This document shows positions 1-64,000 of a stretch of 64,000 nucleotides of DNA, one piece after another. The position numbers and the translations under genes are program-made. This DNA is from Streptococcus sanguinis. GTDB taxonomy: Bacteria; Bacillota; Bacilli; Lactobacillales; Streptococcaceae. Numbering within the stretch: the first letter of the stretch is position 1; each line of letters starts with the position of its first letter. The stretch covers positions 1,171,541 to 1,235,540 of the forward strand of contig NZ_CDMW01000001.1 of assembly GCF_001078705.1 (NCBI RefSeq), in the 5' to 3' direction. Under the pieces are notes generated by a model. It saw only the letters and a list, made by a program, of their open reading frames with translations, made no database searches and was not told where the DNA came from.

Positions 1-229
1 GCGGCTGAGCAAAGTTTTGTGGATGACCTTGTGTTTCAACTGTTTGAGCTTCTTGTTGAGGCTGTTCAAAGCTTGATGAAGCTGGGCTAGCTTCACTAGA
101 CACTTGCTCAGCACTTAACTGTTCAGCTTCAACAAATTCCCCGGCAGCCAATGCTTGGGCAATTTCTTCTTCTGTAGCTGAGCGTCCGTTAACGGCCTCA
201 AAATATTCAAGCCAATCTTCTTTTGACAT
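1..229 (-). CDS. Hypothetical protein, N-terminal 76 residues only (runs off left edge)
   Basis: The reading frame opens with ATG at 229 after a GGAGA ribosome site and is still open at base 1. The start reads MSKEDWLEYFEAVNGR, followed by an acidic alanine/glutamate stretch and then a Ser/Gln/Glu-rich linker. No signal peptide or membrane segment is visible in the part present. The short charged head plus low-complexity linker suggests that a further domain, perhaps membrane-bound, lies beyond the edge, but that is inference. I do not recognise the family. A TATAAT-like box on the minus strand at 253-258 could serve as its promoter. Confidence 0.7.
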   Translation of the reverse strand, partial: MSKEDWLEYFEAVNGRSATEEEIAQALAAGEFVEAEQLSAEQVSSEASPASSSFEQPQQEAQTVETQGHPQNFAQP

Positions 230-272
230 AGATATTCTCCTATCCTCAATTTATTATACTACTATAGTATAC

Positions 273-305
273 AAAAAAAGGGCCGGAAATTCAATCTATT
301 CCGGC
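273..305 (-). terminator. Rho-independent terminator after the rhodanese gene
   Basis: GCCGGAA (282-288) pairs with TTCCGGC (299-305) around a 10-base loop. Read on the minus strand the stem is followed by seven Ts (273-279). It lies just downstream of the rhodanese stop and upstream of the next minus-strand gene. Confidence 0.8.
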
Positions 306-327
306 ATTTGCACTTCTTAATCGCTTG

Positions 328-624
328 TCACAACGTCAATTTAGCAGGAAAAGCTTCCACTCCTCCTTCGACATTGGTTACTTGGTAACCCTTGGCTTCC
401 AAAAATTCGCAGGCACGCGCTGAGCGGCCGCCTTTTTGGCAGATGATATGGTAGGGGATTTGTTTATCTAATTGCCCATAATTCTCCGGCAAGCTGCTGA
501 GAGGCAGATTCAGAGCTCCAGAGACATGTCCAGCTGTAAATTCGTCCACCTCACGGACATCAATCAACTGCAGTTCTTCTGCCTGCAATTTGTCATATAA
601 ATCTTTCGCACTAATTTTTTGCAT
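328..624 (-). CDS. Single-domain rhodanese-like protein
   Basis: A 98-residue, one-domain rhodanese fold protein of the kind that carries or transfers sulfane sulfur in the cytoplasm. The family hallmarks are in order: LIDVREVDEF near residue 22, GHVSGALNLPL, then the active-site loop CQKGGRSA, where the cysteine would carry the persulfide, and a C-terminal NVEGGVEAF motif. An in-frame start six codons upstream exists, but AGGAGA at 631-636 sits correctly for the ATG at 624, so that start is used. The ribosome site lies within or just before the end of the upstream reductase gene, so the two are probably cotranscribed. The physiological sulfur acceptor cannot be told from sequence. Confidence 0.88.
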   Translation of the reverse strand: MQKISAKDLYDKLQAEELQLIDVREVDEFTAGHVSGALNLPLSSLPENYGQLDKQIPYHIICQKGGRSARACEFLEAKGYQVTNVEGGVEAFPAKLTL

Positions 625-634
625 TCTTTTTCTC

Positions 635-1597
635 CTATTCATTCATAATCACGATTTTTCCAAAACCTGCTGTTCCCTCTATAAAAGCATGAGCTTTGGG
701 CACTTGCTCTAGGGGAAAGACACGCCTTGGTGTAACATTGACCTGGTAGCGGTCAATGTAGTCAAATAATTCATCTATCAAATCTTGGCTCACATGAGCA
801 GAGTGGAAACTTGTCAGAAAACTGTTATTTTTAATTTCTTCAATTGGGTTGAAATCATCCAGTTCCCATTGGCCGCCCAAGAGGCCGGTCACACAGATAA
901 TCCCGCCCTCTGCGATATGGTCAAATGAATCCTTGACAGTAGCTGGGCCGACCAATTCAAGGATTTTACCAAACTTCTCCTCTGTTTCCAGTCGACCATC
1001 CTGGTCTATGATGATATCGTCGTAGGCTTGGTGCTTGAGCAGAAACTGTTTGGAACCGCTATTGACCGAGCCCACGATATGTGTGTCTGGAAACTGTGCC
1101 TTGACCAGACGAGCAAAGGCCAAACCGACACCGCTAGTAGCAGCTCGGACTAAAATCTTGTCATTGGGCTCAATACACAGATTTTTCATAGAGCCTAGAG
1201 CAGTATAATAGGTCTCTGGCACTGCAGCCAGCTCCGTCCAGGTCAGGTTGGTCTCGACTGTATAAATTTGGTCGTTCGGCAGGAGGACATACTCAGCATA
1301 AGAACCGTCAAAAGCTCGCCCCATTTCACCCATAATGGAAACCACTTTTTGACCGACCTCTAAATCAGGCCGAGTCGTCTCAGCCACTTGACCAACACAC
1401 TCAATGCCTAAAATTCGAGGAAAGGTGACACTAGGCGATAAACCCTCACGAGTAAAAATCTCCGATCGGTTAATCCCAAACCCTCTGACCCTGACCAAGG
1501 TCCAGCCTTCTTGAAGTTGTGGAATCGGTCTTTCTTCCAGCAGAAGCTTTTCTGGGCCACCTGCTTCGTAAATGACTATAGCTTTCATCGTTTCCAT
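635..1597 (-). CDS. Zinc-independent MDR-family quinone/alcohol oxidoreductase
   Basis: 320 residues, a normal length for the medium-chain dehydrogenase/reductase superfamily. The N-terminal GroES-like half contains FGINRSEIFTREG, GIECVGQV and GQKVVSIMGEMGRAFDGSYAEYV. The Rossmann half has the nucleotide loop RAATSGVGLAFARLVKA near residue 150. The zinc-binding cysteine cluster of classical alcohol dehydrogenases is absent, so it is most like NADPH:quinone reductase-type enzymes. GAGGTGA precedes the ATG at 1597, with a second ATG three codons in. It overlaps the ribosome site of the rhodanese gene, suggesting one transcript. The true substrate is unknown. Confidence 0.85.
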   Translation of the reverse strand: METMKAIVIYEAGGPEKLLLEERPIPQLQEGWTLVRVRGFGINRSEIFTREGLSPSVTFPRILGIECVGQVAETTRPDLEVGQKVVSIMGEMGRAFDGSYAEYVLLPNDQIYTVETNLTWTELAAVPETYYTALGSMKNLCIEPNDKILVRAATSGVGLAFARLVKAQFPDTHIVGSVNSGSKQFLLKHQAYDDIIIDQDGRLETEEKFGKILELVGPATVKDSFDHIAEGGIICVTGLLGGQWELDDFNPIEEIKNNSFLTSFHSAHVSQDLIDELFDYIDRYQVNVTPRRVFPLEQVPKAHAFIEGTAGFGKIVIMNE

Positions 1598-1654
1598 AGA
1601 ATCACCTCGCTTTCTACAAAGTTTAGCATTCTAAGCTTAGACTTTTCAAAAAAA

Positions 1655-1859
1655 TCAGTCAGCTACTCCTGCAAGGTATAATAGTTCTTTGACAAAATCA
1701 TTGGCTGGCTGTTGGAGAATCTCCTGAGAGGAAGCAAGTTGCTGGATACGTCCTTCATCCAAGTTCAAGACGCTAGCAAATGAGTGATACCAATCCACTC
1801 GGTTTGACAACCTGAGAGAGCAGCTGGATAGTACTACTCTATCTCAGCAAAACAGTTAG
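1655..1859 (-). pseudogene. Relic of an ABC-transporter ATPase (glycine betaine/proline-type C-terminus)
   Basis: No intact frame is present, but the minus strand still spells ABC-ATPase pieces in two frames. One frame has PAALSGCQTEWIGITH, a decayed form of the LSGGQ signature region. The other has DEGRIQQLASSQEILQQPAN followed by DFVKELLYLAG and a stop at 1655-1657, which is the C-terminal pattern of OpuA/ProV-like importers. The stretch between signature and tail (Walker B, H-loop) is missing, so the remnant combines an internal deletion, a frameshift and in-frame stops. It lies directly downstream of the ProX-type gene. The family assignment is from pattern only. Confidence 0.6.
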
Positions 1860-2348
1860 TTAAAGCTCCAGCACTTGGTAAGAGTAGCCTAAATCTTGCA
1901 AGAATTTAAACAAATCTTTTGTAGAGACAAAGATAGTCTTTTCATTGGTATTAGGATGGAAACTCATGCGTTCTTCGTTGATAATCTCTTTATCAAAATA
2001 AACTTGAATATCCTTTTCCTCATTGTTTAGCAGACCAAAAGGCGATACAGTTCCTGGTGGCAGCTGCATTTTTTCGAAGAGAGAATCTGCTGAAGCCATG
2101 CGAATACGGTTGGCTGAAACCAGCTCTTTAAACAAATCCATGTCCAGACTCTTCTTGTCATCCATAATCAGCAGGTAATACTGGGTTTTCTTCTTATTGG
2201 TCAAAAACATGGTCTTGGTCCGAACACCTTCGATTCCTTCGATAAAGGTGTCTGCTTGCTCTGTGGTCAGCGCTGGCTTATGCTCTACCAACTCGAACGG
2301 AATGTCTAATTCCTTTAGTTTTTCTACTACTTTTTCAAATGCATCCAT
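1860..2348 (-). CDS. Prolyl-tRNA editing deacylase-like protein (YbaK/ProX domain)
   Basis: 162 residues, the length of free-standing trans-editing proteins of the INS/ProX superfamily, which hydrolyse mischarged aminoacyl-tRNA such as Ala-tRNA(Pro). Visible family blocks are LVEHKPALTTEQADTFI near residue 20, TKTMFLTNKKKTQYYLL near 45 (the lysine-containing strand that positions the substrate), and GTVSPFGLLNN near 98. Proteins of this PrdX-type subgroup are common in Gram-positive bacteria that also carry an editing-deficient ProRS. The stop abuts the ABC-ATPase relic. The exact tRNA substrate is inferred from the family. Confidence 0.85.
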   Translation of the reverse strand: MDAFEKVVEKLKELDIPFELVEHKPALTTEQADTFIEGIEGVRTKTMFLTNKKKTQYYLLIMDDKKSLDMDLFKELVSANRIRMASADSLFEKMQLPPGTVSPFGLLNNEEKDIQVYFDKEIINEERMSFHPNTNEKTIFVSTKDLFKFLQDLGYSYQVLEL

Positions 2349-2358
2349 CCTTCTTACC

Positions 2359-2943
2359 TCATTTCTTCATGATATTCTTTACAATTTTTTGCAAGTCTGG
2401 CACAACCTGCTCTGCAAACCAAGGATTTTTAGCCATCCAAATTTGGTTGCGGGGCGATGGGTGGACCAAAGGAAAAAAGTCAGGCAGGTAGTCTTGATAA
2501 CGTTGAACCGTCTCGGTCAGCTTGATATTTCCTTTTTGATGAAGATAGTATTTTTGCGCATACTGACCAATCAAAATTGTCAGCTCAATATCTGGCAAAA
2601 GCTCTAAAATTGGCTGATGCCATTTGTCCGCAAAGCCCTTACGAGGTGGTAAATCTCCAGACTTCCCATGCCCCGGAAAATAAAAATCCATGGGCAAAAC
2701 CGCAAAGTAGCCAGAATTATAAAAAGTCTCTTCATCGACACCCAGCCATTTTCTCAGCCGCTCACCACTCTTGTCCTTCCAGTAAAGTCCTGCCTGCTGA
2801 GTTTTCAGCCCCGGCGCTTGACCAACAATGTTAATCCGAGCATTCTTAGGTGCCGCAAAAAGCGGCTTGATTCCCTGCTCTGTAAATTCTTGATTTTCTG
2901 GATCAGACATGATGGCCTTGGCAATATCCTCTATTGTTTGCAT
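2359..2943 (-). CDS. Uracil-DNA glycosylase family protein
   Basis: 194 residues. The family motifs are visible: motif A as NIVGQAPGLKTQQAGLYW (about residues 38-55) and motif B as LVHPSPRNQIW near residue 158, with PMDFYFPGHGKSGD between them. This pattern fits the uracil-DNA glycosylase superfamily proteins of Firmicutes that are distinct from the family-1 Ung. The start is the ATG at 2943 because AAGGAG lies six bases upstream; an ATG five codons earlier would place that ribosome site inside the gene. It is separated from the next gene upstream (pepV) by about 50 bases. The role in base-excision repair is inferred from the family. Confidence 0.82.
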   Translation of the reverse strand: MQTIEDIAKAIMSDPENQEFTEQGIKPLFAAPKNARINIVGQAPGLKTQQAGLYWKDKSGERLRKWLGVDEETFYNSGYFAVLPMDFYFPGHGKSGDLPPRKGFADKWHQPILELLPDIELTILIGQYAQKYYLHQKGNIKLTETVQRYQDYLPDFFPLVHPSPRNQIWMAKNPWFAEQVVPDLQKIVKNIMKK

Positions 2944-2996
2944 GATAGCTCCTTGCAAAGAAACTCATCCAGCAAGGCCAAACGAGTTCTTCTTTT

Positions 2997-4403
2997 TTAT
3001 TTGATTAGCTCGTAGATAGCCTCCGCGTAAATGGCCGCAGCACGGAAAAGGTCTTCTACGTCTGTAAATTCATTGGCTTGATGCATAGTGTTGACATAGT
3101 CTGGGAACATAGCTCCAAAAGCCACACCGCGCTTCAAAAGACGGCCAAAGGTTCCACCACCAATGACTTGCTCATGTCCTTTGAGACCCGTTTGTTTTTC
3201 GTAAACACTCAAAAGAGTTGCTACCAATTCATCATCTACTGGGACATAGTGCGGAGTGTGTCCGTGTTCAGACAAACTCACAGACACAACACCAGTAACT
3301 TTTTCAAGACCGGCCTGAATTGTTTTCGGATCAGTTCCTTGCGGGTAACGGATATTCAGAGCAATGGTATTGTCAGCATTGGCACTGTCAAAATGGAAGA
3401 CACCAGCATTCATACTGAGAACACCCATTTTAGCATCTGTATAAGCAATTCCTAACTTCTCACCAGCAAAGTCTTCGTGCAGAACTTGAGCCGCAACTTC
3501 CAGATAAGCCTTGGCGTCACCAGCAAAGTCGAATTGGTTGAGGAAGAGAGCCAGATAGGTTGCGCCGTTGATACCGTCCTCTGGTGTAGAACCATGAGCT
3601 GATTTCCCAATGACTGTCACTTCAAGAGCGTCGCCATTTTCTTTTAGACTAGCTGAAACCTTGTGGGCAGCAGCAAAGTCTTGTAATTTCTTATCCAACT
3701 CCTCTGCATCAACTGCTGCAGTAAAAATAGCTGTCGCTGATTCTGGCACCATATTCTCACGAAGTCCGCCAGTGAAGCTCTTAAGTTTAAAGCTGCCATC
3801 ATTACTATTACCAAAGTGGAGATATTCTGAGATATTTCCTTTTTCACCGTTAATGATTGGAAATTCCGCATCTGGTGAGAAACCAAAGTCTGGCTCAGGT
3901 AGGCCAACATGCTTGAAATAATAGTCCATGTCTTGCCAACCGGATTCCTCGTCTGTCCCCACCACAAAGCGCACGCGCTTAGATACTGGCAATCCCAAGT
4001 CTTTGATGATTTTCAAACCGTAGTAACAAGCCATGGTTGGCCCTTTATCATCAGACGAACCACGCGCATAAAGCTTACCATCAATAATTTCAGGTTTGTA
4101 AGGATCTGTATTCCAGCCACTCCCGGCAGGAACCACATCCATGTGGGCAAAAATTCCAAGTTCTTCCGTACCCTCACCAAAAGTAAAGTGTCCAGCATAA
4201 TTGTCCACATTCTTCGTTTCATAACCATCGCGTTCAGCAATTTCTAAAAACTTATGCAGAGCTTGAACAGGTCCAGGTCCAAAAGGATGCTCCTTGTCTG
4301 CCTTGGAATCATCCCGCTCTGAGTTGATTTCCAAAAGACTAAACAGGTCAGCTAAGAGAGCTTCTCTGCGTTTTTCAACTTCCGCTTTAAAATCAATTGT
4401 CAT
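2997..4403 (-). CDS. pepV: Dipeptidase PepV (M20 metallopeptidase)
   Basis: 468 residues, the usual length of lactic-acid-bacterial PepV, a cytoplasmic di-zinc dipeptidase that finishes peptide breakdown. Metal-site motifs are visible in order: IFAHMDVVPAGSGW (His near 87), GSSDDKGP (Asp near 119), VVGTDEESGW (the catalytic Glu and ligand Glu near 152), PDAEFPI near 178, and GGGTFGR with a downstream TMHQANEF that supplies the last histidine. The dimerisation/lid insertion typical of PepV lies between about 195 and 380. It follows a nitroreductase gene by about 70 bases, a neighbourhood also known from pneumococci. Confidence 0.95.
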   Translation of the reverse strand: MTIDFKAEVEKRREALLADLFSLLEINSERDDSKADKEHPFGPGPVQALHKFLEIAERDGYETKNVDNYAGHFTFGEGTEELGIFAHMDVVPAGSGWNTDPYKPEIIDGKLYARGSSDDKGPTMACYYGLKIIKDLGLPVSKRVRFVVGTDEESGWQDMDYYFKHVGLPEPDFGFSPDAEFPIINGEKGNISEYLHFGNSNDGSFKLKSFTGGLRENMVPESATAIFTAAVDAEELDKKLQDFAAAHKVSASLKENGDALEVTVIGKSAHGSTPEDGINGATYLALFLNQFDFAGDAKAYLEVAAQVLHEDFAGEKLGIAYTDAKMGVLSMNAGVFHFDSANADNTIALNIRYPQGTDPKTIQAGLEKVTGVVSVSLSEHGHTPHYVPVDDELVATLLSVYEKQTGLKGHEQVIGGGTFGRLLKRGVAFGAMFPDYVNTMHQANEFTDVEDLFRAAAIYAEAIYELIK

Positions 4404-4473
4404 TATTTCACCCCAAATTTCTAATTCGATTTAAATCAATAGAATGTCGAATTAAATCATAAACGCAACTATA

Positions 4474-5079
4474 TCAACGTTTCTCAATGATTTCATCAAC
4501 CGGCAAACGATAACTAGGCTCTAGTTTTTCATCTGTATAGCCAACAGTAATCAAGAGTTCCGGACGAAAACGCTCATCAATTTCCAAAACCTCATTAACC
4601 TTAGATTTATCGAAACCTAAGATGATGTTAGAGCCGATACCTTGGTCAGTCAGAGCCAAAACAAGATTCATGGTTACCAGACCAGCATTGAGAGATAAAT
4701 AATCGCTCTTTTGCTGTTCACTATAGCGAGCAAACTCAGCTGGCAGATTTTGCATGTAAAATTGGAGCTGCTCATCAGAGAAATTCTTAACTCCAGCTAC
4801 CCGCGCAATCTTACGAGCCCGCTTGGTCAAATCTGTATCCGTAAAGAGGGCAATGGTCACTGGTGCTTCCTTAATCTGGTCCACATTTCCACCGAAAGCT
4901 GTCTCTGCCAGAGCCTGATTACGCTCCCGCACCACAACGAACTTCCATGGCTGGCTATTGTGAGCACTGGGTGCCAACGTTGCAATTTCAATGGCAGTGC
5001 GAACATCCTTTGGATCCACAGGCTTGTCATTAAAATGCTTGGTCGCATGACGCTTTTTATTGAGTTCTAGAAATTTCAT
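4474..5079 (-). CDS. Nitroreductase family protein (FMN-dependent)
   Basis: 201 residues, a single NfsB/FRP-like nitroreductase domain. The N-terminal LNKKRHATKHFNDKPV supplies the phosphate-binding Arg/His region, and APSAHNSQPWKFVVV near residue 38 is the classic FMN-contacting motif. DQGIGSNIILGF near 150 is the second conserved block. ATG at 5079 has AAAGGA at a sensible distance, whereas the ATG three codons upstream overlaps it. It precedes pepV on the same strand. The physiological electron acceptor is not visible from sequence. Confidence 0.88.
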   Translation of the reverse strand: MKFLELNKKRHATKHFNDKPVDPKDVRTAIEIATLAPSAHNSQPWKFVVVRERNQALAETAFGGNVDQIKEAPVTIALFTDTDLTKRARKIARVAGVKNFSDEQLQFYMQNLPAEFARYSEQQKSDYLSLNAGLVTMNLVLALTDQGIGSNIILGFDKSKVNEVLEIDERFRPELLITVGYTDEKLEPSYRLPVDEIIEKR

Positions 5080-5240
5080 AAGTCGCATCCTTTTCTAAAT
5101 ATATTAGCTTCATTTTATCATATTTTGTAAGAGTTTGCAGGAGTTTTTTCACTGGGAGAAACTTTACACCGTAACTGTTATGAATATTTTAGGCTTTCTC
5201 TCAAATACTCTTTCTTCGATTGATTTTAAATTTTAGGAAT

Positions 5241-5269
5241 AAAAAAAGCAGGTGGTTCTTACCTGCTTT
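5241..5269 (-). terminator. Terminator after the lipoprotein gene
   Basis: A stem of AAGCAGGT (5246-5253) with ACCTGCTT (5261-5268) and a 7-base loop. On the minus strand it is followed by a run of Ts, just past the stop of the gene at 5277. Confidence 0.85.
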
Positions 5270-5276
5270 GTTAATA

Positions 5277-5822
5277 TTATTGTCCAGATTTAAGCTGACC
5301 AAGAGCTTTATAAGCCCCTTCAATAGCCTTCTTCATAGCATCACGTCCTGTTTTCAATTGCTGAGCAAATAGAGCACGATTTTGTTCCGGAATTTCTGTA
5401 TCATCTGAACCAGCACTTGAGAGCGTTTCATTAAAAGTTTCTCTTGAAGTTTCCATAGATTGAATAGCTGGTTCTACTTGTTGATTGTATGCTTCTTTCC
5501 CAGCCTCAGGTACTTTGTTCCCAATTTCATCAATGTACTTTTTATAATTATCAATCAACTTACTAAAGAGAGCTTTCATGTCACCAATTGTTTTAGCATT
5601 GTCGATTTCTTCATCTGTCAAAAGAACAATTTCTGGGATTTCTACATCTGAACTAGCTGTTTTTGATGAAGTTTCAGAGCTACTTGATTTACTCTTTGAA
5701 GTAGATGTTTTTTCTACAGAACTTGAAGCTTTTTCAGAAGAATCTGATGTTGTTTTTCCAGAACATGCTGCTAAAGTTATAACAGATAAAAGCGCTACAC
5801 TAGCTGTAATAATTTTTCTCAT
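5277..5822 (-). CDS. Small serine-rich lipoprotein, function unknown
   Basis: 181 residues. A basic start, a hydrophobic stretch and the lipobox ITLAAC put cysteine 20 at the mature N-terminus, so the protein should be anchored to the outer face of the membrane. Residues 21-60 are a Ser/Thr/Lys spacer, followed by a mostly helical, charged domain of about 120 residues (LLTDEEIDNAKTIGDMKALF onward). No enzyme motif is visible. It ends at its own terminator and starts about 40 bases from the end of uvrC, so it may be read through from that gene. Confidence 0.85.
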   Translation of the reverse strand: MRKIITASVALLSVITLAACSGKTTSDSSEKASSSVEKTSTSKSKSSSSETSSKTASSDVEIPEIVLLTDEEIDNAKTIGDMKALFSKLIDNYKKYIDEIGNKVPEAGKEAYNQQVEPAIQSMETSRETFNETLSSAGSDDTEIPEQNRALFAQQLKTGRDAMKKAIEGAYKALGQLKSGQ

Positions 5823-5865
5823 TATAGGAAAAATTCAGCATACACAGTCCTCATATGAGATTTGT

Positions 5866-7695
5866 CTATTTTAAATCCACCTGTGGCTCTGCTACTTCTG
5901 GCAATGTTGCTTTCTGCTGGTCTACTGGATTCAACTTCTCCCGCACCGCTTCTGCCACTGCTCGTGGTACACCGACTTCGACGATTTGGTCGACACTGGC
6001 TTCTTTAATCTTGGTTAGAGATTTGAAGTGTTTCATAAGATTTTGCTTGCGTTTTGGTCCCAAGCCTTCAATGCCATCCAGCTGCGATGAGAAGGAATTT
6101 TTAGACCGGAGCTGGCGGTGGAAGCTAATGGCGAAGCGGTGGACCTCATCTTGGATACGCTGAAGCAGGAAAAATTCCTGCGAATTCCGGGATAATTCTA
6201 CAACCTGCAGAGGGTCACCAAAGAGCAGTTCATGGGTCTGGTGCTTGTCATTTTTTTGCAGTCCAGCGATGGGAATATCCAATCCCAACTGCTCCTGAAT
6301 AACTTCTTTAGCGACATTGACCTGACCCTGTCCACCGTCAATGACAATCAAATCAGGCGGAGTCAGTCCATCTCGAATCACCCGACTATAGCGCCGCTTG
6401 ATGACCTCACGCATACTTGCGTAGTCATCGGGTCCTACCACAGTCTTAATCTTATACTTGCGATAGTCCTTCTTGCTTGGTTTACCATTGACAAAGACCA
6501 CCATAGCTGATACAGGACTGGTCCCCATGATGTTGGAGTTATCAAAAGACTCAATGCGAACAGGTGTCGGAATGTTAAGAAGCTGCCCTAGATTCTCAAT
6601 AGCACCTTGGGTCTTTTCAATAGATTTCTCCAAAAGGTCAAATTTCTGCCGGAGACTGACTCGGGCGTTTTTGATAGCCAGATTGACCAACTGCTTCTTC
6701 TCGCCTCGCTGGGGCTTTAGCACCTTGGTATCCACCATGGCCCGTACAGCTTCTTCGTCAATATCTGCCGGAATCAAAATTTCATTGGGCTTGAGGTGGG
6801 ATTTTTCCTGATAGAACTGGCCAACATAGGTCAAAAAATCTTCGTCAGGATCATTGTAATAAGGAAAAAGATTGACATCGCGCTCGATTAACTTGCCCTG
6901 GCGGACAAAGAAGACCTGTACGCACATCCAGCCCTTATCTACATAGTAACCAAAGACATCCCGATTCTGCAAATCCTTGGCCATGACCCGCTGCTTGGTT
7001 CGCAGGGTGCCAATGGACTGAATCAAGTCGCGGTACTCTGCCGCTTTTTCAAACTCCATAGCTTGCGCTGCGCCAGCCATTTTCCCCCGTAAATCCTCAA
7101 TAATCTGGTCATCCTGACCCTTGAGAAAGGCCGCCACCTCCTGAGCCAGCTCTTTGAAATACTGGCTGTCTACTTGGCAAATAGTGTGAGCCTTGCACTG
7201 CCCCAGATGGTAGTAAAAGCAGACCTTTTCAGGCGGATTTGTACACTTGCGGAAAGGAAAGAGTCGATCCAAAAGACGCTTAATTTCATTGGCCGCACCG
7301 ACATCCGGATAAGGACCAAAATAAAGTCCACCGTCCTTTTTGACTTGGCGCGTGATGATTAGGCGTGGATAGGTTTCGTTAGTAATCTTGATAAATGGAT
7401 AGGACTTATCGTCCTTGAGCATGATATTGTACTTGGGCTGGTTTTCCTTGATTAGATTGATTTCCAGAAGCAAAGCCTCAATGTTAGACTCGGTGACAAT
7501 AAACTCAAAATCCTCAATCTCAGAAACAAGAGCCTCCGTCTTGGTATCATGACTACCACGGAAATAAGAACGAACCCGGTTGCGCAGATTCTTGGCTTTG
7601 CCAACATAAATAATAGTATCGTTTTTGTCTTTGTGAATGTAACAGCCGGGACTGGTCGGCAACAGTTCCAGCTTTGATTGGATTAGCTTGTTCAT
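5866..7695 (-). CDS. uvrC: Excinuclease ABC subunit C
   Basis: 609 residues, the usual length of UvrC, the dual-incision nuclease of nucleotide excision repair. The N-terminal GIY-YIG domain is visible ([12 protein letters not shown], then [18 protein letters not shown]). The central UVR motif near residue 200 ([13 protein letters not shown]) binds UvrB. The C-terminal RNase H-like half has [15 protein letters not shown] and [11 protein letters not shown], and a helix-hairpin-helix end has [17 protein letters not shown]. The ATG at 7695 fits family alignments. No ribosome site is seen, and a TATAAT-like box lies only seven bases upstream, so a leaderless transcript is possible. Confidence 0.96.
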
Positions 7696-7995
7696 AGGTC
7701 TATTATAGCAGAAAAGAATAGCATACAACAGAAAGACGTTAGAATGTTAGAAAATCATAAGTTTGATTCTTTTCATAGGTAATACTGAACTTTAACTTGT
7801 CTTTATATCTTCTTGCAAGTATCAAAAATCAATCTCAAAAGAAACATGATTTTCTTTATAACAATGCGTTTTCTAAGTAAAAATCAAGCAAGCGATTGCA
7901 CAGCCATTTTAATAGGCTTTGATTAAATAAACAGAGATAAAATAGAAAAATTTTAGAAAAATTAATATATTTTTAAAAAATTTTTCAAAAAAGAC

Positions 7996-8024
7996 TTGAC
8001 AAAAATTGCAAACGGTTGCATAAT
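7996..8024 (+). promoter_or_regulatory. malX promoter with internal MalR/CcpA-type operator
   Basis: TTGACA at 7996-8001 and CATAAT at 8019-8024 are 17 bases apart. The spacer holds TGCAAACGGTTGCA (8007-8020), a near-perfect inverted repeat that matches LacI-family operators and the catabolite-responsive element pattern. A bound repressor would cover the promoter. The rest of 7696-8059 is AT-rich and shows no gene. Confidence 0.8.
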
Positions 8025-8059
8025 AGGATTGTAAATAAAAATTCCGGGAGGAAATAGGA

Positions 8060-9316
8060 ATGAAAACATGGAAAAAAGTAGTATTGGGCAGTGTCAGCTT
8101 GCTGGCTGCAGGAACACTGTTAGCAGCTTGTAGCTCGAACAGTAGCAAGGAGAGTTCTTCTTCTAAAGCTGATAGCAAGACCTTGAAACTTTGGGTACCA
8201 ACTGGTGCTAAAGATTCTTACTCTGATACAGTTAGCAAGTTCGAGAAAGAATCAGGCTACAAGGTTGATGTAGTCGAAATGGAAGATCCAAACGCTCAGG
8301 AAAATCTGACAAAAGATGCTAGTACTGCTGCTGATGTTTTCTCTCTGCCACACGACCAACTTGGTAAATTAGTTGAAGCTGGAGCTATTCAAGAAGTTCC
8401 TTCTAAAATGGCAGAAGAAGTCAAGAAAAACGATACTGAACAAGCAGCAGTTGGTGCTCAATACAAAGGCAAAACTTATGCTTTCCCATACGGTATCGAA
8501 TCACAAGTAACCTACTATAACAAATCAAGGCTTTCCGCTGATGATGTTAAGTCTTATGAAACCATCACTTCTAAAGCTAAATTTGGTGGAAACTTGAAAG
8601 AGGCTAATGGATACATCACTGCTCCACTCTTCCTTTCTGTTGGCGACACTCTCTTTGGTAAAGATGGTGAGCAAGTAGACGGAACAAACTGGGGTAACGA
8701 AGCCGGTGTGAACGTTCTGAAGTTCATCGCAGCTCAAAAGAATAACAGCGGTTTTGTAAACGTAGATGCTTCTAACCTTCTTGCTAAATTTGAAGATGGT
8801 TCAGTTGACGCTTTCCAATCAGGTCCATGGGACTACGCAGCTGCTGAAAAAGCTGTCGGCAAAGACAACCTTGGTATCTCTGTTTACCCAACTGTTAACA
8901 TCGGTGGACAAGACGTTCAACAAAAAGCCTTCCTCGGTGTAAAACTTTACGCAGTTAACCAAACACCTTCAAACGGCGACACTGACCGTATCGCAGCAAG
9001 CTACAAACTGGCTCAAGTGCTTACTAGCAAAGAAAGCCAAGAAAACCAATTCAAGTTTGAAGGACGTCACATCATCCCTGCTAACAAAGAAGTGCAAGAG
9101 TCTGAAGATGTTAAGAAAGATGCCTTGGCACAAGCTGTTATCACAATGGGATCTTCTGATACCTACACAACAGTTATGCCTAAACTTAGCCAAATGTCTG
9201 TCTTCTGGACTGAAAGTGCTGCAATCCTCAGCGATGCTTACAACGGTAAATTTGGTGAAGATCAATACCTCGCAAAATTACAACAGTTTGATAAAGATTT
9301 AGCAGCAGCTAAATAA
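8060..9316 (+). CDS. malX: Maltose/maltodextrin ABC transporter substrate-binding lipoprotein
   Basis: 418 residues. A signal sequence with lipobox TLLAAC puts the lipidated cysteine near residue 24, followed by a Ser/Lys spacer. The mature part is a family-1 sugar-binding protein: TLKLWVPTGAKDSYSDTV at its start, AADVFSLPHDQLGKLVEAG near 95, TYAFPYGIESQVTYYNK near 140, and GSVDAFQSGPWDYAAAEKA near 245. It captures maltodextrins outside the membrane for the permease encoded next. GGGAGG upstream is a strong ribosome site. A hairpin after the gene may let it be made in excess of the permease. Confidence 0.93.
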   Translation: MKTWKKVVLGSVSLLAAGTLLAACSSNSSKESSSSKADSKTLKLWVPTGAKDSYSDTVSKFEKESGYKVDVVEMEDPNAQENLTKDASTAADVFSLPHDQLGKLVEAGAIQEVPSKMAEEVKKNDTEQAAVGAQYKGKTYAFPYGIESQVTYYNKSRLSADDVKSYETITSKAKFGGNLKEANGYITAPLFLSVGDTLFGKDGEQVDGTNWGNEAGVNVLKFIAAQKNNSGFVNVDASNLLAKFEDGSVDAFQSGPWDYAAAEKAVGKDNLGISVYPTVNIGGQDVQQKAFLGVKLYAVNQTPSNGDTDRIAASYKLAQVLTSKESQENQFKFEGRHIIPANKEVQESEDVKKDALAQAVITMGSSDTYTTVMPKLSQMSVFWTESAAILSDAYNGKFGEDQYLAKLQQFDKDLAAAK

Positions 9317-9342
9317 TACTCAAGCAAATTTAAATAAGCATT

Positions 9343-9369
9343 GAAGTGAGGGGGCAACCTCCTCACTTC
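9343..9369 (+). terminator. Intercistronic hairpin between malX and malC
   Basis: GAAGTGAGG (9343-9351) pairs with CCTCACTTC (9361-9369), followed by a T-rich but interrupted tract. It probably acts as a leaky terminator or a 3' stabiliser of the malX message, with read-through into malC 28 bases further on. Confidence 0.65.
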
Positions 9370-9396
9370 TTTCTTTGTAAATATAAGGAGAATACT

Positions 9397-10755
9397 ATGA
9401 CTCAGTCATCCTATGACAATGCATCCATGGTTCAGATCTTTAAAGAGGGAACATGGGATGTCAAACTCTCTTTTCTGGTAATGGGACTGAGCAACCTTGT
9501 AAACAAACAATTTATCAAGGGGCTGCTCTTCCTCTTCTCAGAAATTGCTTTCCTGATTGCTTTTGCAGTCCAAATCATACCAGCTATTGGCGGCATGATT
9601 ACATTGGGGACTCAAGAGCAAGGAGAGGCTATCAAAAAAGTTAACGGCTTGGAAATCACTGTTCAAGTAGCGGGTGATAACTCTATGCTGATGCTGATTT
9701 TTGGACTTGCTTCTCTCATCTTCTGTGCAGTCTTCGCCTACATCTACTGGTGTAATCTGAAAAGTGCTCGTCACTTGATGGCTCTCAAGCAGTCAGGCCA
9801 GAAGATTCCCAACTTCGTTGAGGACTTTAAGACGTTGGCTGACGGCCGCTTTCACATGGGCCTAATGAGCATCCCTCTTATCGGAGTACTGCTCTTTACC
9901 ATCTTGCCTCTGATCTATATGATCTGTTTGGCCTTTACTAACTTTGACCATAAGCATCCAGCTCCTAAATCACTCTTTGACTGGGTTGGCTTCTCTAGCT
10001 TTGGTGATGTTTTCTCAGGTCGTATGGCTAGCACCTTCTTCCCACTTTTAAGCTGGACCTTGATTTGGGCGGTTGCTGCGACAGCTACTACTTTCTTCTT
10101 CGGAATCGTTTTAGCTCTCTTGCTCAATACAAAAGGCCTCAAGTACAAGAAAGTTTGGCGCACACTCTTCGTTATCACTATTGCTGTGCCTCAATTCGTG
10201 TCCCTGCTCTTGATGCGTAATTTCCTGAATGACAATGGACCTTTGAACGGACTATTGCAAAGCCTCCATCTCATTCAGAATCCAATTCCATTCTTGAGTG
10301 ACCCTGTTTGGGCTAAGTTCTCCATCATCCTTGTCAATATGTGGATTGGTATTCCATTTACCATGCTGGTAGCGACCGGGATTATCATGAACCTGCCTAG
10401 TGAGCAAATCGAAGCCGCTGAGATTGATGGAGCTAGCAAGCTTCAAATCTTCAAGAGCATTACTTTCCCTCAAATTCTCTTGATTATGGCGCCATCACTC
10501 ATTCAGCAGTTTATCGGAAACATTAACAACTTCAACGTTATCTACTTCCTGACAGGCGGTGGACCTACTAACTCTTCCTACTATCAGGCAGGCTCAACTG
10601 ACCTCTTGGTTACCTGGCTCTATAAACTGACCGTTTCTGCCAAGGACTACAATCTGGCATCTGTTATCGGTATCCTGATCTTTGCAATCTCTGCAGCCTT
10701 CAGTCTCTTAGCCTATACTAGATCCGCATCATTCAAGGAAGGAACTGCTAAATAA
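9397..10755 (+). CDS. malC: Maltodextrin ABC transporter permease MalC
   Basis: 452 residues, a MalF-type permease with several membrane segments. The cytoplasmic coupling loop EIDGASKLQIFKSITFPQIL (about residues 345-364) contains the EAA motif that docks on the ATPase. LPLIYMICLAFTNFDH marks the start of the conserved permease core. ATG at 9397 is chosen because AAGGAG is seven bases upstream; an earlier in-frame start lies inside the preceding hairpin. Its stop overlaps the malD start by one base (TAATG), so the two permease subunits are translationally coupled. No ATPase gene is nearby, so a shared ATPase such as MsmK elsewhere is likely (inference). Confidence 0.93.
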   Translation: MTQSSYDNASMVQIFKEGTWDVKLSFLVMGLSNLVNKQFIKGLLFLFSEIAFLIAFAVQIIPAIGGMITLGTQEQGEAIKKVNGLEITVQVAGDNSMLMLIFGLASLIFCAVFAYIYWCNLKSARHLMALKQSGQKIPNFVEDFKTLADGRFHMGLMSIPLIGVLLFTILPLIYMICLAFTNFDHKHPAPKSLFDWVGFSSFGDVFSGRMASTFFPLLSWTLIWAVAATATTFFFGIVLALLLNTKGLKYKKVWRTLFVITIAVPQFVSLLLMRNFLNDNGPLNGLLQSLHLIQNPIPFLSDPVWAKFSIILVNMWIGIPFTMLVATGIIMNLPSEQIEAAEIDGASKLQIFKSITFPQILLIMAPSLIQQFIGNINNFNVIYFLTGGGPTNSSYYQAGSTDLLVTWLYKLTVSAKDYNLASVIGILIFAISAAFSLLAYTRSASFKEGTAK

Positions 10756-11591
10756 TGAAAAATAGAAAAAAACTCAGTTTATTAGGGATTTATGTCTTAC
10801 TGGCTGTTTTAGCACTCATCTGGCTAACGCCGATTATCTGGATTTTTCTGACCAGCTTCCGTGGTGAAGGTTCTAATGCAGTCCCTTACTTCTTCCCTAA
10901 GACTTATACTCTTGACAACTATATCAGACTGTTTAATAACAACACTTATCCTTTTCTTCAGTGGTTTATGAATACCCTGATTGTTGCGACAGCAACCTGT
11001 ATCCTGTCTACTTTGATTACTGTGGGTATGGCTTACTCACTCAGCCGTATCAAATTCAAGCATAAAAACCGTTTCCTCAAGCTGGCTTTGGTTCTTAACA
11101 TGTTCCCAGGCTTCATGTCTATGATTGCGGTTTACTACATCTTGAAAGCACTCAATTTGACACAAACCCTGACCTCACTGATTCTGGTTTATTCAGCTGG
11201 AGCAGCTCTAGGCTTCTATATCGCTAAAGGCTTCTTTGATACTATCCCATATTCTTTGGACGAATCCGCTATGATCGACGGAGCTACCCGCTTCCAAATC
11301 TTCCGGACTATCACACTGCCGCTGTCAAAACCGATTATCGTTTACACAGCACTTATGGCTTTCATGGGACCTTGGGTCGACTTCATCTTTGCCTCTGTCA
11401 TCCTAGGCGATGTCAAGGAAAAATACACAGTCGCTTTAGGACTTTTCCAAATGCTTAATAAGGACGCCATCAATAAATGGTTCCTACCTTTTACATCTGG
11501 AGCGATTATCATCGCTATCCCAATCACTCTTCTCTTCATCTTCATGCAGAAATACTACGTAGAAGGTGTAACAGGCGGAGCAGTCAAATAG
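10755..11591 (+). CDS. malD: Maltodextrin ABC transporter permease MalD
   Basis: 278 residues, a MalG-type permease with six predicted membrane segments beginning LLGIYVLLAVLALIWLTPII. The EAA coupling motif is DESAMIDGATRFQIFRTITL near residue 172. It pairs with MalC to form the membrane channel. It overlaps malC by one base and is followed by a strong terminator, so malXCD is a self-contained three-gene transport unit here, without malA, malR or malQP alongside. Confidence 0.93.
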   Translation: MKNRKKLSLLGIYVLLAVLALIWLTPIIWIFLTSFRGEGSNAVPYFFPKTYTLDNYIRLFNNNTYPFLQWFMNTLIVATATCILSTLITVGMAYSLSRIKFKHKNRFLKLALVLNMFPGFMSMIAVYYILKALNLTQTLTSLILVYSAGAALGFYIAKGFFDTIPYSLDESAMIDGATRFQIFRTITLPLSKPIIVYTALMAFMGPWVDFIFASVILGDVKEKYTVALGLFQMLNKDAINKWFLPFTSGAIIIAIPITLLFIFMQKYYVEGVTGGAVK

Positions 11592-11609
11592 AAACTAATA
11601 TGTATATTG

Positions 11610-11645
11610 AAAACTTCCGACAGTTAATATCGGAAGTTTTTTCTT
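11610..11645 (+). terminator. Terminator of malXCD
   Basis: AAACTTCCGA (11611-11620) pairs perfectly with TCGGAAGTTT (11630-11639), followed by Ts. It lies 20 bases after the malD stop. Confidence 0.9.
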
Positions 11646-11708
11646 AGAAAATGCAGAACTTAGCCTCTCTTTCCTTTCTATATGCGATTGCTTATCAGCT
11701 ATAGACAA

Positions 11709-11742
11709 AAAATGAGGCTGAAAATTATTCCAGTCTCATTTT
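11709..11742 (-). terminator. Terminator of the LPXTG protein gene
   Basis: AAAATGAGGCTG (11709-11720) pairs with CAGTCTCATTTT (11731-11742) with one wobble. On the minus strand it ends in a T-rich run, eight bases beyond the gene's stop. Confidence 0.8.
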
Positions 11743-11750
11743 GTATTTCT

Positions 11751-14255
11751 TTAATTATAATCTTCGTCTCTGCGACGGCGCTTGTTGGTTCCCAAAAAGG
11801 CAGCTGCACCAAGTGCCATACCAAAAATCGCAAGGCGTTCTGCTTCTGAACCAGTATTTGGCAGAATAGCAGGTACCGTTGGAGCCTTATCGGCTGTCGT
11901 AGCCACACTTGCTAGCTGAGCTGCAGGATTTACAACAAAATCAGTAAATGCACCACCACCTGCCGCTTGAACGGCACCCGTAGTTGCTCCTTTGACTTCA
12001 CGAGTGTTCGCATGAACTTCTGCAGTCTTAGCATCTGAATCTTTCTTAGATTCATCCTCTGTACCTGGACCAGCTGCTCCACCTTTTACAGCTGTTAGAG
12101 TCTGTTTATCTTCACCTGAGCGGTAGTTGCTATTCAGAGCATTTCCATAAAGGAGAGATGCTTGGTTCAAGATATTCAAGAGAGTTTCATAAGTCGCTTG
12201 AAGACTGTTGTAGGATTCCTCAAGGACAGCTAAAGTTGCAGTCTCTTGATTTAAGATTGCTTGTTTAGCTTCAAAATCAAGCTGTGCTTCTGCCAACTCT
12301 CGCTCAGCTTCTGCTAGTAACTGAGGAGCATTTTTTAGATCAATAACTTTCTTTTTAGCTGCTGCTAATGTCTTTTGAGCAGCCAAGAAATCCTCTTGAG
12401 CAGTTGTCAAATTAGCTTTCGCAGCTTCTTGAGCAGACTGAAGTTCTGCCAACTTATCCTTAGCTGCCGCTAGAACAGCCTGAGCATTGCTCAAGTTAGT
12501 CTGATAAGGTGCTAGGTTTGCTGCAATCTTAGCTGTCGCTCTGTCGAGAGCTTCCTGCTTAAGGGCAACATTTTGCTTGGTCAATGCCAGATTATTTTCA
12601 GCAGTTGCTACCTTCTGACGAGCTGCTTCAACTGCTGCAATTTGATCTGCCGCTGCCTTTTGAGCATCAGCTAATTGAGCATTGAGGATATTGATAGCTG
12701 ATTCCTGACCGACTTTTTGAGCCTTAAGTTCAGCTATTTGTTTCTTAAGTGCTGTAACATTAGCGTTAGAACCTGCAGAACGACCGCCACCAGCACGCAA
12801 CAACTGCTCCATAGCCGCAACAGTCAATAGAGTACCGTTATTAACACGTTGGTCAAAGTTGCTAATATGATGGAAACCAACTTCGGATGTACCATGAGGT
12901 GTGCCCCATTGGTTTGGATGCTTATCATAAGCTGCTGAGATAGCATTGGCTTTATTATCCATCATCTGAACATAGTGACCAATCTTAGCAAACACATCTG
13001 CTCCAACTCTCATGTAGATAGCATTAGCATCAATCTGAGTTTCATCAGTAGGCAGTCCATATTGCGCTGCAATCTCTTGGTAGAGTGCTTTTTCTTCATT
13101 ATGCCAGAAATTAACTGCACCCTGAGGGTCAAAACTAATCGCCACATTCTCGTTACGAATCAGCTTGCCCATGTGCCTGTTATTGCGCTCAAAGTAGATA
13201 GTCTGAATCTGGCTGGCCACATTCGCATACGGGTCAACCAACAACTCTTGTAAGCCAGCATTACGACGGTAAGCATTAATCGCCTTAACCAACTCCAAAG
13301 CTTGAAGGTTATTTTCTAGACTAGCTGGACTTGTTGGGTCAGAATTAACTGAGATACCAAATTCATTTTGTCCACGTTGATAAACTGCAAGAGCATTATT
13401 GGCAGCATCACGAATCTCCTGATTAGCCGCATTGTTACGAACATTTTCTAAAAATTGAGAATAAGTCGTATTGCGAAGGTCAACAGGAGCTGTTGCTGCT
13501 GCTTTCTCGGCAGCCGGAATCTGTCCTTCAAGAGAGCTGATAGCTTGATTGGTTTGACCCAAAGATTCCTTTGCCTGATTGATTTTATTCTGGATTTCAG
13601 CCTGCACCTGTGGAGCAGAAGACGCTGCTTGTTCTGCCTTTGTCAGTTCAGACTTTGCATTGTCTAAAGCAGTCTGTGCTTGACTTTGCTGACTCTTAGC
13701 AGTTGCTACAGCTTGCTCTTCTGAGTTAAGTGGTGTTTTAGCTTGTTTCAATTCAGTCTCTGCAACATCTACCAGAGATTGACTCGCTTTAATAGTATTT
13801 GCTTGATCTTTAACAGCTTGGTCAGCCTTGGCAGCTTTAGCCGCTGCTTCTCGAACAGCAACGTCTTTCGTGCTAACCTCTTGCTCTGCTGTTTTTGCTT
13901 CTGTCTCCGCTTTAGCAACATTTTCTTCTGTTGCTTCTGCCTGTATTTCTTTAGCATTCTCAACAGCGGCTTCAGCCACTTTCACGCTAGTTTTTGCATC
14001 TTCAGCTTCTGTTTTAGCAGTATCTACTATCGATCTTTGCTCATCGAGTTTAGCTTTAGCAGCTTCAGCATTTTCTTGGACAACAGCTACATCTGCTGCT
14101 GTCACCGGTTTTCCAGTTACTTCAGTCGCTTGTGGAGCTGTTACAGTTGATTCAACCAACTCATCCGCGTGCACTTGATGGGTCAGTCCACCAGAAATAA
14201 TAGTTGTAGCTGCGATACCAGTCGCTACAACAGACTTGCCTATTTTCTTTTCCAT
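11751..14255 (-). CDS. LPXTG-anchored coiled-coil surface protein, SEC10/PgrA surface-exclusion type
   Basis: 834 residues. The signal peptide runs to about VHADE, then come about 240 residues of Ala/Glu/Lys-rich heptad coiled coil. A globular domain (about 270-510; LLVDPYANVASQIQTIYFER, HMGKLIRNENVAISFD and GTPHGTSEVGFHHIS) resembles the SEC10/PgrA surface-exclusion domain, which has a CAP-like look. A second long coiled coil follows (about 510-720). The C-terminus is a sortase signal: LPNTG near 798, a hydrophobic stretch and KRRRR. In enterococcal plasmids such proteins block unwanted mating; in streptococcal chromosomes the role is unproven, and adhesion is equally possible. ATG at 14255 has AAAGGAG. 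It is convergent with malXCD. Confidence 0.88.
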   Translation of the reverse strand: MEKKIGKSVVATGIAATTIISGGLTHQVHADELVESTVTAPQATEVTGKPVTAADVAVVQENAEAAKAKLDEQRSIVDTAKTEAEDAKTSVKVAEAAVENAKEIQAEATEENVAKAETEAKTAEQEVSTKDVAVREAAAKAAKADQAVKDQANTIKASQSLVDVAETELKQAKTPLNSEEQAVATAKSQQSQAQTALDNAKSELTKAEQAASSAPQVQAEIQNKINQAKESLGQTNQAISSLEGQIPAAEKAAATAPVDLRNTTYSQFLENVRNNAANQEIRDAANNALAVYQRGQNEFGISVNSDPTSPASLENNLQALELVKAINAYRRNAGLQELLVDPYANVASQIQTIYFERNNRHMGKLIRNENVAISFDPQGAVNFWHNEEKALYQEIAAQYGLPTDETQIDANAIYMRVGADVFAKIGHYVQMMDNKANAISAAYDKHPNQWGTPHGTSEVGFHHISNFDQRVNNGTLLTVAAMEQLLRAGGGRSAGSNANVTALKKQIAELKAQKVGQESAINILNAQLADAQKAAADQIAAVEAARQKVATAENNLALTKQNVALKQEALDRATAKIAANLAPYQTNLSNAQAVLAAAKDKLAELQSAQEAAKANLTTAQEDFLAAQKTLAAAKKKVIDLKNAPQLLAEAERELAEAQLDFEAKQAILNQETATLAVLEESYNSLQATYETLLNILNQASLLYGNALNSNYRSGEDKQTLTAVKGGAAGPGTEDESKKDSDAKTAEVHANTREVKGATTGAVQAAGGGAFTDFVVNPAAQLASVATTADKAPTVPAILPNTGSEAERLAIFGMALGAAAFLGTNKRRRRDEDYN

Positions 14256-14463
14256 AATCAATCTCCTTTTTATAATCTCACATACTATAATTACCCTGGG
14301 TATAGCAGCCCGCATAGTAATATACTATCACAAAACGCTAGTATTAACTAGTAGCAAACGTATAGTTTTAATAGTTTTTTTATTACAATTTGGTTACAAA
14401 AATGTTTTATTAGAAAAATAAGATGGTTTTTCCAACAAAAATGAGCATTTCTGTATTGAGTAA

Positions 14464-14503
14464 AGCAAAAACTCCTAGATCCTTTCTAAGAGTTAACTTT
14501 GCT
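14464..14503 (-). terminator. Probable terminator of rimM-trmD
   Basis: An interrupted stem: AGCAAA (14464-14469) with TTTGCT (14498-14503), and AACTCCTAGA (14470-14479) with TCTAAGAGTT (14485-14494). It begins two bases beyond the trmD stop. The T-run on the minus strand is short, so strength is uncertain. Confidence 0.55.
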
Positions 14504-14505
14504 TG

Positions 14506-15228
14506 TCAGTTCGATTGAGCTTGTCGAATTTCTTCTAACATTGCTTCTTCTTCGGCCGTCATTTCATAGTGTTCCAGCAAGTCTGGACGTCTTAGGTAGG
14601 TCTTTTTCAGACTTTCATAGAGACGCCACTTACGGATCTTTTCATGATGGCCACTCATAAGGACTTCAGGAACGACCATGCCGCGATAATCATAGGGGCG
14701 AGTGTACTGAGGATACTCCAAGAGTCCAGACGAAAAACTGTCATCTGTATGACTGGCTTCCTTGCCAATAACCTCTGGAATCAAGCGAACTGTAGCATCA
14801 ATCATAGTCATAGCTGCCAATTCTCCCCCAGTAAGGACATAGTCACCAAGCGAGATCTCATCTGTCACTAAAGTCTTAATCCGCTCATCATAGCCTTCGT
14901 AATGGCCACAGATGAAAATGAGTTCTTCTTCTTTAGCCAGCTCCTCAGCATAGGCTTGGTCAAAAGTCCGGCCAGCAGGATCCAGCAAAATCACACGAGG
15001 TTCCTTCTTTTCAATGGCATCATAGGCATCAAAAATAGGTTGTGCCCGTAGCAGCATCCCCTGACCTCCGCCGTAAGGCTCGTCGTCTACATGACGGGAT
15101 TTTTCTGCCTTCTCTCTGAAATTGTGGTAGTTGATTTCCAAGAGGCCTTTTTCCCGAGCTTTACCGACGATAGAGTGTTCCAAGGGCGCAAACATCTCCG
15201 GAAAGAGAGTCAAAATATCAATTTTCAT
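14506..15228 (-). CDS. trmD: tRNA (guanine-N1)-methyltransferase
   Basis: 240 residues, standard TrmD length. It methylates G37 of tRNAs reading CNN codons, which prevents +1 frameshifting. The start [19 protein letters not shown], the [19 protein letters not shown] block and the deep trefoil-knot SAM site ([19 protein letters not shown], near residue 130) are all present. The reading frame overlaps rimM by 11 bases, so the two are translated together. The gene pair is normally next to rpsP; here about 4.2 kb of other genes lie between. Confidence 0.97.
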
Positions 15229-15736
15229 CGTCCAGTCCTTCCGGTATCTCTACATCAACCCGACCTTGGTCAATGTCAATTCCCAGCACCACTGGCGGAA
15301 TGTAAGGCAGCAGCAAATCACGCTTACCTTTACGCTTGACCACCCAGACATCATTGGCTCCTGGCTGCAGAATTTCCTTAATCGTACCAAGAAGAATGTC
15401 ATTTTCATAGACTTCAAGGCCGATGATTTCATGATAGTAAAATTCCCCGTCTTCCAAGTCCGTCAAGTCTTCCTCTCGGACCTTCAGAGTAAAATCACGA
15501 AATTTCTCAATGTCATTGATGTGGTACATCCCCTTAAACTTGATAATATCAAAGTTCTTGACCTTGCGATGGCTGGCAATCTCCACGTCCATGACAAACT
15601 GATCTTTCTTGTCAAACAGGGCAAGAGTATTGCCTTTTTTAAAACGCTCTTCTGCAAAATCCGTCACTGACAAAACCCGCATCTCACCTTGCAGACCTTG
15701 CGTATTGACGATTTTTCCAACATTAAAATAATTCAT
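15218..15736 (-). CDS. rimM: Ribosome maturation factor RimM
   Basis: 172 residues, normal for RimM, which assists 30S head assembly together with S19. The N-terminal RimM barrel begins [20 protein letters not shown], and the C-terminal PRC barrel contains [21 protein letters not shown] and [20 protein letters not shown]. It overlaps trmD by 11 bases at its end. It is divergent from the small secreted-protein gene at 15935. Confidence 0.96.
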
Positions 15737-15831
15737 CTCGACTCCAACATATTATACTCTGCCTAGTATTTTATCATGATATAGGGGAATGTACAAGGGA
15801 GATAAGAGGGAATTCCCTTGCCTATATTTAT

Positions 15832-15860
15832 TTGATTAAAATTGCTATTTAACGTATAAT
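15832..15860 (+). promoter_or_regulatory. Promoter of the small secreted-protein gene
   Basis: TTGATT at 15832-15837 and TATAAT at 15855-15860 with 17-base spacing, about 75 bases before the ATG at 15935. A short inverted repeat (AAACAC/GTGTTT) lies in the leader. Confidence 0.7.
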
Positions 15861-15934
15861 TATACATATAGAGTCACAACACTATAAACACCCAAGTGTG
15901 TTTACGCAAAACTAGAAAGAAGTTGGTGATACCT

Positions 15935-16393
15935 ATGGGAAAAAAGTTAAGCAAACTCCTTCTCTCTACTGCTATTCTAGCTACCACAGCCGCCAGTTTG
16001 ACTGCTTTGACACAGGTCAAAAAAGGCCAAGCAATGGAAAATGAAACGAAAGAAACTAGAAATGTCTCAGCCCTTGACGAAAAAATTGCTCAAATTGATA
16101 ACCTAACCATCAAGGCTTTCCTAGAATACTATGCTAGTCAGAATATGACCTCCGCATCGTCTCTTCCAATGATAGATGATTTAGAGGCCAATACGCGCAT
16201 CATCGTTATTGATATAGACTATGCAGATACGAGCATCCCCCCTGCCATTGGAACATCAGTCGATGGATCCGAAGGGCCTGTCGGGGGAACTGTTGATGAT
16301 GATGGTCAATATATCGAGTTTGATACCAGTGACCATAGCAAATCCGCAACCGTTCAGGAAATTCGAGATGCTATTGCTGAGATTCTTGGGTAG
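15935..16393 (+). CDS. Small secreted acidic protein, unknown function
   Basis: 152 residues. ATG at 15935 follows a GGTGAT ribosome site; it opens MGKKLSKLLLSTAILATTAA, a clear Sec signal peptide ending near KKGQA. No lipobox, LPXTG or membrane anchor follows, so the protein should be released or held non-covalently. The mature part of about 120 residues is acidic and rich in Asp/Ile/Gly (GTTVDDDG-like turns). I do not recognise a family. It has its own promoter and a strong terminator, so it is a one-gene transcript sitting inside the accessory stretch that splits rimM-trmD from rpsP. Confidence 0.78.
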   Translation: MGKKLSKLLLSTAILATTAASLTALTQVKKGQAMENETKETRNVSALDEKIAQIDNLTIKAFLEYYASQNMTSASSLPMIDDLEANTRIIVIDIDYADTSIPPAIGTSVDGSEGPVGGTVDDDGQYIEFDTSDHSKSATVQEIRDAIAEILG

Positions 16394-16412
16394 ACTCTCA
16401 TAAATACGTACT

Positions 16413-16442
16413 AAATAGCTGAGATTAAAATCTCAGCTATTT
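16413..16442 (+). terminator. Terminator of the secreted-protein gene
   Basis: AAATAGCTGAGA (16413-16424) pairs perfectly with TCTCAGCTATTT (16431-16442) around a 6-base loop. Confidence 0.88.
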
Positions 16443-16477
16443 TACATGTATCTTCACACCCACTTTCAATATACCAT

Positions 16478-17286
16478 TTAAAGCTTGTATACCTCTCGTT
16501 CATCACACTTCAAAAGAAGCTCCGCTATCTTTTCTGACTGACTCCAATGTAAATAGTGATGGTTTCCTCCTAAAATAATCTGAGTATTTTGTGAAGCAAA
16601 TTCGGAATATTTATATTCTTGTTCTCGATAGGCCTGACTCAGGATAAAAATTGGGAATTGAAAAGAGATATCTAAGTTTTGAAAATCGCTTTTTGCGATA
16701 CTGCAATAATGTTGAAATCCTTCTTGTACAGATTTTAATCTATCAGAACTCCTTTCTGCCTTAGCCCATAAGATTTTAAAATCAGCTACTGAAAAACTCT
16801 CTTGTCCTATTTTTTCAGATATTCATATCCTCCACCGAGCGTCTGAACTTTCTCCTGTAAGGATAAAAATTCGGGATAAGGATTCTGAGCTAATTCGCCA
16901 TATAGAACAGAATAAGTGGTCGGCTCAATTAAGATTAGTCCCTGACAAAACGTCTCTGACTCAGCAATTTTAACTGCCACAAGGCCACTAATACTGTGCG
17001 CGCAAACAGCATACTGGATTACTTTAAAATGCGATAAAACCTCCATAATAGATTGAACCAAATCGTCCAAAACAAAATTTTCTTGATTTTCCAGTGGGCT
17101 TTGCCCAGCATTAGGGTAATCTATTGTTAAATAGCCCCAATTTTTAGGTAACTTCCGAATGACTGGCAAAAAATTTTCATAGGTCGGCAGACTCCCTGCA
17201 CCGCTTAAAAATACAGCAATCTTTTCCGCAGGTTGATAGGACACAAATAGCTGTCCTACTTTCGTTTTGATTATTTTTTCTTTCAT
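16478..17286 (-). pseudogene. Alpha/beta hydrolase broken by a frameshift at a poly-A run
   Basis: The first part (start 17286 to about 16807) encodes about 159 residues of an alpha/beta hydrolase: FLSGAGSLPTYENF (oxyanion loop), LTIDYPNAGQS, and the nucleophile elbow CAHSISG. It then stops right after GGGYEYLKK. A second frame continues without a gap from IGQESFSVADF to a stop at 16478-16480 and carries the rest of the fold, including FPIFILSQAYREQEYK and GGNHHYLHWSQ, where the catalytic histidine is expected. The switch falls on an A-run (six As on the minus strand); one extra A would restore a protein of about 268 residues. A true pseudogene, slippage-dependent expression or a sequence error are all possible. 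Confidence 0.8.
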
Positions 17287-17519
17287 AATGTTTACAATCA
17301 ATTCTTAACAATATTATCTGGGCACACACTACTATCTGAGAGATAGCTATTTTACTAGTGGAATAAGGACACCCCAATACCAAAAATTTTTTATATTCAA
17401 TAAAGCTCCGTGTTACAAGAGGCAGTTGTTTGCACTGTGAATGAAGACTAATCTCAAGGCTTGTTTTTCCTAAAAATCTATGCTAAGGTAAAAGCAGAAT
17501 GCGAAAAGGAAGGGCTACT

Positions 17520-18152
17520 ATGATGAGAAGCGGCCATCTGATTTACAAGGTAAAAGACTTACAGGAAGTGGTCAAGGAATGGGAAGCAAAGGGTTTTGTC
17601 GTCGAATACGGCAGAAGGGAAAAACCAAACAACGCCTTAATATACTTTAGTCAAGGCCCCTATATTGAGCTCCTGGAAAATACAGGCATTCCTGTAATAG
17701 CTAAAATCATAGCTAAACTATTTGGCAGACCTAAAAATCTGGAGCGCTTTTTCTACTGGGATGAGTGCGAGGAAGGCTGGCAGGGACTTTGTATTGAAAA
17801 AGATTATGGTGACTTGGATGAAGAAATGAATTTTCTTGCTAAGAGAGGCATCAAGGGCTTGCTTCTCAACAATCTCAAACGGATAGATACAAAAAATCGT
17901 GAGCTACGGTACCGCTGCTTCTTTCCACATGGAACAAGCTTTCCTTTTCTTATGACTTATTTCAGTATTGACCCCAAACCTCAGAATTTCACCCACCCAA
18001 ATGGCATTCAGGGAATTAAGAAAATTGTATTTAAGATTTCCCCAGCTCAGGCTAAGATACTAAAAGAGCTGGTTCAGGACCAGACTCTTGAGATTCTTGA
18101 AGACGAAAACGAAAATGGCATCGTAGAGGTTATTTTCAATCGACAGGATTAG
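17520..18152 (+). CDS. VOC/glyoxalase-like domain protein
   Basis: 210 residues from the ATG at 17520, which follows GGAAGGG. The N-terminal half (SGHLIYKVKDLQEVVKEWEA, then FVVEYGRREKPNNALIYF and GPYIELLE) has the beta-alpha-beta-beta-beta pattern of the vicinal-oxygen-chelate fold, most like the Glyoxalase_3 group. The second half repeats a looser version ending in NGIVEVIFN. His and Glu in the expected positions (GHLIY, YIELLE) could bind a metal, but the substrate is unknown. It overlaps the convergent hydrolase gene by 17 bases. Confidence 0.72.
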   Translation: MMRSGHLIYKVKDLQEVVKEWEAKGFVVEYGRREKPNNALIYFSQGPYIELLENTGIPVIAKIIAKLFGRPKNLERFFYWDECEEGWQGLCIEKDYGDLDEEMNFLAKRGIKGLLLNNLKRIDTKNRELRYRCFFPHGTSFPFLMTYFSIDPKPQNFTHPNGIQGIKKIVFKISPAQAKILKELVQDQTLEILEDENENGIVEVIFNRQD

Positions 18153-18948
18153 AGGTATCGGCGTTATCTTCGAAAACCTGTTTAGCAAATTCCTCCACCA
18201 GAGCATTAAACTTGGCTGGTTGGCATAGATTCGACGGATCAAACGAATCAGCAATGACAACATTTTGAACATGACTAAGATGTTCCTTAGTTGTTTTCAT
18301 CATTTGGACTAATTTTCCTGAAAAATCCCCCGCCAGCAAAAGTGTAGGAATCTTGCACTTATCCAAGGCAGCACGATAATCAATGGCTTCAATTGCCCTG
18401 CGCTGCAAAACAGACTCCTCAGGTCGTATCCGGTCGAATAAATCAACAAAATAGGAGCGAGCTAAAGGCCATCGTTTATAAATTGGCAAGGTTGATAGCT
18501 TCATAAACCATGAGTATTTCACCAAAGGAGCCGTAAGTTGAGCCAGAGAGTTCATCATTGGCGACAAATCCGTCGCACAAAAAGTATCGCACAAGAAAGC
18601 TCCCTTAAAGATTTGCGGATTTTGAGTCATGAGGTGCATGGTTAAGATACCGCCATAGGAAGTCCCTCCGATAATGGCTTGGCTGATACCTTCTTTTTCC
18701 AAAATCGCCAACACATCTTCTGCCTGTATATCTAGAACCTGATCCGCCTGACAAGTCAGCTGGCTTGATTGTCCATTTCCTCGTAAATCAGGCGCAATAA
18801 CCTGATAGCAACCTTTAAAAAAATCTATCTGAGGCTGAAACATGCCCGAGTCAGCACTCAGACCATGCAGGAGCACGAGCGTTTCTTTGTGACCTCGCCC
18901 TTCTATCCGATAGAATATCTTAGCATCAGTTCTTTCGATATGATCCAT
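18136..18948 (-). CDS. Alpha/beta hydrolase with apparently incomplete catalytic triad
   Basis: 270 residues with an alpha/beta hydrolase layout: LVLLHGLSADSGMF oxyanion loop near 24, VIAPDLRGNGQSS near 48, and nucleophile elbow GGTSYGGI near 92. The cap region follows (about 115-190). The acid position, usually in a GxxD loop, reads LLAGDFSGKLV. The place of the catalytic histidine, usually GHxSNxEQP, reads SFDPSNLCQP with Asp instead of His. The protein may therefore be a non-catalytic or altered member, although other residues could serve. It is 15 bases downstream of the Imm5-like gene on the same strand. Confidence 0.8.
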   Translation of the reverse strand: MDHIERTDAKIFYRIEGRGHKETLVLLHGLSADSGMFQPQIDFFKGCYQVIAPDLRGNGQSSQLTCQADQVLDIQAEDVLAILEKEGISQAIIGGTSYGGILTMHLMTQNPQIFKGAFLCDTFCATDLSPMMNSLAQLTAPLVKYSWFMKLSTLPIYKRWPLARSYFVDLFDRIRPEESVLQRRAIEAIDYRAALDKCKIPTLLLAGDFSGKLVQMMKTTKEHLSHVQNVVIADSFDPSNLCQPAKFNALVEEFAKQVFEDNADTSNPVD

Positions 18949-18963
18949 CCTATTGCCTCCATT

Positions 18964-19512
18964 CTACATCTTATTTATACTTTTTTGCCATTCTTTGGCC
19001 AATTCAATCTGTTGCTTTCTTTCTCTGACAACTGCTTGCATATCATCTGGACTCTGCAGATTCATTACTTTGACAGCATAATCCGCTGAGACAATGGCAT
19101 GACCTCGCATATGAGCTGTTGCGACCGCTTGGGCAAAGACACGCGCAGCATACTTGCTAACTGGTGATTTGGCTTGCTGCGGCAGCTTTTGAGCCAAGAA
19201 ACCAGCCTTCCTCAGCTCATAGGCAGAAACCTTGCCCGCAAGTCGGGCGTCAAACACTTCCTGAACTTGAGTCAAGATTTGCTGTTTTTTAAAATCGTCA
19301 CCAATATCTATCAAAGCTATAAAGCGAGTAGCATGTTCCATTGCCCATTGGGCAAGCTGCTTCTGAGGAAGCTGGACCAAGATTTGTTCCAGTTCCAATC
19401 TTTTCTGACCGTCATCAAGAATCTTTAGCTTGTAAGGACTGGGTAGACTCACTTGTCCATTCTCATAACACTCTCGTTCATGGGTGTTCCAAGCATAATC
19501 TTCTGACTTCAT
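18964..19512 (-). CDS. Imm5-like putative immunity protein
   Basis: 182 residues, predicted nearly all helical. The order of conserved pieces matches the putative immunity protein family Imm5 as I remember it: RLELEQILVQLPQKQLAQWA, a helix with Arg in ELRKAGFLAQKL, then VFAQAVATAHMRGHAIVSAD and YAVKVM near the C-terminus. Imm5 genes usually neighbour polymorphic toxins, but none is visible here. ATG at 19512 has a strong GGAGG; an upstream in-frame start lacks one. It is followed closely by the degenerate hydrolase gene. The family call is by pattern only. Confidence 0.6.
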   Translation of the reverse strand: MKSEDYAWNTHERECYENGQVSLPSPYKLKILDDGQKRLELEQILVQLPQKQLAQWAMEHATRFIALIDIGDDFKKQQILTQVQEVFDARLAGKVSAYELRKAGFLAQKLPQQAKSPVSKYAARVFAQAVATAHMRGHAIVSADYAVKVMNLQSPDDMQAVVRERKQQIELAKEWQKSINKM

Positions 19513-19611
19513 ATTTCCTCCGTTTCCACGCTTCTCGCTTATTTCATTAAAAAATAAGGTAGATAGTTCTCGCATAGACTCGAACTGCATCAATTCCCCT
19601 AAATTCAACTG

Positions 19612-19715
19612 CGCCTAACGGCTTGTTTCATTAAGGGCTTTGTACCCACGCTTTGCTGGGCATCAATTTCGCTAAGCTCACTTGAGAGCTGCGCACTCAG
19701 TTCGCTAAGAGAAAT
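19612..19715. repeat. Candidate small intergenic repeat element
   Basis: A 100-base stretch between the Imm5-like gene and the khpA terminator contains TTCGCTAAG twice (near 19667 and 19701) and short inverted pieces. It would translate on the minus strand as LSELSAQLSSELSEIDAQ but has no start or ribosome site. It has the look of a dispersed intergenic repeat, although only one copy is in this window. Confidence 0.3.
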
Positions 19716-19745
19716 AGAAAAAAAACGGGACATACTGGTCCCGTT
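19716..19745 (-). terminator. Terminator of rpsP-khpA
   Basis: AACGGGAC (19724-19731) pairs with GTCCCGTT (19738-19745). On the minus strand it is followed by eight or more Ts. It lies five bases after the khpA stop. Confidence 0.92.
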
Positions 19746-19749
19746 CTTC

Positions 19750-19989
19750 TTATTTCTCATCAATAACGATGCGAACTTTTTTGTATTCAGTTGGGACAGA
19801 GTAAACAATCGTCCTTATAGCGGAGATAGTACGACCTTTACGACCGATTACACGTCCAACATCACTCTGATCAAGATCCAGGTGATATTCTAAAAATTCA
19901 GGTGTATCCTCAATCTTGATAGTTAAGGCATCTGGCTGTGAAATCAAAGGTTTCACTATCGCAATAATTAGATTTTCAATCGTGTCCAT
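19750..19989 (-). CDS. khpA: KH-domain RNA-binding protein KhpA
   Basis: 79 residues, the full length of KhpA. The KH signature [18 protein letters not shown] (near residue 45) contains the GxxG loop (GRKG) that grips single-stranded RNA. KhpA pairs with KhpB/EloR in streptococci and affects cell elongation and division. It follows rpsP by 19 bases and shares its transcript and terminator. Confidence 0.95.
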
Positions 19990-20008
19990 ATGTCAACCTA
20001 CGCTTCTA

Positions 20009-20281
20009 TTATTTAGAGTATTTTGAATCGTGGAATTTCTTCAATACGCCTTCTTTTGAAAGGATGTTGCGTACAGTATCAGAAGGTTGTGCACCATTAC
20101 CCAACCACTCAAGGATACGATCTTCCTTCAAAGTCACTTGGTTTTCAGCTACAAGTGGGTTGTAAGTACCAACTGTTTCGATGAAACGTCCGTCACGAGG
20201 TGAACGTGAGTCTGCAACATTGATACGGTAGAAAGGTTTTTTCTTAGAACCCATACGAGTCAAACGGATTTTTACTGCCAT
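20009..20281 (-). CDS. rpsP: 30S ribosomal protein S16
   Basis: 90 residues, normal length. It starts [20 protein letters not shown], then [20 protein letters not shown] and [20 protein letters not shown], the standard S16 blocks. It is needed for 30S body assembly. It is the first gene of a two-gene unit with khpA and has a strong promoter upstream. Confidence 0.98.
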
Positions 20282-20347
20282 TATTAAGGTCTCTTTTCTT
20301 TATTTTTTTCTTTTGGTGAAATAGCAAAGCTATTAAGCACATGTTCT

Positions 20348-20375
20348 ATTATAGCAGATTAAAAATAGCTGTCAA
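20348..20375 (-). promoter_or_regulatory. rpsP promoter
   Basis: On the minus strand TTGACA (20370-20375) and TATAAT (20348-20353) are spaced by 16 bases. The -35 box is one arm of an inverted repeat (TGTCAAG at 20370-20376 with CTTGACA at 20384-20390). Confidence 0.85.
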
Positions 20376-20457
20376 GTTTTTTTCTTGACAGAGTTAAAAA
20401 TTTTTTAGATTAGTCTCTCTTGTTTAAAAGAACAATAGTTTTTCATTTGCAGTCTCC

Positions 20458-21147
20458 TTATGGAACCAATAGTCTGATAATGTCGTCATAAGAATAAGCG
20501 GTATAGGTCGGTTGAAAAAGACTTTCATTTTCTAGCTGTTTGGGATTGTACCAGAGAGAGTCTAGTCCGGCATTATTAGCACCAGCAATATCTGCTGTCA
20601 AGGAGTCTCCAATCATCAAAGTCTGGGACAGATCAAAATCTGGTATCTGCTCTGCTATTTTTTCATAAAATAAAGCTTCAGGCTTCTGAGTCCCCATCTT
20701 TTCCGAGATAAAAATATGATTAAAATAAGGAGAAATGTCGGAATGGGCCATGCGGCCGCTCTGAATAGCCGTGATGCCATTGGTCGCTCCGTAAATCTCA
20801 TAATCAGCTGCGGTCAGACTGTCCAAAAGCTCGCTTGCACCAGCGTATGTTTGTCCTTGCTGAGCAATATGCTGCTGATAGAGAAGAGCCAACTCGGCCC
20901 CATCCTTCACAATGCCAAAATGGGCAAAAAGACGAGAAAAGCGAGTATTGACCAGCTCTGGCTTGGTGATTTTCCCCTGCTCCAGTTCCCGCCAAAGCCC
21001 CTTGTTCATGGGAATATAATAATCTTTGTAAGTCTGAATCTCCGTCACGCCCTGTTCCTTCAAAAACTGAGTCAGCGCAATATCTTCTGCCGTATCAAAA
21101 TCCAGCAACGTATGGTCAAGGTCGAAAAGTAGAAATTTGTATGACAA
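20458..21147 (-). CDS. YjjG-family HAD nucleotidase (pyrimidine 5'-nucleotidase type)
   Basis: 229 residues if begun at the TTG at 21147, which has AAAGGA seven bases upstream; the next upstream starts lack a ribosome site. Motifs of the haloacid-dehalogenase superfamily are visible: LLFDLDHTLLDFD (the nucleophile Asp), ATNGITAIQSGRM (motif II Thr), KPEALFYEKIA (motif III Lys) and MIGDSLTADIAGA (motif IV acids). The overall pattern fits YjjG-type nucleotidases that remove non-canonical pyrimidine nucleotides. It is monocistronic between the rpsP promoter and a terminator. Confidence 0.85.
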   Translation of the reverse strand: MSYKFLLFDLDHTLLDFDTAEDIALTQFLKEQGVTEIQTYKDYYIPMNKGLWRELEQGKITKPELVNTRFSRLFAHFGIVKDGAELALLYQQHIAQQGQTYAGASELLDSLTAADYEIYGATNGITAIQSGRMAHSDISPYFNHIFISEKMGTQKPEALFYEKIAEQIPDFDLSQTLMIGDSLTADIAGANNAGLDSLWYNPKQLENESLFQPTYTAYSYDDIIRLLVP

Positions 21148-21197
21148 GGTAGAAATCCTTTCTGCAACTGTAGTAGCTTCATTATACCACAATGCAT

Positions 21198-21230
21198 AAA
21201 AAACCAGCCGCTCAAAAATAAACGGCTGAT
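21198..21230 (-). terminator. Hairpin terminator upstream of the YjjG gene
   Basis: CAGCCG (21205-21210) pairs with CGGCTG (21223-21228). On the minus strand it ends in GGTTTTTT. It terminates transcription arriving from the papain-like and regulator genes. Confidence 0.7.
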
Positions 21231-21237
21231 TCTCATT

Positions 21238-21330
21238 CTATTTCACTACTGGAATCCAGACTTTCATTTGATAGTTTGGTGGCTCTTGTTTTGATTCTGC
21301 TGCATTCCCAAATCTTCGTTTTTCTCACTT
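21238..21330 (-). pseudogene. C-terminal relic of a second GyrI-like regulator
   Basis: The last about 30 codons of a lost gene survive: the minus strand reads PPNYQMKVWIPVVK followed by a stop at 21238-21240. The intact AraC-type regulator at 22314 ends SPDYQMELWIPVVK. Upstream of this tail no GyrI-like sequence remains; the papain-like gene occupies the space instead. It looks like the leftover 3' end of a duplicated or recombined regulator gene. Confidence 0.65.
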
Positions 21331-21333
21331 CTT

Positions 21334-22260
21334 CTACTCTTCTTTATAGTGAATACACAAATCTCTAAATTTACTATCTAGCGCAGCAATATCATACAAG
21401 ACTTCTGACAGTTTCTGATAATCTTCCTTGATACAAAATAGATGAGCTTGGCCGAACAACTTTGCTAAATTTGCTTTTAGTTCAGATCTGACCGTATCGT
21501 GGTCTTTTAAGAAGTTACTCATGTATAGATTTCTGATAGAAGCTAATTTGAAACTAAAGTATTGGTGAAGATGCTTTTGTTCTTCATTCAAGCCATTCTC
21601 CGCTACCGACTTAGCATATCTTGCAATCACATTCTCCTCGCCGTGCTCATATCGTTGCTTCATCAGTATAGATGTTTTCTGGTAAATCTCTTTGGAAGTT
21701 GGAGATTTGATTTTTTGGAAGTTTCCCCACATGGAGAAAGAACCTCTTTTATAGTCGATATTTTTAGCTTCCCAAGCTTTCGAAAATTCTGAGAAACTCA
21801 TTTTCATATAAGCAAAGCCTGCTGGATCATGGAAATAGATAAACTCATCATCTAGATCATAAACTGAAACAAAATGGTCCACCCCATACAAATGGATATG
21901 ATTGGGATTATAAGTCAGATAACCCATGTCCAAAGGGCCAAGAACAACTGGCCCGCTGAGCAAGAACTTACTTAAGATCTCTCTGATAGAGAGAAGATTC
22001 ACCGCATTTGGATCCTTTATATAGTATTCATCATATGTAAAACCCAGAATATCTAAAGAATGACTGATAGAACTGTCTGGCATCCCATTATCAAAGAAGA
22101 CTAAGGGGTGTTTTTCATCTTCCTTTATAATACTAGCACCATTTCCCATCACCATAATGGCTTCCAAAAACTCAGGGCGAACATCATAACCATACGAATG
22201 CAGCGCCATCGCAAGTGAATATGTATAACAAAGAGAAACATCCCCAAAATAAATCTGCAT
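21334..22260 (-). CDS. Papain-like (BtrH/C39-type) cysteine protein
   Basis: 308 residues from the ATG at 22260, which follows GAGGAGG. The N-terminal half has a papain-like Cys-His-Asp order: DVSLCYTYSLAMAL (Cys 11), GVDHFVSVYD (His near 129) and YFHDPAG (Asp near 145), as in C39-like peptidases and BtrH-type acyltransferases. The C-terminal half is helical and charged, resembling DUF4872-like extensions. It might cleave a peptide or transfer an acyl group; no substrate or exporter lies nearby. It sits between an AraC-type regulator and the relic of a similar regulator. Confidence 0.65.
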   Translation of the reverse strand: MQIYFGDVSLCYTYSLAMALHSYGYDVRPEFLEAIMVMGNGASIIKEDEKHPLVFFDNGMPDSSISHSLDILGFTYDEYYIKDPNAVNLLSIREILSKFLLSGPVVLGPLDMGYLTYNPNHIHLYGVDHFVSVYDLDDEFIYFHDPAGFAYMKMSFSEFSKAWEAKNIDYKRGSFSMWGNFQKIKSPTSKEIYQKTSILMKQRYEHGEENVIARYAKSVAENGLNEEQKHLHQYFSFKLASIRNLYMSNFLKDHDTVRSELKANLAKLFGQAHLFCIKEDYQKLSEVLYDIAALDSKFRDLCIHYKEE

Positions 22261-22313
22261 AGCATCATCCTCCTCTGTAATCGACACCTAAAAAATGACT
22301 TGCAATCACCATT

Positions 22314-23159
22314 CTATTTCACCACTGGTATCCAGAGTTCCATTTGATAGTCTGGGGAGGACATATCACCCTCGGTGTAGACTTCAAAATCTGGTGCTCC
22401 TGAGTGACGATAGCCAGTTTCTGGAAAAAAGACTTCCAAGACATATTTCCAAGCATGGTGGATGCTGGCTGGTATAGCCCCTTTGACTGGTACGATGGCA
22501 TATTCAGCTTCTGCGATTTCTTTGATTAACAGACCTAGTTCTTCTGCTTTGGCTTTATCCGTCACATCATAAGCGGCCATATAATTGATGATTTCGCCTT
22601 CTTTAACATCCGAGCAGACACCAAAGGATTGGCCACTGCCCATACTTTCCAGGATTTCAAAGCTGTAATTGGCATAGAGCTTCTCCCATGCAGACGGGCA
22701 CTGGCTATTATCAATAGCTTCCAATAGGACGCCTGCTACGGTAAAAGCAGGTTTCTTTTGAATCTTGATATCCATGTTCTTTCCTCCTGTAATCTTTAAG
22801 GATAATTGAAGTCTAGGAAAGACGCGATAAGGTTTTCCATTTCGAACTTCTGAGGGAGTCGCACCATGGAATTTCTTGAAGGCTGCGCTGAAAGCATCCG
22901 CAGAGTCATAGCCGTATTTCATCGCTATGTCAATGACTTTCTCAGAGCTTTCCTGCAAGTCTGTCACAGCTTCTGACAACCTGCGATTGCGTAAGTATTC
23001 TGCTAAAGTAATATCTGCCAAGATAGAAAAGAGCCTGCTAAAGAGAGCATAAGAATAGCCAGATAGCTGCTGAAATTTCTGCAAATCCACTTCTGCGTCC
23101 AACTTACTTTCCAGATATTCCATGGTTCGATTGAATTGATGCATCATATTCTTTTTCAC
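22314..23159 (-). CDS. AraC-family transcriptional regulator with GyrI-like ligand domain
   Basis: 281 residues. The N-terminal AraC DNA-binding domain (about 8-107) has two helix-turn-helix units: FQQLSGYSYALFSRLFS and VIDIAMKYGYDSADAFSAAF, ending in GATPSEVRNG. The C-terminal GyrI/SOUL-like effector domain starts near 128 (MDIKIQKKPAFTVAGVLLEA) and ends YQMELWIPVVK. Such regulators sense hydrophobic small molecules and often control neighbouring detoxification genes. The papain-like gene lies 53 bases downstream on the same strand and may be its target. Confidence 0.88.
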   Translation of the reverse strand: MKKNMMHQFNRTMEYLESKLDAEVDLQKFQQLSGYSYALFSRLFSILADITLAEYLRNRRLSEAVTDLQESSEKVIDIAMKYGYDSADAFSAAFKKFHGATPSEVRNGKPYRVFPRLQLSLKITGGKNMDIKIQKKPAFTVAGVLLEAIDNSQCPSAWEKLYANYSFEILESMGSGQSFGVCSDVKEGEIINYMAAYDVTDKAKAEELGLLIKEIAEAEYAIVPVKGAIPASIHHAWKYVLEVFFPETGYRHSGAPDFEVYTEGDMSSPDYQMELWIPVVK

Positions 23160-23343
23160 CTCACAAAAGATACTAAGGCCCTTAAAAGCAAAGTGAAAAT
23201 AGGAAAATGACGGAGGGGCTCCTGCTCCGAGAAAATTTTGTCTTTTTCACACAGCTTCTAGGCCATGTTCAATTCTAACTATAGTCTAACAGATCTAAGA
23301 TACTTCCGCCCTAGAATTTTTGTACAAGATTTAGAGGGGGATT

Positions 23344-23838
23344 CTACAACCTATCCCGCAGCTTCTCCACAAAGAGATAAGCCGCAGGACAGGTCAGGGT
23401 ATTTTTGATTGTCAGATGATTAATCTGATGAATCTTCTTGCGGTCTGTATGGGGAAATTCTCGGCAAGCCTTAGGACGGACATCGTAGATCGAACAGAGA
23501 TTGTCTCCACCTAAAAAAGGACAAGGCATGGCCTTGAAAACCTTGTCACCGTCTTCGTCTACCTGTAGAAATTCCTCTTCAAAAGCTGGCAGCTTCATCT
23601 TGAAATACTTGGCAATTCGGACTATATCGGCTTCCTTAAAGTCTGGTCCCAGTGTCTTACAGCAATTGGCACAGGCTATACAGTCAATCTCTTCAAAAAC
23701 CTCATCATGAATTTGCTGGGCAATTTTATCTAGGTTTTTTGGTGGCTTTTTCTTGAGACTGGCTAAAAATTTTCGATGCTCTTTCTGCTTTTGCAGGGCT
23801 AGCTGATGGTATTTTTCAAGGTCAATTTCTTGAGTCAT
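23344..23838 (-). CDS. YkgJ-family cysteine-cluster protein
   Basis: 164 residues with the Fe/Zn-binding cysteine pattern of the YkgJ/CxxCxxCC family: CIACANCCKTLG near residue 56, then CPFLGGDNLCSIYDVRPKAC near 110. The N-terminus is a charged helix with many lysines. A metal cluster is likely; the biological role of the family is unresolved. No operon partner: the next gene upstream lies about 170 bases away across a terminator. Confidence 0.85.
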   Translation of the reverse strand: MTQEIDLEKYHQLALQKQKEHRKFLASLKKKPPKNLDKIAQQIHDEVFEEIDCIACANCCKTLGPDFKEADIVRIAKYFKMKLPAFEEEFLQVDEDGDKVFKAMPCPFLGGDNLCSIYDVRPKACREFPHTDRKKIHQINHLTIKNTLTCPAAYLFVEKLRDRL

Positions 23839-23933
23839 ATATTTTTCTTTCTGTATTCAAATTGTTTTAATTATATCATAAAATGAGCGCTCTTAAATGT
23901 CATCAAAACCCAAAAATATGACATATTCCACCT

Positions 23934-23965
23934 CACAAAAAAATCTGAGAACCAGTCCCAGATTT
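23934..23965 (-). terminator. Terminator after the lipoprotein gene at 24006
   Basis: AAATCTG (23941-23947) pairs with CAGATTT (23959-23965). On the minus strand the stem runs into seven Ts. Confidence 0.8.
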
Positions 23966-24005
23966 GCTTTTTATAAACTTAGAGAGTTATCATCAAATGC
24001 TATCG

Positions 24006-24644
24006 CTAAATGCTTTTTCCGCCGTCTTTGCTAGCGCTCCAAGTTTCTTCGATATAGGGGATAAACTCATACAGAGTATCTTCATCGCCTTCAAAGGACA
24101 TCATATAGACCTTATCGCCTTGTTTGAAGACCCAAACCGTTAGGTTTTGAGTGGATTTTAAAACAACATTAATCTGAAAAGCTTCATTGCCGGCTACAGT
24201 ACTCTTTGCACCCCAAAAGTCATCGACTTCCTTATTATCCTTCCAATGGTAAGCAATACGTTGGGCAATGGTTTCAGCGTTGAATTCTTCACCTTCTCCA
24301 ATGTTAGCTTTTTCTTTTGTATAAGCGTTCATCGTGACAATGTTATAGCCACTTCCATCCGTATACTGGACGCTGTCGCCACCATCTACGTCTGTAAACT
24401 TAATCCAATTATCAGGAATACTGATATAGCCATAATCATCAGAGCCGACGCGCATAGTACCAGTTGTCTTTGACGAATCTTTTTCTCTACGACTGCTGCT
24501 GCTTGTATCGCTGTCATCTCTCAGGGAAACCCGACTGGAAGAATCAGATGGTTTCCGACTGCTATAGCTCTTGATAAGGCTACAGGAAGACAGAGAAAGG
24601 CCGGCTAAGATTATCAGGGAGAGCAGAAAGTACTTCTTTTTCAT
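24006..24644 (-). CDS. Lipoprotein, function unknown
   Basis: 212 residues. Signal sequence MKKKYFLLSLIILAGLSLSS with a cysteine at about position 21 (LSSC lipobox) marks a membrane-anchored lipoprotein. A Ser/Arg/Asp-rich linker (about 22-60) leads to a globular domain of about 150 residues: YGYISIPDNWIKFTDVDGGD, then YNIVTMNAYTKEKA and DKVYMMSFEGDEDTLYEFI. The beta-rich domain recalls the PsbP/MOG1-like fold seen in other streptococcal lipoproteins, but this is a guess. It has its own terminator. Confidence 0.82.
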   Translation of the reverse strand: MKKKYFLLSLIILAGLSLSSCSLIKSYSSRKPSDSSSRVSLRDDSDTSSSSRREKDSSKTTGTMRVGSDDYGYISIPDNWIKFTDVDGGDSVQYTDGSGYNIVTMNAYTKEKANIGEGEEFNAETIAQRIAYHWKDNKEVDDFWGAKSTVAGNEAFQINVVLKSTQNLTVWVFKQGDKVYMMSFEGDEDTLYEFIPYIEETWSASKDGGKSI

Positions 24645-24759
24645 GGCGGAACTCCTTTTACAGGCTAGATTGAATGATATCTATATTCTACCACATTTTT
24701 TAGTTTACTAAAAATCTTTACCGTGAGATTTGATACAAAAAATAGTAAGCAGTAGACCA

Positions 24760-26583
24760 CTATTCCTCATCCATACTCAGGACGCTGAGGAAGGCTTCTT
24801 GTGGGACTTCGACAGAGCCGATAGCTTTCATCCGTTTTTTACCGGCTTTTTGTTTTTCCAGGAGTTTGCGCTTCCGAGAAACGTCACCACCATAACACTT
24901 GGCCAAGACATTTTTACGCAGAGCCTTGATGTCTGTCCGAGCCAAGATTTTCTGACCGATAGCAGCCTGAATGGGTACTTCAAACTGCTGACGAGGAATG
25001 ATTTTCTTGAGCTTGTCTACAATCAGCTTACCACGCTCATAGGCAAATTCCTTATGAACGATAAAGCTAAGGGCATCAACCTTGTCGCCATTGAGGAGAA
25101 TATCCATCTTAACCAGCTTGGACGAGCGATACTCAGAAATTTCGTAGTCAAAGCTCGCATAGCCACGAGTAGAGGACTTGAGCTTGTCAAAAAAGTCAAA
25201 GACAATTTCAGCAAGCGGGATTTGATAGATGACATTGACCCGATTATCATCGATATAATCCATGGTCACAAAGTCACCACGCTTGCGCTGAGCTAACTCC
25301 ATCACTGCTCCGACAAATTCCTGAGGCACCATAATCTGCGCCTTGACATAAGGCTCTTCAATAGAATCAATCTTAGTCGGGTCTGGAAATTCGCTCGGAT
25401 TGGACACATCAATTGAAGCACCATCTGTCATATTGACCTTATAGATAACTGACGGCGCCGTCATAATCAGATCAATATTAAACTCGCGCTCCAAACGCTC
25501 CTGAATAACATCCATGTGCAGCAAGCCCAGGAATCCACAACGGAATCCAAAACCAAGAGCTTGTGATGTTTCTGGTTCAAACTGCAGACTGGCGTCGTTT
25601 AGCTGGAGCTTTTCCAGCGCCTCACGCAGGTCATTGTATTTATTGGACTCAATCGGATATAGACCAGCGAAGACCATAGGATTCATCTGCTTGTAGCCAG
25701 CTAGTGGCTCTGCAGCTGGATTGTCGGCCAAGGTCACTGTATCCCCGACCCGAGTATCCTGTACAGTCTTGATAGATGCTGCGATATAGCCAACATCCCC
25801 TGTCGCTAGGAAATCGCGGCCAATGGCTTTCGGAGTAAAGATGCCGACCTCAGTCACATCAAAGGTCTTGCCATTGCTCATGAGCTGAATGGTATCTCCA
25901 GGCTTGACCACACCGTCCATAACCCGCACTTGCAGGATTACCCCACGATAGGCGTCATAGACCGAGTCAAAAATCAAGGCTTTGAGCGGTGCTTTAACAT
26001 TTCCAGTCGGAGCTGGAACTTTTTCTACTATCTGTTCGAGGATTTCTTCAATTCCAATGCCAGCTTTGGCAGAAGCTAACACAGCTTCGCTAGCATCCAG
26101 TCCGATCACGTCTTCAATTTCTGCCCGCACCCGCTCTGGGTCCGCAGCTGGCAGATCAATCTTATTGATAACTGGCAGGATTTCCAAGTCATTGTCCAGC
26201 GCTAGATAGACATTAGCCAAGGTCTGAGCCTCAATCCCCTGAGCTGCATCCACGACTAGAATAGCCCCTTCACAGGCCGCTAACGAGCGCGATACTTCAT
26301 AGGTAAAGTCCACGTGCCCCGGTGTGTCTATCAAGTGAAAAATATAAGTTTCCCCATCTTTTGCAGTATAATTCAGCTCGATAGCATTGAGCTTAATGGT
26401 GATACCGCGCTCCCGCTCCAAGTCCATGCTGTCCAAGAGTTGGGCCTGCATTTCCCGGCTGGAGACCGTCTCAGTCGCCTCCAAAATCCGGTCAGCCAAG
26501 GTTGATTTTCCGTGGTCGATGTGGGCAATGATGGAGAAATTGCGAATCTTCTCCTGACGTTTTTTCAAATCTTCTAAATTCAT
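24760..26583 (-). CDS. lepA: Elongation factor 4 (LepA GTPase)
   Basis: 607 residues, standard length. P-loop [15 protein letters not shown], switch [18 protein letters not shown] and the G4 motif NKIDLP mark the GTPase domain. The EF-G-like domains follow, and the LepA-specific C-terminal domain carries [19 protein letters not shown]. It acts on ribosomes under stress by back-translocation or in late initiation. ATG at 26583 is preferred because AAAAGGA lies eight bases upstream; the ATG three codons earlier is too close to it. It is divergent from the HAD phosphatase gene. Confidence 0.97.
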
Positions 26584-26705
26584 TTTTCTCATCCTTTTAG
26601 GGTATTCTATTTATTATAACACAAGACCAGTGATTTTTCCTATAGACTCGGACTTTCTCTGTAAATTATGCTATACTAGTCAGAGAATAATTTTGGAGAC
26701 ACTTT

Positions 26706-27521
26706 ATGATTAAAATTCTTGCACTTGATATGGACGGCACCTTGCTCAACAGCAAAAAAGAAATTCCCCAGGCTCACATCGAAGCTCTGCACCGAGCTAT
26801 TGAAAAAGGAGTCAAATTGGTTCTCTGCACAGGCCGTCCCTTGGTTGGTGTCAAGCCCTATTATGACAAGCTGGGCCTTGCACAAGAAAACGAATATGTC
26901 ATCGTGGACAATGGCTGCGCTACACACCAGACCAGCGACTGGAGTCTGGTAGACTGGCAAGAGCTGAGCGGTCAGGATATTCGCTATCTCTACAGCCTGT
27001 CTGAAAATAGCCCTGTCCAGCTGACTCTCTTTGATGAAGAGCATTATTTCGTTGTCGGAGAAAAAGCCAGTTCCTATGTCGTGAATGATGCTAGCTTAGT
27101 ATTCACCACTCCAACCGAGATTAGTCTAGAAGAGGCTTGCAGCGGTCAACACAGAATGTTTCAAGCTATGTTTTTAGGCAGCCAAGAACAGGTAGATGCT
27201 TTTGAAGCTGACTTTGGCCAAGAAATCTGCCAGCGTTTCAGCGGCGTTCGCTCCCAGCCAGTTATTTACGAGGCCATGCCGGCTGGTGTGACCAAAGCCT
27301 TTGCCCTAGAGCGACTGGCTAAACAATTGGACATCAAGCCTCAGGAAATCATGGCAATCGGTGATGCTAACAACGATATCGAAATGCTGGAATATGCAGG
27401 CCTCGGTGTAGCCATGGGCAATGCTTCAGACTATGTCAAAAGCATTGCCCATGCTGTCACAGACAGCTGCGAGGAAAATGGGGTCGCTACAGCTATTGAA
27501 AAGTTTATTTTGAACTCATAA
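26706..27521 (+). CDS. Cof-type HAD-IIB sugar-phosphate phosphatase (YidA-like)
   Basis: 271 residues. Motif I is LALDMDGTLLNSKKEI at the start, motif II LVLCTGRPLVGVKPYY near 38, and motifs III/IV lie in KAFALERLAKQLDIKP and AIGDANNDIEMLEYAG near 220. The C2B cap lies between about 85 and 200. Enzymes of this type hydrolyse sugar phosphates and other small phospho-metabolites, with loose specificity. GGAGACACTTTATG gives the start. It forms a single-gene transcript ending in a bidirectional terminator. Confidence 0.92.
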   Translation: MIKILALDMDGTLLNSKKEIPQAHIEALHRAIEKGVKLVLCTGRPLVGVKPYYDKLGLAQENEYVIVDNGCATHQTSDWSLVDWQELSGQDIRYLYSLSENSPVQLTLFDEEHYFVVGEKASSYVVNDASLVFTTPTEISLEEACSGQHRMFQAMFLGSQEQVDAFEADFGQEICQRFSGVRSQPVIYEAMPAGVTKAFALERLAKQLDIKPQEIMAIGDANNDIEMLEYAGLGVAMGNASDYVKSIAHAVTDSCEENGVATAIEKFILNS

Positions 27522-27526
27522 AAGTC

Positions 27527-27556
27527 AAAAAGGAAGAGCACTGTCTCTTCCTTTTT
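27527..27556. terminator. Bidirectional terminator after the HAD phosphatase
   Basis: AAAAAGGAAGAG (27527-27538) pairs perfectly with CTCTTCCTTTTT (27545-27556). The stem is flanked by A and T runs, so it can serve both the plus-strand gene and the convergent gene at 27598. Confidence 0.92.
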
Positions 27557-27597
27557 GTTCTATAACCTTAATACTATGCCGTCTTGGCACTTGGAAA

Positions 27598-27963
27598 TCA
27601 GGCAATATCTATCCCCTTCTCTTTCAGATTTTCCAAACATTCTTGCAGATAGGCCTCATCATGCTCTGGATAAATGGGATGTTCTAGCTCATCAGCTGGC
27701 AACTGCTGGTAAGGTGGACAGGTCTTGCCACGATAGTCCCTATCCAGCCAAAGGGTATCCGGCTGATAGCCCCGTCGTTGCATCTCCTCCATAATCAGCA
27801 GGTGATAAGCATACAGGCGATAAGGGCTGTGCTCAAAAACATAGTTGACCGTCGCATGCGGCTTGCCCCACCCTCGTCCACGCAAGGCTGCACACTCTCG
27901 GTGCTGGCCTAAAAGCTGCTGGCGCGGAAGTTTTTCAATCAAATCTTGGTGCCAAAGTCTCAC
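27598..27963 (-). CDS. Pyrimidine-dimer DNA glycosylase-like small protein
   Basis: 121 residues. The opening MRLWHQDLIEKLPRQQLLGQ, then HRECAALRGRGWGKPHATVN and EHSPYRLYAYHLLIMEEMQR, resembles the Pyr_excise family related to T4 endonuclease V, in which the processed N-terminus and nearby Arg/Glu residues do the chemistry. The order of an N-terminal polar residue, Gln-Leu-Leu-x-x-His-Arg-Glu and a Gly-Lys-His loop fits, but the activity in bacteria is poorly documented. It starts about 50 bases downstream of the ferrochelatase gene. Confidence 0.65.
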   Translation of the reverse strand: MRLWHQDLIEKLPRQQLLGQHRECAALRGRGWGKPHATVNYVFEHSPYRLYAYHLLIMEEMQRRGYQPDTLWLDRDYRGKTCPPYQQLPADELEHPIYPEHDEAYLQECLENLKEKGIDIA

Positions 27964-28014
27964 GGTTTTCTCCTTCTAGAATAATCTTATAAAGTCATCA
28001 ACGAATATGAACAA

Positions 28015-29112
28015 TCAACTCTTGGGCAGCTTTCCTGCTTTCTCCAGCATTTTCTTGACAAAATACGGCATCTTAACATTCTCACGCCCCTTTTTCTCAA
28101 TTAGCTTCTTGACGAAATCTGGCATTTTCAGCTCTGCATCCTCTGCAAGAATCTGGCTGCTCTCCTCCGATGGCTGTAATTCATCGAAGGTTTCTTCTTC
28201 TGGAAAACACTCTTTGAAGGGTTCATGCTCATGGCGGCGGATACTTTGAATCAGGGCATCAATTAGACGGTCATCTGCATTGGGCATAGGCGGTCTATGA
28301 TAGGCAACACCCAAATCTTCGCAAAGTTCCTTGCACTCCACGTCATTGTCAAAAAGAACCTCTATATGCTCACTGATAAAGCTAATCGGCACAAAAATAT
28401 AATGCTGCGGATGTGTTTCTTGCTGGCGCATGTAGTCCAGTACATCAGGTTTGATCCAAGGGAGCCCAATGTCACTCTCGCTCTGCCAAACATTGAGATA
28501 ATCCTCTTCTGTCAGACCTAACCTTTCAGCAATCAAACGGGCATTGTCATAGATCTGATCAATGTAAGGATCTCCGAAATCCAAGGCCAGAATAGGCACA
28601 CTGTGGGCTGAGAAGAAAATCTTGAAGGTCTCTTCTCCAACCTCTTCTGTAAGAATCTTTCTCAGCTCCTCTGACCAATAATCAAGAATAGCTTCTTCCT
28701 GATACCATTCCTTAATGATATTAAAGCGGATGGTATCACTCTGGATAAACTTCTCATAGCCCATGACAGAATAGTAAGAAAAATGCGGCTCTAGAATCAA
28801 ACAGATACAATCCTCAATACCATCCTCCTCCATCTGCTCAATCACATCTGGAATAAAAGGACATGAAAATTTATTGGCAAAATAAACCGCATACTCGCCA
28901 GACAAACGCTGGCGGACCTTTTCTACTTCTTCTAGACTGATACGCTGCAGAGGCGTTCCACCGATGAGGACATAGTTATTATAGAGGGTCTGAATCTCAT
29001 GGTCTTGCGGCCTGACACCGCGGCGAATATTGGTAAAAAATTCAGCCACTCCCTCAAAGCTAATCTCCTCTGGCGAGCCAAAAGTCATCATTAGAATTGC
29101 TTTCTTCATCAT
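28015..29112 (-). CDS. hemH: Ferrochelatase with C-terminal extension
   Basis: 365 residues, about 45 longer than a minimal bacterial ferrochelatase. Active-site elements are present: [20 protein letters not shown] at the start, [16 protein letters not shown] near 45, [17 protein letters not shown] near 168 (the catalytic His) and [18 protein letters not shown] (the conserved Glu) near 240. The tail (about 310-365) is acidic and then repeats [14 protein letters not shown] and [14 protein letters not shown]. It would insert iron into a porphyrin, although no other haem genes are in this window. Either of two adjacent ATGs could be the start. Confidence 0.9.
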
Positions 29113-29134
29113 CTTTCCTCTTCAGTCACTCCGA

Positions 29135-29153
29135 GAAAGCCAAGCTGGCTTTC
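29135..29153 (-). promoter_or_regulatory. Leader hairpin upstream of hemH
   Basis: A perfect 8-base inverted repeat, GAAAGCCA (29135-29142) and TGGCTTTC (29146-29153), with a 3-base loop, 22 bases before the hemH start. It has no T-run, so it is more likely an mRNA-stability or regulatory structure than a terminator. Confidence 0.5.
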
Positions 29154-29303
29154 CAACGACTTTCTTGTAATCACTTTCATTTTAACATCTTAAAAAAGAC
29201 TTGATTAGATCAAAAATCTATTCCTTAAAAAGAATAGGGAAATTTAATAATTCAGATATTTTAATATTGGAAGTATGCTTTAATGGTTTGTTGAATTCTC
29301 CAG

Positions 29304-30587
29304 TTATAAATCAAGCTTGAGCAGGCGCCCCAGCTCTTGATAGAGAATCTCTGTAGGCTGATATTCTTTGCTTTGCTGGGCAAAAGTTTTCAACCGAGAC
29401 CAGTCCGTGCGATTTGTCAATTCCTTAAAAAGGCGCAGCACTTCTGCATCGGTCTTTCTGCGAGCAACTAGCCCCACCTGAGCTAGCTCAGCACGAACGG
29501 CATTGTCAAACTGGTCATAATCCTGCGGCAAAATGAGACTGGGAATCTCATGCTCAATACAGGCCATCATGATACCTGTCCCTGCATGGTGAATGGCAAA
29601 ATCTATCTTATCCAGAACATCTGTATAAGGCAGATAGTCAAAGAGCAGCAGGTTTTCCGCAAGTCTCTTAGGAGGATTCTCCAAGCCGCTAGCTTCTCCC
29701 AAGGTGACGTAAAAGAGGTAGTCTGGATAGAGCTGACTCAGCTTTTTCGATCGCTCCACCATACGCTCCTTCTCCCATTTCAAATGCGTACCGCAAGTCA
29801 CTAAAACCCGCTTCTTATCGGTCTCAAAATAAGACTCATGGGCTGCAGGCAGGCGATCAAAGGACAGGCATTTGTAGCCAACCCAGCGAAGCTGCTCCGG
29901 AAAATCATCTCGAAACTCCAGCTCTTTCATGCCCAAAGCCAAGATAGAGTAAGGCGAATAAATAGCTTCTGTGCCGTCTTCCCTATAGAGTTTAAAATCT
30001 TGATAGTCTCCCAAACTCTTCCGAACTAAGGCAAAGGCCATTTTCTTTCCACAGCGAATAACTTGCCTGCCTAAAGCATCTCTGAATTTGTATAAGACGC
30101 CTTGATGAGGTTTCCAGCCCCCTAAATAGGTCGGAGTTGTCGTCCGGCACTCAATCGCAACCGGACTCGGAATCGTGGTTATCCAGGGGATGTCAAAGCG
30201 ATCAGAAATCAGGCCTGCCGGCGAAGCAACAAAATCCGCTATGACCAAATCCGGTTTACCGCCCTCTCGCCAAATTCGATTTAATTCGTCTATAACTTCT
30301 GGAATTAGTCTAGAATTGGCCCGAAACTGCTGATAGGTAATTAAAGGGTTGCTTTGCTGCGGTGTATTGGCGATGTCTTCCATCACGGTCGGTCTTTCTG
30401 GAAAGAGGGCCAGACAATCAAAACCGATTTCCTCTACTAACTCTTTCTTTTGGCAGCCAGTGATAACCCGAATCCGAAAACGCGGATCCGTCAGCAGAGG
30501 CTTGACTAAGGTCAAAGTAGGCAGCAGGTGGCCACTAAATGGCACACTAATCACATCAATCTTTATCACTTTTTCTAATCCAGTCAT
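29304..30587 (-). CDS. GT1 (GT-B) glycosyltransferase, macrolide/zeaxanthin glucosyltransferase-like
   Basis: 427 residues with two Rossmann-like halves. The N-terminal half starts IDVISVPFSGHLLPTLTLVK, the acceptor side. The C-terminal donor site is FAIHHAGTGIMMACIEHEIP followed by SLILPQDYDQFDNAVRAE, which matches the UDP-sugar signature of GT1 enzymes (HxGxG, then a D/Q-containing segment). RVLVTCGTHLKWEKE near 268 is the linker strand. No signal or membrane segment, so it is cytoplasmic. AAAGGA precedes the ATG at 30587. It overlaps the end of the upstream gene by 32 bases and is last in the four-gene operon. The acceptor is probably a lipid or small hydrophobic molecule (inference). Confidence 0.85.
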   Translation of the reverse strand: MTGLEKVIKIDVISVPFSGHLLPTLTLVKPLLTDPRFRIRVITGCQKKELVEEIGFDCLALFPERPTVMEDIANTPQQSNPLITYQQFRANSRLIPEVIDELNRIWREGGKPDLVIADFVASPAGLISDRFDIPWITTIPSPVAIECRTTTPTYLGGWKPHQGVLYKFRDALGRQVIRCGKKMAFALVRKSLGDYQDFKLYREDGTEAIYSPYSILALGMKELEFRDDFPEQLRWVGYKCLSFDRLPAAHESYFETDKKRVLVTCGTHLKWEKERMVERSKKLSQLYPDYLFYVTLGEASGLENPPKRLAENLLLFDYLPYTDVLDKIDFAIHHAGTGIMMACIEHEIPSLILPQDYDQFDNAVRAELAQVGLVARRKTDAEVLRLFKELTNRTDWSRLKTFAQQSKEYQPTEILYQELGRLLKLDL

Positions 30588-31203
30588 AAACTAATCCTTT
30601 CACATCTTCCCTGTATTCATAATCAAAATGGTTGCTATCCACTATCACATCAGCTAGATGGCCATCTAGACATCTGCTGTAAATATCCTTCCTGCCCTTG
30701 ATGACCAGCGAGTCAATATCCTTGCGATTTAGGAGTCTCCGTGAAACAGGCCCCAGCGCAATCACTCTCAGTCTGATCGGCAGATTTTTCTCACCCAAGC
30801 CCTCCAGCCACTGGGTCAGCATATTGAGCCCCGAGCTTTTGCAGATAATGACAGTTTCCTCAACATCCAGTAAAGGAGACAAGTGCCACTGCAAAGCCTC
30901 CTGAAAGCGAGAATTGTAGAGAGTATGCCAATAGTAACGGATATTGGAAATGGAAGCTGTAAGCAAGGAAACTTGGGTTTGTCTCCCGTGCTCAAATCCC
31001 TGGTTAAACGGAAAATTGCTTGGCACCACTGAGAAATCTGGTGGACAAATCTGCTCAAGAAACTCAAGTTGTCCTGAAGTCAGACTAGCGCTCTCCAAAT
31101 GACTGCTGCCACTGAGAAAAAGCAAGACTTTGCTAGATTTTAACAAGGTTTGGTCTGGCGACAAAGCATCCAACTTATCCAAGTACTGCTTCATCTTACT
31201 CAT
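30556..31203 (-). CDS. Alpha/beta-hydrolase-like protein in glycosyltransferase operon
   Basis: 215 residues. Although no family is recognised with certainty, the order of pieces fits an alpha/beta hydrolase: KVLLFLSGSSHLESASL (strand and oxyanion loop), VIICKSSGLNML (a possible Ser nucleophile elbow near 117), LVIKGRKDIYSR (acid) and VIVDSNHFDYEYRED (His near 195). It could deacylate or transfer an acyl group for the pathway encoded by its neighbours. It overlaps the GT2 gene by 8 bases and the GT1 gene by 32, so translation is coupled. Confidence 0.6.
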   Translation of the reverse strand: MSKMKQYLDKLDALSPDQTLLKSSKVLLFLSGSSHLESASLTSGQLEFLEQICPPDFSVVPSNFPFNQGFEHGRQTQVSLLTASISNIRYYWHTLYNSRFQEALQWHLSPLLDVEETVIICKSSGLNMLTQWLEGLGEKNLPIRLRVIALGPVSRRLLNRKDIDSLVIKGRKDIYSRCLDGHLADVIVDSNHFDYEYREDVKGLVYDWIRKSDKD

Positions 31204-32338
31204 AGCGGATTTTCCCATCCGTCACTCGAATCTTTCTTCCCCGCCAGTTAATCACTCGCGGACTGAGCAAGACATAGAGGAAAAGCCAAGGCAAGAGTAA
31301 GTCATTCAGTACCTCGTAAAACACCTCATCAGGATGCGGCCGAGCAGTTAGGATAAGGCGACGATAAGCCAGCATCCAAACCGCTTTGATCAAGAGCAAA
31401 AGCAAAGCCAGCAGTACAAAAGGCCAGCCAAAAAAGAAACTAATGAGCAAGGCAGGAAGGGGCAGAAAACTAGGCAGAGTAATTAAAATAATAACCTTCC
31501 AGTCCAAGTGCTCCTTCAGATAGATAGAGCTAAAAAGCAGCCAACGCTTCATCTGCAGCAAATATTGTTTGGCATCCTTGATAGTAGTCCGAACATTGCA
31601 TGTCACCCGCGTCTGGATAATCTCCACTCCCTTGCTGCGCAGAAAATCCGCTACAGCCAAATCATCACATAGGTAGTCTTTTATAGCACTGAAGAGCTTC
31701 TGCTCTCTAGCTAGTTCAAGTGGTAGGATGTAGAACATTCCATTAATCGAGTGGTTAGCTTTAACTTCTGCCATTGTAAAATAGGTAATAAAAGAATTCC
31801 CATTGACAAAAGCCGCCACTAGCTTAGACCAGAAATTGCTTCGCTCTTGATTATAGGGAATGCCGGTCAAAATAACATTCTCACCCAAATAATCTGTCAA
31901 CTCTCCCATTTTTGAAAAATCAATGACACTGTCGTCATCGAGAACAATCAGATATGGCCGGGTCAGCTCATCTATAATCTGCTCAATCTTATAACTCTTA
32001 GGATTAATCCCCTGAGGGACATCCTCCATGAGAAAAACGCGAATGCGCTGGGCATAAGAGGGATTTTGACAAATCTTGTCAGCCACTCGCTGCGCCTCAG
32101 GGTCAGACTGATCAATCAGCCAGTAAAACTCAACCGCTTCTGTCTGCTGGAGATTGGCTAATAAGTCATTTTCCAAACGAGGGTCACCAGATAGGATGGG
32201 CTGAACCACCGTATAAAGCTCCTCTTGAAAGTCCGATGAAGAGCTCTGCCCTTTTTTCAAATAAGCCAAAGACAAGAGCCAACGCAAGATAAAAATAAGC
32301 AGGTAAGCAGCAGCCAGCAGGAAAAAAATAAGTTTCAT
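31196..32338 (-). CDS. Membrane GT2 glycosyltransferase (ceramide glucosyltransferase/HpnI-like)
   Basis: 380 residues. One N-terminal membrane segment (LIFFLLAAAYLLIFILRWLL) precedes a GT2 domain with LIVLDDDSVIDFSKMG (the DxD-like metal site), LCDDLAVADFLRSKG (the catalytic acid region) and LLQMKRWLLFSS (a QxxRW-like motif). Two or three C-terminal membrane segments follow (LPALLISFFFGWPFVLLALL onward). This arrangement is that of ceramide-glucosyltransferase-like enzymes that glycosylate membrane lipids from the cytoplasmic face. It starts two bases beyond the SDR stop and overlaps the next gene by eight bases. Confidence 0.85.
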   Translation of the reverse strand: MKLIFFLLAAAYLLIFILRWLLSLAYLKKGQSSSSDFQEELYTVVQPILSGDPRLENDLLANLQQTEAVEFYWLIDQSDPEAQRVADKICQNPSYAQRIRVFLMEDVPQGINPKSYKIEQIIDELTRPYLIVLDDDSVIDFSKMGELTDYLGENVILTGIPYNQERSNFWSKLVAAFVNGNSFITYFTMAEVKANHSINGMFYILPLELAREQKLFSAIKDYLCDDLAVADFLRSKGVEIIQTRVTCNVRTTIKDAKQYLLQMKRWLLFSSIYLKEHLDWKVIILITLPSFLPLPALLISFFFGWPFVLLALLLLLIKAVWMLAYRRLILTARPHPDEVFYEVLNDLLLPWLFLYVLLSPRVINWRGRKIRVTDGKIRYE

Positions 32339-32340
32339 GA

Positions 32341-33111
32341 TTAAAGCCCCTTTCGTAGATAAGCACCAATAAAACGGATAATCCATCTTTGCGGAAGTAG
32401 CTTCATGAGCCAAGCCAGTAATCGATATCTCTTGCCCACTATCGCATAAGAACTGCCTTGCTGAAGAAGTCTAATGATGCGCCGTGCCGCTATCTCCGGA
32501 CTCATTTGCAACTGACTTCCACCTAAAGCATTCTGTAACTCTGGAGGAAAGATGGCAGTCCGAACCGGTCCTAAAACGTAAAGACAAACCGTCACCTCAG
32601 AGCCTTTTAACCGCAGCTCTTCTTGCAAGGCTAGACAGTAGGTCTGTAAAGCGACCTTGCTGGCGCTGTAAGCTGCCAAATAAGGATGGGGACAAAGTGC
32701 CGCTAGTGATGAAAGCTGGACAAGTCTTATCTTGCAATTGCGCTCCGCAACTTGCTTGATCAGTCGAACCGCCGCTTGGTAATTAACCTGCCAGAGGTCA
32801 TTTTCATCTGCTTCCGAAAGAGATAGCGCTGGACCAAAGTTCGCCAGACCGCAGCAATTAATCACTAGATCTGCCTCTAGCTGCTGAGCAAAATCGTCTA
32901 CCGCAGCCGCATCCAGCAAATCCAAAACTCTGCAGGAAAGCTTAGCTCTAACTCCAGACAAGTCCTCTTGCAACTGAGTGAGCTTAGCTTCATCTCTGCC
33001 AACCAAGACTAGCTGGTCTGTCCTTTGAGCCAGTTCTCTAGCCAACTGACGACCTATACCTCCCGAAGCCCCCAAAATCACCGCTTTGCTGATTGTTTTT
33101 TCCATTTGCAT
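32341..33111 (-). CDS. SDR-family NAD(P)-dependent oxidoreductase
   Basis: 256 residues (254 if the second ATG at 33105 is used), a classical short-chain dehydrogenase. The cofactor loop is LGASGGIGRQLARELA, the NAG-like block is NCCGLANFGP, and the catalytic Ser-Tyr-Lys set is LSSLAALCPHPYLAAYSASK. The C-terminus contains basic and hydrophobic residues (LAWLMKLLPQRWIIRFIGAY) that could associate with the membrane, as in lipid-modifying SDRs. It is the first gene of the four-gene operon. It probably reduces or oxidises a lipid head or acyl keto group, but the substrate is not known. Confidence 0.85.
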   Translation of the reverse strand: MQMEKTISKAVILGASGGIGRQLARELAQRTDQLVLVGRDEAKLTQLQEDLSGVRAKLSCRVLDLLDAAAVDDFAQQLEADLVINCCGLANFGPALSLSEADENDLWQVNYQAAVRLIKQVAERNCKIRLVQLSSLAALCPHPYLAAYSASKVALQTYCLALQEELRLKGSEVTVCLYVLGPVRTAIFPPELQNALGGSQLQMSPEIAARRIIRLLQQGSSYAIVGKRYRLLAWLMKLLPQRWIIRFIGAYLRKGL

Positions 33112-33250
33112 AGATATAGTTTACCAGATTTTGACAAGATATAAAACTAATTGCTAGATTTTACCTTTGCCTTCAAGAAACTAAAAACATTTCTCACTCT
33201 CTCCTGAATATGCTAAAATAGACTTATATGAAATGAAAAAAGGAGCATTT

Positions 33251-34474
33251 ATGAAATATTCTAATCTTTTAGAGCGTTTCTTGACTTATGTCAAGGTCAA
33301 TACGCGCTCAGACGAGACATCTTCTACTACACCCAGCACCCAGAGTCAGGTGGATTTTGCTAATAATGTCCTCATCCCTGAAATGAAGCGGGTTGGCTTG
33401 GAAAATGTCTACTACCTGCCCAACGGTTTTGCGATTGGAACTCTGCCAGGCAACGACCCTAGCTTTACCCGCAAGATTGGCTTTATTTCTCACATGGATA
33501 CAGCAGACTTCAACGCAGAAAACATCCAGCCGCAGGTCATCGAGAATTATGATGGCGGTGTGATTCCGCTGGGGCAATCCGGCTTTAACTTAGATCCGGC
33601 AGACTTCGCCAGTCTCCATAAATACAAGGGCCAAACCTTAATTACGACTGATGGAACAACTCTTTTGGGAGCAGATGACAAGTCAGGTATTGCTGAAATC
33701 ATGACTGCTATTGAATATCTGTCTGCCCATCCAGAAATCAAGCACGGAGAAATCCGAGTGGGCTTTGGTCCAGATGAGGAAATCGGTATCGGGGCTGATA
33801 AGTTTGACGCTGAAGACTTTGATGTGGACTTTGCCTACACAGTAGACGGCGGACCTTTAGGCGAGCTCCAGTACGAAACCTTTAGCGCTGCTGGAGCAGA
33901 ACTGACCTTCCAAGGCCGCAATGTCCATCCGGGAACTGCTAAAGACCAGATGGTCAATGCTCTCCAGCTGGCTATTGATTTCCACAACCAGCTGCCAGAA
34001 GCCGATCGGCCAGAGAAGACCGAGGGCTACCAAGGCTTCTACCACCTGATGAACCTGACCGGTACTGTCGAAGAAGCTCATGCTAGCTACATTGTTCGTG
34101 ACTTTGAGACAGAGGCTTTTGAAAATCGCAAAGCTGCTATGCAGGCCATTGCTGAAAAGATGAACCAAGAGCTAGGCAGCGAGCGCGTTATCCTGACTCT
34201 CAAGGACCAGTATTACAACATGAAGCAGGTCATTGAAAAGGACATGACACCTATCCATATCGCCAAAGCAGTCATGGAAAGTCTGGACATCCAGCCTATT
34301 ATCGAGCCTATCCGTGGCGGAACTGATGGCTCTAAAATTTCCTTTATGGGCATCCCGACACCTAACCTCTTTGCCGGCGGCGAAAACATGCATGGCCGCT
34401 TCGAATATGTCAGCCTAGAAACCATGGAACGCGCTGTCGATACCATCATCGGCATTGTTTCCTATCAAGAGTAA
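33251..34474 (+). CDS. pepT: Peptidase T (tripeptide aminopeptidase)
   Basis: 407 residues, the usual length. An M20-family di-zinc peptidase: [11 protein letters not shown] (first His), [20 protein letters not shown] (bridging Asp), [16 protein letters not shown] (catalytic Glu), [12 protein letters not shown], and [16 protein letters not shown]. It removes the N-terminal residue from tripeptides in the cytoplasm. ATG at 33251 follows AAAAAAGGAGC. It is a single-gene transcript bounded by a terminator and stands at the left border of the immunity array. Confidence 0.96.
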
Positions 34475-34477
34475 AAA

Positions 34478-34519
34478 ACGAAACCACAGTAATTCATGAG
34501 GAATTTCTGTGGTTTTTTC
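34478..34519 (+). terminator. Terminator of pepT
   Basis: AAACCACAG (34481-34489) pairs with CTGTGGTTT (34507-34515), with an inner AATTC/GAATT pair, and is followed by Ts. Confidence 0.9.
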
Positions 34520-35164
34520 TCACTCTGGCAATTCTACTTTCAAACTCATATCTGTGTTCTGTAATGTCTTCTGTACAGCTGCTAAAAAGGCTAGTCCATT
34601 ATCCGATGGAGAATACTGTAATGTGATATGGATGACTTTTTTATTAAAGCTATCGCCGTATCGTGCCACATACTGCTTGCTTTCGAGGAAGTAGATATAA
34701 TTGTTAATTTTTTCCTGCAGAATTTCCAGATGGACTGCTTCTATCTCCTCTTGCCAGTCAACTGGATCCACTAGGAGAAGCTCCAAATGATTATCAACTG
34801 TACCAATAGCGTCAAGTTCAGTTGGCTTTAGTTCTGAAGAGATGGCTTTTTGTAAGAGTTCTTCAAATTCTTGATTGGAAAACAACCGTTTAATAGACGA
34901 CGGATTTACTAAAATACGAGTAGGTGAATCCCTAAAATAATTTTGCCTAGCTGCTTCGTTGCTTTCCTTAGTCACCCATTCTCCGGTTTCTAAAAACAGT
35001 TCAACTTCATAAGCATCCTGTTCGGACTTTAAAGCTTTGTCTACTAATTCCTTGCTTACTGGATAACTTACTTCTTTATCTTGAAAACCTCCTGACATCC
35101 AGGACATAGTATAATTTCCGTCTTCTTCAGTTATGATAAATCCATTTGCTTTTATTTGATTCAT
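34520..35164 (-). CDS. Putative immunity protein: modules A + B + DUF6572-like C-terminus
   Basis: 214 residues from the ATG at 35164. Residues about 7-60 form module A (FIITEEDGNYTMSW, then VSYPVSKELVDKALKSEQDA and YEVELFLETGEW). Module B (about 60-105; ILVNPSSIKRLFSNQEFEEL) follows. The last about 100 residues (ELDAIGTVDNHLELLLVDPV onward, ending SLKVELPE) are a DUF6572-like domain, a type common in polymorphic-toxin immunity loci. The same C-terminus, almost letter for letter, ends two other genes in the array (37682 and 41056). No signal peptide, so cytoplasmic. The toxin it might neutralise is not in this window. Confidence 0.72.
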   Translation of the reverse strand: MNQIKANGFIITEEDGNYTMSWMSGGFQDKEVSYPVSKELVDKALKSEQDAYEVELFLETGEWVTKESNEAARQNYFRDSPTRILVNPSSIKRLFSNQEFEELLQKAISSELKPTELDAIGTVDNHLELLLVDPVDWQEEIEAVHLEILQEKINNYIYFLESKQYVARYGDSFNKKVIHITLQYSPSDNGLAFLAAVQKTLQNTDMSLKVELPE

Positions 35165-35228
35165 TTGGTAATACACCTTTTCCCCTTCATATAAGTATGC
35201 CCAATGAAAAATATATCACTGTTTCTAA

Positions 35229-35516
35229 TCAATCGATTTCTGAATCATCTAACAGAATTGGAGTTTCTTTTATCCAAAATTTTGTTTTTATCAAACGATA
35301 AAGTCGATTTATTGCATCACTTTCATTTTTAAATTCATCTCTAATCCAGATATCTTGGCGCTCATTAACCTCATATACTTTATATTGTTTAGACTTCTCA
35401 TCGTAATAGTATCCCAAAGTAAATTGGCCTTCAAATTGTTTATCAAGCGCAATATGAAATTTCCCTATCATATCCCTATGTTTATTAATGAAAATTACTA
35501 GTTCTTGTTTCGTCAT
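35229..35516 (-). CDS. Small hypothetical protein, Imm59-like
   Basis: 95 residues with no signal or membrane segment. The pattern MTKQELVIFINKHRDMIGKF, then QFTLGYYYDEKSKQYKVYEV, an aromatic-acidic strand, and FKNESDAINRLYRLIKTKF is an alpha-beta layout that reminds me of the Imm59-type immunity proteins (a helix, three strands including KxYEVNER, and a helix containing ESDAI). It lies between two array members on the same strand. The family call is weak. Confidence 0.5.
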   Translation of the reverse strand: MTKQELVIFINKHRDMIGKFHIALDKQFEGQFTLGYYYDEKSKQYKVYEVNERQDIWIRDEFKNESDAINRLYRLIKTKFWIKETPILLDDSEID

Positions 35517-35544
35517 TTAAAATTCTCCACAACTCTCACGCTTG

Positions 35545-36099
35545 CTATTGTTCTACTACCTTAGGTGGATTGTAGTATTTTTCCTTGAATTCCTTAAGAA
35601 TCTTCTCTACCTTTTCTTCATCACACTGTCTGTATAATGGACTACGGTCTAATACATTACATAGTCTTTCATAGGTATAAGTACGTTTCTGCTCATCTGA
35701 TAATTTTGAAATACTTTCTATAATATTTCTTACCAACTCATCTGTTTCAATAACAAAGGGAAGGCTTGTATATCTTCTTAAACGACTGCCTTGCATAGAA
35801 ATATAATCTGTTACCTTATCTAATTTGACTAGGTCAACCGATAAGCTAAAATCTTTCAAGATTTCAAAAGTTCTTCTCGCTATATCCCTATCACCTTCTG
35901 CATACAAAGGATATAAGCAATACTCCATCAATACGCCAATATCTGTGCTCTCCACTTCATAAGAATCTCGTTGCCGAAAACAATATTTAGCTTCCGTCCC
36001 TAGAAAAACTTCAGCTTCTTTCCCTTCTTTCATTATTTCACGATAGTCTTTTACAAAATTTTGATAATTTTCTTTATTTTTCAATTTATATGTCTTCAT
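35545..36099 (-). CDS. Array protein of unknown family (paralogue of the N-terminal part of the gene at 37682)
   Basis: 184 residues, probably all helical: MKTYKLKNKENYQNFVKDYR, EAEVFLGTEAKYCFRQRDSY, LMEYCLYPLYAEGDRDIARR. About 40 percent of its residues match the N-terminal half of the protein at 37682 by eye (RDSY, EYxLYPxYxEGDxDIxxRTFxILKD are shared). That second protein is fused to the DUF6572-like tail, while this one stands alone. It is cytoplasmic and probably an immunity protein by context. It is followed by a spacer that is almost identical to the one upstream of 38690. Confidence 0.65.
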   Translation of the reverse strand: MKTYKLKNKENYQNFVKDYREIMKEGKEAEVFLGTEAKYCFRQRDSYEVESTDIGVLMEYCLYPLYAEGDRDIARRTFEILKDFSLSVDLVKLDKVTDYISMQGSRLRRYTSLPFVIETDELVRNIIESISKLSDEQKRTYTYERLCNVLDRSPLYRQCDEEKVEKILKEFKEKYYNPPKVVEQ

Positions 36100-36228
36100 T
36101 TATATACTCCATTGATTAATTCTGAAAATTTCCAAACTTGGCTGATTTTTCAGCCTGATAGAACATATTTGTCGGAATGTAAAATCATATCAAAGAAGAT
36201 TTCTCAAAAGATATTTTTATCCGACTTT
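36100..36228. repeat. Conserved spacer repeat, copy 1
   Basis: About 129 bases between the genes at 35545 and 36229. It is nearly identical to 38561-38689 (shared AACATATTTGTCGGAATGTA and AAGAAGATTTCTCAAAAGAT). It is part of the duplicated block and is more alike between copies than the adjoining genes at 35545 and 37682. Confidence 0.85.
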
Positions 36229-37107
36229 TTAAATTTTGGCTAGTATCTGCTGCAAAGTATCAGGTGAAATCGGGTCAACAAGAACATATTTGGCATCCAG
36301 CATATAGATGCCTTCAGTCAATGACTCCAAGTACTGACGATAAGGAACTTCAGCTAGTTTTTCCCCATTGGCTGTCATAACAAATAGTCGTGCAACTGCA
36401 ACCTTACTTCCTCGGTACTGTTGCAAATATTGAGGTTCTAGCTCTGGATGAGATGGTAAGATTGTTCGTCCTTCACTATTTAGATAGTTGACAGGAATGA
36501 TGATATCCTCACCATCCTGCTCTACTTTAAAAACTTGCTGCTCAGAGTAATAAGCATTCATCTGTTGGGTAAAGCGCAAACGCTGGTCATAGCTATTCAA
36601 AAGTTGTTCGTCCGGAACATGGATGATCTGCCCTAGGTAGAGTTCATTGATGTAAATGGGACGTTTCACTCCCATAATTTCCACGATGGGATGGACTTTT
36701 ACTTCCTTGGTCAATTCTGAAAGAGCTGATAAGAAAGTATCCGTGAAATGGAAATCAAGAATGGATTCTTTATCATACTCCACGCCATCGTGTTCGCAAA
36801 CATTTACATCTAAGAGAATGAGCAAGGATTTCAAGAATAACAAAGCGCCAGTCCAATCAGAAACAGTCGCCAAATCTGGAACAGATACTTGATAAACTTG
36901 AGCATCAAAGGATAAACGGAAACCTAAACTAGACTTCTCTTTGACTCCAAACTGGACCGAATGGAAATCTGAAATAAGAGAGTCTGCAGAGGGTTTTAAG
37001 CCCGCATCCTTAGCGGAAACGCTGTAACATTCAAAAGTTTCAGCTTGAAGCACCTCACCAATCCTTAGTGATTGGTTGCTTTTTATTGTAAAATTAACTG
37101 ATTTCAT
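36229..37107 (-). CDS. Array protein, possibly DUF4299-like, intact copy
   Basis: 292 residues, no signal or membrane segment. It opens MKSVNFTIKSNQSLRIGEVL and contains ECYSVSAKDAGLKPSADSLI, GVKRPIYINELYLGQIIHVP and YRGSKVAVARLFVMTANGEK. I associate the pattern with the streptococcal DUF4299 proteins, with low certainty. A second copy at 38690-39426 is nearly identical but has lost 142 bases and is broken. It overlaps the gene at 37104 by four bases (ATGA), so the two are coupled. Function unknown; because its sequence is kept while neighbours vary, it may be a shared adaptor rather than a toxin-specific protein (inference). Confidence 0.7.
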   Translation of the reverse strand: MKSVNFTIKSNQSLRIGEVLQAETFECYSVSAKDAGLKPSADSLISDFHSVQFGVKEKSSLGFRLSFDAQVYQVSVPDLATVSDWTGALLFLKSLLILLDVNVCEHDGVEYDKESILDFHFTDTFLSALSELTKEVKVHPIVEIMGVKRPIYINELYLGQIIHVPDEQLLNSYDQRLRFTQQMNAYYSEQQVFKVEQDGEDIIIPVNYLNSEGRTILPSHPELEPQYLQQYRGSKVAVARLFVMTANGEKLAEVPYRQYLESLTEGIYMLDAKYVLVDPISPDTLQQILAKI

Positions 37108-37571
37108 ATTTTTCTCCTTCGGTCTACTGGCAAATCCTTTCTACGACGTAGAATCGTTACTTCGCTGACAGGGATTTTTCCTGATGCATACATGGTCTGG
37201 CCATATTTCTCATCCAATAATTCCGCATCATCAGCTAAATTGTTTTCAATTAGAAATTCTTTATCAAAAACCAGGAGTCGCACATAAGAATCGGGTGCTG
37301 TAAAATCATCATCCCCATGCTTGTGACCAGCAATTGTAAATTCATGTTCTTTATACAAAACACGATCATAAACCGAATACCTCTGACTAACCTCACTATA
37401 AGAAATAAGCTTCCCATATACCCCTTCTTCGACTTCATCTTCAAAATTACTATAGGGAACGTAGCCTTCTTCCAACATCGCTGGATCTTCTGAAAGAAGA
37501 ATATAGTCATTTACATAATTCACAAAATTAGAGTATACTTTGTTTTGGTAAACTAGAAATTCTTTACGCAT
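37104..37571 (-). CDS. Array protein of unknown family (paralogue of the broken gene at 39453)
   Basis: 155 residues. No known family is recognised. The second half (VYDRVLYKEHEFTIAGHKHG, VRLLVFDKEFLIENNLADDA, then EVTILRRRKDLPV) parallels the frameshifted gene at 39453 (IDHIWFNEQKWDIF, SWVTIVSDDIQFL, FSLIRTRKNLPI), so both belong to one family. The ATGA overlap with the gene at 36229 shows translational coupling. It is predicted cytoplasmic, with a beta-rich C-terminal half. Confidence 0.65.
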   Translation of the reverse strand: MRKEFLVYQNKVYSNFVNYVNDYILLSEDPAMLEEGYVPYSNFEDEVEEGVYGKLISYSEVSQRYSVYDRVLYKEHEFTIAGHKHGDDDFTAPDSYVRLLVFDKEFLIENNLADDAELLDEKYGQTMYASGKIPVSEVTILRRRKDLPVDRRRKI

Positions 37572-37681
37572 ACTAACCCTCCATATATTCCATTATACCA
37601 CACAAAAATTTATTGACAGAATGATGTACAAAATGAATAAAAAAAGAAGACAAATGCCTCCTCTATATTTCGCTAGTTTTT

Positions 37682-38560
37682 TCACTCCGGCAATTCTACC
37701 TTCAAACTCATATCCGTATTCTGCAATGTCTTCTGAGCAGCTGCTAGAAATGCTAATCCATTGTCAGAGGGAGAATACTGGAATGTGATATGGATGACAG
37801 TTTTATCAAAGCTATCGCCGTATCGTGCCACATACTGCTTGCTTTCGAGGAAGTAGATATAGTTGTTGAGTTTTTCTTGAAGTTTCAAGAGATGCTCTTC
37901 TTCTAATGACTCTATCCATTTGTTTTCATCAATCAATAACAACTCAAGATGGTCTTCTGAAACACCCATCGCATCTATACTTGTAACATCTAATACAATT
38001 GGCCATACTTCTGCAACTGATTTAATTTTTCTTCTATTCTTATTTTCCTCTTTCTTTTGCTCATTAACAATATATTCTACTTTGTCTTTATCACAGTTTT
38101 TGAAAAGCTCCATAGAATCAATTAAAATACAAATATTACGGTAATAATCAACCTTTTTCTCATTAGGAAGATTATAAATACTTTCAAGAACTATAGGTAC
38201 TATGTTCTCCACATCAACGATAAAAGGTAAAGTACCATATTCTTCCAGTAAATCTTCTTGTTTTTTTATAAATGATACAACTTGATATAAATGTATAATA
38301 TCCTGACTAGAAGCTAAATCCTTTAAAATATTAAAAGTTCGATCTGGAATATCAAAATCTCCCTCTACATAAATTGGATAAAGGCTGTATTCTATCAAAA
38401 TATGGGTATCCGTAATATCTTGATAATATGAATCGCGGTGACCAATTCTATACTCGGGATCAATACCTAAGAAAGCATCTACTTCTCTGTGATTTTCAAT
38501 GGCTTTTTTATACCTCGTAATATCCCACTCAGTATCTGTTTTTAGTCTATATGTCTGCAT
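37682..38560 (-). CDS. Fusion immunity-like protein: unknown helical domain + DUF6572-like C-terminus
   Basis: 292 residues. Residues 1-170 resemble the stand-alone protein at 35545 (RDSYYQDITDTHILIEYSLY, VEGDFDIPDRTFNILKDL). Residues about 190-292 are the DUF6572-like domain (SIDAMGVSEDHLELLLIDE onward), ending exactly as the genes at 34520 and 41056 do (QNTDMSLKVELPE). The junction is a lysine/glutamate-rich linker. It therefore combines two modules that lie in separate genes in the other copy of the block. Cytoplasmic; toxin partner not seen. Confidence 0.72.
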   Translation of the reverse strand: MQTYRLKTDTEWDITRYKKAIENHREVDAFLGIDPEYRIGHRDSYYQDITDTHILIEYSLYPIYVEGDFDIPDRTFNILKDLASSQDIIHLYQVVSFIKKQEDLLEEYGTLPFIVDVENIVPIVLESIYNLPNEKKVDYYRNICILIDSMELFKNCDKDKVEYIVNEQKKEENKNRRKIKSVAEVWPIVLDVTSIDAMGVSEDHLELLLIDENKWIESLEEEHLLKLQEKLNNYIYFLESKQYVARYGDSFDKTVIHITFQYSPSDNGLAFLAAAQKTLQNTDMSLKVELPE

Positions 38561-38689
38561 TTATTTACTCCATTGATTTATTCTAAAAATTCCCAAACTT
38601 GTCTGATTTTTCAGGCTGATAGAACATATTTGTCGGAATGTAAAATCATATCAAAGAAGATTTCTCAAAAGATATTTTTATACGACTTT
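38561..38689. repeat. Conserved spacer repeat, copy 2
   Basis: Nearly identical to 36100-36228, differing at only a handful of bases over about 129. It lies between the fusion gene at 37682 and the broken DUF4299-like gene. Confidence 0.85.
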
Positions 38690-39426
38690 TTAAATTCTGG
38701 CTAGTATCTGCTGTAAAGTTTCAGGAGAAATTGGATCCACAAGAACATATTTGGCATCCAGCATATAGATGCCTTCAGTCAATGACTCCAAGTACTGACG
38801 ATAAGGAACTTCGGCTAGTTTTTCCCCATCGGCTGTCATGATAAATAGTCGTGCAACTGCAACCTTACTTCCTCGGTACTGTTGCAAATATTGAGGTTCT
38901 AGCTCTGGATGAGATGGTAAGATTGTTCGTCCGGAACATGGATAATCTGCCCTAGGTAGAGTTCATTGATGTAAATGGGACGTTTCACTCCCATAATTTC
39001 CACGATGGGATGAACTTTTACTTCCTTAGTCAATTCTGAAAGAGCTGATAAGAAAATATCTGTGAAATGAAATTCTAGAATAGAATCTTTATCATACGCC
39101 ACACCATCATGTTCACATACAGTTACATCTAAGAAAATGAGCAAGGTTTTCAAGAACATCAAGGCCCCAGTCCAGTCAGAAGCTGTTGCCAAATCTGGAA
39201 CAGATACCTGATAAACTTGACCATCAAAAGATAGACGGAACCCTAAACTAGACTTCTCTTTGACCTCAAACTGAACAGAATGGAAATCCGAAATAAGAGA
39301 GTCTGCAGATGGCTTTAATCCTGCATCCTTAGCGGAAACGCTGTAACATTCAAAAAGTTCTGCTTGGAGCACCTCACCAATTCTTAGTGATTGGTTGCTT
39401 TTTATTGTAAAATTAACTGATTTCAT
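38690..39426 (-). pseudogene. Second copy of the DUF4299-like gene, disrupted by a 142-bp deletion
   Basis: The N-terminal 167 residues match the intact gene at 36229 almost exactly up to IHVPDEQ, then the frame shifts to SYHLIQS and stops. The last 65 codons survive in another frame (38690-38887). In the intact gene TTGTTCGTCC occurs twice, at 36462-36471 and 36604-36613, exactly 142 bases apart; in this copy only one remains, at 38923-38932. The two loci are 879 and 737 bases long, a difference of exactly 142. The deletion is thus a clean recombination between the direct repeats. Confidence 0.92.
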
Positions 39427-39452
39427 AATAAACTACTTTCTTACTATCTTGA

Positions 39453-39883
39453 CTATATAGGGAGATTTTTTCGAGTTCGAATTAGAGAAAACTTTTCTGC
39501 CTCGATTGGTAAAGAACAATAATACAAATGTCCATACCTACTTTCAACTAAATTCTCCTTCTTCCATAGCCCATTTCTTTTTAAAAATTGTATATCATCA
39601 GAAACGATCGTTACCCATGAATTAGGCTTATCTAAATTATCATCACTTCGTTGAAAAATATCCCATTTTTGTTCATTAAACCAAATATGATCTATAATTT
39701 TATATTTTTTTCAACCTGTTTTTCTGTCAAGTATTTTCTATATTGTTTCAACTCTGAATCAAATAATTTATAGCCATTATTCTCTGATAAAGGATTATAA
39801 GAAATCAAATAATATCCTGTACTATCACGATCAAAGTATTGGTGTTCAATTCCATCAACCACTATGTATAATTTATCCATCAT
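39453..39883 (-). pseudogene. Array gene broken by a frameshift at a poly-A run
   Basis: From 39883 the frame encodes about 60 residues (MMDKLYIVVDGIEHQYFDRD onward) and stops after EKQVEKNIKL at 39692. One extra A in the A-run of seven near 39710 would continue into YKIIDHIWFNEQKWDIFQRS and on to KNLPI with a stop at 39453-39455, giving a protein of about 143 residues. The rebuilt protein is a relative of the intact one at 37104. As with the hydrolase at 16478, the break is a single-base change in an adenine run. Confidence 0.8.
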
Positions 39884-39916
39884 CCCTCCATGTATTCAAT
39901 ATATAACAGTCATTTT

Positions 39917-40339
39917 CTACTTTATTGGTGATACATAATCATCTGGAAGTTTGCCCATTGATTCTATCCATTGTTGTTCGGCTTGGGGAATAAGTATTTC
40001 AAGTTCTTTATTACTAAAAAGCAACTGATTTTTGCGGTTGGAAATCAGCACAATTGGCTTTTCTCTAGCTCTATCTTTTCTTATTTCGTTCTTTTCTTCT
40101 TCCGTCAGTGGCCAACAATTGTTCCTTGCTCTATAAGATACTTCTCGTATCGTTCTCTCCCCACTCTCCAGTAAGGTAAATAGCTCATTTGGTAATTCAT
40201 AAACAACACGCTGAGGGGCAATTCCTCCCTCCTCAGTAACGTAATAAAGATGATTACCATCTCTCCAGATATGCTGACCATAACCTTTTACCTCTTCAAA
40301 TTGGATAACATCTTCCCATTGTAGTCTTGTTGGTTTCAT
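39917..40339 (-). CDS. Putative immunity protein: modules A + B (tandem copy 1)
   Basis: 140 residues, close paralogue of the next gene (both begin MKPT(R/K)LQWEDVIQFEEVKGYG). Module A: HLYYVTEEGGIAPQRVVYEL, then PNELFTLLESGERTIREV and NNCWP. Module B: KPIVLISNRKNQLLFSNKEL, then IPQAEQQW. It ends GKLPDDYVSPIK. It lacks the DUF6572-like tail found in the two related genes. Cytoplasmic, acidic. The family name is not known to me; the immunity role is by context. Confidence 0.7.
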   Translation of the reverse strand: MKPTRLQWEDVIQFEEVKGYGQHIWRDGNHLYYVTEEGGIAPQRVVYELPNELFTLLESGERTIREVSYRARNNCWPLTEEEKNEIRKDRAREKPIVLISNRKNQLLFSNKELEILIPQAEQQWIESMGKLPDDYVSPIK

Positions 40340-40350
40340 TTATACATTCC

Positions 40351-40773
40351 TTACTTAAGTGGTGATACATAATCATCTGGAAGTTTGCCTCTCCAGTCAA
40401 TCCACATTTGCTCAGCAATTGGAATTAATTTTTCAAGTTCTTCCTGAGTAAATAATTCCCAACTCTTAGGACTAGCTATTAAAGGAGTTAAGCCTTTTAA
40501 TACAAATTGTTTCTCACTAGCTTTCTTTTCTTCTTCCGTCGGTGGCCAACAATCGTTCTTTACTCTATAAGACACTTCTCGTATCGTTCTCTCTCCACTC
40601 TCTAGTAAGGTAAATAATTCTTGTGGTAGTTCATAGACAACTAACCAAGAAGCTACGGTTCCCTCTTCTGAAACTAAATAATACTTGTTATCATTTCTCC
40701 AGATGGATTTTCCGTATCCTTTTACCTCTTCAAATTGGATAACATCTTCCCATTGTAGTTTTGTTGGTTTCAT
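40351..40773 (-). CDS. Putative immunity protein: modules A + B (tandem copy 2)
   Basis: 140 residues from the ATG at 40773, the position aligned with its neighbour; an upstream in-frame extension shows no family similarity. Shared blocks with the gene at 39917: LQWEDVIQFEEVKGYGKSIW, ELFTLLESGERTIREVSYR, GKLPDDYVSPLK. The stretch after the CWPPTEEEK motif differs most (LKGLTPLIASPKSWELFTQE), suggesting that a specificity segment varies between tandem copies. Spacing to the next gene is 11 bases, so they are probably cotranscribed. Confidence 0.72.
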   Translation of the reverse strand: MKPTKLQWEDVIQFEEVKGYGKSIWRNDNKYYLVSEEGTVASWLVVYELPQELFTLLESGERTIREVSYRVKNDCWPPTEEEKKASEKQFVLKGLTPLIASPKSWELFTQEELEKLIPIAEQMWIDWRGKLPDDYVSPLK

Positions 40774-41010
40774 TTGTATTCTCCTAGTGCAAGTTCTACT
40801 CTCATCATTAAATATCATAAAAATCAGCCTTCTATTTCTCTTCCTCAATAGGCTAGACCGTCTTTTATCCATTCTATAGTTTCTAAATCTAAATTAAAAC
40901 AGAAATCTGTTTGACGTTTCCGACACATCAAAAAGTATTAATCGGAAATTTTACCTTTGCTTATTATAACATATTGAGACTTAGGTGGTGCTGAAAAAAC
41001 AAAGTGCTCT

Positions 41011-41038
41011 AAAAAAAGAGAAGATGATTATCTCCTCT
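41011..41038 (-). terminator. Terminator inside the immunity array
   Basis: AGAGAAGAT (41017-41025) pairs with ATCTCCTCT (41030-41038) with one wobble; seven Ts follow on the minus strand. It lies 17 bases past the stop at 41056 and separates the upstream genes (41-46 kb) from those at 34.5-40.8 kb. Confidence 0.8.
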
Positions 41039-41055
41039 ATATTTCGCTAGTTTTT

Positions 41056-41715
41056 TCACTCCGGTAATTCTACCTTCAAACTCATATCTGTATTCTGTAA
41101 TGTCTTCTGTACAGCTGCTAGGAAAGCTAAAACATTGTCTGATGGTGAATACTGGAATGTAATATGGATGACTGTTTTATCAAAGCTATCGCCGTATCGT
41201 GCCACATACTGCTTGCTTTCGAGGAAGTAGATATAGTTGTTAATTTTTTCCTGCAAAATTTCCAGATGGACTGCTTCTATTTCTTCCTCCCAGCCAACTG
41301 AATCCACCAGAAGAAGCTCTAAATGACTATCAACTATACCAATAGCGTCAAGCTCGCTAGGTTCCAGTTCTGAAACAATGGCTTGGGTGACACTTTGTGT
41401 AAATTCCTCTGCTGTGAAAAGACGACGGCTATTTTTAGGATTCTTCAAAATAAAGGAAGGATGATCTTCGATGAAGAGCTTACCAGATTCTTCTCGTGTA
41501 TACTGTTTTTTAGATTCCCAAAAACCATATTGCGCATAAGTCATCAACTCTTTGCCAGTATGTTCTCCCGACATGTAACTATCTGCAGCTTCTTTGGGAA
41601 TTTCTCTAATCACTTCTGGGCAGGTAATATTAAAAGTTGGATAACGCAAGAAATACTTATCACCATCTTGACAAATTTCCAACATATCTTTTTGACTTAC
41701 ATAAATTGATTCCAT
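41056..41715 (-). CDS. Putative immunity protein: modules A + B + DUF6572-like C-terminus
   Basis: 219 residues. Module A (LEICQDGDKYFLRYPTFNIT, then REIPKEAADSYMSGEHTGKE and AQYGFWE), module B (PSFILKNPKNSRRLFTAEEF) and the DUF6572-like tail (ELDAIGIVDSHLELLLVD to SLKVELPE). The modular order equals that of the gene at 34520, but module A is quite different while the tail is nearly identical. The 3' 200 bases and the following 30 bases of spacer also match the end of 37682, pointing to recent gene conversion or duplication. Cytoplasmic. Confidence 0.72.
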   Translation of the reverse strand: MESIYVSQKDMLEICQDGDKYFLRYPTFNITCPEVIREIPKEAADSYMSGEHTGKELMTYAQYGFWESKKQYTREESGKLFIEDHPSFILKNPKNSRRLFTAEEFTQSVTQAIVSELEPSELDAIGIVDSHLELLLVDSVGWEEEIEAVHLEILQEKINNYIYFLESKQYVARYGDSFDKTVIHITFQYSPSDNVLAFLAAVQKTLQNTDMSLKVELPE

Positions 41716-41834
41716 TCTTATCTCCTTTGTCTTTTACCAAATATCTACTGATTATTTATTCCCTAATGCAAAAGAACTAACTGTTGATACTTCACCCAAT
41801 TTTTTTGGCTGTCCTTATGGTGTAATCCACTTTA

Positions 41835-42263
41835 CTATAAAGGCCAGTGCCCTGTTTCAGCATAAATCATAACTTCATATGCTCCTCTAAAGGATTCAAA
41901 TGCTTTATCCATCAGTTCTTTAGTAATAGGATAGCGAACTTCTGGACCTATTGCACCGCCAATTTCTTTAAAGAAGCTAATTTCGTAATAGTCGTCTGTC
42001 TCATATACAATAAATCCATCGCCTCGATGTACAATTGTATCCGATTGATTATAATCTTCTAGCTCATCTTTCTCTGGCCAACGATGATTTTCACAATAAA
42101 ACATTACTTCTAAAGAATCTTTTTCTGATTTTGAAACACATTCTGCTAATTCCTGGCTAATGGAAAAGTTAAGCACTTCTTTCCCTCTACTCCACAGAAT
42201 CTGATAATCATTATTGTTTTTTAATATCGTACAATTTTTGTATTGTTGAATTTCTGTTATCAT
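41835..42263 (-). CDS. Putative immunity protein made of two module-A repeats
   Basis: 142 residues consisting of two copies of module A. Copy 1 (about 9-62): ILKNNNDYQILWSRG, ISQELAECVSKSEKDSLEV, CENHRWP. Copy 2 (about 80-141): FIVYETDDYYEISFFKE, VRYPITKELMDKAFESFRGA, YEVMIYAETGHWP. The second is close to the N-terminal module of the gene at 34520. No tail domain. This is direct evidence that module A is a mobile or duplicating unit. Cytoplasmic. Confidence 0.7.
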   Translation of the reverse strand: MITEIQQYKNCTILKNNNDYQILWSRGKEVLNFSISQELAECVSKSEKDSLEVMFYCENHRWPEKDELEDYNQSDTIVHRGDGFIVYETDDYYEISFFKEIGGAIGPEVRYPITKELMDKAFESFRGAYEVMIYAETGHWPL

Positions 42264-42310
42264 ATAAACACCTATTCAAATACCTTTATTATTGGTTAAA
42301 TTAAAATACT

Positions 42311-43057
42311 CTAAACTTCAGCCCTTTCCGCAACTAATTCATAAGGAAAATACGGAATCTCTTCCAATTCCTTGTAATTCAAACCTTTAATTTTGCAAAT
42401 AGCCCCTGATTCAAAAGACCAATAACCCACATGATTTTTTACATTCTGCTTATGCAAATCATGCCATCCTGCATCTCTGCTCCCTTGATACCATTTCTTA
42501 GTCAAATATTCTTGCAACAGTTTAAGTGCTTGTTCAGAATTCTCTTCTTCAATAATTTTCCTAGTAAAGCCATAGGGTCTTGGAAAATTATAATTAATCC
42601 GAATCTTCCAAGCTGGATTACGATATTGAATCAGGTAGTCAATCAAATAATCCTCTGGATCATCTTTTTTGACCAAGTCTACCAGCTGTTTAAAAATCTC
42701 CTCATCAATCTCTAACAGAATACCAATAGAAAGCGCCCATACCATTTGTTCATATCCCCATTCCTTATGCCATACCGGAACTAAACAAGCCACAAATGAG
42801 ATGTATTCCTCTTTAAAAACTAACAAAGAAGCCCCACTAGAATAAGTTGCAAATAAAATATCTCTCTGATAAGACAATATAGTAGCTAAAGTTGAATGAT
42901 ACACGTCTATTGTTGGCTTCTTATAGTTTTCGATTCCATTATCTAAATCAATTTGAAGTTTTATTAATTTCTCTTGAAAATACTGCAATGCCTCTTTATT
43001 TGACATTAGGCCATCTTTATAATTCTTTTCTGTACTTAAAGTATCTCGTATTGCCAT
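42311..43057 (-). CDS. PoNi-like immunity protein (DUF1910/DUF1911)
   Basis: 248 residues, a helical protein with the DUF1911 signature WYQGSRDAGWHDLHKQN followed by HVGYWSFESGAICKIKGL and PYFPYELVA. The N-terminal DUF1910-like half contains LSYQRDILFATYSSGASLLV and FVACLVPVWHKEWGYEQM. PoNi proteins neutralise PoNe-type DNase toxins delivered by type VI or other secretion systems. No PoNe toxin is seen here. It is a paralogue of the gene at 44808, with which it shares the block KKDDPEDYLIDYLIQ and the following 40 residues. Confidence 0.8.
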   Translation of the reverse strand: MAIRDTLSTEKNYKDGLMSNKEALQYFQEKLIKLQIDLDNGIENYKKPTIDVYHSTLATILSYQRDILFATYSSGASLLVFKEEYISFVACLVPVWHKEWGYEQMVWALSIGILLEIDEEIFKQLVDLVKKDDPEDYLIDYLIQYRNPAWKIRINYNFPRPYGFTRKIIEEENSEQALKLLQEYLTKKWYQGSRDAGWHDLHKQNVKNHVGYWSFESGAICKIKGLNYKELEEIPYFPYELVAERAEV

Positions 43058-43097
43058 TTTATATCTCCTTTATTAAGGCCAAACAACCTTTATCTCT

Positions 43098-43574
43098 CTA
43101 ACCTTCCTCAGTTGGAAGATGATCTAGATTTATTGGTTTAAGATTTAAACGTTTCAATACTAATTCATAGAAAAAATTATTATTTAACCTATCAGGTGAA
43201 CTTACAGTAAAGTTATTCATAATTAATAACGGAATAAATTCTGAACCAATTGTATTATAACCCGTCAAATACTCTAACCCATAATTTAAGTTTTTCGGAT
43301 TTTCAGTACCAACTGTCCAGTAGGATCCTTTGGCTTGTAAGCGAAAAACCTCACCAAGATAAACCCAACTATTAAAGAAATCGTCAATATTTTCAGGATC
43401 ATTTTTGACATCATTCTCTCGAACGAATTGCGCCAAATACTTCAAGCTTTCTAAACTCATATCTAGATGATAACCTTGCTTATTAGCTTTTTGCTTTATT
43501 GCATCCAAGGTATCATCAATGTAAAACATAAATTCCTCAAAATTTTCCTGAATTTTTTCTTTATTTAATACCAT
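43098..43574 (-). CDS. Hypothetical array protein
   Basis: 158 residues, cytoplasmic, alpha-beta mix. Notable blocks: SLESLKYLAQFVRENDVKND, FFNSWVYLGEVFRLQAKGSY and WTVGTENPKNLNYGLEYL. The YLGEVFRLQAKGSYW stretch recalls proteins of the Imm and DUF3806 type, in which a GE-(x)n-GG/W strand pair is conserved, but I cannot place it. It lies in line with the two PoNi-like genes and is probably an immunity gene by context. Confidence 0.55.
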   Translation of the reverse strand: MVLNKEKIQENFEEFMFYIDDTLDAIKQKANKQGYHLDMSLESLKYLAQFVRENDVKNDPENIDDFFNSWVYLGEVFRLQAKGSYWTVGTENPKNLNYGLEYLTGYNTIGSEFIPLLIMNNFTVSSPDRLNNNFFYELVLKRLNLKPINLDHLPTEEG

Positions 43575-43670
43575 GTGGCCTACCTTTTTTACTTTCGATT
43601 AATTATGAGATTGCGAATAAATTTATCAAAAAGAATGTTATTTGAAGTAGCAAAATCGCTCCAATCATTC

Positions 43671-44102
43671 TTATCTCCTCTGAAAGTCTTCCAGCAAGGG
43701 AAGTAGATCTGCCCTCCAAGGAAAAATTTTTGTCAACTCTAAACAAGAAGGTACACCAAAGCGTTCATCTACATATGCTCCAGCGTTTAAAAGAACTTTG
43801 TATAAAGGAAGTAACTCCTCAGATGAAGCTTTTAATGTCGCAATTGCATATGATAGAGGCGTTCCACCGTGAGAATCCTTCAAATTCACATCTGCTCCAT
43901 TCTTTATAAGTAATTCTGCTTCCTGTAAGAGGTATTGGGGATCAGCAGACCAATTTGCTTTTGCAGATCCTAATAGTAAATGAAGGGCAGTGCTCTTAGT
44001 TTTTGATTGATGGTTCACATCAATTCCTTGATGAATCAGATGTTCTGCGATTTGGATTCTATCAAAAAGATCACTAGATTCCGTAAATAGCAACTCTAAC
44101 AT
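43671..44102 (-). CDS. Ankyrin-repeat protein
   Basis: 143 residues with two clear and one partial ankyrin repeat: HLIHQGIDVNHQSKTKSTAL and HLLLGSAKAN, then AELLIKNGADVNLKDSHGG and TPLSYAIATLK, then YKVLLNAGAYVDE. The first repeat starts close to the N-terminus. No ribosome site is visible before the ATG at 44102, and the frame is open further upstream, so the gene may be 5'-truncated or begin at another codon. Ankyrin proteins occur as immunity or toxin-neutralising partners in polymorphic-toxin loci; that role here is by context. Confidence 0.68.
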   Translation of the reverse strand: MLELLFTESSDLFDRIQIAEHLIHQGIDVNHQSKTKSTALHLLLGSAKANWSADPQYLLQEAELLIKNGADVNLKDSHGGTPLSYAIATLKASSEELLPLYKVLLNAGAYVDERFGVPSCLELTKIFPWRADLLPLLEDFQRR

Positions 44103-44113
44103 GGAAAGATTAA

Positions 44114-44303
44114 TTATTTTTCTCTCAAAATACTTTCTAAGCCGACAAACACTATATCTCTCAAGACTTCGTTATAATTACTATAATCTTTTTTCGTTTT
44201 AATTGCATCAAATCCAGTCTTAATTTGTCCATCTAAAATTAAAGTTAAGCCTTCGACTTTCTCATCTGAGCCTTCCTTACCAAATGTCTCGTTTAAAATA
44301 ATT
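44114..44303 (-). pseudogene. 5'-truncated gene fragment, unknown helical family
   Basis: About 60 codons in one open frame with no start codon: NETFGKEGSDEKVEGLTLIL, then DGQIKTGFDAIKTKKDYSNY and NEVLRDIVFVGLESILREK, stop at 44114-44116. It follows the stop of the gene at 44306 directly and in the same frame, so its own 5' end has been lost. The DxxIKTGFDAIKxKxDYSNYxEVLRD pattern resembles small regulatory proteins from mobile elements (ribbon-helix-helix-like), which is uncertain. Confidence 0.55.
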
Positions 44304-44305
44304 AA

Positions 44306-44818
44306 TTATCTGACGTTATATTTACCTTCCTTTACTATCCAATAGCGTTCGTTTTCAGGAATCAACTTTTCAAAATTTTGACGGTAAGCTTGCCAACCAT
44401 TCGGCATATAAGATTCGTAACGAGTGAATCCCCAATAATTAGAGTAAAATATTTCACAATCAAAATCTATCAATAAATCTGGTAAAAGAAGTTCATTTTC
44501 TAATTTGAATTCTGAGGGCATAGTTTCACAAACAGATTGTGAATACAAGATTTCTTCTTTTAATTGACTAACAGAAACTTTCTCATACTCGCCAGTATAC
44601 ATAGCAAGATAATCTTTCAAATTGGCTTTAGATACCACACGAATATTATGTTGAACCTCTGGCAAAAACGAAAAGTCAAAATTCCACCCAGCATCTTCAT
44701 AGGATTTTATTAATTTATTGACATCCATAATCCACATATCTTTGGAACAAATATACCAATTAAAAGTTTTATTTACAATTACTGCTACAATATTTACTTC
44801 TGGTTTTTCAATTATCAT
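44306..44818 (-). CDS. Hypothetical array protein
   Basis: 170 residues. N-terminal strand-rich part IIEKPEVNIVAVIVNKTFNW, middle YEDAGWNFDFSFLPEV, and C-terminal block LLIDFDCEIFYSNYWGFTRY and ESYMPNGW. The DFD-(x)n-YE-(x)-YxPxGW end occurs in several small immunity-type proteins I have seen, but no name can be given. It overlaps the upstream PoNi-like gene by 11 bases, so translation is coupled and the two probably act together or are coselected. Confidence 0.6.
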   Translation of the reverse strand: MIIEKPEVNIVAVIVNKTFNWYICSKDMWIMDVNKLIKSYEDAGWNFDFSFLPEVQHNIRVVSKANLKDYLAMYTGEYEKVSVSQLKEEILYSQSVCETMPSEFKLENELLLPDLLIDFDCEIFYSNYWGFTRYESYMPNGWQAYRQNFEKLIPENERYWIVKEGKYNVR

Positions 44819-45695
44819 TATCTAATACCTTCTTAATCATCTCGTCATCAGCTCTGGAGATATGATAATGAGTGTTACTATTATCATTACTGGAGCTTTC
44901 CATTTGAACACCTTCTTCAACAAAAGCTAAAGAATTAGACATGGAAGATGATGCTGAGCTTGATGTTCCTTCATTTACCTCAGCAACCAAATCATAAGGG
45001 AAATACGGGACACCTTCCAATTCCTTGTAATCCAAGCCCTTGATTTTGCAAATAGCGCCTGATTCAAAGGACCAATAGCCATAATAATTATCAATATTCC
45101 GCTTATGCAAATCATACCAGCCTTCATCTCTGCTTCCCTGATACCATTTTTTCTCCAGATATTCTTTCAGAAGAGCTACGGCATTTTCAGAATTTTCTTC
45201 CTCAATGATCTTTCGAGTAAAGCCATAGGGTCTTGGAAAATTATAGTTTATCCGAATCTTCCAATCTGGATGACGTGATTGAATCAAGTAATCAATCAAA
45301 TAGTCCTCCGGATCATCCTTTTTGACTAAATCCACCAATTTATCAAAAGTCACTCCGTCAATCTCTAAAAGAATCCCAATGGAAAGGGCACAGATCATTT
45401 CATCATATCCTGAATTACTAAACCAAACAGGGAGAAGGCTATCAACAAATTTAAGGTACTCTTCTCTGAATTTCTCAATAGAGTAGCCTGCAGTGTAGGT
45501 GGCTATCATATTCTCTTTTTGGCAAACAGAATGATCAAGTTGTACTGATCTGATAACTTTTTCTATCGGACGCTTGTAGGGATTTATACCTTGCTTTAAT
45601 TTTTCCAATTCTTCAACCAACTCATCAATTGATAAGTTGTTAATTTTAATTAATTCATTAATTTTTTCTTCTATAAATATATTATCTCTTTTCAC
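44808..45695 (-). CDS. PoNi-like immunity protein with serine-rich tail
   Basis: 295 residues. The DUF1910/DUF1911 core is clear: NMIATYTAGYSIEKFREEYL near 62, CALSIGILLEIDGVTFDKLV, WYQGSRDEGWYDLHKRN and YYGYWSFESGAICKIKGLDY, ending PYFPYDLVAE near residue 240. About 55 residues of Ser/Asn-rich tail follow (EGTSSSASSSMSNSL, then SRADDEMIKKVLDND), not present in the paralogue at 42311. The tail could be a linker to a lost domain or a recognition tail. First gene of the array's upstream transcript. Presumed to neutralise a DNase toxin (inference from the family). Confidence 0.8.
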   Translation of the reverse strand: MKRDNIFIEEKINELIKINNLSIDELVEELEKLKQGINPYKRPIEKVIRSVQLDHSVCQKENMIATYTAGYSIEKFREEYLKFVDSLLPVWFSNSGYDEMICALSIGILLEIDGVTFDKLVDLVKKDDPEDYLIDYLIQSRHPDWKIRINYNFPRPYGFTRKIIEEENSENAVALLKEYLEKKWYQGSRDEGWYDLHKRNIDNYYGYWSFESGAICKIKGLDYKELEGVPYFPYDLVAEVNEGTSSSASSSMSNSLAFVEEGVQMESSSNDNSNTHYHISRADDEMIKKVLDNDN

Positions 45696-45763
45696 TATTT
45701 TATCCTCTTATAGTCATATAGCAACTAATTTTAAGTTAATGAATTTTTAACTTATTCCCAGCC

Positions 45764-45844
45764 TTATTGATTATTATTCTGATTTTCTTCCTCACGTTGT
45801 TTATGAAGGTCCTCAAGAAATTCCTTCTGAACTTGCTTTAACAT
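45764..45844 (-). CDS. Possible 26-residue small protein
   Basis: ATG at 45844 follows GGAGAACAGTAGT, a correctly placed ribosome site, and encodes MLKQVQKEFLEDLHKQREEE plus NQNNNQ, a single charged helix. It lies between the pht terminator and the array. It may be a real small gene or the remnant of a larger helical protein. The rest of 45696-45982 is AT-rich and has no other gene. Confidence 0.3.
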   Translation of the reverse strand: MLKQVQKEFLEDLHKQREEENQNNNQ

Positions 45845-45908
45845 ACTACTGTTCTCCGTTTATTTTAACACAATATCAATCGAATAAGTATAGGGGTGTG
45901 AAAATCAA

Positions 45909-45954
45909 AAACGAATGATGGTCTTAGACTTGGCTTGGTCTTCATCATTCGTTT
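45909..45954 (-). terminator. Terminator of adcAII-pht
   Basis: AAACGAATGATG (45909-45920) pairs with CATCATTCGTTT (45943-45954), with further pairing inside, and a T-run on the minus strand. It lies 28 bases beyond the pht stop. Confidence 0.85.
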
Positions 45955-45982
45955 TATTGTTGTTTTACATCAAAATGTAGTA

Positions 45983-48900
45983 TTAACTAACCTGAACAAT
46001 TTTCAGTTGGCCGTCAGCTCCTGTAAAGCTGATGCTTCTGCTTGCTGGATTGTAGTTGAAAGTCTCTGGACTGGCACCGTAGATCTGAGAAAGTTCCCGC
46101 AATTTCTGGTTAAACGTTTCCTCTGTCATACCAAAACTGGCTGCTAAGCTCGATTGACCAGCTGGATTTGCAGTTGTCGAAGCTTCTGCTGGCTTATCAG
46201 ATTGGTTTTGAACTGTTTCTCCAGTAGCAGATTCGGAAGGTTGTTTGCCATTTTGCGCCGTTTCAGGAGTACTGCTGCTGGCTGGCTGACCAGAAGTAGG
46301 TTGTTGAGCCGGTGCTTTGAGGAAGCCTTTTTGCACCGCATAGGCATCTGCTGCTTGGCGCTCGGCTTCTGACAAGTCTTTCTTGTAAATATAATGCTCG
46401 TGGTCCAGATGGGCTACCCGATAGCCTTGCTCGTCCGCTCCGACCATATCCTGCAGATTAAAGCGATAGCCATCATCGTCCCTATGCTGAGAATCAGACT
46501 CGTTTGTTCCCTCAGGATGGACGAGTGACTGCTGGAAGGCCAGGATTTCCTTGAGTAGCTCTTTCTTGTCAGTAGCTCTCTGTCCAAGCTTATCAAAAAG
46601 CTGGTCCAGCTGCTGGTATTGCTGCTCACTTCCTTGATTCTTTTCCAAATACTGATGGATAGACATGAGCAAATTATAAAGCTGTTGGTAAACTTCCTGA
46701 TTTTCCGTATTAGACGGCTCTTCCTTTTGCCCAGCAATGGCCCTGCTCATCTGATCCAAAAGCTTCTGACTTGCTGCCAGCAGAGCTTGCTTATCTGAGC
46801 TGCTGCTCTTTAACTCCTTGCCTAGTTCTAAGATTTTAGCTGCATAGTCTGCCCGGCTGTTTTGGTCCTTTACTTCTCCAAGCAGTTCCTGCGCTTTTCC
46901 AAGGAAGACAAGGGCTTGAGCGCTCTTTTCGCTATCATCTGTTGTTCCAAAATCGTCATAAATGCCCCTCAAAAAGTCATAAATCATGGCCTTATAGGTC
47001 GGCTGATCAGGCTCACCCTGATCCAGGTCTGTCTTTTCAGAGGACGCAGAAGGCTGACCGCTAGCAAGGGCTGCTGCAATCTCTTTCTTAGTCTGATAGA
47101 GAGCAGGGAAAAGCTGCTGGAGATTGGTCGCTTCTATAAAGGCTTGAGACTTATAGAGAGTCAAAGTCAGCCCTGCCGCTTTTCTGCGCAGCTCAGGACT
47201 CAAGCGCCCATCCTCTAATGCTTGGTAGAAATAACGAATATAATCAACTGCTGTGACGCCTGTCCGATCATGATAATCTTCTAAAGCAGATAGTAATTGT
47301 CCTAGCTCTGCCATTTCAGCTTGATTCTGGCCAGCATAAGCATTTTGCAGACGCTGCAGCAAGTCAGCTTTCTTCAGCCCATAGCTATCCGTATCTAGTC
47401 GATTCATTCTCTCCAAAAGTCCTTGATAACTCTTGTCTAGCTCGGTCTCTTGGATTGGCTTGACCGTCTGATCCACATGGATAAACTGCTTATCAAAGTT
47501 ATCCAGACTGTTCAGATAACCAGTTGTTGAGTTGCTAGGCAGCTTCTTCATGGTTTCCACAAACTGCCCCAAAGCCAGCTCAATCCGCCGCTGCATAAGA
47601 GGATCATCGGCATAGAGACGCTGACTGTCCGCTTTTAGGCTTTCTACTTTTTGCAAAATAGCGGCCTCATCATAATCACCCTGCTCATACTTAGATTGAA
47701 TCTGAGGCAGACGATTTTTCAAGGCTTCTGCTGCGCCCTTGGACTGGATCTTGATATAGTGATTGTGGTCGCCATGAGGAATGACAAACTGACCATCTTC
47801 CACCTGCAGACTGTAAGGCGAAAGACCTGAGCGCAAGGCTGTTGTGTAGAGCTCATTCATGAAGTCCAGCTCTGCATTGCCCGTTACCAGCGGAATGCGA
47901 ACATGCTCCTTGCGAACAGCATAGGGGTGGATATGAGTCGGATCGTAGGCTTGATCAGGATTATTAAAGACAAAGAAACCGTTTGAGATGCGAACCGCCT
48001 CCTTGGGAACCCCATAGGTTTGGCAGATATAAGCAATCTTTTCCTCATCGCTGGCATCGCGTGAATAGCGCTCAGCGTCATTGACTGCTGCTGATGGTTT
48101 TGCTGGTTGCTGCTTGGCCAAGACTTGCTCCGCTGCTTGAATCTGTTCAGCAGTCAAGTCTTTCTTGTAAAAGTAATGAGCATGATCTCCATGCGATACC
48201 ATGTAGCCTTGATCGTCCTTGCCAATGACAGACCCCGCATGAAAACCATGGTCGTGATCAGGCTGTGACGGTAACTGAGGCTTCAAAGCTTGTAGAGGAT
48301 CTCCTAGTGGCTCATAAGTATATCCAATAGGAATCAAGCGGGCAATCTTCGCTTCCAAGTCTGATAGCTTGTCATAAGGAATGAAATGATGATGGTCTCC
48401 GTGGGGGATAACGATCCCATTTTCTGTCCGACGGCTGATTTTCAGCGGGTCAAACACGACACCGTCCCCTTCATGATAGCGCTGAGACTGAGGCAGGGCA
48501 TAGAGTTGCTGCAGCAGACTTGGCAAGGATGGCTGAGATGGTTGAGACGGCTGAAGCGGATTGGGCGAACTTGGCTGAGTAACCGCTACGCCAGGACTTA
48601 GCTGCTCAATCTTTGAATGATTTGGTAGCTGTGGAGACGGATTTGAGACTACTGGTCCACCCTGATTGATAGCACTATTCTGATTCCATGTGTTGGAAGA
48701 TACTATCGGCCTACCGTAGTTAGGCGGATTCACCCTTCCGCCAGCCCGCCTGCTATTCCAGTAGCTCTGAGCCGCAGCCAATTCTGCCGGCGACAGGTCG
48801 CTCTTGGGAATGTAGTGAAAATGCCCGCCATGCGGCACGATAAAAGCATCGCCAGTATCCTCGATGACGTCAGAGGGACTGAACGTATAACCATCATCCG

Positions 48901-49531
48901 TCCTATATCCCCCTTGGCCTTGATAAGAAACTCCTGCAAGATCTGCGGCTGTCTTTCCCGCAGCTAAGGACTTGCTAGGCTGGCTGAAATCGCGGGTCTT
49001 GCTTGATTTTGTAGTGGAAGATTTGCCACTATCGCCTTCTTCCTTGGTCTTATGCAGCTTCTTCTGCCGAGCAATCTCATCCACCGAGCGGACATTGCTG
49101 GTATGTTTGGCATCCTTGAGGTAGAGATAATACTTCCCCTCCACCTTGATGATATAACCATCTTTGACCTCATTGACAATATCTGCTTCCTGCAGCGTGT
49201 AGTTAGGATCTCGGATAATCAGCTCTTCGCTAATAATGGCATCAAAAGGCACCTTTCCATCAAAGTAATGATAATGGTCTCCATGGGAAGTGACATAGCC
49301 CTGATCTGTGATTTTCACGACAATCTGTTCTGCTTCAATACCTTCCTCATCATTGATTTGGTCAGGCGTCAAATTTTTATCCAACTTGTCACCCGAAGTC
49401 TTGTCCTCAATATAGGCTACTTTGTTATCTTTGGTCTGAGTTCGAGGCTGAGCTTGCCATTGGATAAGCCCGTAAGTTCCGAGACCAAGAGCTAATACAG
49501 CTGCTGAAGCAAGGAAATATTTCTTTTTCAT
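45983..49531 (-). CDS. Streptococcal histidine-triad surface protein (Pht family)
   Basis: 1182 residues, longer than typical pneumococcal PhtD/E. A hydrophobic N-terminal segment (YFLASAAVLALGLGTYGLIQ) is the signal or anchor. Six HxxHxH zinc motifs are visible: HGDHYHYF near 83, HGGHFHYI near 235, HGDHHHFI near 378, HGDHAHYF near 447, HGDHNHYI near 587 and HLDHEHYI near 1045. Proline-rich linkers separate them (SPNPLQPSQPSQPSLPSL), and a helical region spans about 610-1000. Pht proteins store zinc at the surface and hand it to AdcAII. The adcAII stop is nine bases upstream, so the two are one operon under AdcR. Confidence 0.93.
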   Translation of the reverse strand: MKKKYFLASAAVLALGLGTYGLIQWQAQPRTQTKDNKVAYIEDKTSGDKLDKNLTPDQINDEEGIEAEQIVVKITDQGYVTSHGDHYHYFDGKVPFDAIISEELIIRDPNYTLQEADIVNEVKDGYIIKVEGKYYLYLKDAKHTSNVRSVDEIARQKKLHKTKEEGDSGKSSTTKSSKTRDFSQPSKSLAAGKTAADLAGVSYQGQGGYRTDDGYTFSPSDVIEDTGDAFIVPHGGHFHYIPKSDLSPAELAAAQSYWNSRRAGGRVNPPNYGRPIVSSNTWNQNSAINQGGPVVSNPSPQLPNHSKIEQLSPGVAVTQPSSPNPLQPSQPSQPSLPSLLQQLYALPQSQRYHEGDGVVFDPLKISRRTENGIVIPHGDHHHFIPYDKLSDLEAKIARLIPIGYTYEPLGDPLQALKPQLPSQPDHDHGFHAGSVIGKDDQGYMVSHGDHAHYFYKKDLTAEQIQAAEQVLAKQQPAKPSAAVNDAERYSRDASDEEKIAYICQTYGVPKEAVRISNGFFVFNNPDQAYDPTHIHPYAVRKEHVRIPLVTGNAELDFMNELYTTALRSGLSPYSLQVEDGQFVIPHGDHNHYIKIQSKGAAEALKNRLPQIQSKYEQGDYDEAAILQKVESLKADSQRLYADDPLMQRRIELALGQFVETMKKLPSNSTTGYLNSLDNFDKQFIHVDQTVKPIQETELDKSYQGLLERMNRLDTDSYGLKKADLLQRLQNAYAGQNQAEMAELGQLLSALEDYHDRTGVTAVDYIRYFYQALEDGRLSPELRRKAAGLTLTLYKSQAFIEATNLQQLFPALYQTKKEIAAALASGQPSASSEKTDLDQGEPDQPTYKAMIYDFLRGIYDDFGTTDDSEKSAQALVFLGKAQELLGEVKDQNSRADYAAKILELGKELKSSSSDKQALLAASQKLLDQMSRAIAGQKEEPSNTENQEVYQQLYNLLMSIHQYLEKNQGSEQQYQQLDQLFDKLGQRATDKKELLKEILAFQQSLVHPEGTNESDSQHRDDDGYRFNLQDMVGADEQGYRVAHLDHEHYIYKKDLSEAERQAADAYAVQKGFLKAPAQQPTSGQPASSSTPETAQNGKQPSESATGETVQNQSDKPAEASTTANPAGQSSLAASFGMTEETFNQKLRELSQIYGASPETFNYNPASRSISFTGADGQLKIVQVS

Positions 49532-49540
49532 AGTTGTCTT

Positions 49541-50479
49541 TTATCCTTTCAAATCTTTAGCTAAAACAGCTAGATTTTTTTCTAAATTTTCTAAATAAGA
49601 TAGTTGGTTGGCTGGGTCTGCTTCCAGAGGATTCAGCTCCTTGATTTGTACACCGGTCGCCTTGACCAAGGTTTGAGCCACTTTGGAAGAAGCATTGCTT
49701 TCCACAAAAATGGTCTTCACCTTGTGCTCCTTGACAAAGTCTTCTATCTCTGTCAGCTGGCGCGGACTAGGCTCCTGCTCCGGTGAAATACCAGCAATGC
49801 CCAGCTGGATCAGCCCGAACCGCTTGGCCAGATAAGAAAAAGCTGTATGCTGGGTGACAAAGGTCTTGTTGGGCACTTTATCAAAAATATTCTGATAGCG
49901 TTCTGTCAGCTCCTTGGCCCCTTCTTGAAATTTTCGGGCATTGGTCTGATAAATATCCCGATGGTCGCTATCCAGCTCCGACAGCCTGTCGGCGATAATC
50001 TGAGCTTCCTCCGCAGCCTTCTGAGGATCCAACCAGGTATGGGGGTCATAGAGCGTCTTCTCATCCACTCCCTCTCCCGCTTGGACATCTTCCAAGCCTG
50101 CAACCCGATCCAGCTCCATTCCCTGGGAAGCCTCAAGGACTTGAACCTTGGAATTCTTGAGACTGGGATTCAGCTCTCCAGCCCAGGACTCCAAAGTCCG
50201 TGAGTGATAGACAAAGACATCTGCATCATAGATGGCTGCCACATCATTGGCTGAAGGCTCAAAATCATGAATACCGCTGCTAGACTGAATCATGCGCACA
50301 TCATTCAGATCCCCCGATATAGCCTTAACCATGGAGTAAATAGGATAAAAGCTGGTTACAATCCTCAATCCTTGCGACGGACTGGATGGACTGGATTCCT
50401 TTTGAGACTGACAAGCCCAGAGACACAAGGCCAGGGCCAGCAGGCTAAGGCATGCTGAGATTTTTAAAGTTCGTTTCAT
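49541..50479 (-). CDS. adcAII: Zinc-binding lipoprotein AdcAII (Lmb-like)
   Basis: 312 residues. The signal sequence ends in the lipobox LCLWAC, placing the lipidated cysteine at 23. It is a metal-binding cluster A-I solute-binding protein: FYPIYSMVKAISGD, SGIHDFEPSANDVAAIYDAD (His near 71), YDPHTWLDPQKAAEEA (His near 147), VTQHTAFSYLAKRFGL (His near 210) and FVESNASSKVAQTL (acid ligand near 260). It lacks the His-rich loop and C-terminal domain of AdcA, so it is the Lmb/AdcAII type. It delivers zinc to the AdcBC importer encoded elsewhere. First gene of the operon, with two AdcR boxes upstream. Confidence 0.94.
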   Translation of the reverse strand: MKRTLKISACLSLLALALCLWACQSQKESSPSSPSQGLRIVTSFYPIYSMVKAISGDLNDVRMIQSSSGIHDFEPSANDVAAIYDADVFVYHSRTLESWAGELNPSLKNSKVQVLEASQGMELDRVAGLEDVQAGEGVDEKTLYDPHTWLDPQKAAEEAQIIADRLSELDSDHRDIYQTNARKFQEGAKELTERYQNIFDKVPNKTFVTQHTAFSYLAKRFGLIQLGIAGISPEQEPSPRQLTEIEDFVKEHKVKTIFVESNASSKVAQTLVKATGVQIKELNPLEADPANQLSYLENLEKNLAVLAKDLKG

Positions 50480-50499
50480 AATATCTCCTTAACTCATTG

Positions 50500-50523
50500 T
50501 TAACCGGTTTATTAACTGGTTAA
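50500..50523. promoter_or_regulatory. Two adjacent AdcR boxes upstream of adcAII
   Basis: TTAACCGGTTTA (50500-50511) and TTAACTGGTTAA (50512-50523) abut each other. The second is a perfect match to the streptococcal AdcR consensus TTAACYRGTTAA; the first has one mismatch. AdcR represses when zinc is plentiful. Confidence 0.9.
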
Positions 50524-50569
50524 TATCATACACTTTGTCAACTTCTTTGTCAAGTTTTTTAAGAAAATA

Positions 50570-50606
50570 AAGAAAAAAGGAAGTAGGATTCTTTCCCACT
50601 TCCTTT
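50570..50606 (-). terminator. Terminator between carB and adcAII
   Basis: AAAGGAAGT (50576-50584) pairs with ACTTCCTTT (50598-50606), with an interrupted GG/CC inside. On the minus strand six Ts follow. It lies about 160 bases past the carB stop. Confidence 0.8.
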
Positions 50607-50720
50607 GTTTGCTTTTAATTCATTATATTTGAAAGGTTATTTATTATGACTATTCAAGGACAGAATAAGCTTTGACAGATGCATTTTTCAAGCTTAACTG
50701 TATGAGATTACTTTTCAGAC

Positions 50721-50748
50721 TTTCAGACTGTCAAATGACAATCTGAAA
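50721..50748 (-). other. Hairpin just beyond carB
   Basis: TTTCAGACTGTCA (50721-50733) pairs with TGACAATCTGAAA (50736-50748), one mismatch. There is no T-run, so it is more likely a 3'-end stabiliser or processing site than a terminator. Confidence 0.5.
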
Positions 50749-50763
50749 ATGAAAACTCCATCT

Positions 50764-53700
50764 TTAAATCGCCTCTGTAGTGAAACTGCGGCTTTCCAGC
50801 ACTTTCAGCATGGCATCAGCTGTGTCCAAGGCTGTGAAGAGGGGCACTCCATGCTCAATAGCTGAGCTACGGATAATTTGACCATGCTTGTCAGCTGTCC
50901 GCTTGGTTCCGACTGTGTTAATAATAGCCTGAACCTTGCTCTTGCGGATATAGGCTGGGATGTCCTTGTTATCATCACTGCCGATTTTTTCCACCAGACG
51001 AACATGGAGACCATGATTTTCAAAATAAGAGGCTGTCCCCTTGGTTGCCCAGATTCCATAGCCAATATTGGCAAAACGCTGAGCCAACTGCAGGGCTTCT
51101 TCCTTGCTGTCATCTGCAATAGTAAAGACGACATTACCAAAGTTTGGCAGATGGAGATAGGAAGCCTCAAAAGCCTTATAGAGTGCTTTCTCGAGTGTGC
51201 GGTCGCTGCCCATGACTTCGCCGGTAGACTTCATTTCAGGCCCCAAAAGACTGTCAACCTTCGCCAGCTTGGTAAAGGAGAAGACTGGCGCCTTGATATG
51301 AACCATGGAACTCTCTGGATGAAGGCCGTCTTCATAGTCCTGATCTACCAGACTTTCTCCAAGGATCAAACGAGTCGCTACTTGCGCCATCGGAATATCA
51401 GTCACCTTGGACAAGAAGGGAACGGTCCGGCTGGCCCGTGGATTGACCTCAATGACATAGACCTGCTCATCCTTGATGACGAACTGAATATTCATCATGC
51501 CAATACAGTTCAGTCCCAGAGCCAAGCGTTTGGTATAGTCTGCAATGGTATCCTTGACTTTCTGCGATAGGGTTTGTGGCGGATAGGCCGCCATGGAATC
51601 TCCTGAGTGGACTCCTGCCCGCTCGATATGCTCCATAATCCCTGGAATCAAGACCTGACAGCCATCAGAAATGGCATCCACTTCGCACTCATCACCGACA
51701 ATGTAAGAATCCACCAAAACCGGATGGTCTGGACTGGCCTTAACCGCTGTCCGCATATAAGAGCGTAGATCCGCTTCGTTTTCTACGATTTCCATGGCAC
51801 GGCCACCCAAGACATAGGAAGGTCGCACCAGGACTGGGAAGCCAATCTTACGAGCTGCTTCTACTGCTTCCTCTTCATTAGTAGCCGTCTGGCCTGGCGG
51901 CTGCGGAATATCCAGCTCCTTCAGAGCTTGCTCAAAGAGATCCCGATCCTCAGCTCGATCCAAGTCCGCTACTTGGGTACCTAAAATCTTCACACCAGCC
52001 TTGGACAGAGGCTCTGCCAGATTAATGGCTGTCTGTCCGCCAAACTGAACGATAACACCTTTAGGCTGTTCCAGCTCAATGACATTCATGACATCTTCAA
52101 AGGTCAGCGGCTCATAATAGAGCTTGTCAGAGACAGAAAAGTCAGTCGATACAGTCTCTGGATTGCTGTTCATGATAATCGCTTCGTAGCCAGCTGCCTG
52201 AATAGCCTTTACAGAATGAACAGTCGCATAGTCAAACTCGACCCCTTGCCCGATTCGGATAGGACCTGAGCCCAGCACCAGAACTGATTCCTTGCTGGAT
52301 TTGACAGATTCATTTTCAAAGCCATAGGTAGAGTAGAAATAAGGCGTCGCAGACTCGAACTCAGCAGCACAGGTATCTACCATCTTGTAAACCGGAACAA
52401 TCTTCTGCTCCTGCCGGATGTGACGCACCTGCTCAGCTGTCATGTCCCACAAGGCAGCAATCTTAGTATCCGCAAAGCCATTCTGTTTGGCTTTCTTGAG
52501 CACATAGCTATCTCCGATATGACTGACCAGCTCCTGCTCGATTTCGTAAATATGGAGCAGCTTATCCAGGAAAAAGACATCAATCTTGGTCAGCTCGGCA
52601 ATTTCATCTGGACTGTAACCACGGCGAATAGCCTCTGAGATGTAGAAAAGTCGGTCATCTTGCGCTTTGACAATCTTCCTCATCAGCTCATCATCGCTTA
52701 CTTGGCTGAGAGCAGGCAGCTCATTGTGGTCCACACCAACTTCCAGAGAGCGGCAGGCCTTGAGCAGACTCTCCTCAATATTGCGGCCAATAGCCATGAC
52801 TTCCCCTGTCGCCTTCATCTGGGTTCCCAGACGGCGCTCACCCTGCTCAAATTTATCAAATGGAAAGCGTGGAATCTTAGCGACCACATAGTCCAGAGCC
52901 GGCTCAAACATAGCATAGGTAGAGCCTGTCACTGGGTTGATGATTTCATCCAATGTAAGCCCGACTGCGATTTTCGCCGCCAGCTTGGCAATCGGATAGC
53001 CAGTCGCCTTAGAGGCTAGGGCTGATGAGCGGGAAACCCGTGGATTGACCTCGATGACATAGTATTTGAAACTATGCGGATCCAGAGCCAGCTGCACATT
53101 ACAGCCACCTTCAATCTTCAGCGCACGGATAATCTTGAGACTGGCATCCCGCAGCATCTGGTATTCATAATCTGAGATGGTCTGACTAGGTGCAAAAACG
53201 ATAGAATCCCCTGTGTGGATGCCGACTGGGTCAAAGTTTTCCATGTTACAGACGACCAGCGCATTGTCAGCACCATCCCGCATGACTTCGTATTCGATTT
53301 CTTTAAAGCCAGCTATGGAGCGCTCGATCAGACACTGGGTAACCGGAGAGAGTTTGAGGCCATTTTCTGCGATTTCTTGCAGCTCTTCTTCATTGCTACA
53401 GATACCGCCGCCAGTTCCTCCCAGTGTAAATGCCGGACGGACAATGACTGGATAGCCGATGCCAGCCGCAAATTCCAGTGCTTCATCAACTGTATTGACA
53501 ATCTCTGACTCAGGGATGGGCTGGCCTAACTCTTCCATCAGCTGCTTGAAAAGGTCTCGATCTTCTGCTTGGTCAATGGCTGACAGCTTTGTCCCCAAGA
53601 GTTCCACTCCCAGCTCTTCTAAAAGCCCTGACTTTGATAATTCCATGGCCATATTGAGTCCGGTCTGGCCGCCCAAAGTAGGCAGAAGAGCATCCGGCCG

Positions 53701-53943
53701 CTCCTTACGCAAAATCCGCGCAACAAACTCCAGCGTGATTGGCTCGATATAAACCCGGTCCGCAATTTCCTTGTCCGTCATGATGGTCGCTGGGTTAGAA
53801 TTAACTAAGACAACACTGTAACCCTCTTCTTTCAAGGACAGGCATGCCTGAGTCCCTGCATAGTCAAACTCCGCAGCCTGACCAATAACAATAGGACCAG
53901 AACCGATGACCATAATTTTCTGAATATCTTTACGTTTTGGCAT
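50764..53943 (-). CDS. carB: Carbamoyl-phosphate synthase large chain
   Basis: 1059 residues, standard length. Two homologous ATP-grasp halves are seen: [20 protein letters not shown] near the start and [18 protein letters not shown] near 555, with [13 protein letters not shown] and RPSYVLGG motifs. The C-terminal MGS-like domain ([19 protein letters not shown]) binds allosteric effectors such as UMP. It makes carbamoyl phosphate from bicarbonate, ammonia and ATP for pyrimidine and arginine synthesis. Last gene of the pyr operon; the 24-base spacing from carA indicates cotranscription. Confidence 0.98.
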
Positions 53944-53966
53944 AGTGTACCTCTCAATCTTGCTTC

Positions 53967-55043
53967 CTAGTAAGCCTGATGGGCATCCATCATTTCCATA
54001 AACTCGTCAAAGAGATAGTCTGCATCATGCGGTCCCGGCGCAGCATCTGGGTGGAACTGAACAGAAAAGGCAGGATAATCCCGATGGCGCACACCTTCGA
54101 CAGACTTATCATTGATTTCTTCATGAGTCACAATCAGGCATTCCGGCAAATCCTCACGACTGACTGCATAGCCGTGATTTTGACTGGTAAAGTCAACTCG
54201 GCCGGTCGCAATCTCGCGTACCGCATGGTTGAAACCACGGTGGCCGAACTTCATCTTATGCGTCTTAGCACCGTTAGCCATGGAGAAGAGCTGATGTCCC
54301 ATACAGATGCCGAAAATTGGAATCTTGCCCTGAATACCACGAATCATGTCCAAAGCCTCCGGCACATCTTCCGGATTGCCCGGTCCATTGGACAGCATGA
54401 CTCCATCAGGATTGAGCTGGAGAATTTCCTCAGCACTGGTATCATAAGGCACCACTGTCACGCTGCAGTTGCGCTTGGATAACTCCCGCAGGATAGAATG
54501 TTTGAGGCCAAAGTCCACCAATACTACACTGCGACCCGTTCCCGGAGCTGGATAGGACTGCTTGGTAGACACCTGCTTGATGTTATCAGTCGGCAGAACA
54601 GTCGCCTGCAGCTGGTCTTGCAGATGCTCGATGCTATCCTCTGCATTGGCAATGGTCGCCCGCATGGTTCCATGCTGGCGGATAATCTTGGTTAGTGCCC
54701 TTGTATCAATTCCCGAAATTCCTGGTATTTTCTTGACTTTGAGGAACTCATCCAAAGACAATTGCTGGCGCCAATTGCTGGCCCGACGTGCATACTCATA
54801 GACCACCACTCCCTTACAGGTCGGTAAAATGGACTCATAGTCGTCCCGGTTGATACCATAATTTCCCACCAAGGGATAGGTAAAGGTCAAAATCTGTCCG
54901 TTATAAGACTGGTCCGTAATCGATTCCTGATAGCCAGTCATGCCTGTGTTAAAGACGATTTCACCTGTCACAAAAAGATCCGCTCCAAAAGCTTCCCCTT
55001 CGAAAATCATGCCGTTTTCTAATATTAAAAGTCTCTTTGTCAT
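53967..55043 (-). CDS. carA: Carbamoyl-phosphate synthase small chain
   Basis: 358 residues. N-terminal CPSase small-chain domain ([15 protein letters not shown], then [17 protein letters not shown]). The class I glutamine amidotransferase domain has [15 protein letters not shown] (catalytic Cys near 242) and [13 protein letters not shown] (His near 330). It provides ammonia to CarB. Between pyrB and carB, transcribed with the pyr operon. Confidence 0.98.
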
Positions 55044-55104
55044 TCTTCCCTCCTGTCCAGGATGCAGACTGCCTGTCGACCCTCCACATCAAAATATAAT
55101 AATA

Positions 55105-55141
55105 GGGAGTGGGATTGCTTCACATAGCTTCACCCACTCCC
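55105..55141 (-). other. GC-rich hairpin between pyrB and carA
   Basis: GGGAGTGGG (55105-55113) pairs perfectly with CCCACTCCC (55133-55141). On the minus strand it is followed by an A/T-rich but not T-only run. It may reduce transcription into carAB or stabilise the upstream message. Confidence 0.6.
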
Positions 55142-55157
55142 GGCCTACTGTCCGAGA

Positions 55158-56075
55158 TTATTGACGACCTTTCAGAACTGCTTCGATAATAGCCATTCTG
55201 ACAAAGACGCCGTTGGTCATTTGTTCAACGATACGTGATTTTGGTGCTTCGACCAGATGATCCGCAATTTCTACATCGCGGTTAACTGGAGCTGGATGCA
55301 TCAGAATCGCCGTATCTTTCATGCGGTCATAACGCTCTTGAGTCAGCCCATGCAGTCTGTGGTAATTTTCTTTAGAAAAGATGGACTCGTAGTCATGGCG
55401 CTCATGCTGCACGCGCAGGAACATCATGACATCCACTTCTTCAATCACCTCATCAATGGTGACAAATTTACCATAGTCCGCAAACTCCTGGCTCCGCCAT
55501 TCTTCCGGACCAGCAAAGTAGAGTTCTGCTCCCAAGCGCCTGAGAATTTGCATATTTGACTTAGCCACGCGCGAATGATCCAAGTCACCAGCAATCGCAA
55601 CCTTGAGTCCTTCAAAGCGCCCAAACTCTTGGTAAATGGTCATCAGGTCCAGCAAGCTCTGGCTAGGATGCTGACCAGAACCGTCTCCACCGTTAACGAT
55701 GGAAGTCGTAATTGTTGGACTTTCAACTAGCTCTTTGTAATAATCTACTTCTGGGTGGCGAATGACACAGACATCAACGCCTAGGGCAGACATGGTCAAG
55801 ATAGTGTCATACAAGGTTTCTCCTTTATTGACCGAGCTGGTCTTGACATCAAAGTCCAGAAGATCGCAGCCTAACTTCAACTCCGCTACCTCAAAGGCCT
55901 TGTGGGTCCGAGTCGAAGGCTCAAAGAAAAGGTTAGACACGATATGCTGTTCATCATAATGGACTTTAGCGCCATTTTTAAATTCGATTCCGCGTTTAAT
56001 CAAGGCCATAACTTCTTCATTTGACAGATTTTCCATAGAAACAAGGTTCTTAAGAGCGATTTGATTGGATGACAT
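55158..56075 (-). CDS. pyrB: Aspartate carbamoyltransferase
   Basis: 305 residues from the ATG at 56075; AAAGGAGAAT precedes it, and the longer upstream frame lacks family similarity. The carbamoyl-phosphate loop is [16 protein letters not shown] near 50, the aspartate side has [19 protein letters not shown] near 125, and [19 protein letters not shown] lies near 255. It catalyses the first committed step of pyrimidine synthesis. It lies between pyrP and carA in the pyr operon. Confidence 0.97.
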
Positions 56076-56182
56076 GATGTAATTCTCCTTTATGAAAGAA
56101 TGAGGGCTTCCAGAGTGCTGCAAGTAAAGTCGCTCTGAGAGCAAGCTATTTTTGAACGAAATTTAATGATTTAGCGCCTAGC

Positions 56183-57466
56183 TCAATCCTTGGGCTCAGG
56201 CAGGACAAGATAGAGGACAATTCCCAGAATAGTTGACAAGGCAACTCCTGAGATTTGCAGACCCGACAGCTGCAAGGTCAGACCACCGATACCGGATACC
56301 AAGATGACACTAGCAATCAAGAGATTCTTTTTATTGTCAAAGTTGGTCTGTGCTTCAATCAGAATCTTGAGACCGCTCGAAGCAATTACCCCAAAGAGGG
56401 CGATGGAAATACCACCCAGCACAGGACTCGGGATGGATTGGAGCAGGGCTGAGACCTTCCCCACAAAGCTCATGACAATAGCTAGCACTGCTGCACCTGC
56501 AATGACATAAACGCTGTAGATTTTATTGAGCGCCATGACTCCGATATTCTCTCCGTAGCTAGTCACTGGTGGTGCTCCGAAAAGCCCTGCAATAATCTGA
56601 GCCAGACCATCACCAGTCAAGGTCTTGTCCAGTCCTGGATCCTTGAAGAAATCCTTGCCTGTCAAGCTATTCAGCACCATGACATGCCCGAAGTGTTCTG
56701 TCATGGTTACAAAGGCGATAGGCGCCATGGTTAGGATTGCGCTTGGGTAAAATTTCACATCATAGTCTAAGAATGGCAAACTCATTGGCGGAAGGTGGAA
56801 CCAAGAAGCTTGCCCAACCTTGGCAAAAGAAACGATTTCCTGCCCTGTCACAGCCCCTAGAATCAAGCTAAAGATGTAGCCGACTATCAAGCCTAGCAAG
56901 ACAGGGATGATTCCCACAATCTTCTTACCATAGATATTAAAGAGGATGACTGCCAAGAGAGTGACCATACCGATAATGAAGTAGGTCAAATCATAAACCT
57001 TTTCTCCATTAGTCAAAGTCTTGTTCATCACATCGCTAACAGCTGTTCCAGCCAAGCTCAGACCGATGACCATGATAATGGGGCCAACTACTACTGGCGG
57101 CAGCACCTTGTCAATCCAAGCATTGCCGGCAAACTTGACAATTAGGGCTACGATGAAATAAACCAAACCACCAGTGATAGCTCCCTGTGCAACTGCTCCG
57201 ATACCATCAGTCTTCATCAGCATCTGCATAGCTGCGATATAGGCAAAGCTGGATCCCATGTAGGCTGGAATCTTGTACTTGGTAACAGTCAGATGGGCCA
57301 GTGTCCCCAGACCGCTTGAGAAGAGGGCCACCGCTGGGTCAATTCCCACCAGAATCGGTACCAAGACTGTCGCCCCAAACATGGCGAACAAGTGCTGAAA
57401 GGATAGTCCTAAAAGCAGACCTGGCTTTGGCATATCATGCACATCATACTTAACATCTTGATTCAT
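56183..57466 (-). CDS. pyrP: Uracil permease
   Basis: 427 residues, a nucleobase:cation symporter-2 family protein with about 12-14 membrane segments (LGLSFQHLFAMFGATVLVPI near the start; GGISIALFGVIASSGLKILI near 365). The family motif QxxEHFG appears as VTMTEHFGHVMVLNSLTG near 255. It imports uracil for salvage. It follows pyrR by only eight bases, so it is under PyrR attenuation. Confidence 0.95.
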   Translation of the reverse strand: MNQDVKYDVHDMPKPGLLLGLSFQHLFAMFGATVLVPILVGIDPAVALFSSGLGTLAHLTVTKYKIPAYMGSSFAYIAAMQMLMKTDGIGAVAQGAITGGLVYFIVALIVKFAGNAWIDKVLPPVVVGPIIMVIGLSLAGTAVSDVMNKTLTNGEKVYDLTYFIIGMVTLLAVILFNIYGKKIVGIIPVLLGLIVGYIFSLILGAVTGQEIVSFAKVGQASWFHLPPMSLPFLDYDVKFYPSAILTMAPIAFVTMTEHFGHVMVLNSLTGKDFFKDPGLDKTLTGDGLAQIIAGLFGAPPVTSYGENIGVMALNKIYSVYVIAGAAVLAIVMSFVGKVSALLQSIPSPVLGGISIALFGVIASSGLKILIEAQTNFDNKKNLLIASVILVSGIGGLTLQLSGLQISGVALSTILGIVLYLVLPEPKD

Positions 57467-57474
57467 TTAGCTAA

Positions 57475-57993
57475 TTACTCCCCCATAATCAAAACGCGAT
57501 CTTGACCGTCTGTCTCAGTCACCTCAACAACAATCTCCTCAGTTTGGCTAGTCGGAATATTCTTGCCGACATAGTCTGCCCGTATCGGCAGCTCGCGGTG
57601 ACCACGGTCAACCAAGACAGCCAAACCAACCCGAGAAGGCCGTCCATGACTGACTAGATTGTCGATAGCCGCTCGGATAGTTCTTCCTGTGTAGAGGACA
57701 TCATCGATCAGGATTACTTGACGGTCGGTAATATCCACTGGAATCACTGTCGTATCTTCCTCAACCTTGATATCATCTCGGAAAGGCTTAGTATCAACTT
57801 CTGCGACCGGAATATCGATATTCTCCAACTGAACCAGTCGCTTCTGAATGCGGTGAGCCAAGTGAACCCCGCGGGTCTTAATGCCAGCCAAGACCACTTG
57901 GTTTAAGTCCTTGTTGCGCTCGATGATTTCATAGGTAATCCGCGTAATCGCGCGATTCATGGTGATGTCATCGACAACTTCTTTTGTTTTCAT
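57475..57993 (-). CDS. pyrR: PyrR regulatory protein / uracil phosphoribosyltransferase
   Basis: 172 residues from the ATG at 57993, which follows GAGGAGGAAAG. The PRPP-binding loop is [19 protein letters not shown] near 90, and [17 protein letters not shown] near 35 binds the nucleotide. UMP-bound PyrR binds the leader RNA and promotes termination. It is the first gene of the pyr operon, whose own leader carries the target hairpin. Confidence 0.97.
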
Positions 57994-58015
57994 TCTTTCC
58001 TCCTCAAACAAGAAA

Positions 58016-58187
58016 AAGTCTCCTTATTACAAGGAGACTTCAGAAAAATCTAGTCAGGCAAGCTAAAACAAGACGCACTTGCTTACACTCCACCCATCTT
58101 TTTACTTGCTCCTTGTCTATCTCTCTGGATAGAATTAAAGGATTATTTAATTTTTTATACTATATCACAATTTCAAAACTATTTCAA
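58016..58187 (-). promoter_or_regulatory. pyr operon promoter, PyrR-binding loop and attenuator
   Basis: On the minus strand TTGAAA (58182-58187) and TATAGT (58159-58164), 17 bases apart, form the promoter. The PyrR target is the stem CTATC (CAGAGA) GATAG at about 58117-58132 inside an outer CCTT/AAGG pair (58111-58141). The terminator AAGTCTCCTT/AAGGAGACTT at 58016-58040 is followed by Ts. UMP-PyrR should favour the terminator. Confidence 0.88.
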
Positions 58188-58224
58188 GAAAAAATTGTAT
58201 TTTTTCTGCTTGACTGGATATGGA

Positions 58225-60765
58225 TTAATGATTAGCTTCTTTCTCTTCTTTTTCCTTATCTTTTGAATTCTTTGGATTTTCTTTGTCTTCTGCTTGAGCT
58301 GGCTCGTCTTTTAATTCAGGATTTTCAGCAGTTGGCACTTCTTCTGGTAATGGCTTAGAAGAGTTTTCTAGATTCTCAGCTTGATTGTTTAACTCTGCTT
58401 CAGCAGATCCAGCTGGATGCTCGCTATCATTTGAAGCTACTTGGCTGCTGGCTTCAGATAAGGCTGGCTTATCGGATGCTGGCTTCCCTTGGACATCTGC
58501 CTTATTAGGCTCACTTTCCTTAGGCGCTTCCTTATTTTCTTCTTTTGGATCAGCCGGCTTATTATTGTCAATGCTGCCACCCTGAACATCTGGAAAATGC
58601 TGCGCCAAGGCTTTCGGAATTTTATTTTCATTCAATTCAAGCTCTTCTTTAGGGATGTGATTGTCGCTGACATTTATATAAGTCACCGTCTTATTTGGTT
58701 CCTGCAACGCTAAGGTTGTGATTTTATTCTTGTTGACAGCCAGATTGTCTAAAGACCTAAACTGATTAATTCCTTCCAAGTTTTTCAGCTCATTCTCACC
58801 CAAGTTTAAATTCTTCAAGGAAGACTGAGCAGCTGGAATGTCCAAAGATGTAATCTTGTTTTGACTTGCGGACAAAGTTACTAAATTCTTAGCATCTTCA
58901 ACTCCCGCCAGAGAAGTCAGACGATTGCCATTTAGGCTTAGAGTTGTCAGATTTGGATTAGACTTCAGGAAGTTCAAGCTCTCAACATTGGAATTATCAG
59001 CTGTTAATTCTTCCAGATGGGAAGCCTTAAGGGTATTGATATTTAAGTTTGGGTTGTTGGATAAGAAAAGCCTTGTTAAATCTTCTTTTTGGCTCAGAGC
59101 AGAAACATCTTGCAGTTGATTGTGCTCTAAACTTACAGCTTTTAATTTTGAAAGCTTGGTCAAAGCAGAAATATCTGAGATATTGTTGTAGTCAAGGTTC
59201 AATGACTCCAGATTTTTCAGCTTAGCTAAAGGTGTAATATCGGTAAGGTCATTTCCCGCTGCTGCCACTGTTTTGAGGTTCGGATAATCCTTCAAGAAAG
59301 ATAAATCAGTGATGCCATTCTGGGAAATGTCCAAGCCTTCCAAGGTCGGAATTTCTTTTAAGAAATCATAGTTGGTAACGCCTGTCTTTGTCATCCACAG
59401 CTGTTTTAAATGCTTAAATTGCAGCACTGGTCTGATGTCCTTTATCGGAGTAAAGCCAATCCCCAGAACTTCAATATTTGGCATCAGTTCCAAGCCTTTT
59501 CTTTCCAGCGGATCTTTGCGCTGGCCAATATTTAGATACTTCACAGTTGCCAGCCAGGCTTTCATCTTTTCCGTATCCGTCTCACCTGATGGGAATGGGG
59601 TGTCTGCCGTAGCATGTAAAATATCTTCAATGATTTCATCATCAAATCCTAGAGTTTTCAAGGTTGCCATACCGACTGCGTCATGAGCGTGCGGATTTCC
59701 ATGAGGGTCAAAAGGCTTGGTCGTATCAATCTCACTGACCAAGGTCGAATGACTATGATCACCATGCGGATAGATAAATACCTTTCCTTTATCTGTATCA
59801 CTCACTTGAATCAAGCTTTCATCGATTCCTAATTGCTGAGCCAAATAGGCTTTTTTCTTGGCAATTTCTTCTTCCTCGTCTGATGGACTAGGCGTAGGCT
59901 CAGGTGTAGGAGCTGGCGCTGGCGACGGTTCTGGTGAAGGCTGTGCTTGCTCTTGACGGCCATAGTAGGCATCTTCAGCAGCTTTCTTATGTTCTGCTGG
60001 AATCAATGACTCCCAAGGCGAAGCAATCAACTGCTCATAGGGGATGAAATGAGTATGACCATTATGATCTGCCAGCAAGCCTATAGCAAGTTTGCCTGTT
60101 ACCCCTGTGCCTCTAAATAAGAATCCATCACTTGTAGGATAATCAATCCCAGCAAAATGGCGTTTTGTTGTCCCTTGCTGCTGGGGAACAGACGGCCTAA
60201 GAGTTGGCTGATAAATATGTCCCGTAGGATTGCTAGACGGCGTTGGACGATAGCTCGGTGCTTGTGCAAGATTACCCACTGACTGTTTCAAAATGTAATG
60301 GAAATGATCCCCGTGACGCACAACATAGCCGTATTGGTCTTCTGAAACAATGTCTCTAGGATTAAAAACATAGCCATCATCAGCAGTGCTCATTTGATTT
60401 GCCAGCTGAGGCGATCCTGCAGGCACTTGCCCATCTTTTGGTATCAGATAGGCCCATTTACTATTCTTTAGATCAGAATAAAAAATAAAGTGCGTATGGC
60501 CATCATGCTCTAAAATCAAACCTTCACTAGTTCTAGCTTTAATTTGAGACTCGCTTTTGAAGAGAAAACCATCATCCGTCGGCTTATCAACTCCAGGAAC
60601 CTGTCCTTTTTTGGTCGCCTTGCTTTTCTTCTTCACTTCTTGCTTGGTCTTAACCTTATCCTTACTGTTTTCCTGTTGAGATGTCTGAGATTGACAAGCA
60701 GCCAAGCAAAGATTACAAGCTAGAATGATTCCTGCTAGACCTAACAGTTTCTGATTATGTTTCAT
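58225..60765 (-). CDS. Leucine-rich-repeat histidine-triad lipoprotein (Slr/Blr-like)
   Basis: 846 residues. Lipobox LCLAAC puts the lipidated cysteine at 24. HxxHxH motifs: HDGHTHFI near 87, HGDHFHYI near 155, HNGHTHFI near 235, HGDHSHST near 335. A proline-rich linker (PSPEPSPAPAPTPEPTPSPS) precedes about twelve leucine-rich repeats of 21-23 residues (about 400-690; for example LKNLESLNLDYNNISDISAL). The last about 120 residues are Glu/Pro/Asn/Lys-rich without LPXTG. It resembles Slr/Blr/internalin-like streptococcal adhesins. Two perfect AdcR boxes precede it, so it should be induced by zinc limitation. Confidence 0.9.
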   Translation of the reverse strand: MKHNQKLLGLAGIILACNLCLAACQSQTSQQENSKDKVKTKQEVKKKSKATKKGQVPGVDKPTDDGFLFKSESQIKARTSEGLILEHDGHTHFIFYSDLKNSKWAYLIPKDGQVPAGSPQLANQMSTADDGYVFNPRDIVSEDQYGYVVRHGDHFHYILKQSVGNLAQAPSYRPTPSSNPTGHIYQPTLRPSVPQQQGTTKRHFAGIDYPTSDGFLFRGTGVTGKLAIGLLADHNGHTHFIPYEQLIASPWESLIPAEHKKAAEDAYYGRQEQAQPSPEPSPAPAPTPEPTPSPSDEEEEIAKKKAYLAQQLGIDESLIQVSDTDKGKVFIYPHGDHSHSTLVSEIDTTKPFDPHGNPHAHDAVGMATLKTLGFDDEIIEDILHATADTPFPSGETDTEKMKAWLATVKYLNIGQRKDPLERKGLELMPNIEVLGIGFTPIKDIRPVLQFKHLKQLWMTKTGVTNYDFLKEIPTLEGLDISQNGITDLSFLKDYPNLKTVAAAGNDLTDITPLAKLKNLESLNLDYNNISDISALTKLSKLKAVSLEHNQLQDVSALSQKEDLTRLFLSNNPNLNINTLKASHLEELTADNSNVESLNFLKSNPNLTTLSLNGNRLTSLAGVEDAKNLVTLSASQNKITSLDIPAAQSSLKNLNLGENELKNLEGINQFRSLDNLAVNKNKITTLALQEPNKTVTYINVSDNHIPKEELELNENKIPKALAQHFPDVQGGSIDNNKPADPKEENKEAPKESEPNKADVQGKPASDKPALSEASSQVASNDSEHPAGSAEAELNNQAENLENSSKPLPEEVPTAENPELKDEPAQAEDKENPKNSKDKEKEEKEANH

Positions 60766-60783
60766 TCTTTCCTCCTTTTTTGT

Positions 60784-60810
60784 TTAACCGGTTAATCATT
60801 AACTAGTTAA
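60784..60810. promoter_or_regulatory. Two AdcR boxes upstream of the LRR histidine-triad gene
   Basis: TTAACCGGTTAA (60784-60795) and TTAACTAGTTAA (60799-60810), both perfect matches to TTAACYRGTTAA, three bases apart, 19 bases before the start codon. Confidence 0.92.
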
Positions 60811-60902
60811 CTATATCATACAAATCTGATATTGGCAAGAAAAAATCGAAGCAAAATAAAAAAACAGATAAAATCTGTTTTTCATCTAAAATTAACATGT
60901 CT

Positions 60903-61535
60903 CTAAGAAGTCTTCTTCTTTGAGAAAGAGATGGATTTTATCCCGTAAAAGACAAAACCAAAGATCAGGTAGGCTGCAAAGATAATCAGAGACATCTGGA
61001 TGACATAAGGCCAGCCTTTCTTAAAGACATTGAGGAAAAAGTAAGGAAATGGATTGTCCTTGGATCTTGGAATGTTTATTTTCAAGAAGAAGCCATTAAA
61101 GAGAGCAAAGGCCATATAGACCAAAGGCACACTCGTCCAAGAAATCGGATCAAACCAACGGTACTGGCGCGATTTGTCAAAGATTACTGTATCCAGAAGA
61201 AACGCCAAGGGTACTATATAATGACACAAAAAATTCTCTAGACGGTAAAAATCTGTCGCAATTGGGGCCAACAAGAGGTGATAAACGACACAAGTAATCA
61301 TGATGGACATGGTCACCCCGCCCTTGATTCTCAAGATTTTCGGAGCCTTCCAAGCATCGCCAGGTCTCATCATCAGATAGACAAGATAGCCCGTAAAGAG
61401 CAGGACCAAGAGATTGGACAAAACCGTATAGTACATGAGCATGCCCACGCCATACTTAGTGATTTCCAGATACACACCCAAAAAGGCGAGAATAAAAAGA
61501 ATAATTCGATAAATTAAGATAAAACGACGATTCAT
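60903..61535 (-). CDS. Pr6Pr-family six-span membrane protein
   Basis: 210 residues from the ATG at 61535, which follows GAGGTCTCT. Six hydrophobic segments can be seen: RIILFILAFLGVYLEITKYG, MYYTVLSNLLVLLFTGYLVY, a segment with SIMITCVVYHLLLAPIA, the LENFLCHYIVPLAFLLDTVI segment, VPLVYMAFALFNGFF, and IQMSLIIFAAYLIFGFVFYG. The pattern is the Pr6Pr family of proline-containing six-span proteins, function unknown. The gene follows yjdM by eight bases. Confidence 0.82.
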   Translation of the reverse strand: MNRRFILIYRIILFILAFLGVYLEITKYGVGMLMYYTVLSNLLVLLFTGYLVYLMMRPGDAWKAPKILRIKGGVTMSIMITCVVYHLLLAPIATDFYRLENFLCHYIVPLAFLLDTVIFDKSRQYRWFDPISWTSVPLVYMAFALFNGFFLKINIPRSKDNPFPYFFLNVFKKGWPYVIQMSLIIFAAYLIFGFVFYGIKSISFSKKKTS

Positions 61536-61542
61536 AGAGACC

Positions 61543-61881
61543 TCAAATTTTCTTAACAAACTCTGACTTGAGCTTCATCGCACCGAAGCCGTCAATCTTA
61601 CAGTCAATATTATGGTCGCCTTCCACAATGCGGATGTTTTTCACGCGCGTTCCCTGCTTGAGATCCTTAGGTGCGCCTTTGACCTTCAGGTCCTTAATCA
61701 AGGTAACTGTGTCGCCATCAGCCAGTTTATTGCCATTAGCATCAATTGCAACTGGTCCTTCTTCTGCTTCTTGGACCTCAGCTGGATTCCACTCATAGGC
61801 GCACTCTGGGCAGACCAAGAGCGTTCCATCTTCGTAGACATACTCTGAATTACATTTGGGGCAGTTTGGTAAGTTGTTCAT
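61543..61881 (-). CDS. yjdM: PhnA/YjdM-type zinc-ribbon protein
   Basis: 112 residues from the ATG at 61881. The N-terminal zinc ribbon has two CxxC pairs ([20 protein letters not shown], then C), and a beta-barrel domain follows ([54 protein letters not shown]). PhnA-type proteins are cytoplasmic with an unsettled role, despite early phosphonate annotations. Cotranscribed with the Pr6Pr gene. Confidence 0.88.
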
Positions 61882-62094
61882 TTTTTCTCCATTTCTAGTC
61901 AAGACTGCTAAATTTCCATACCAGCCTTCTATATATGATTAAGTTCTTCTTTCATTTTTCAAGTCCAGCAGAACACTAATCGATGTGAAGGTCAATTAAA
62001 CTCTAAAAATCTAGTTTACTCCTATTTCCACACCTTTCTAGTATAAGCTATTTTAAGGATTTTGACAAATCTCTTTTAGGATTTCCTACAGGTC

Positions 62095-62134
62095 TTGACC
62101 TTTCTGCAAAAACAGTGTACTATACTAGTGTATA
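62095..62134 (+). promoter_or_regulatory. niaX promoter with NiaR-type inverted repeat
   Basis: TTGACC (62095-62100) and TACTAT (62118-62123), 17-base spacing. Overlapping the -10 region is TATAC...GTATA (62121-62134), with outer TGTA/TACA arms, a plausible NiaR operator because niaR is the downstream gene. Confidence 0.6.
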
Positions 62135-62155
62135 TACAGATAAAAAGGAGTCGCT

Positions 62156-62680
62156 ATGAAACCAAAATCTAAAAATCAGTTTATGACACTGACCGCTTTT
62201 TTGACTGCACTAGCTATTGTTATCCCACTGGTTATGCCGATTAAAATTGTCATTCCGCCCGCTTCCTTCACCTTAGCCAGTCATGTCGCTATCTTTCTGG
62301 CTATGTTTATCTCCCCTCTCATGACGGTGATTGTCGTGATTGGTTCTACTATTGGATTTGGAATGTCCGGACTTCCTTTTATCATCACGCTTAGGGCCCT
62401 GTCCCACTTGCTCTTCGCTAGCATAGGCGCTCTTTATCTTCAAAAGCACCCTGACACACTGGACAGCCAGAAGAAGACTTGGATATTTAATTTCCTGCTA
62501 GCCTTGATTCATGCCTTTGGCGAAGTGGTCGTCTGCATCCTCTTTTACACAACGTCTGCCTATCCTGCTAATGCTTTCTATATCTTATTTGGTCTGGTTG
62601 GACTTGGTACGGTCATTCATAGCATGGTCGACTTTGTCATTGCTAAGTTCATCTATAAAGCGCTGAAAAAGATTCGCTAG
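62156..62680 (+). CDS. niaX: Niacin ECF transporter substrate-binding component
   Basis: 174 residues, a small membrane protein with six segments, as in ECF S-components. LTAFLTALAIVIPLVMPIKI opens it, followed by PPASFTLASHVAIFLAMFIS and IGFGMSGLPFIITLRALSHL; the segment after residue 110 has HAFGEVVVCILFYTTSAYP. It would capture niacin and use shared EcfA/EcfT subunits. The identification rests on its direct partnership with niaR, 38 bases downstream. Confidence 0.82.
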   Translation: MKPKSKNQFMTLTAFLTALAIVIPLVMPIKIVIPPASFTLASHVAIFLAMFISPLMTVIVVIGSTIGFGMSGLPFIITLRALSHLLFASIGALYLQKHPDTLDSQKKTWIFNFLLALIHAFGEVVVCILFYTTSAYPANAFYILFGLVGLGTVIHSMVDFVIAKFIYKALKKIR

Positions 62681-62718
62681 AGCTTGAAGATTCCTGACTT
62701 TTGGTTTACAATGAAGCT

Positions 62719-63231
62719 ATGACCAAGCAAAGACGAGAAGAACTATTAGACCTTTTGAAAACATCATCTGCTGCCCTCAATGGCCAGTCACTGGCGGAGC
62801 ATTTCCATGTGACCAGACAGATTATCGTGCAAGATATTGCCCTCTTGCGGGCTGATGGTGCCCCCATCCTCTCAACCAATCGTGGCTATCTTTATAAAGA
62901 CCGCCAAGAAAATGCTGCTGTCCATCAGCTCTTCAAGGTTCAGCATGGGGCTGAGGATATGGAGGCCGAGCTGCTGGCTATCGTGGATAATGGCGGCCGC
63001 GTGCAGACTATTTTGATTGAGCACCCGGTTTACGGCGAAATTCAGACTTACCTGAAGCTGACCTGCCGCCGAGATGTCCAGCATTTTCTCCAACAGGTCG
63101 CATCCTGTGCCTTTCGCCCCTTATCTGAGCTGACAGATGGAGTCCACTATCACCTAGTACAAGCCGACTCCCAGCAGGATTTGGACTATGTAGAAGCCGC
63201 CTTGAGAGACCTAGGATTTTTACAGGAATAA
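62719..63231 (+). CDS. niaR: Niacin-responsive repressor NiaR (3H domain)
   Basis: 170 residues from the ATG at 62719. An N-terminal winged HTH (MTKQRREELLDLLKTSSAAL, then AEHFHVTRQIIVQDIALLRA, the DNA-reading helix) is followed by a 3H domain with three conserved His regions: IEHPVYGEIQTYLKL, DVQHFLQQVA and DGVHYHLVQ. These bind metal and niacin. It represses niacin uptake when niacin is present and probably controls its own operon with niaX. A terminator follows. Confidence 0.92.
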   Translation: MTKQRREELLDLLKTSSAALNGQSLAEHFHVTRQIIVQDIALLRADGAPILSTNRGYLYKDRQENAAVHQLFKVQHGAEDMEAELLAIVDNGGRVQTILIEHPVYGEIQTYLKLTCRRDVQHFLQQVASCAFRPLSELTDGVHYHLVQADSQQDLDYVEAALRDLGFLQE

Positions 63232-63241
63232 ATAACAAGAA

Positions 63242-63279
63242 AAAAAGACTGATTAGGCCCCAACCTAGTCAGTCTTTTT
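63242..63279. terminator. Bidirectional terminator between niaR and the Nudix gene
   Basis: AAAAAGACTGATTAGG (63242-63257) pairs with CCTAGTCAGTCTTTTT (63264-63279) with one unpaired base. It is flanked by A and T runs and overlaps the stop of the convergent Nudix gene. Confidence 0.88.
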
Positions 63280-63745
63280 AGTACATACTCTTGCGCCAGC
63301 CGCCTTCGATGCGCTCGTGATAGTAATATTCCGACAGTTCCTCATCTTCCATCATACGCAGAAGTTCTAACATATCGTAGGCCAAGTCTAGCTGTGGCAG
63401 GGTTTCCTTGTCTACCCAAGAGATCTCGCCCTCTTCAGTCGAGTGAATCTGACCAGAAAATTCGGTCGCTTTGTAACAAAAGACAATGTAGCGAACCCCT
63501 TCATCCGTATGCCAGTTCTTTACCCCAACCAGTTTTGGATGAGCAATAGTCAAACCTGTTTCCTCTAAAATCTCTCGGACAACCGCATCATGGAGAGACT
63601 CACCCTTCTCAATATGCCCACCAGGAAAAGCATATCCAGACCAGTGATTTCGTTCAGGAGAACGGTATTGGACCAGGACTTTACCTCGCGACACATCTTC
63701 AACAAGGCAGATGTTTGTTAGGATTGTTTCTTGGGAACGGGACAT
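63278..63745 (-). CDS. Nudix hydrolase (MutT/8-oxo-dGTPase type)
   Basis: 155 residues. The Nudix box GHIEKGESLHDAVVREILEE then TG (about 43-65) has all consensus residues. It is flanked by WSGYAFPGGHIEKG. The C-terminal part WVDKETLPQLDLAYDMLELL is typical of MutX/MutT-like enzymes in streptococci. It would hydrolyse oxidised or non-canonical nucleotides. It is convergent with niaR. Confidence 0.88.
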   Translation of the reverse strand: MSRSQETILTNICLVEDVSRGKVLVQYRSPERNHWSGYAFPGGHIEKGESLHDAVVREILEETGLTIAHPKLVGVKNWHTDEGVRYIVFCYKATEFSGQIHSTEEGEISWVDKETLPQLDLAYDMLELLRMMEDEELSEYYYHERIEGGWRKSMY

Positions 63746-63768
63746 GGGTTCTCTCGCTTTCTAAGTTA

Positions 63769-64000
63769 TTAAAACATATCTTCGTTATATTTCACTTCTG
63801 ACTTCATGACAAAGGGATTGATCAATTCATGATGCTCATAGGTACTATGAACCACAAAACCTCTGACAATGATGATTTCTTTATCTTGTATATGATAGTC
63901 TATATTGATGGGCATTGCTGGATCTGAGACGATTGACAAAGCAAAGAATGCCGAAAACCAAAGATAAAGTGCCACCAATCCACTGAATAATTGAAAAATA
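63769..64000 (-). CDS. C-terminal part of a membrane protein (runs off right edge)
   Basis: The frame is open through base 64000 and ends at 63769. It shows a hydrophobic segment (FFQLFSGLVALYLWFSAFFA) followed by a short extracytoplasmic-looking tail with DYHIQDKEIIIVRGFVV and HSTYEHHELINPF. The gene start is outside the window, so the length and family are unknown. It is 23 bases upstream of the Nudix gene on the same strand and may share its transcript. Confidence 0.65.
   Translation of the reverse strand, partial: IFQLFSGLVALYLWFSAFFALSIVSDPAMPINIDYHIQDKEIIIVRGFVVHSTYEHHELINPFVMKSEVKYNEDMF

What the first reader, a model, noticed from the sequence alone, without database searches (positions are those of the whole stretch)
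34520..45695. An eleven-kilobase bank of orphan immunity-like genes
About fifteen intact short genes plus several relics lie on one strand between pepT and pht. Two are PoNi-like, three carry a DUF6572-like domain, one is an ankyrin protein, several are of unknown family; none looks like a toxin (no LXG, WXG, HNH or other effector motif, no large ORF). This matches the idea that bacteria keep arrays of spare immunity genes against rivals' polymorphic toxins. The density and modular structure here look unusual.
Basis: partly seen in the sequence, partly recalled or inferred. Interest (0 to 1): 0.85.

Follow-up and report, generated by a model that had tools for sequence, protein, structure and literature searches.

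The report
Orphan immunity gene bank in Streptococcus
An oral streptococcus carries an 11-kilobase row of antidote genes without their toxins, apparently left over from toxin-antidote pairs that related streptococci use against each other.

Summary
Window 34520-45695 carries 15 intact short genes and at least two broken ones on one strand, 34% GC against 44% outside; none matches a toxin family above cut-off. In relatives' type VII secretion (T7SSb) loci, homologues of A, F, L, M and Q, and a longer protein containing P, directly follow effector genes (N follows M); NADase_NGA effectors precede IFS-DUF6572. DNA just before window genes L, O, M and F still matches, in register, the last ~30 bp of those toxin genes; other arrays keep 45-57-codon toxin stumps. 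This genome has no NADase_NGA match, and its one MSE-like effector lacks the M/N-type toxin end. Median dN/dS is 0.10-0.33 for 14 testable genes. The site varies strongly between close relatives. In four S. cristatus-group genomes a 12-30 kb array fills the interval where relatives keep the T7SSb. Best reading: a bank of orphan T7SSb immunity genes kept after toxin loss. The concept is known (Vibrio, Listeria, S. aureus, Bacteroidales); the conserved DUF6572 tails, off-locus hot spot and T7SS-replaced-by-immunity state make it a new variant. Protection is untested.

The parts
45797..45853 (-). relic: 18-19 aa end of an essC-adjacent T7SS-locus membrane protein
   Evidence: tblastn 100% over 18-19 aa to genes in L128 and L137
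44808..45695 (-). A: PoNi-like immunity protein, 295 aa; its C-terminal tail resembles the C-terminus of the essC-adjacent 216-aa T7SS protein
   Evidence: PoNi_C 2.1e-29, PoNi_N 1.6e-14; tail 41% over 29 aa, E=4.5e-6; 79% homologue follows a 588-aa effector in L044
44306..44818 (-). B: 170 aa, unknown
   Evidence: no Pfam family; weak relatives (24-26%) and one 52% relative in other arrays
44117..44305 (-). relic of a small array gene
   Evidence: 95% over 63 aa to a 69-aa ORF of L042
43671..44102 (-). C: ankyrin-repeat protein, 143 aa
   Evidence: Ank_5, Ank_2, Ank and Ank_4 above cut-off
43098..43574 (-). D: 158 aa, unknown, recurrent in arrays
   Evidence: 90-97% homologues in L042, L045, L050, L137; DUF6278 only below cut-off
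42311..43057 (-). E: PoNi-like immunity protein, 248 aa
   Evidence: PoNi_C 4.3e-27, PoNi_N 6.7e-21
42266..42294 (-). toxin scar before F
   Evidence: in-register match to the 3' end of the 640-aa effector gene, score 48, shuffle maximum 30
41835..42263 (-). F: two copies of the shared N-domain, 142 aa
   Evidence: hhalign F1-F2 98.7%, Q-F2 100%; 85% homologue, fused to a DUF6572 part, follows the 640-aa effector in L047
41056..41715 (-). G: shared N-domain + DUF6572, 219 aa, YSPSD kept
   Evidence: DUF6572 1.1e-28
41017..41038 (-). terminator-like hairpin after G
   Evidence: 7 such sites found, 4.9 expected in shuffles
40351..40773 (-). H: shared N-domain protein, 140 aa
39917..40339 (-). 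I: shared N-domain protein, 140 aa, paralogue of H
39456..39883 (-). J: broken 143-aa immunity-like gene (two frames)
   Evidence: 94% over 94 aa to the 143-aa gene that follows the 718-aa effector in L047; 97% over 63 aa to L042 and L145
38690..39426 (-). K: DUF4299 copy with a 142-bp internal deletion
38561..38593 (-). toxin scar before L (last 10 codons of an NGA-type effector)
   Evidence: score 62, shuffle maximum 28; 10 of 10 residues identical
37682..38560 (-). L: IFS + DUF6572 fusion, 292 aa
   Evidence: IFS 3.8e-58, DUF6572 2.1e-28; IFS crystal structures 3pnt, 4kt6, 3qb2
37643..37664 (-). terminator-like hairpin after L
37574..37600 (-). toxin scar before M
   Evidence: in-register match to the end of the 732-aa effector gene, score 39, shuffle maximum 27
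37104..37571 (-). M: 155 aa, follows the 732/733-aa effectors in relatives
   Evidence: 90% homologues in L049, L068; overlaps N by 4 bp
36229..37107 (-). N: DUF4299, 292 aa
   Evidence: 1.1e-35; follows M in L049 and L068, and the 143-aa gene in L047
36105..36132 (-). toxin scar before O
   Evidence: score 55, shuffle maximum 34; 8 of 8 residues
35545..36099 (-). O: IFS protein, 184 aa
   Evidence: IFS 2.6e-70
35229..35516 (-). P: 95 aa, like the N-terminal part of a DUF6572 immunity protein (192 aa) that follows the 657-aa effector
   Evidence: 42% over 95 aa, E=1.3e-22; that protein matches Imm59 only below cut-off (0.017)
34520..35176 (-). Q: shared N-domain + DUF6572, 218 aa, YSPSD kept
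   Evidence: DUF6572 5.4e-29; 87% homologue follows the 544-aa effector in L044

Best explanation
A bank of orphan immunity genes against T7SSb-delivered polymorphic toxins of related streptococci. Each unit began as the downstream half of an effector-immunity pair in a T7SS locus. The toxin gene was lost or displaced, leaving its last codons, which seem to hold the ribosome-binding site of the immunity gene; the immunity gene was kept, copied and shuffled into a hypervariable site between pht and pepT. The proteins should act in the cytoplasm, each blocking one incoming toxin: IFS proteins an NGA-type NADase, PoNi proteins a PoNe-like nuclease, the rest other MSE-type toxins. Shown by computation: families, pairing in relatives, scars, selection, site polymorphism. 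Inferred: direction of evolution, ribosome-binding role of the scars, toxin specificities. Not shown: expression and protection.
For: IFS, PoNi and DUF6572 domains. Effector-immunity order in relatives' T7SS loci, with NADase_NGA effectors (3.2e-53, 1.6e-45) before IFS-DUF6572. In-register toxin scars before L, O, M, F and 45-57-codon stumps in other arrays. No NADase_NGA match in the own genome; one MSE-like effector, matched over 1-482 of 718 only. Median dN/dS 0.10-0.33 for 14 of 15 intact genes. Different contents at the same site in relatives. Arrays in place of the T7SS in four genomes. DUF6572 as C-terminal part of tested T7SS immunity proteins in S. suis (PMC12558993, parts 3-5 of 8 read).
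Against: No functional data. B, C, D, E, G, H, I have no toxin partner in the loci looked at. Scars are short (27-33 bp), absent before P and Q, and not above the shuffle maximum for A (33 vs 34) and J (28 vs 31). Some dN/dS partners sit beside toxins, so selection may be partly ancestral. A non-MSE effector with the M/N-type toxin end was searched only by the whole 718-aa protein, and cognates for A, F, P, Q were not searched by their toxin ends in the own genome. At least two genes are broken.
Confidence: 0.85

Rival explanations
1. The array is decaying debris of former T7SS loci: immunity genes without function, on their way out.
For: Broken J and K and further relics; G009 keeps only a broken L at the site.
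Against: 15 intact ORFs; median dN/dS 0.10-0.33 where 1 is expected without constraint; same families kept in many species.
Confidence: 0.07
2. The DUF6572-bearing proteins serve mainly as EssC-binding export adaptors for the strain's own T7SS effectors.
For: DUF6572 (EIC-CR) binds the EssC D1 domain and aids export in S. suis (PMC12558993); a Y-x-x-x-D pattern is kept in G, L, Q.
Against: Only 3 of 15 intact genes have DUF6572. Own EssC-type ORFs are all truncated. 15 of 39 genomes with DUF6572 have no EssB match. A standalone DUF6572 follows a pyocin in Pseudomonas.
Confidence: 0.05
3. The region is an anti-phage defence island.
For: Low GC and variable content between relatives.
Against: No PADLOC match at E<=0.01 in the 10 of 17 proteins scanned; immunity-family matches instead.
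Confidence: 0.02

Closest known systems
Orphan immunity gene arrays of Vibrio cholerae T6SS clusters by sequential effector displacement (PMC5361080, abstract and passages)
   Same: Rows of immunity genes whose relatives pair with effectors in other strains; effectors lost, immunity kept.
   Different: Here T7SSb toxins of Gram-positives, at a site about 1 Mb from the own T7SS; in four relatives the whole T7SS is missing from its interval; toxin 3' scars kept before the genes.
Tandem T7SSb immunity paralogues esaG, tsaI, tipC (PMC9484751, passages and section 18) and orphan T7SSb immunity genes in Listeria (PMC10327511, passages)
   Same: T7SSb immunity genes without their toxins; recombination through shared blocks.
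   Different: Those lie at T7SS or toxin loci; the first are mostly one family each. Here the array mixes several families and is not at the T7SS locus.
MSE-ExT / EI effector-immunity pairs of S. suis (PMC12558993, parts 3-5 of 8 and passages)
   Same: DUF6572 C-terminal part on variable N-terminal immunity parts; NADase toxins; Y-x-x-x-D pattern.
   Different: There paired with an effector; here orphan, with IFS and an unnamed N-domain as N-terminal parts.
Acquired interbacterial defence (AID) islands of Bacteroidales (recalled; search listing only)
   Same: Islands of orphan immunity genes apart from the weapon locus.
   Different: No recombinase among the 17 array ORFs scanned.

Membership tests
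T7SSb orphan immunity array | genes homologous to immunity genes that follow T7SS effectors elsewhere | tested here: met
   A, F, L, M, Q directly; N and J-type next to them; P as part of a longer protein. Not found for B, C, D, E, G, H, I.
T7SSb orphan immunity array | no cognate toxin in the same genome | tested here: inconclusive
   No NADase_NGA, and the one MSE-like hit covers the carrier only; toxin ends paired with A, F, P, Q were not searched apart in the own genome.
T7SSb orphan immunity array | protects against toxin delivery | not testable with these tools
   needs bench work
IFS family | IFS domain above cut-off | tested here: met
   236.2 and 196.7 bits, cut-off 30
IFS family | NADase partner gene directly upstream | tested here: not met
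   Only the last 8-10 codons of such a gene remain in the window; intact partners in L041, L043, L058.
DUF6572 (EIC-CR) immunity proteins | DUF6572 above cut-off behind an immunity part, with Y-x-x-x-D | tested here: met
   G, L, Q; whether the pattern is at the residues meant in the paper was not checked.
PoNi family | PoNi_N and PoNi_C above cut-off | tested here: met
   A and E. The effector before the A homologue matches PDB chain 9waq_B 'VP14465' over 39 residues, 1.4e-5; that this is a PoNe toxin is recalled.
Effector-displacement array (V. cholerae type) | array lies beside the secretion cluster | tested here: not met
   window array about 1 Mb from the own T7SS genes; met in relatives, where arrays fill the T7SS interval
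Effector-displacement array (V. cholerae type) | traces of lost effectors before immunity genes | tested here: met
Recombinase-associated AID island | recombinase gene in the island | tested here: not met
   none among 17 of 17 window ORFs; the G146 array has an IS1595-type transposase

The most novel reading that the evidence does not exclude
The conserved DUF6572 tail works in the defender, not only in toxin export. It could bind the carrier part shared by all MSE toxins, or another shared target, giving each orphan immunity protein a broad-spectrum hold on top of its specific domain; strains that lost the whole T7SS and filled its interval with immunity genes would then be a stable shield-only strategy. 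Not excluded by: tail dN/dS about 0.09, also in genomes without an EssB match (3 pairs only), Y-x-x-x-D in 7 of 7 such rows, and a standalone DUF6572 in the immunity position behind a pyocin. Against it: EI1 neutralises without the tail in S. suis (PMC12558993); gene conversion or recent T7SS loss would also keep the tail.
Probability: 0.17. Interest if true: 0.82.

Novelty: new variant of a known kind. Interest (0 to 1): 0.6.

Why it matters
It links antidote genes to particular toxin genes of neighbouring oral streptococci, so the question whether orphan immunity genes protect, and help decide who coexists in dental biofilm, becomes testable gene by gene. It suggests an interbacterial role for IFS beyond the S. 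pyogenes NADase, gives DUF4299 a context (one gene behind a T7SS effector), and offers a natural experiment: close relatives with the T7SS, or with an immunity array, in the same chromosomal interval.

Tried and rejected
PF14130 in the own genome: wrong accession from memory, not informative. NCBIfam on 10 of 17 proteins: nothing useful, generic ankyrin hits. PADLOC on 10 of 17: nothing. Foldseek of the Q model (mean pLDDT 84.8) against the PDB: 0 matches at E<=0.001, no fold assigned. DUF4299 model: mean pLDDT 44, not usable, not searched. PDB sequence search of the 640-, 718- and 657-aa effectors: no informative hit. tblastn of toxin tails on the window alone was weak (best E=0.010; 0 of 20 x 14 shuffled tails below 0.01), so the aligned-in-register DNA test (mononucleotide shuffles) was made. 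Promoter scan: 44 found, 46.7 expected, not interpretable; 7 terminator-like sites, 4.9 expected. Debris, export-adaptor and anti-phage readings are given as rivals.
Full report
What is there. The window is G000:C1:1171541-1235540 of a 2.31-Mb genome. Between pepT and a pht-like gene (11.5 kb) lie 15 intact ORFs on the minus strand plus relics. GC is 0.344 against 0.439 outside. Direct repeats join the three DUF6572 3' ends (77% and 90% to the reference copy), the two DUF4299 copies (91-93%), the two PoNi genes (81%) and the H/I pair (75-81%).

Families. Pfam was run on all 17 ORFs. PoNi: A, E. DUF6572: G, L, Q. IFS: L, O. DUF4299: N and broken K. Ankyrin: C. No toxin family passed its cut-off. 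The N-termini of Q, G, H, I and both halves of F form one unnamed domain family: profile matches of 93-100% probability for Q-G, Q-H, Q-I, Q-F1, Q-F2, G-H, G-I, H-I and F1-F2; the direct G/H/I-to-F pairs are weaker (14-75%); all 30 control comparisons stayed at or below 10.4%.

Partners elsewhere. IFS rang in 21 and DUF6572 in 39 of the same 147 genus genomes (38 of the 39 above cut-off). I fetched 20-kb neighbourhoods of IFS and of part of the DUF6572 hits and mapped them. In T7SS loci (EssC-type FtsK/SpoIIIE protein; small proteins; then effectors) homologues of the window genes follow effectors: NADase_NGA effector then IFS-DUF6572 in L041, L043 and L058 (domain shown for L043 and L058; L041's effector is 90% identical to that of L043); 733/732-aa effector, then M, then N in L049 and L068; 718-aa effector, then a J-type gene, N and L in L047; 657-aa effector then a 192-aa protein with a P-like N-terminus and DUF6572, and 640-aa effector then an F/Q-type protein, in L047; 544-aa effector then Q-type, and 588-aa effector then A-type PoNi, in L044. 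The effectors carry a PT-TG pre-toxin segment, in most cases just below its cut-off. The nearest published kind is the S. suis MSE-ExT effectors (PMC12558993). B, C, D, E, G, H and I have no toxin partner in the loci I looked at.

Toxin scars. In register with the start codon, DNA upstream of L, O, M and F matches the 3' end of the cognate toxin gene (best scores 62, 55, 39 and 48; maxima of 100 mononucleotide shuffles, each the best of ten references, 28, 34, 27 and 30). A (33 against 34) and J (28 against 31) do not pass; P and Q show nothing. The kept ~30 bp include purine-rich Shine-Dalgarno-like stretches, so I infer that the ribosome-binding site lies inside the toxin's last codons. In other arrays longer stumps occur. 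Of the 27 IFS-type starts tabulated (the window's two included), 7 have an orphan stump that begins at the same toxin residue, 56-57 codons long (L040, L041 second copy, L045, L046, L048, L050, L052); 3 have shorter ones (L042, L054, L059); 4 have the toxin in place (L041 first copy, L043, L053, L058); L044 has a longer broken piece and L035 about 58 toxin residues at a contig edge; 11, the window's two among them, have none at that test's sensitivity. The shared breakpoint suggests one truncated cassette that spread. Of 10 M-type starts, 2 have the toxin in place, 2 a stump (L045, L054) and 6 none.

Orphan state. The own genome has no NADase_NGA match. It has one MSE-like effector at 1367017-1368444, matched over the carrier part only and followed by other genes, and four LXG hits, two above cut-off. 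T7SSb genes are present (EssB at 2213818-2214882), but its EssC-type ORFs are all truncated.

Selection. Pairwise dN/dS against homologues of at least 70% identity over at least 80% of length: medians 0.10-0.33 for 14 of 15 intact genes (C from one pair only); B had no such homologue. Yardsticks: pepT 0.034, carB 0.022, pht 0.116. Some pairs have high dS (median up to 0.90), and some partners sit beside toxins.

Site polymorphism. For all 15 genomes with pepT at least 96% identical I looked at the pepT flank (for G146, G008 and G017 the contig holds only 2.8, 4.9 and 7.0 kb of it). Array genes adjoin pepT in 4: G035 (12.3 kb between pht and pepT), G047 (9.4 kb, with other genes mixed in), G145 (1.8 kb, A- and G-type) and G009 (1.9 kb, one broken L). 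The same unrelated 271-aa gene (94-100% identical) lies there in 4 (G132, G048, G046, G063). The other 7 have other neighbours and no pht in the stretch seen. Three more S. sanguinis records found through their DUF6572 gene, hence a biased set (BCC31, KO16, BCC04), carry array genes at pht-pepT in three different sets. S. sanguinis SK1 keeps, inside its array, a 415-aa ORF with a TNT toxin domain and an Imm63 partner, so the site can hold a toxin-immunity pair too.

Shield without sword. The interval between two conserved gene groups (584/311 aa and 426/113/572 aa) holds T7SS genes in G048, G063, G132 and G035. I recognised 12, 6, 18 and 6 immunity-family ORFs of 51, 24, 38 and 18 there (lower bounds; for G102 only 23.1 kb were counted); toxin stumps and, in three of the four, a relative of the essC-adjacent membrane gene are what is left of the weapon. 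The rest of these ORFs are not assigned; they include Imm47, ADP-ribosylglycohydrolase and a transposase. G008 and G027 have no EssB match anywhere; G102 and G146 have a divergent one elsewhere. S. cristatus S22 still has EssC and effectors beside the 584-aa gene. Over the genus sample 15 of 39 genomes with DUF6572 have no EssB match (one of the 15, G037, has only a sub-cut-off DUF6572 match).

Function. The most likely mechanism is direct inhibition of incoming toxins, as shown in print for EI and TipB proteins (PMC12558993, parts 3-5 of 8; PMC5555719, passages) and, from recall, for IFS and PoNi. The DUF6572 tail was reported dispensable for neutralisation by EI1 and to bind EssC (PMC12558993). 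Here it stays under strong constraint (median dN/dS 0.09-0.10; in genomes without an EssB match 0.092 from 3 pairs), with Y-x-x-x-D in 7 of 7 rows from such genomes and in 20 of all 22 rows. In Pseudomonas khorasanensis a standalone DUF6572 follows an S-type pyocin. This leaves open a role in the defender; gene conversion or recent T7SS loss are plainer explanations.

Comparison and novelty. Orphan immunity arrays are known from V. cholerae T6SS clusters, with effector displacement as the proposed origin (PMC5361080, passages), from S. aureus and Streptococcus T7SS toxins (PMC9484751, passages and one section), from Listeria (PMC10327511, passages), and from Bacteroidales (listing and recall). 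A pseudo-T7SS that lost core genes is reported in one S. aureus strain (PMC11652724, passages). In the library searched DUF6572 occurs in two papers, and searches listed no paper whose title or abstract start concerns this locus or T7SS loci replaced by immunity arrays in oral streptococci. I read listings and passages only, so this is no proof of absence. I rate it a new variant of a known kind.

Noticed in passing
L172 8603-10715 (Pseudomonas khorasanensis SWRI153): An S-type pyocin (PF06958, 5.4e-26) is followed by a standalone DUF6572 protein (2.1e-30) and a second related ORF, so DUF6572 sits in the immunity position in a Gram-negative.
   Followed up: partly
L048 8467-10074 and L046 10314-11921: 535-aa fusion of IFS, DUF6572 and a membrane part that resembles the essC-adjacent 216-aa T7SS protein: a possibly membrane-anchored antidote.
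   Followed up: partly
L060 5996-17695 (own genome 2202041-2212738): All EssC-type ORFs of the own T7SS locus are truncated (940, 414, 289, 621 aa against 1471 aa in L068), so the own T7SS may be inactive.
   Followed up: no
L062 7325-10444 (own genome): The one MSE-like effector (732 aa) is followed by a 123-aa ORF and a Tpt1/KptA-type RNA 2'-phosphotransferase (7.8e-40), an odd neighbour for an effector.
   Followed up: no
L042 5151-6792 (S. sanguinis SK1, pht-pepT site): A 415-aa ORF with a TNT domain, whose first ~60 residues resemble EssC, with an Imm63 partner: a toxin-immunity pair inside an otherwise orphan array.
   Followed up: partly
L045 15306-16103, L048 12939-13496, L050 5928-6920, L064 4815-5732: Other arrays also carry Imm47, Imm6, an ADP-ribosylglycohydrolase and an IS1595-type transposase.
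   Followed up: no
L036 6558-8456 (own genome, about 8 kb right of the window) and L038 6918-8807: LXG proteins: one with DUF3114, one with an EndoU nuclease domain.
   Followed up: no
L040, L046, L048, L052, L056, L074, L075: A further shared array site in oral streptococci, near a 268-aa HAD-like hydrolase gene (33% to window 26706-27521).
   Followed up: no
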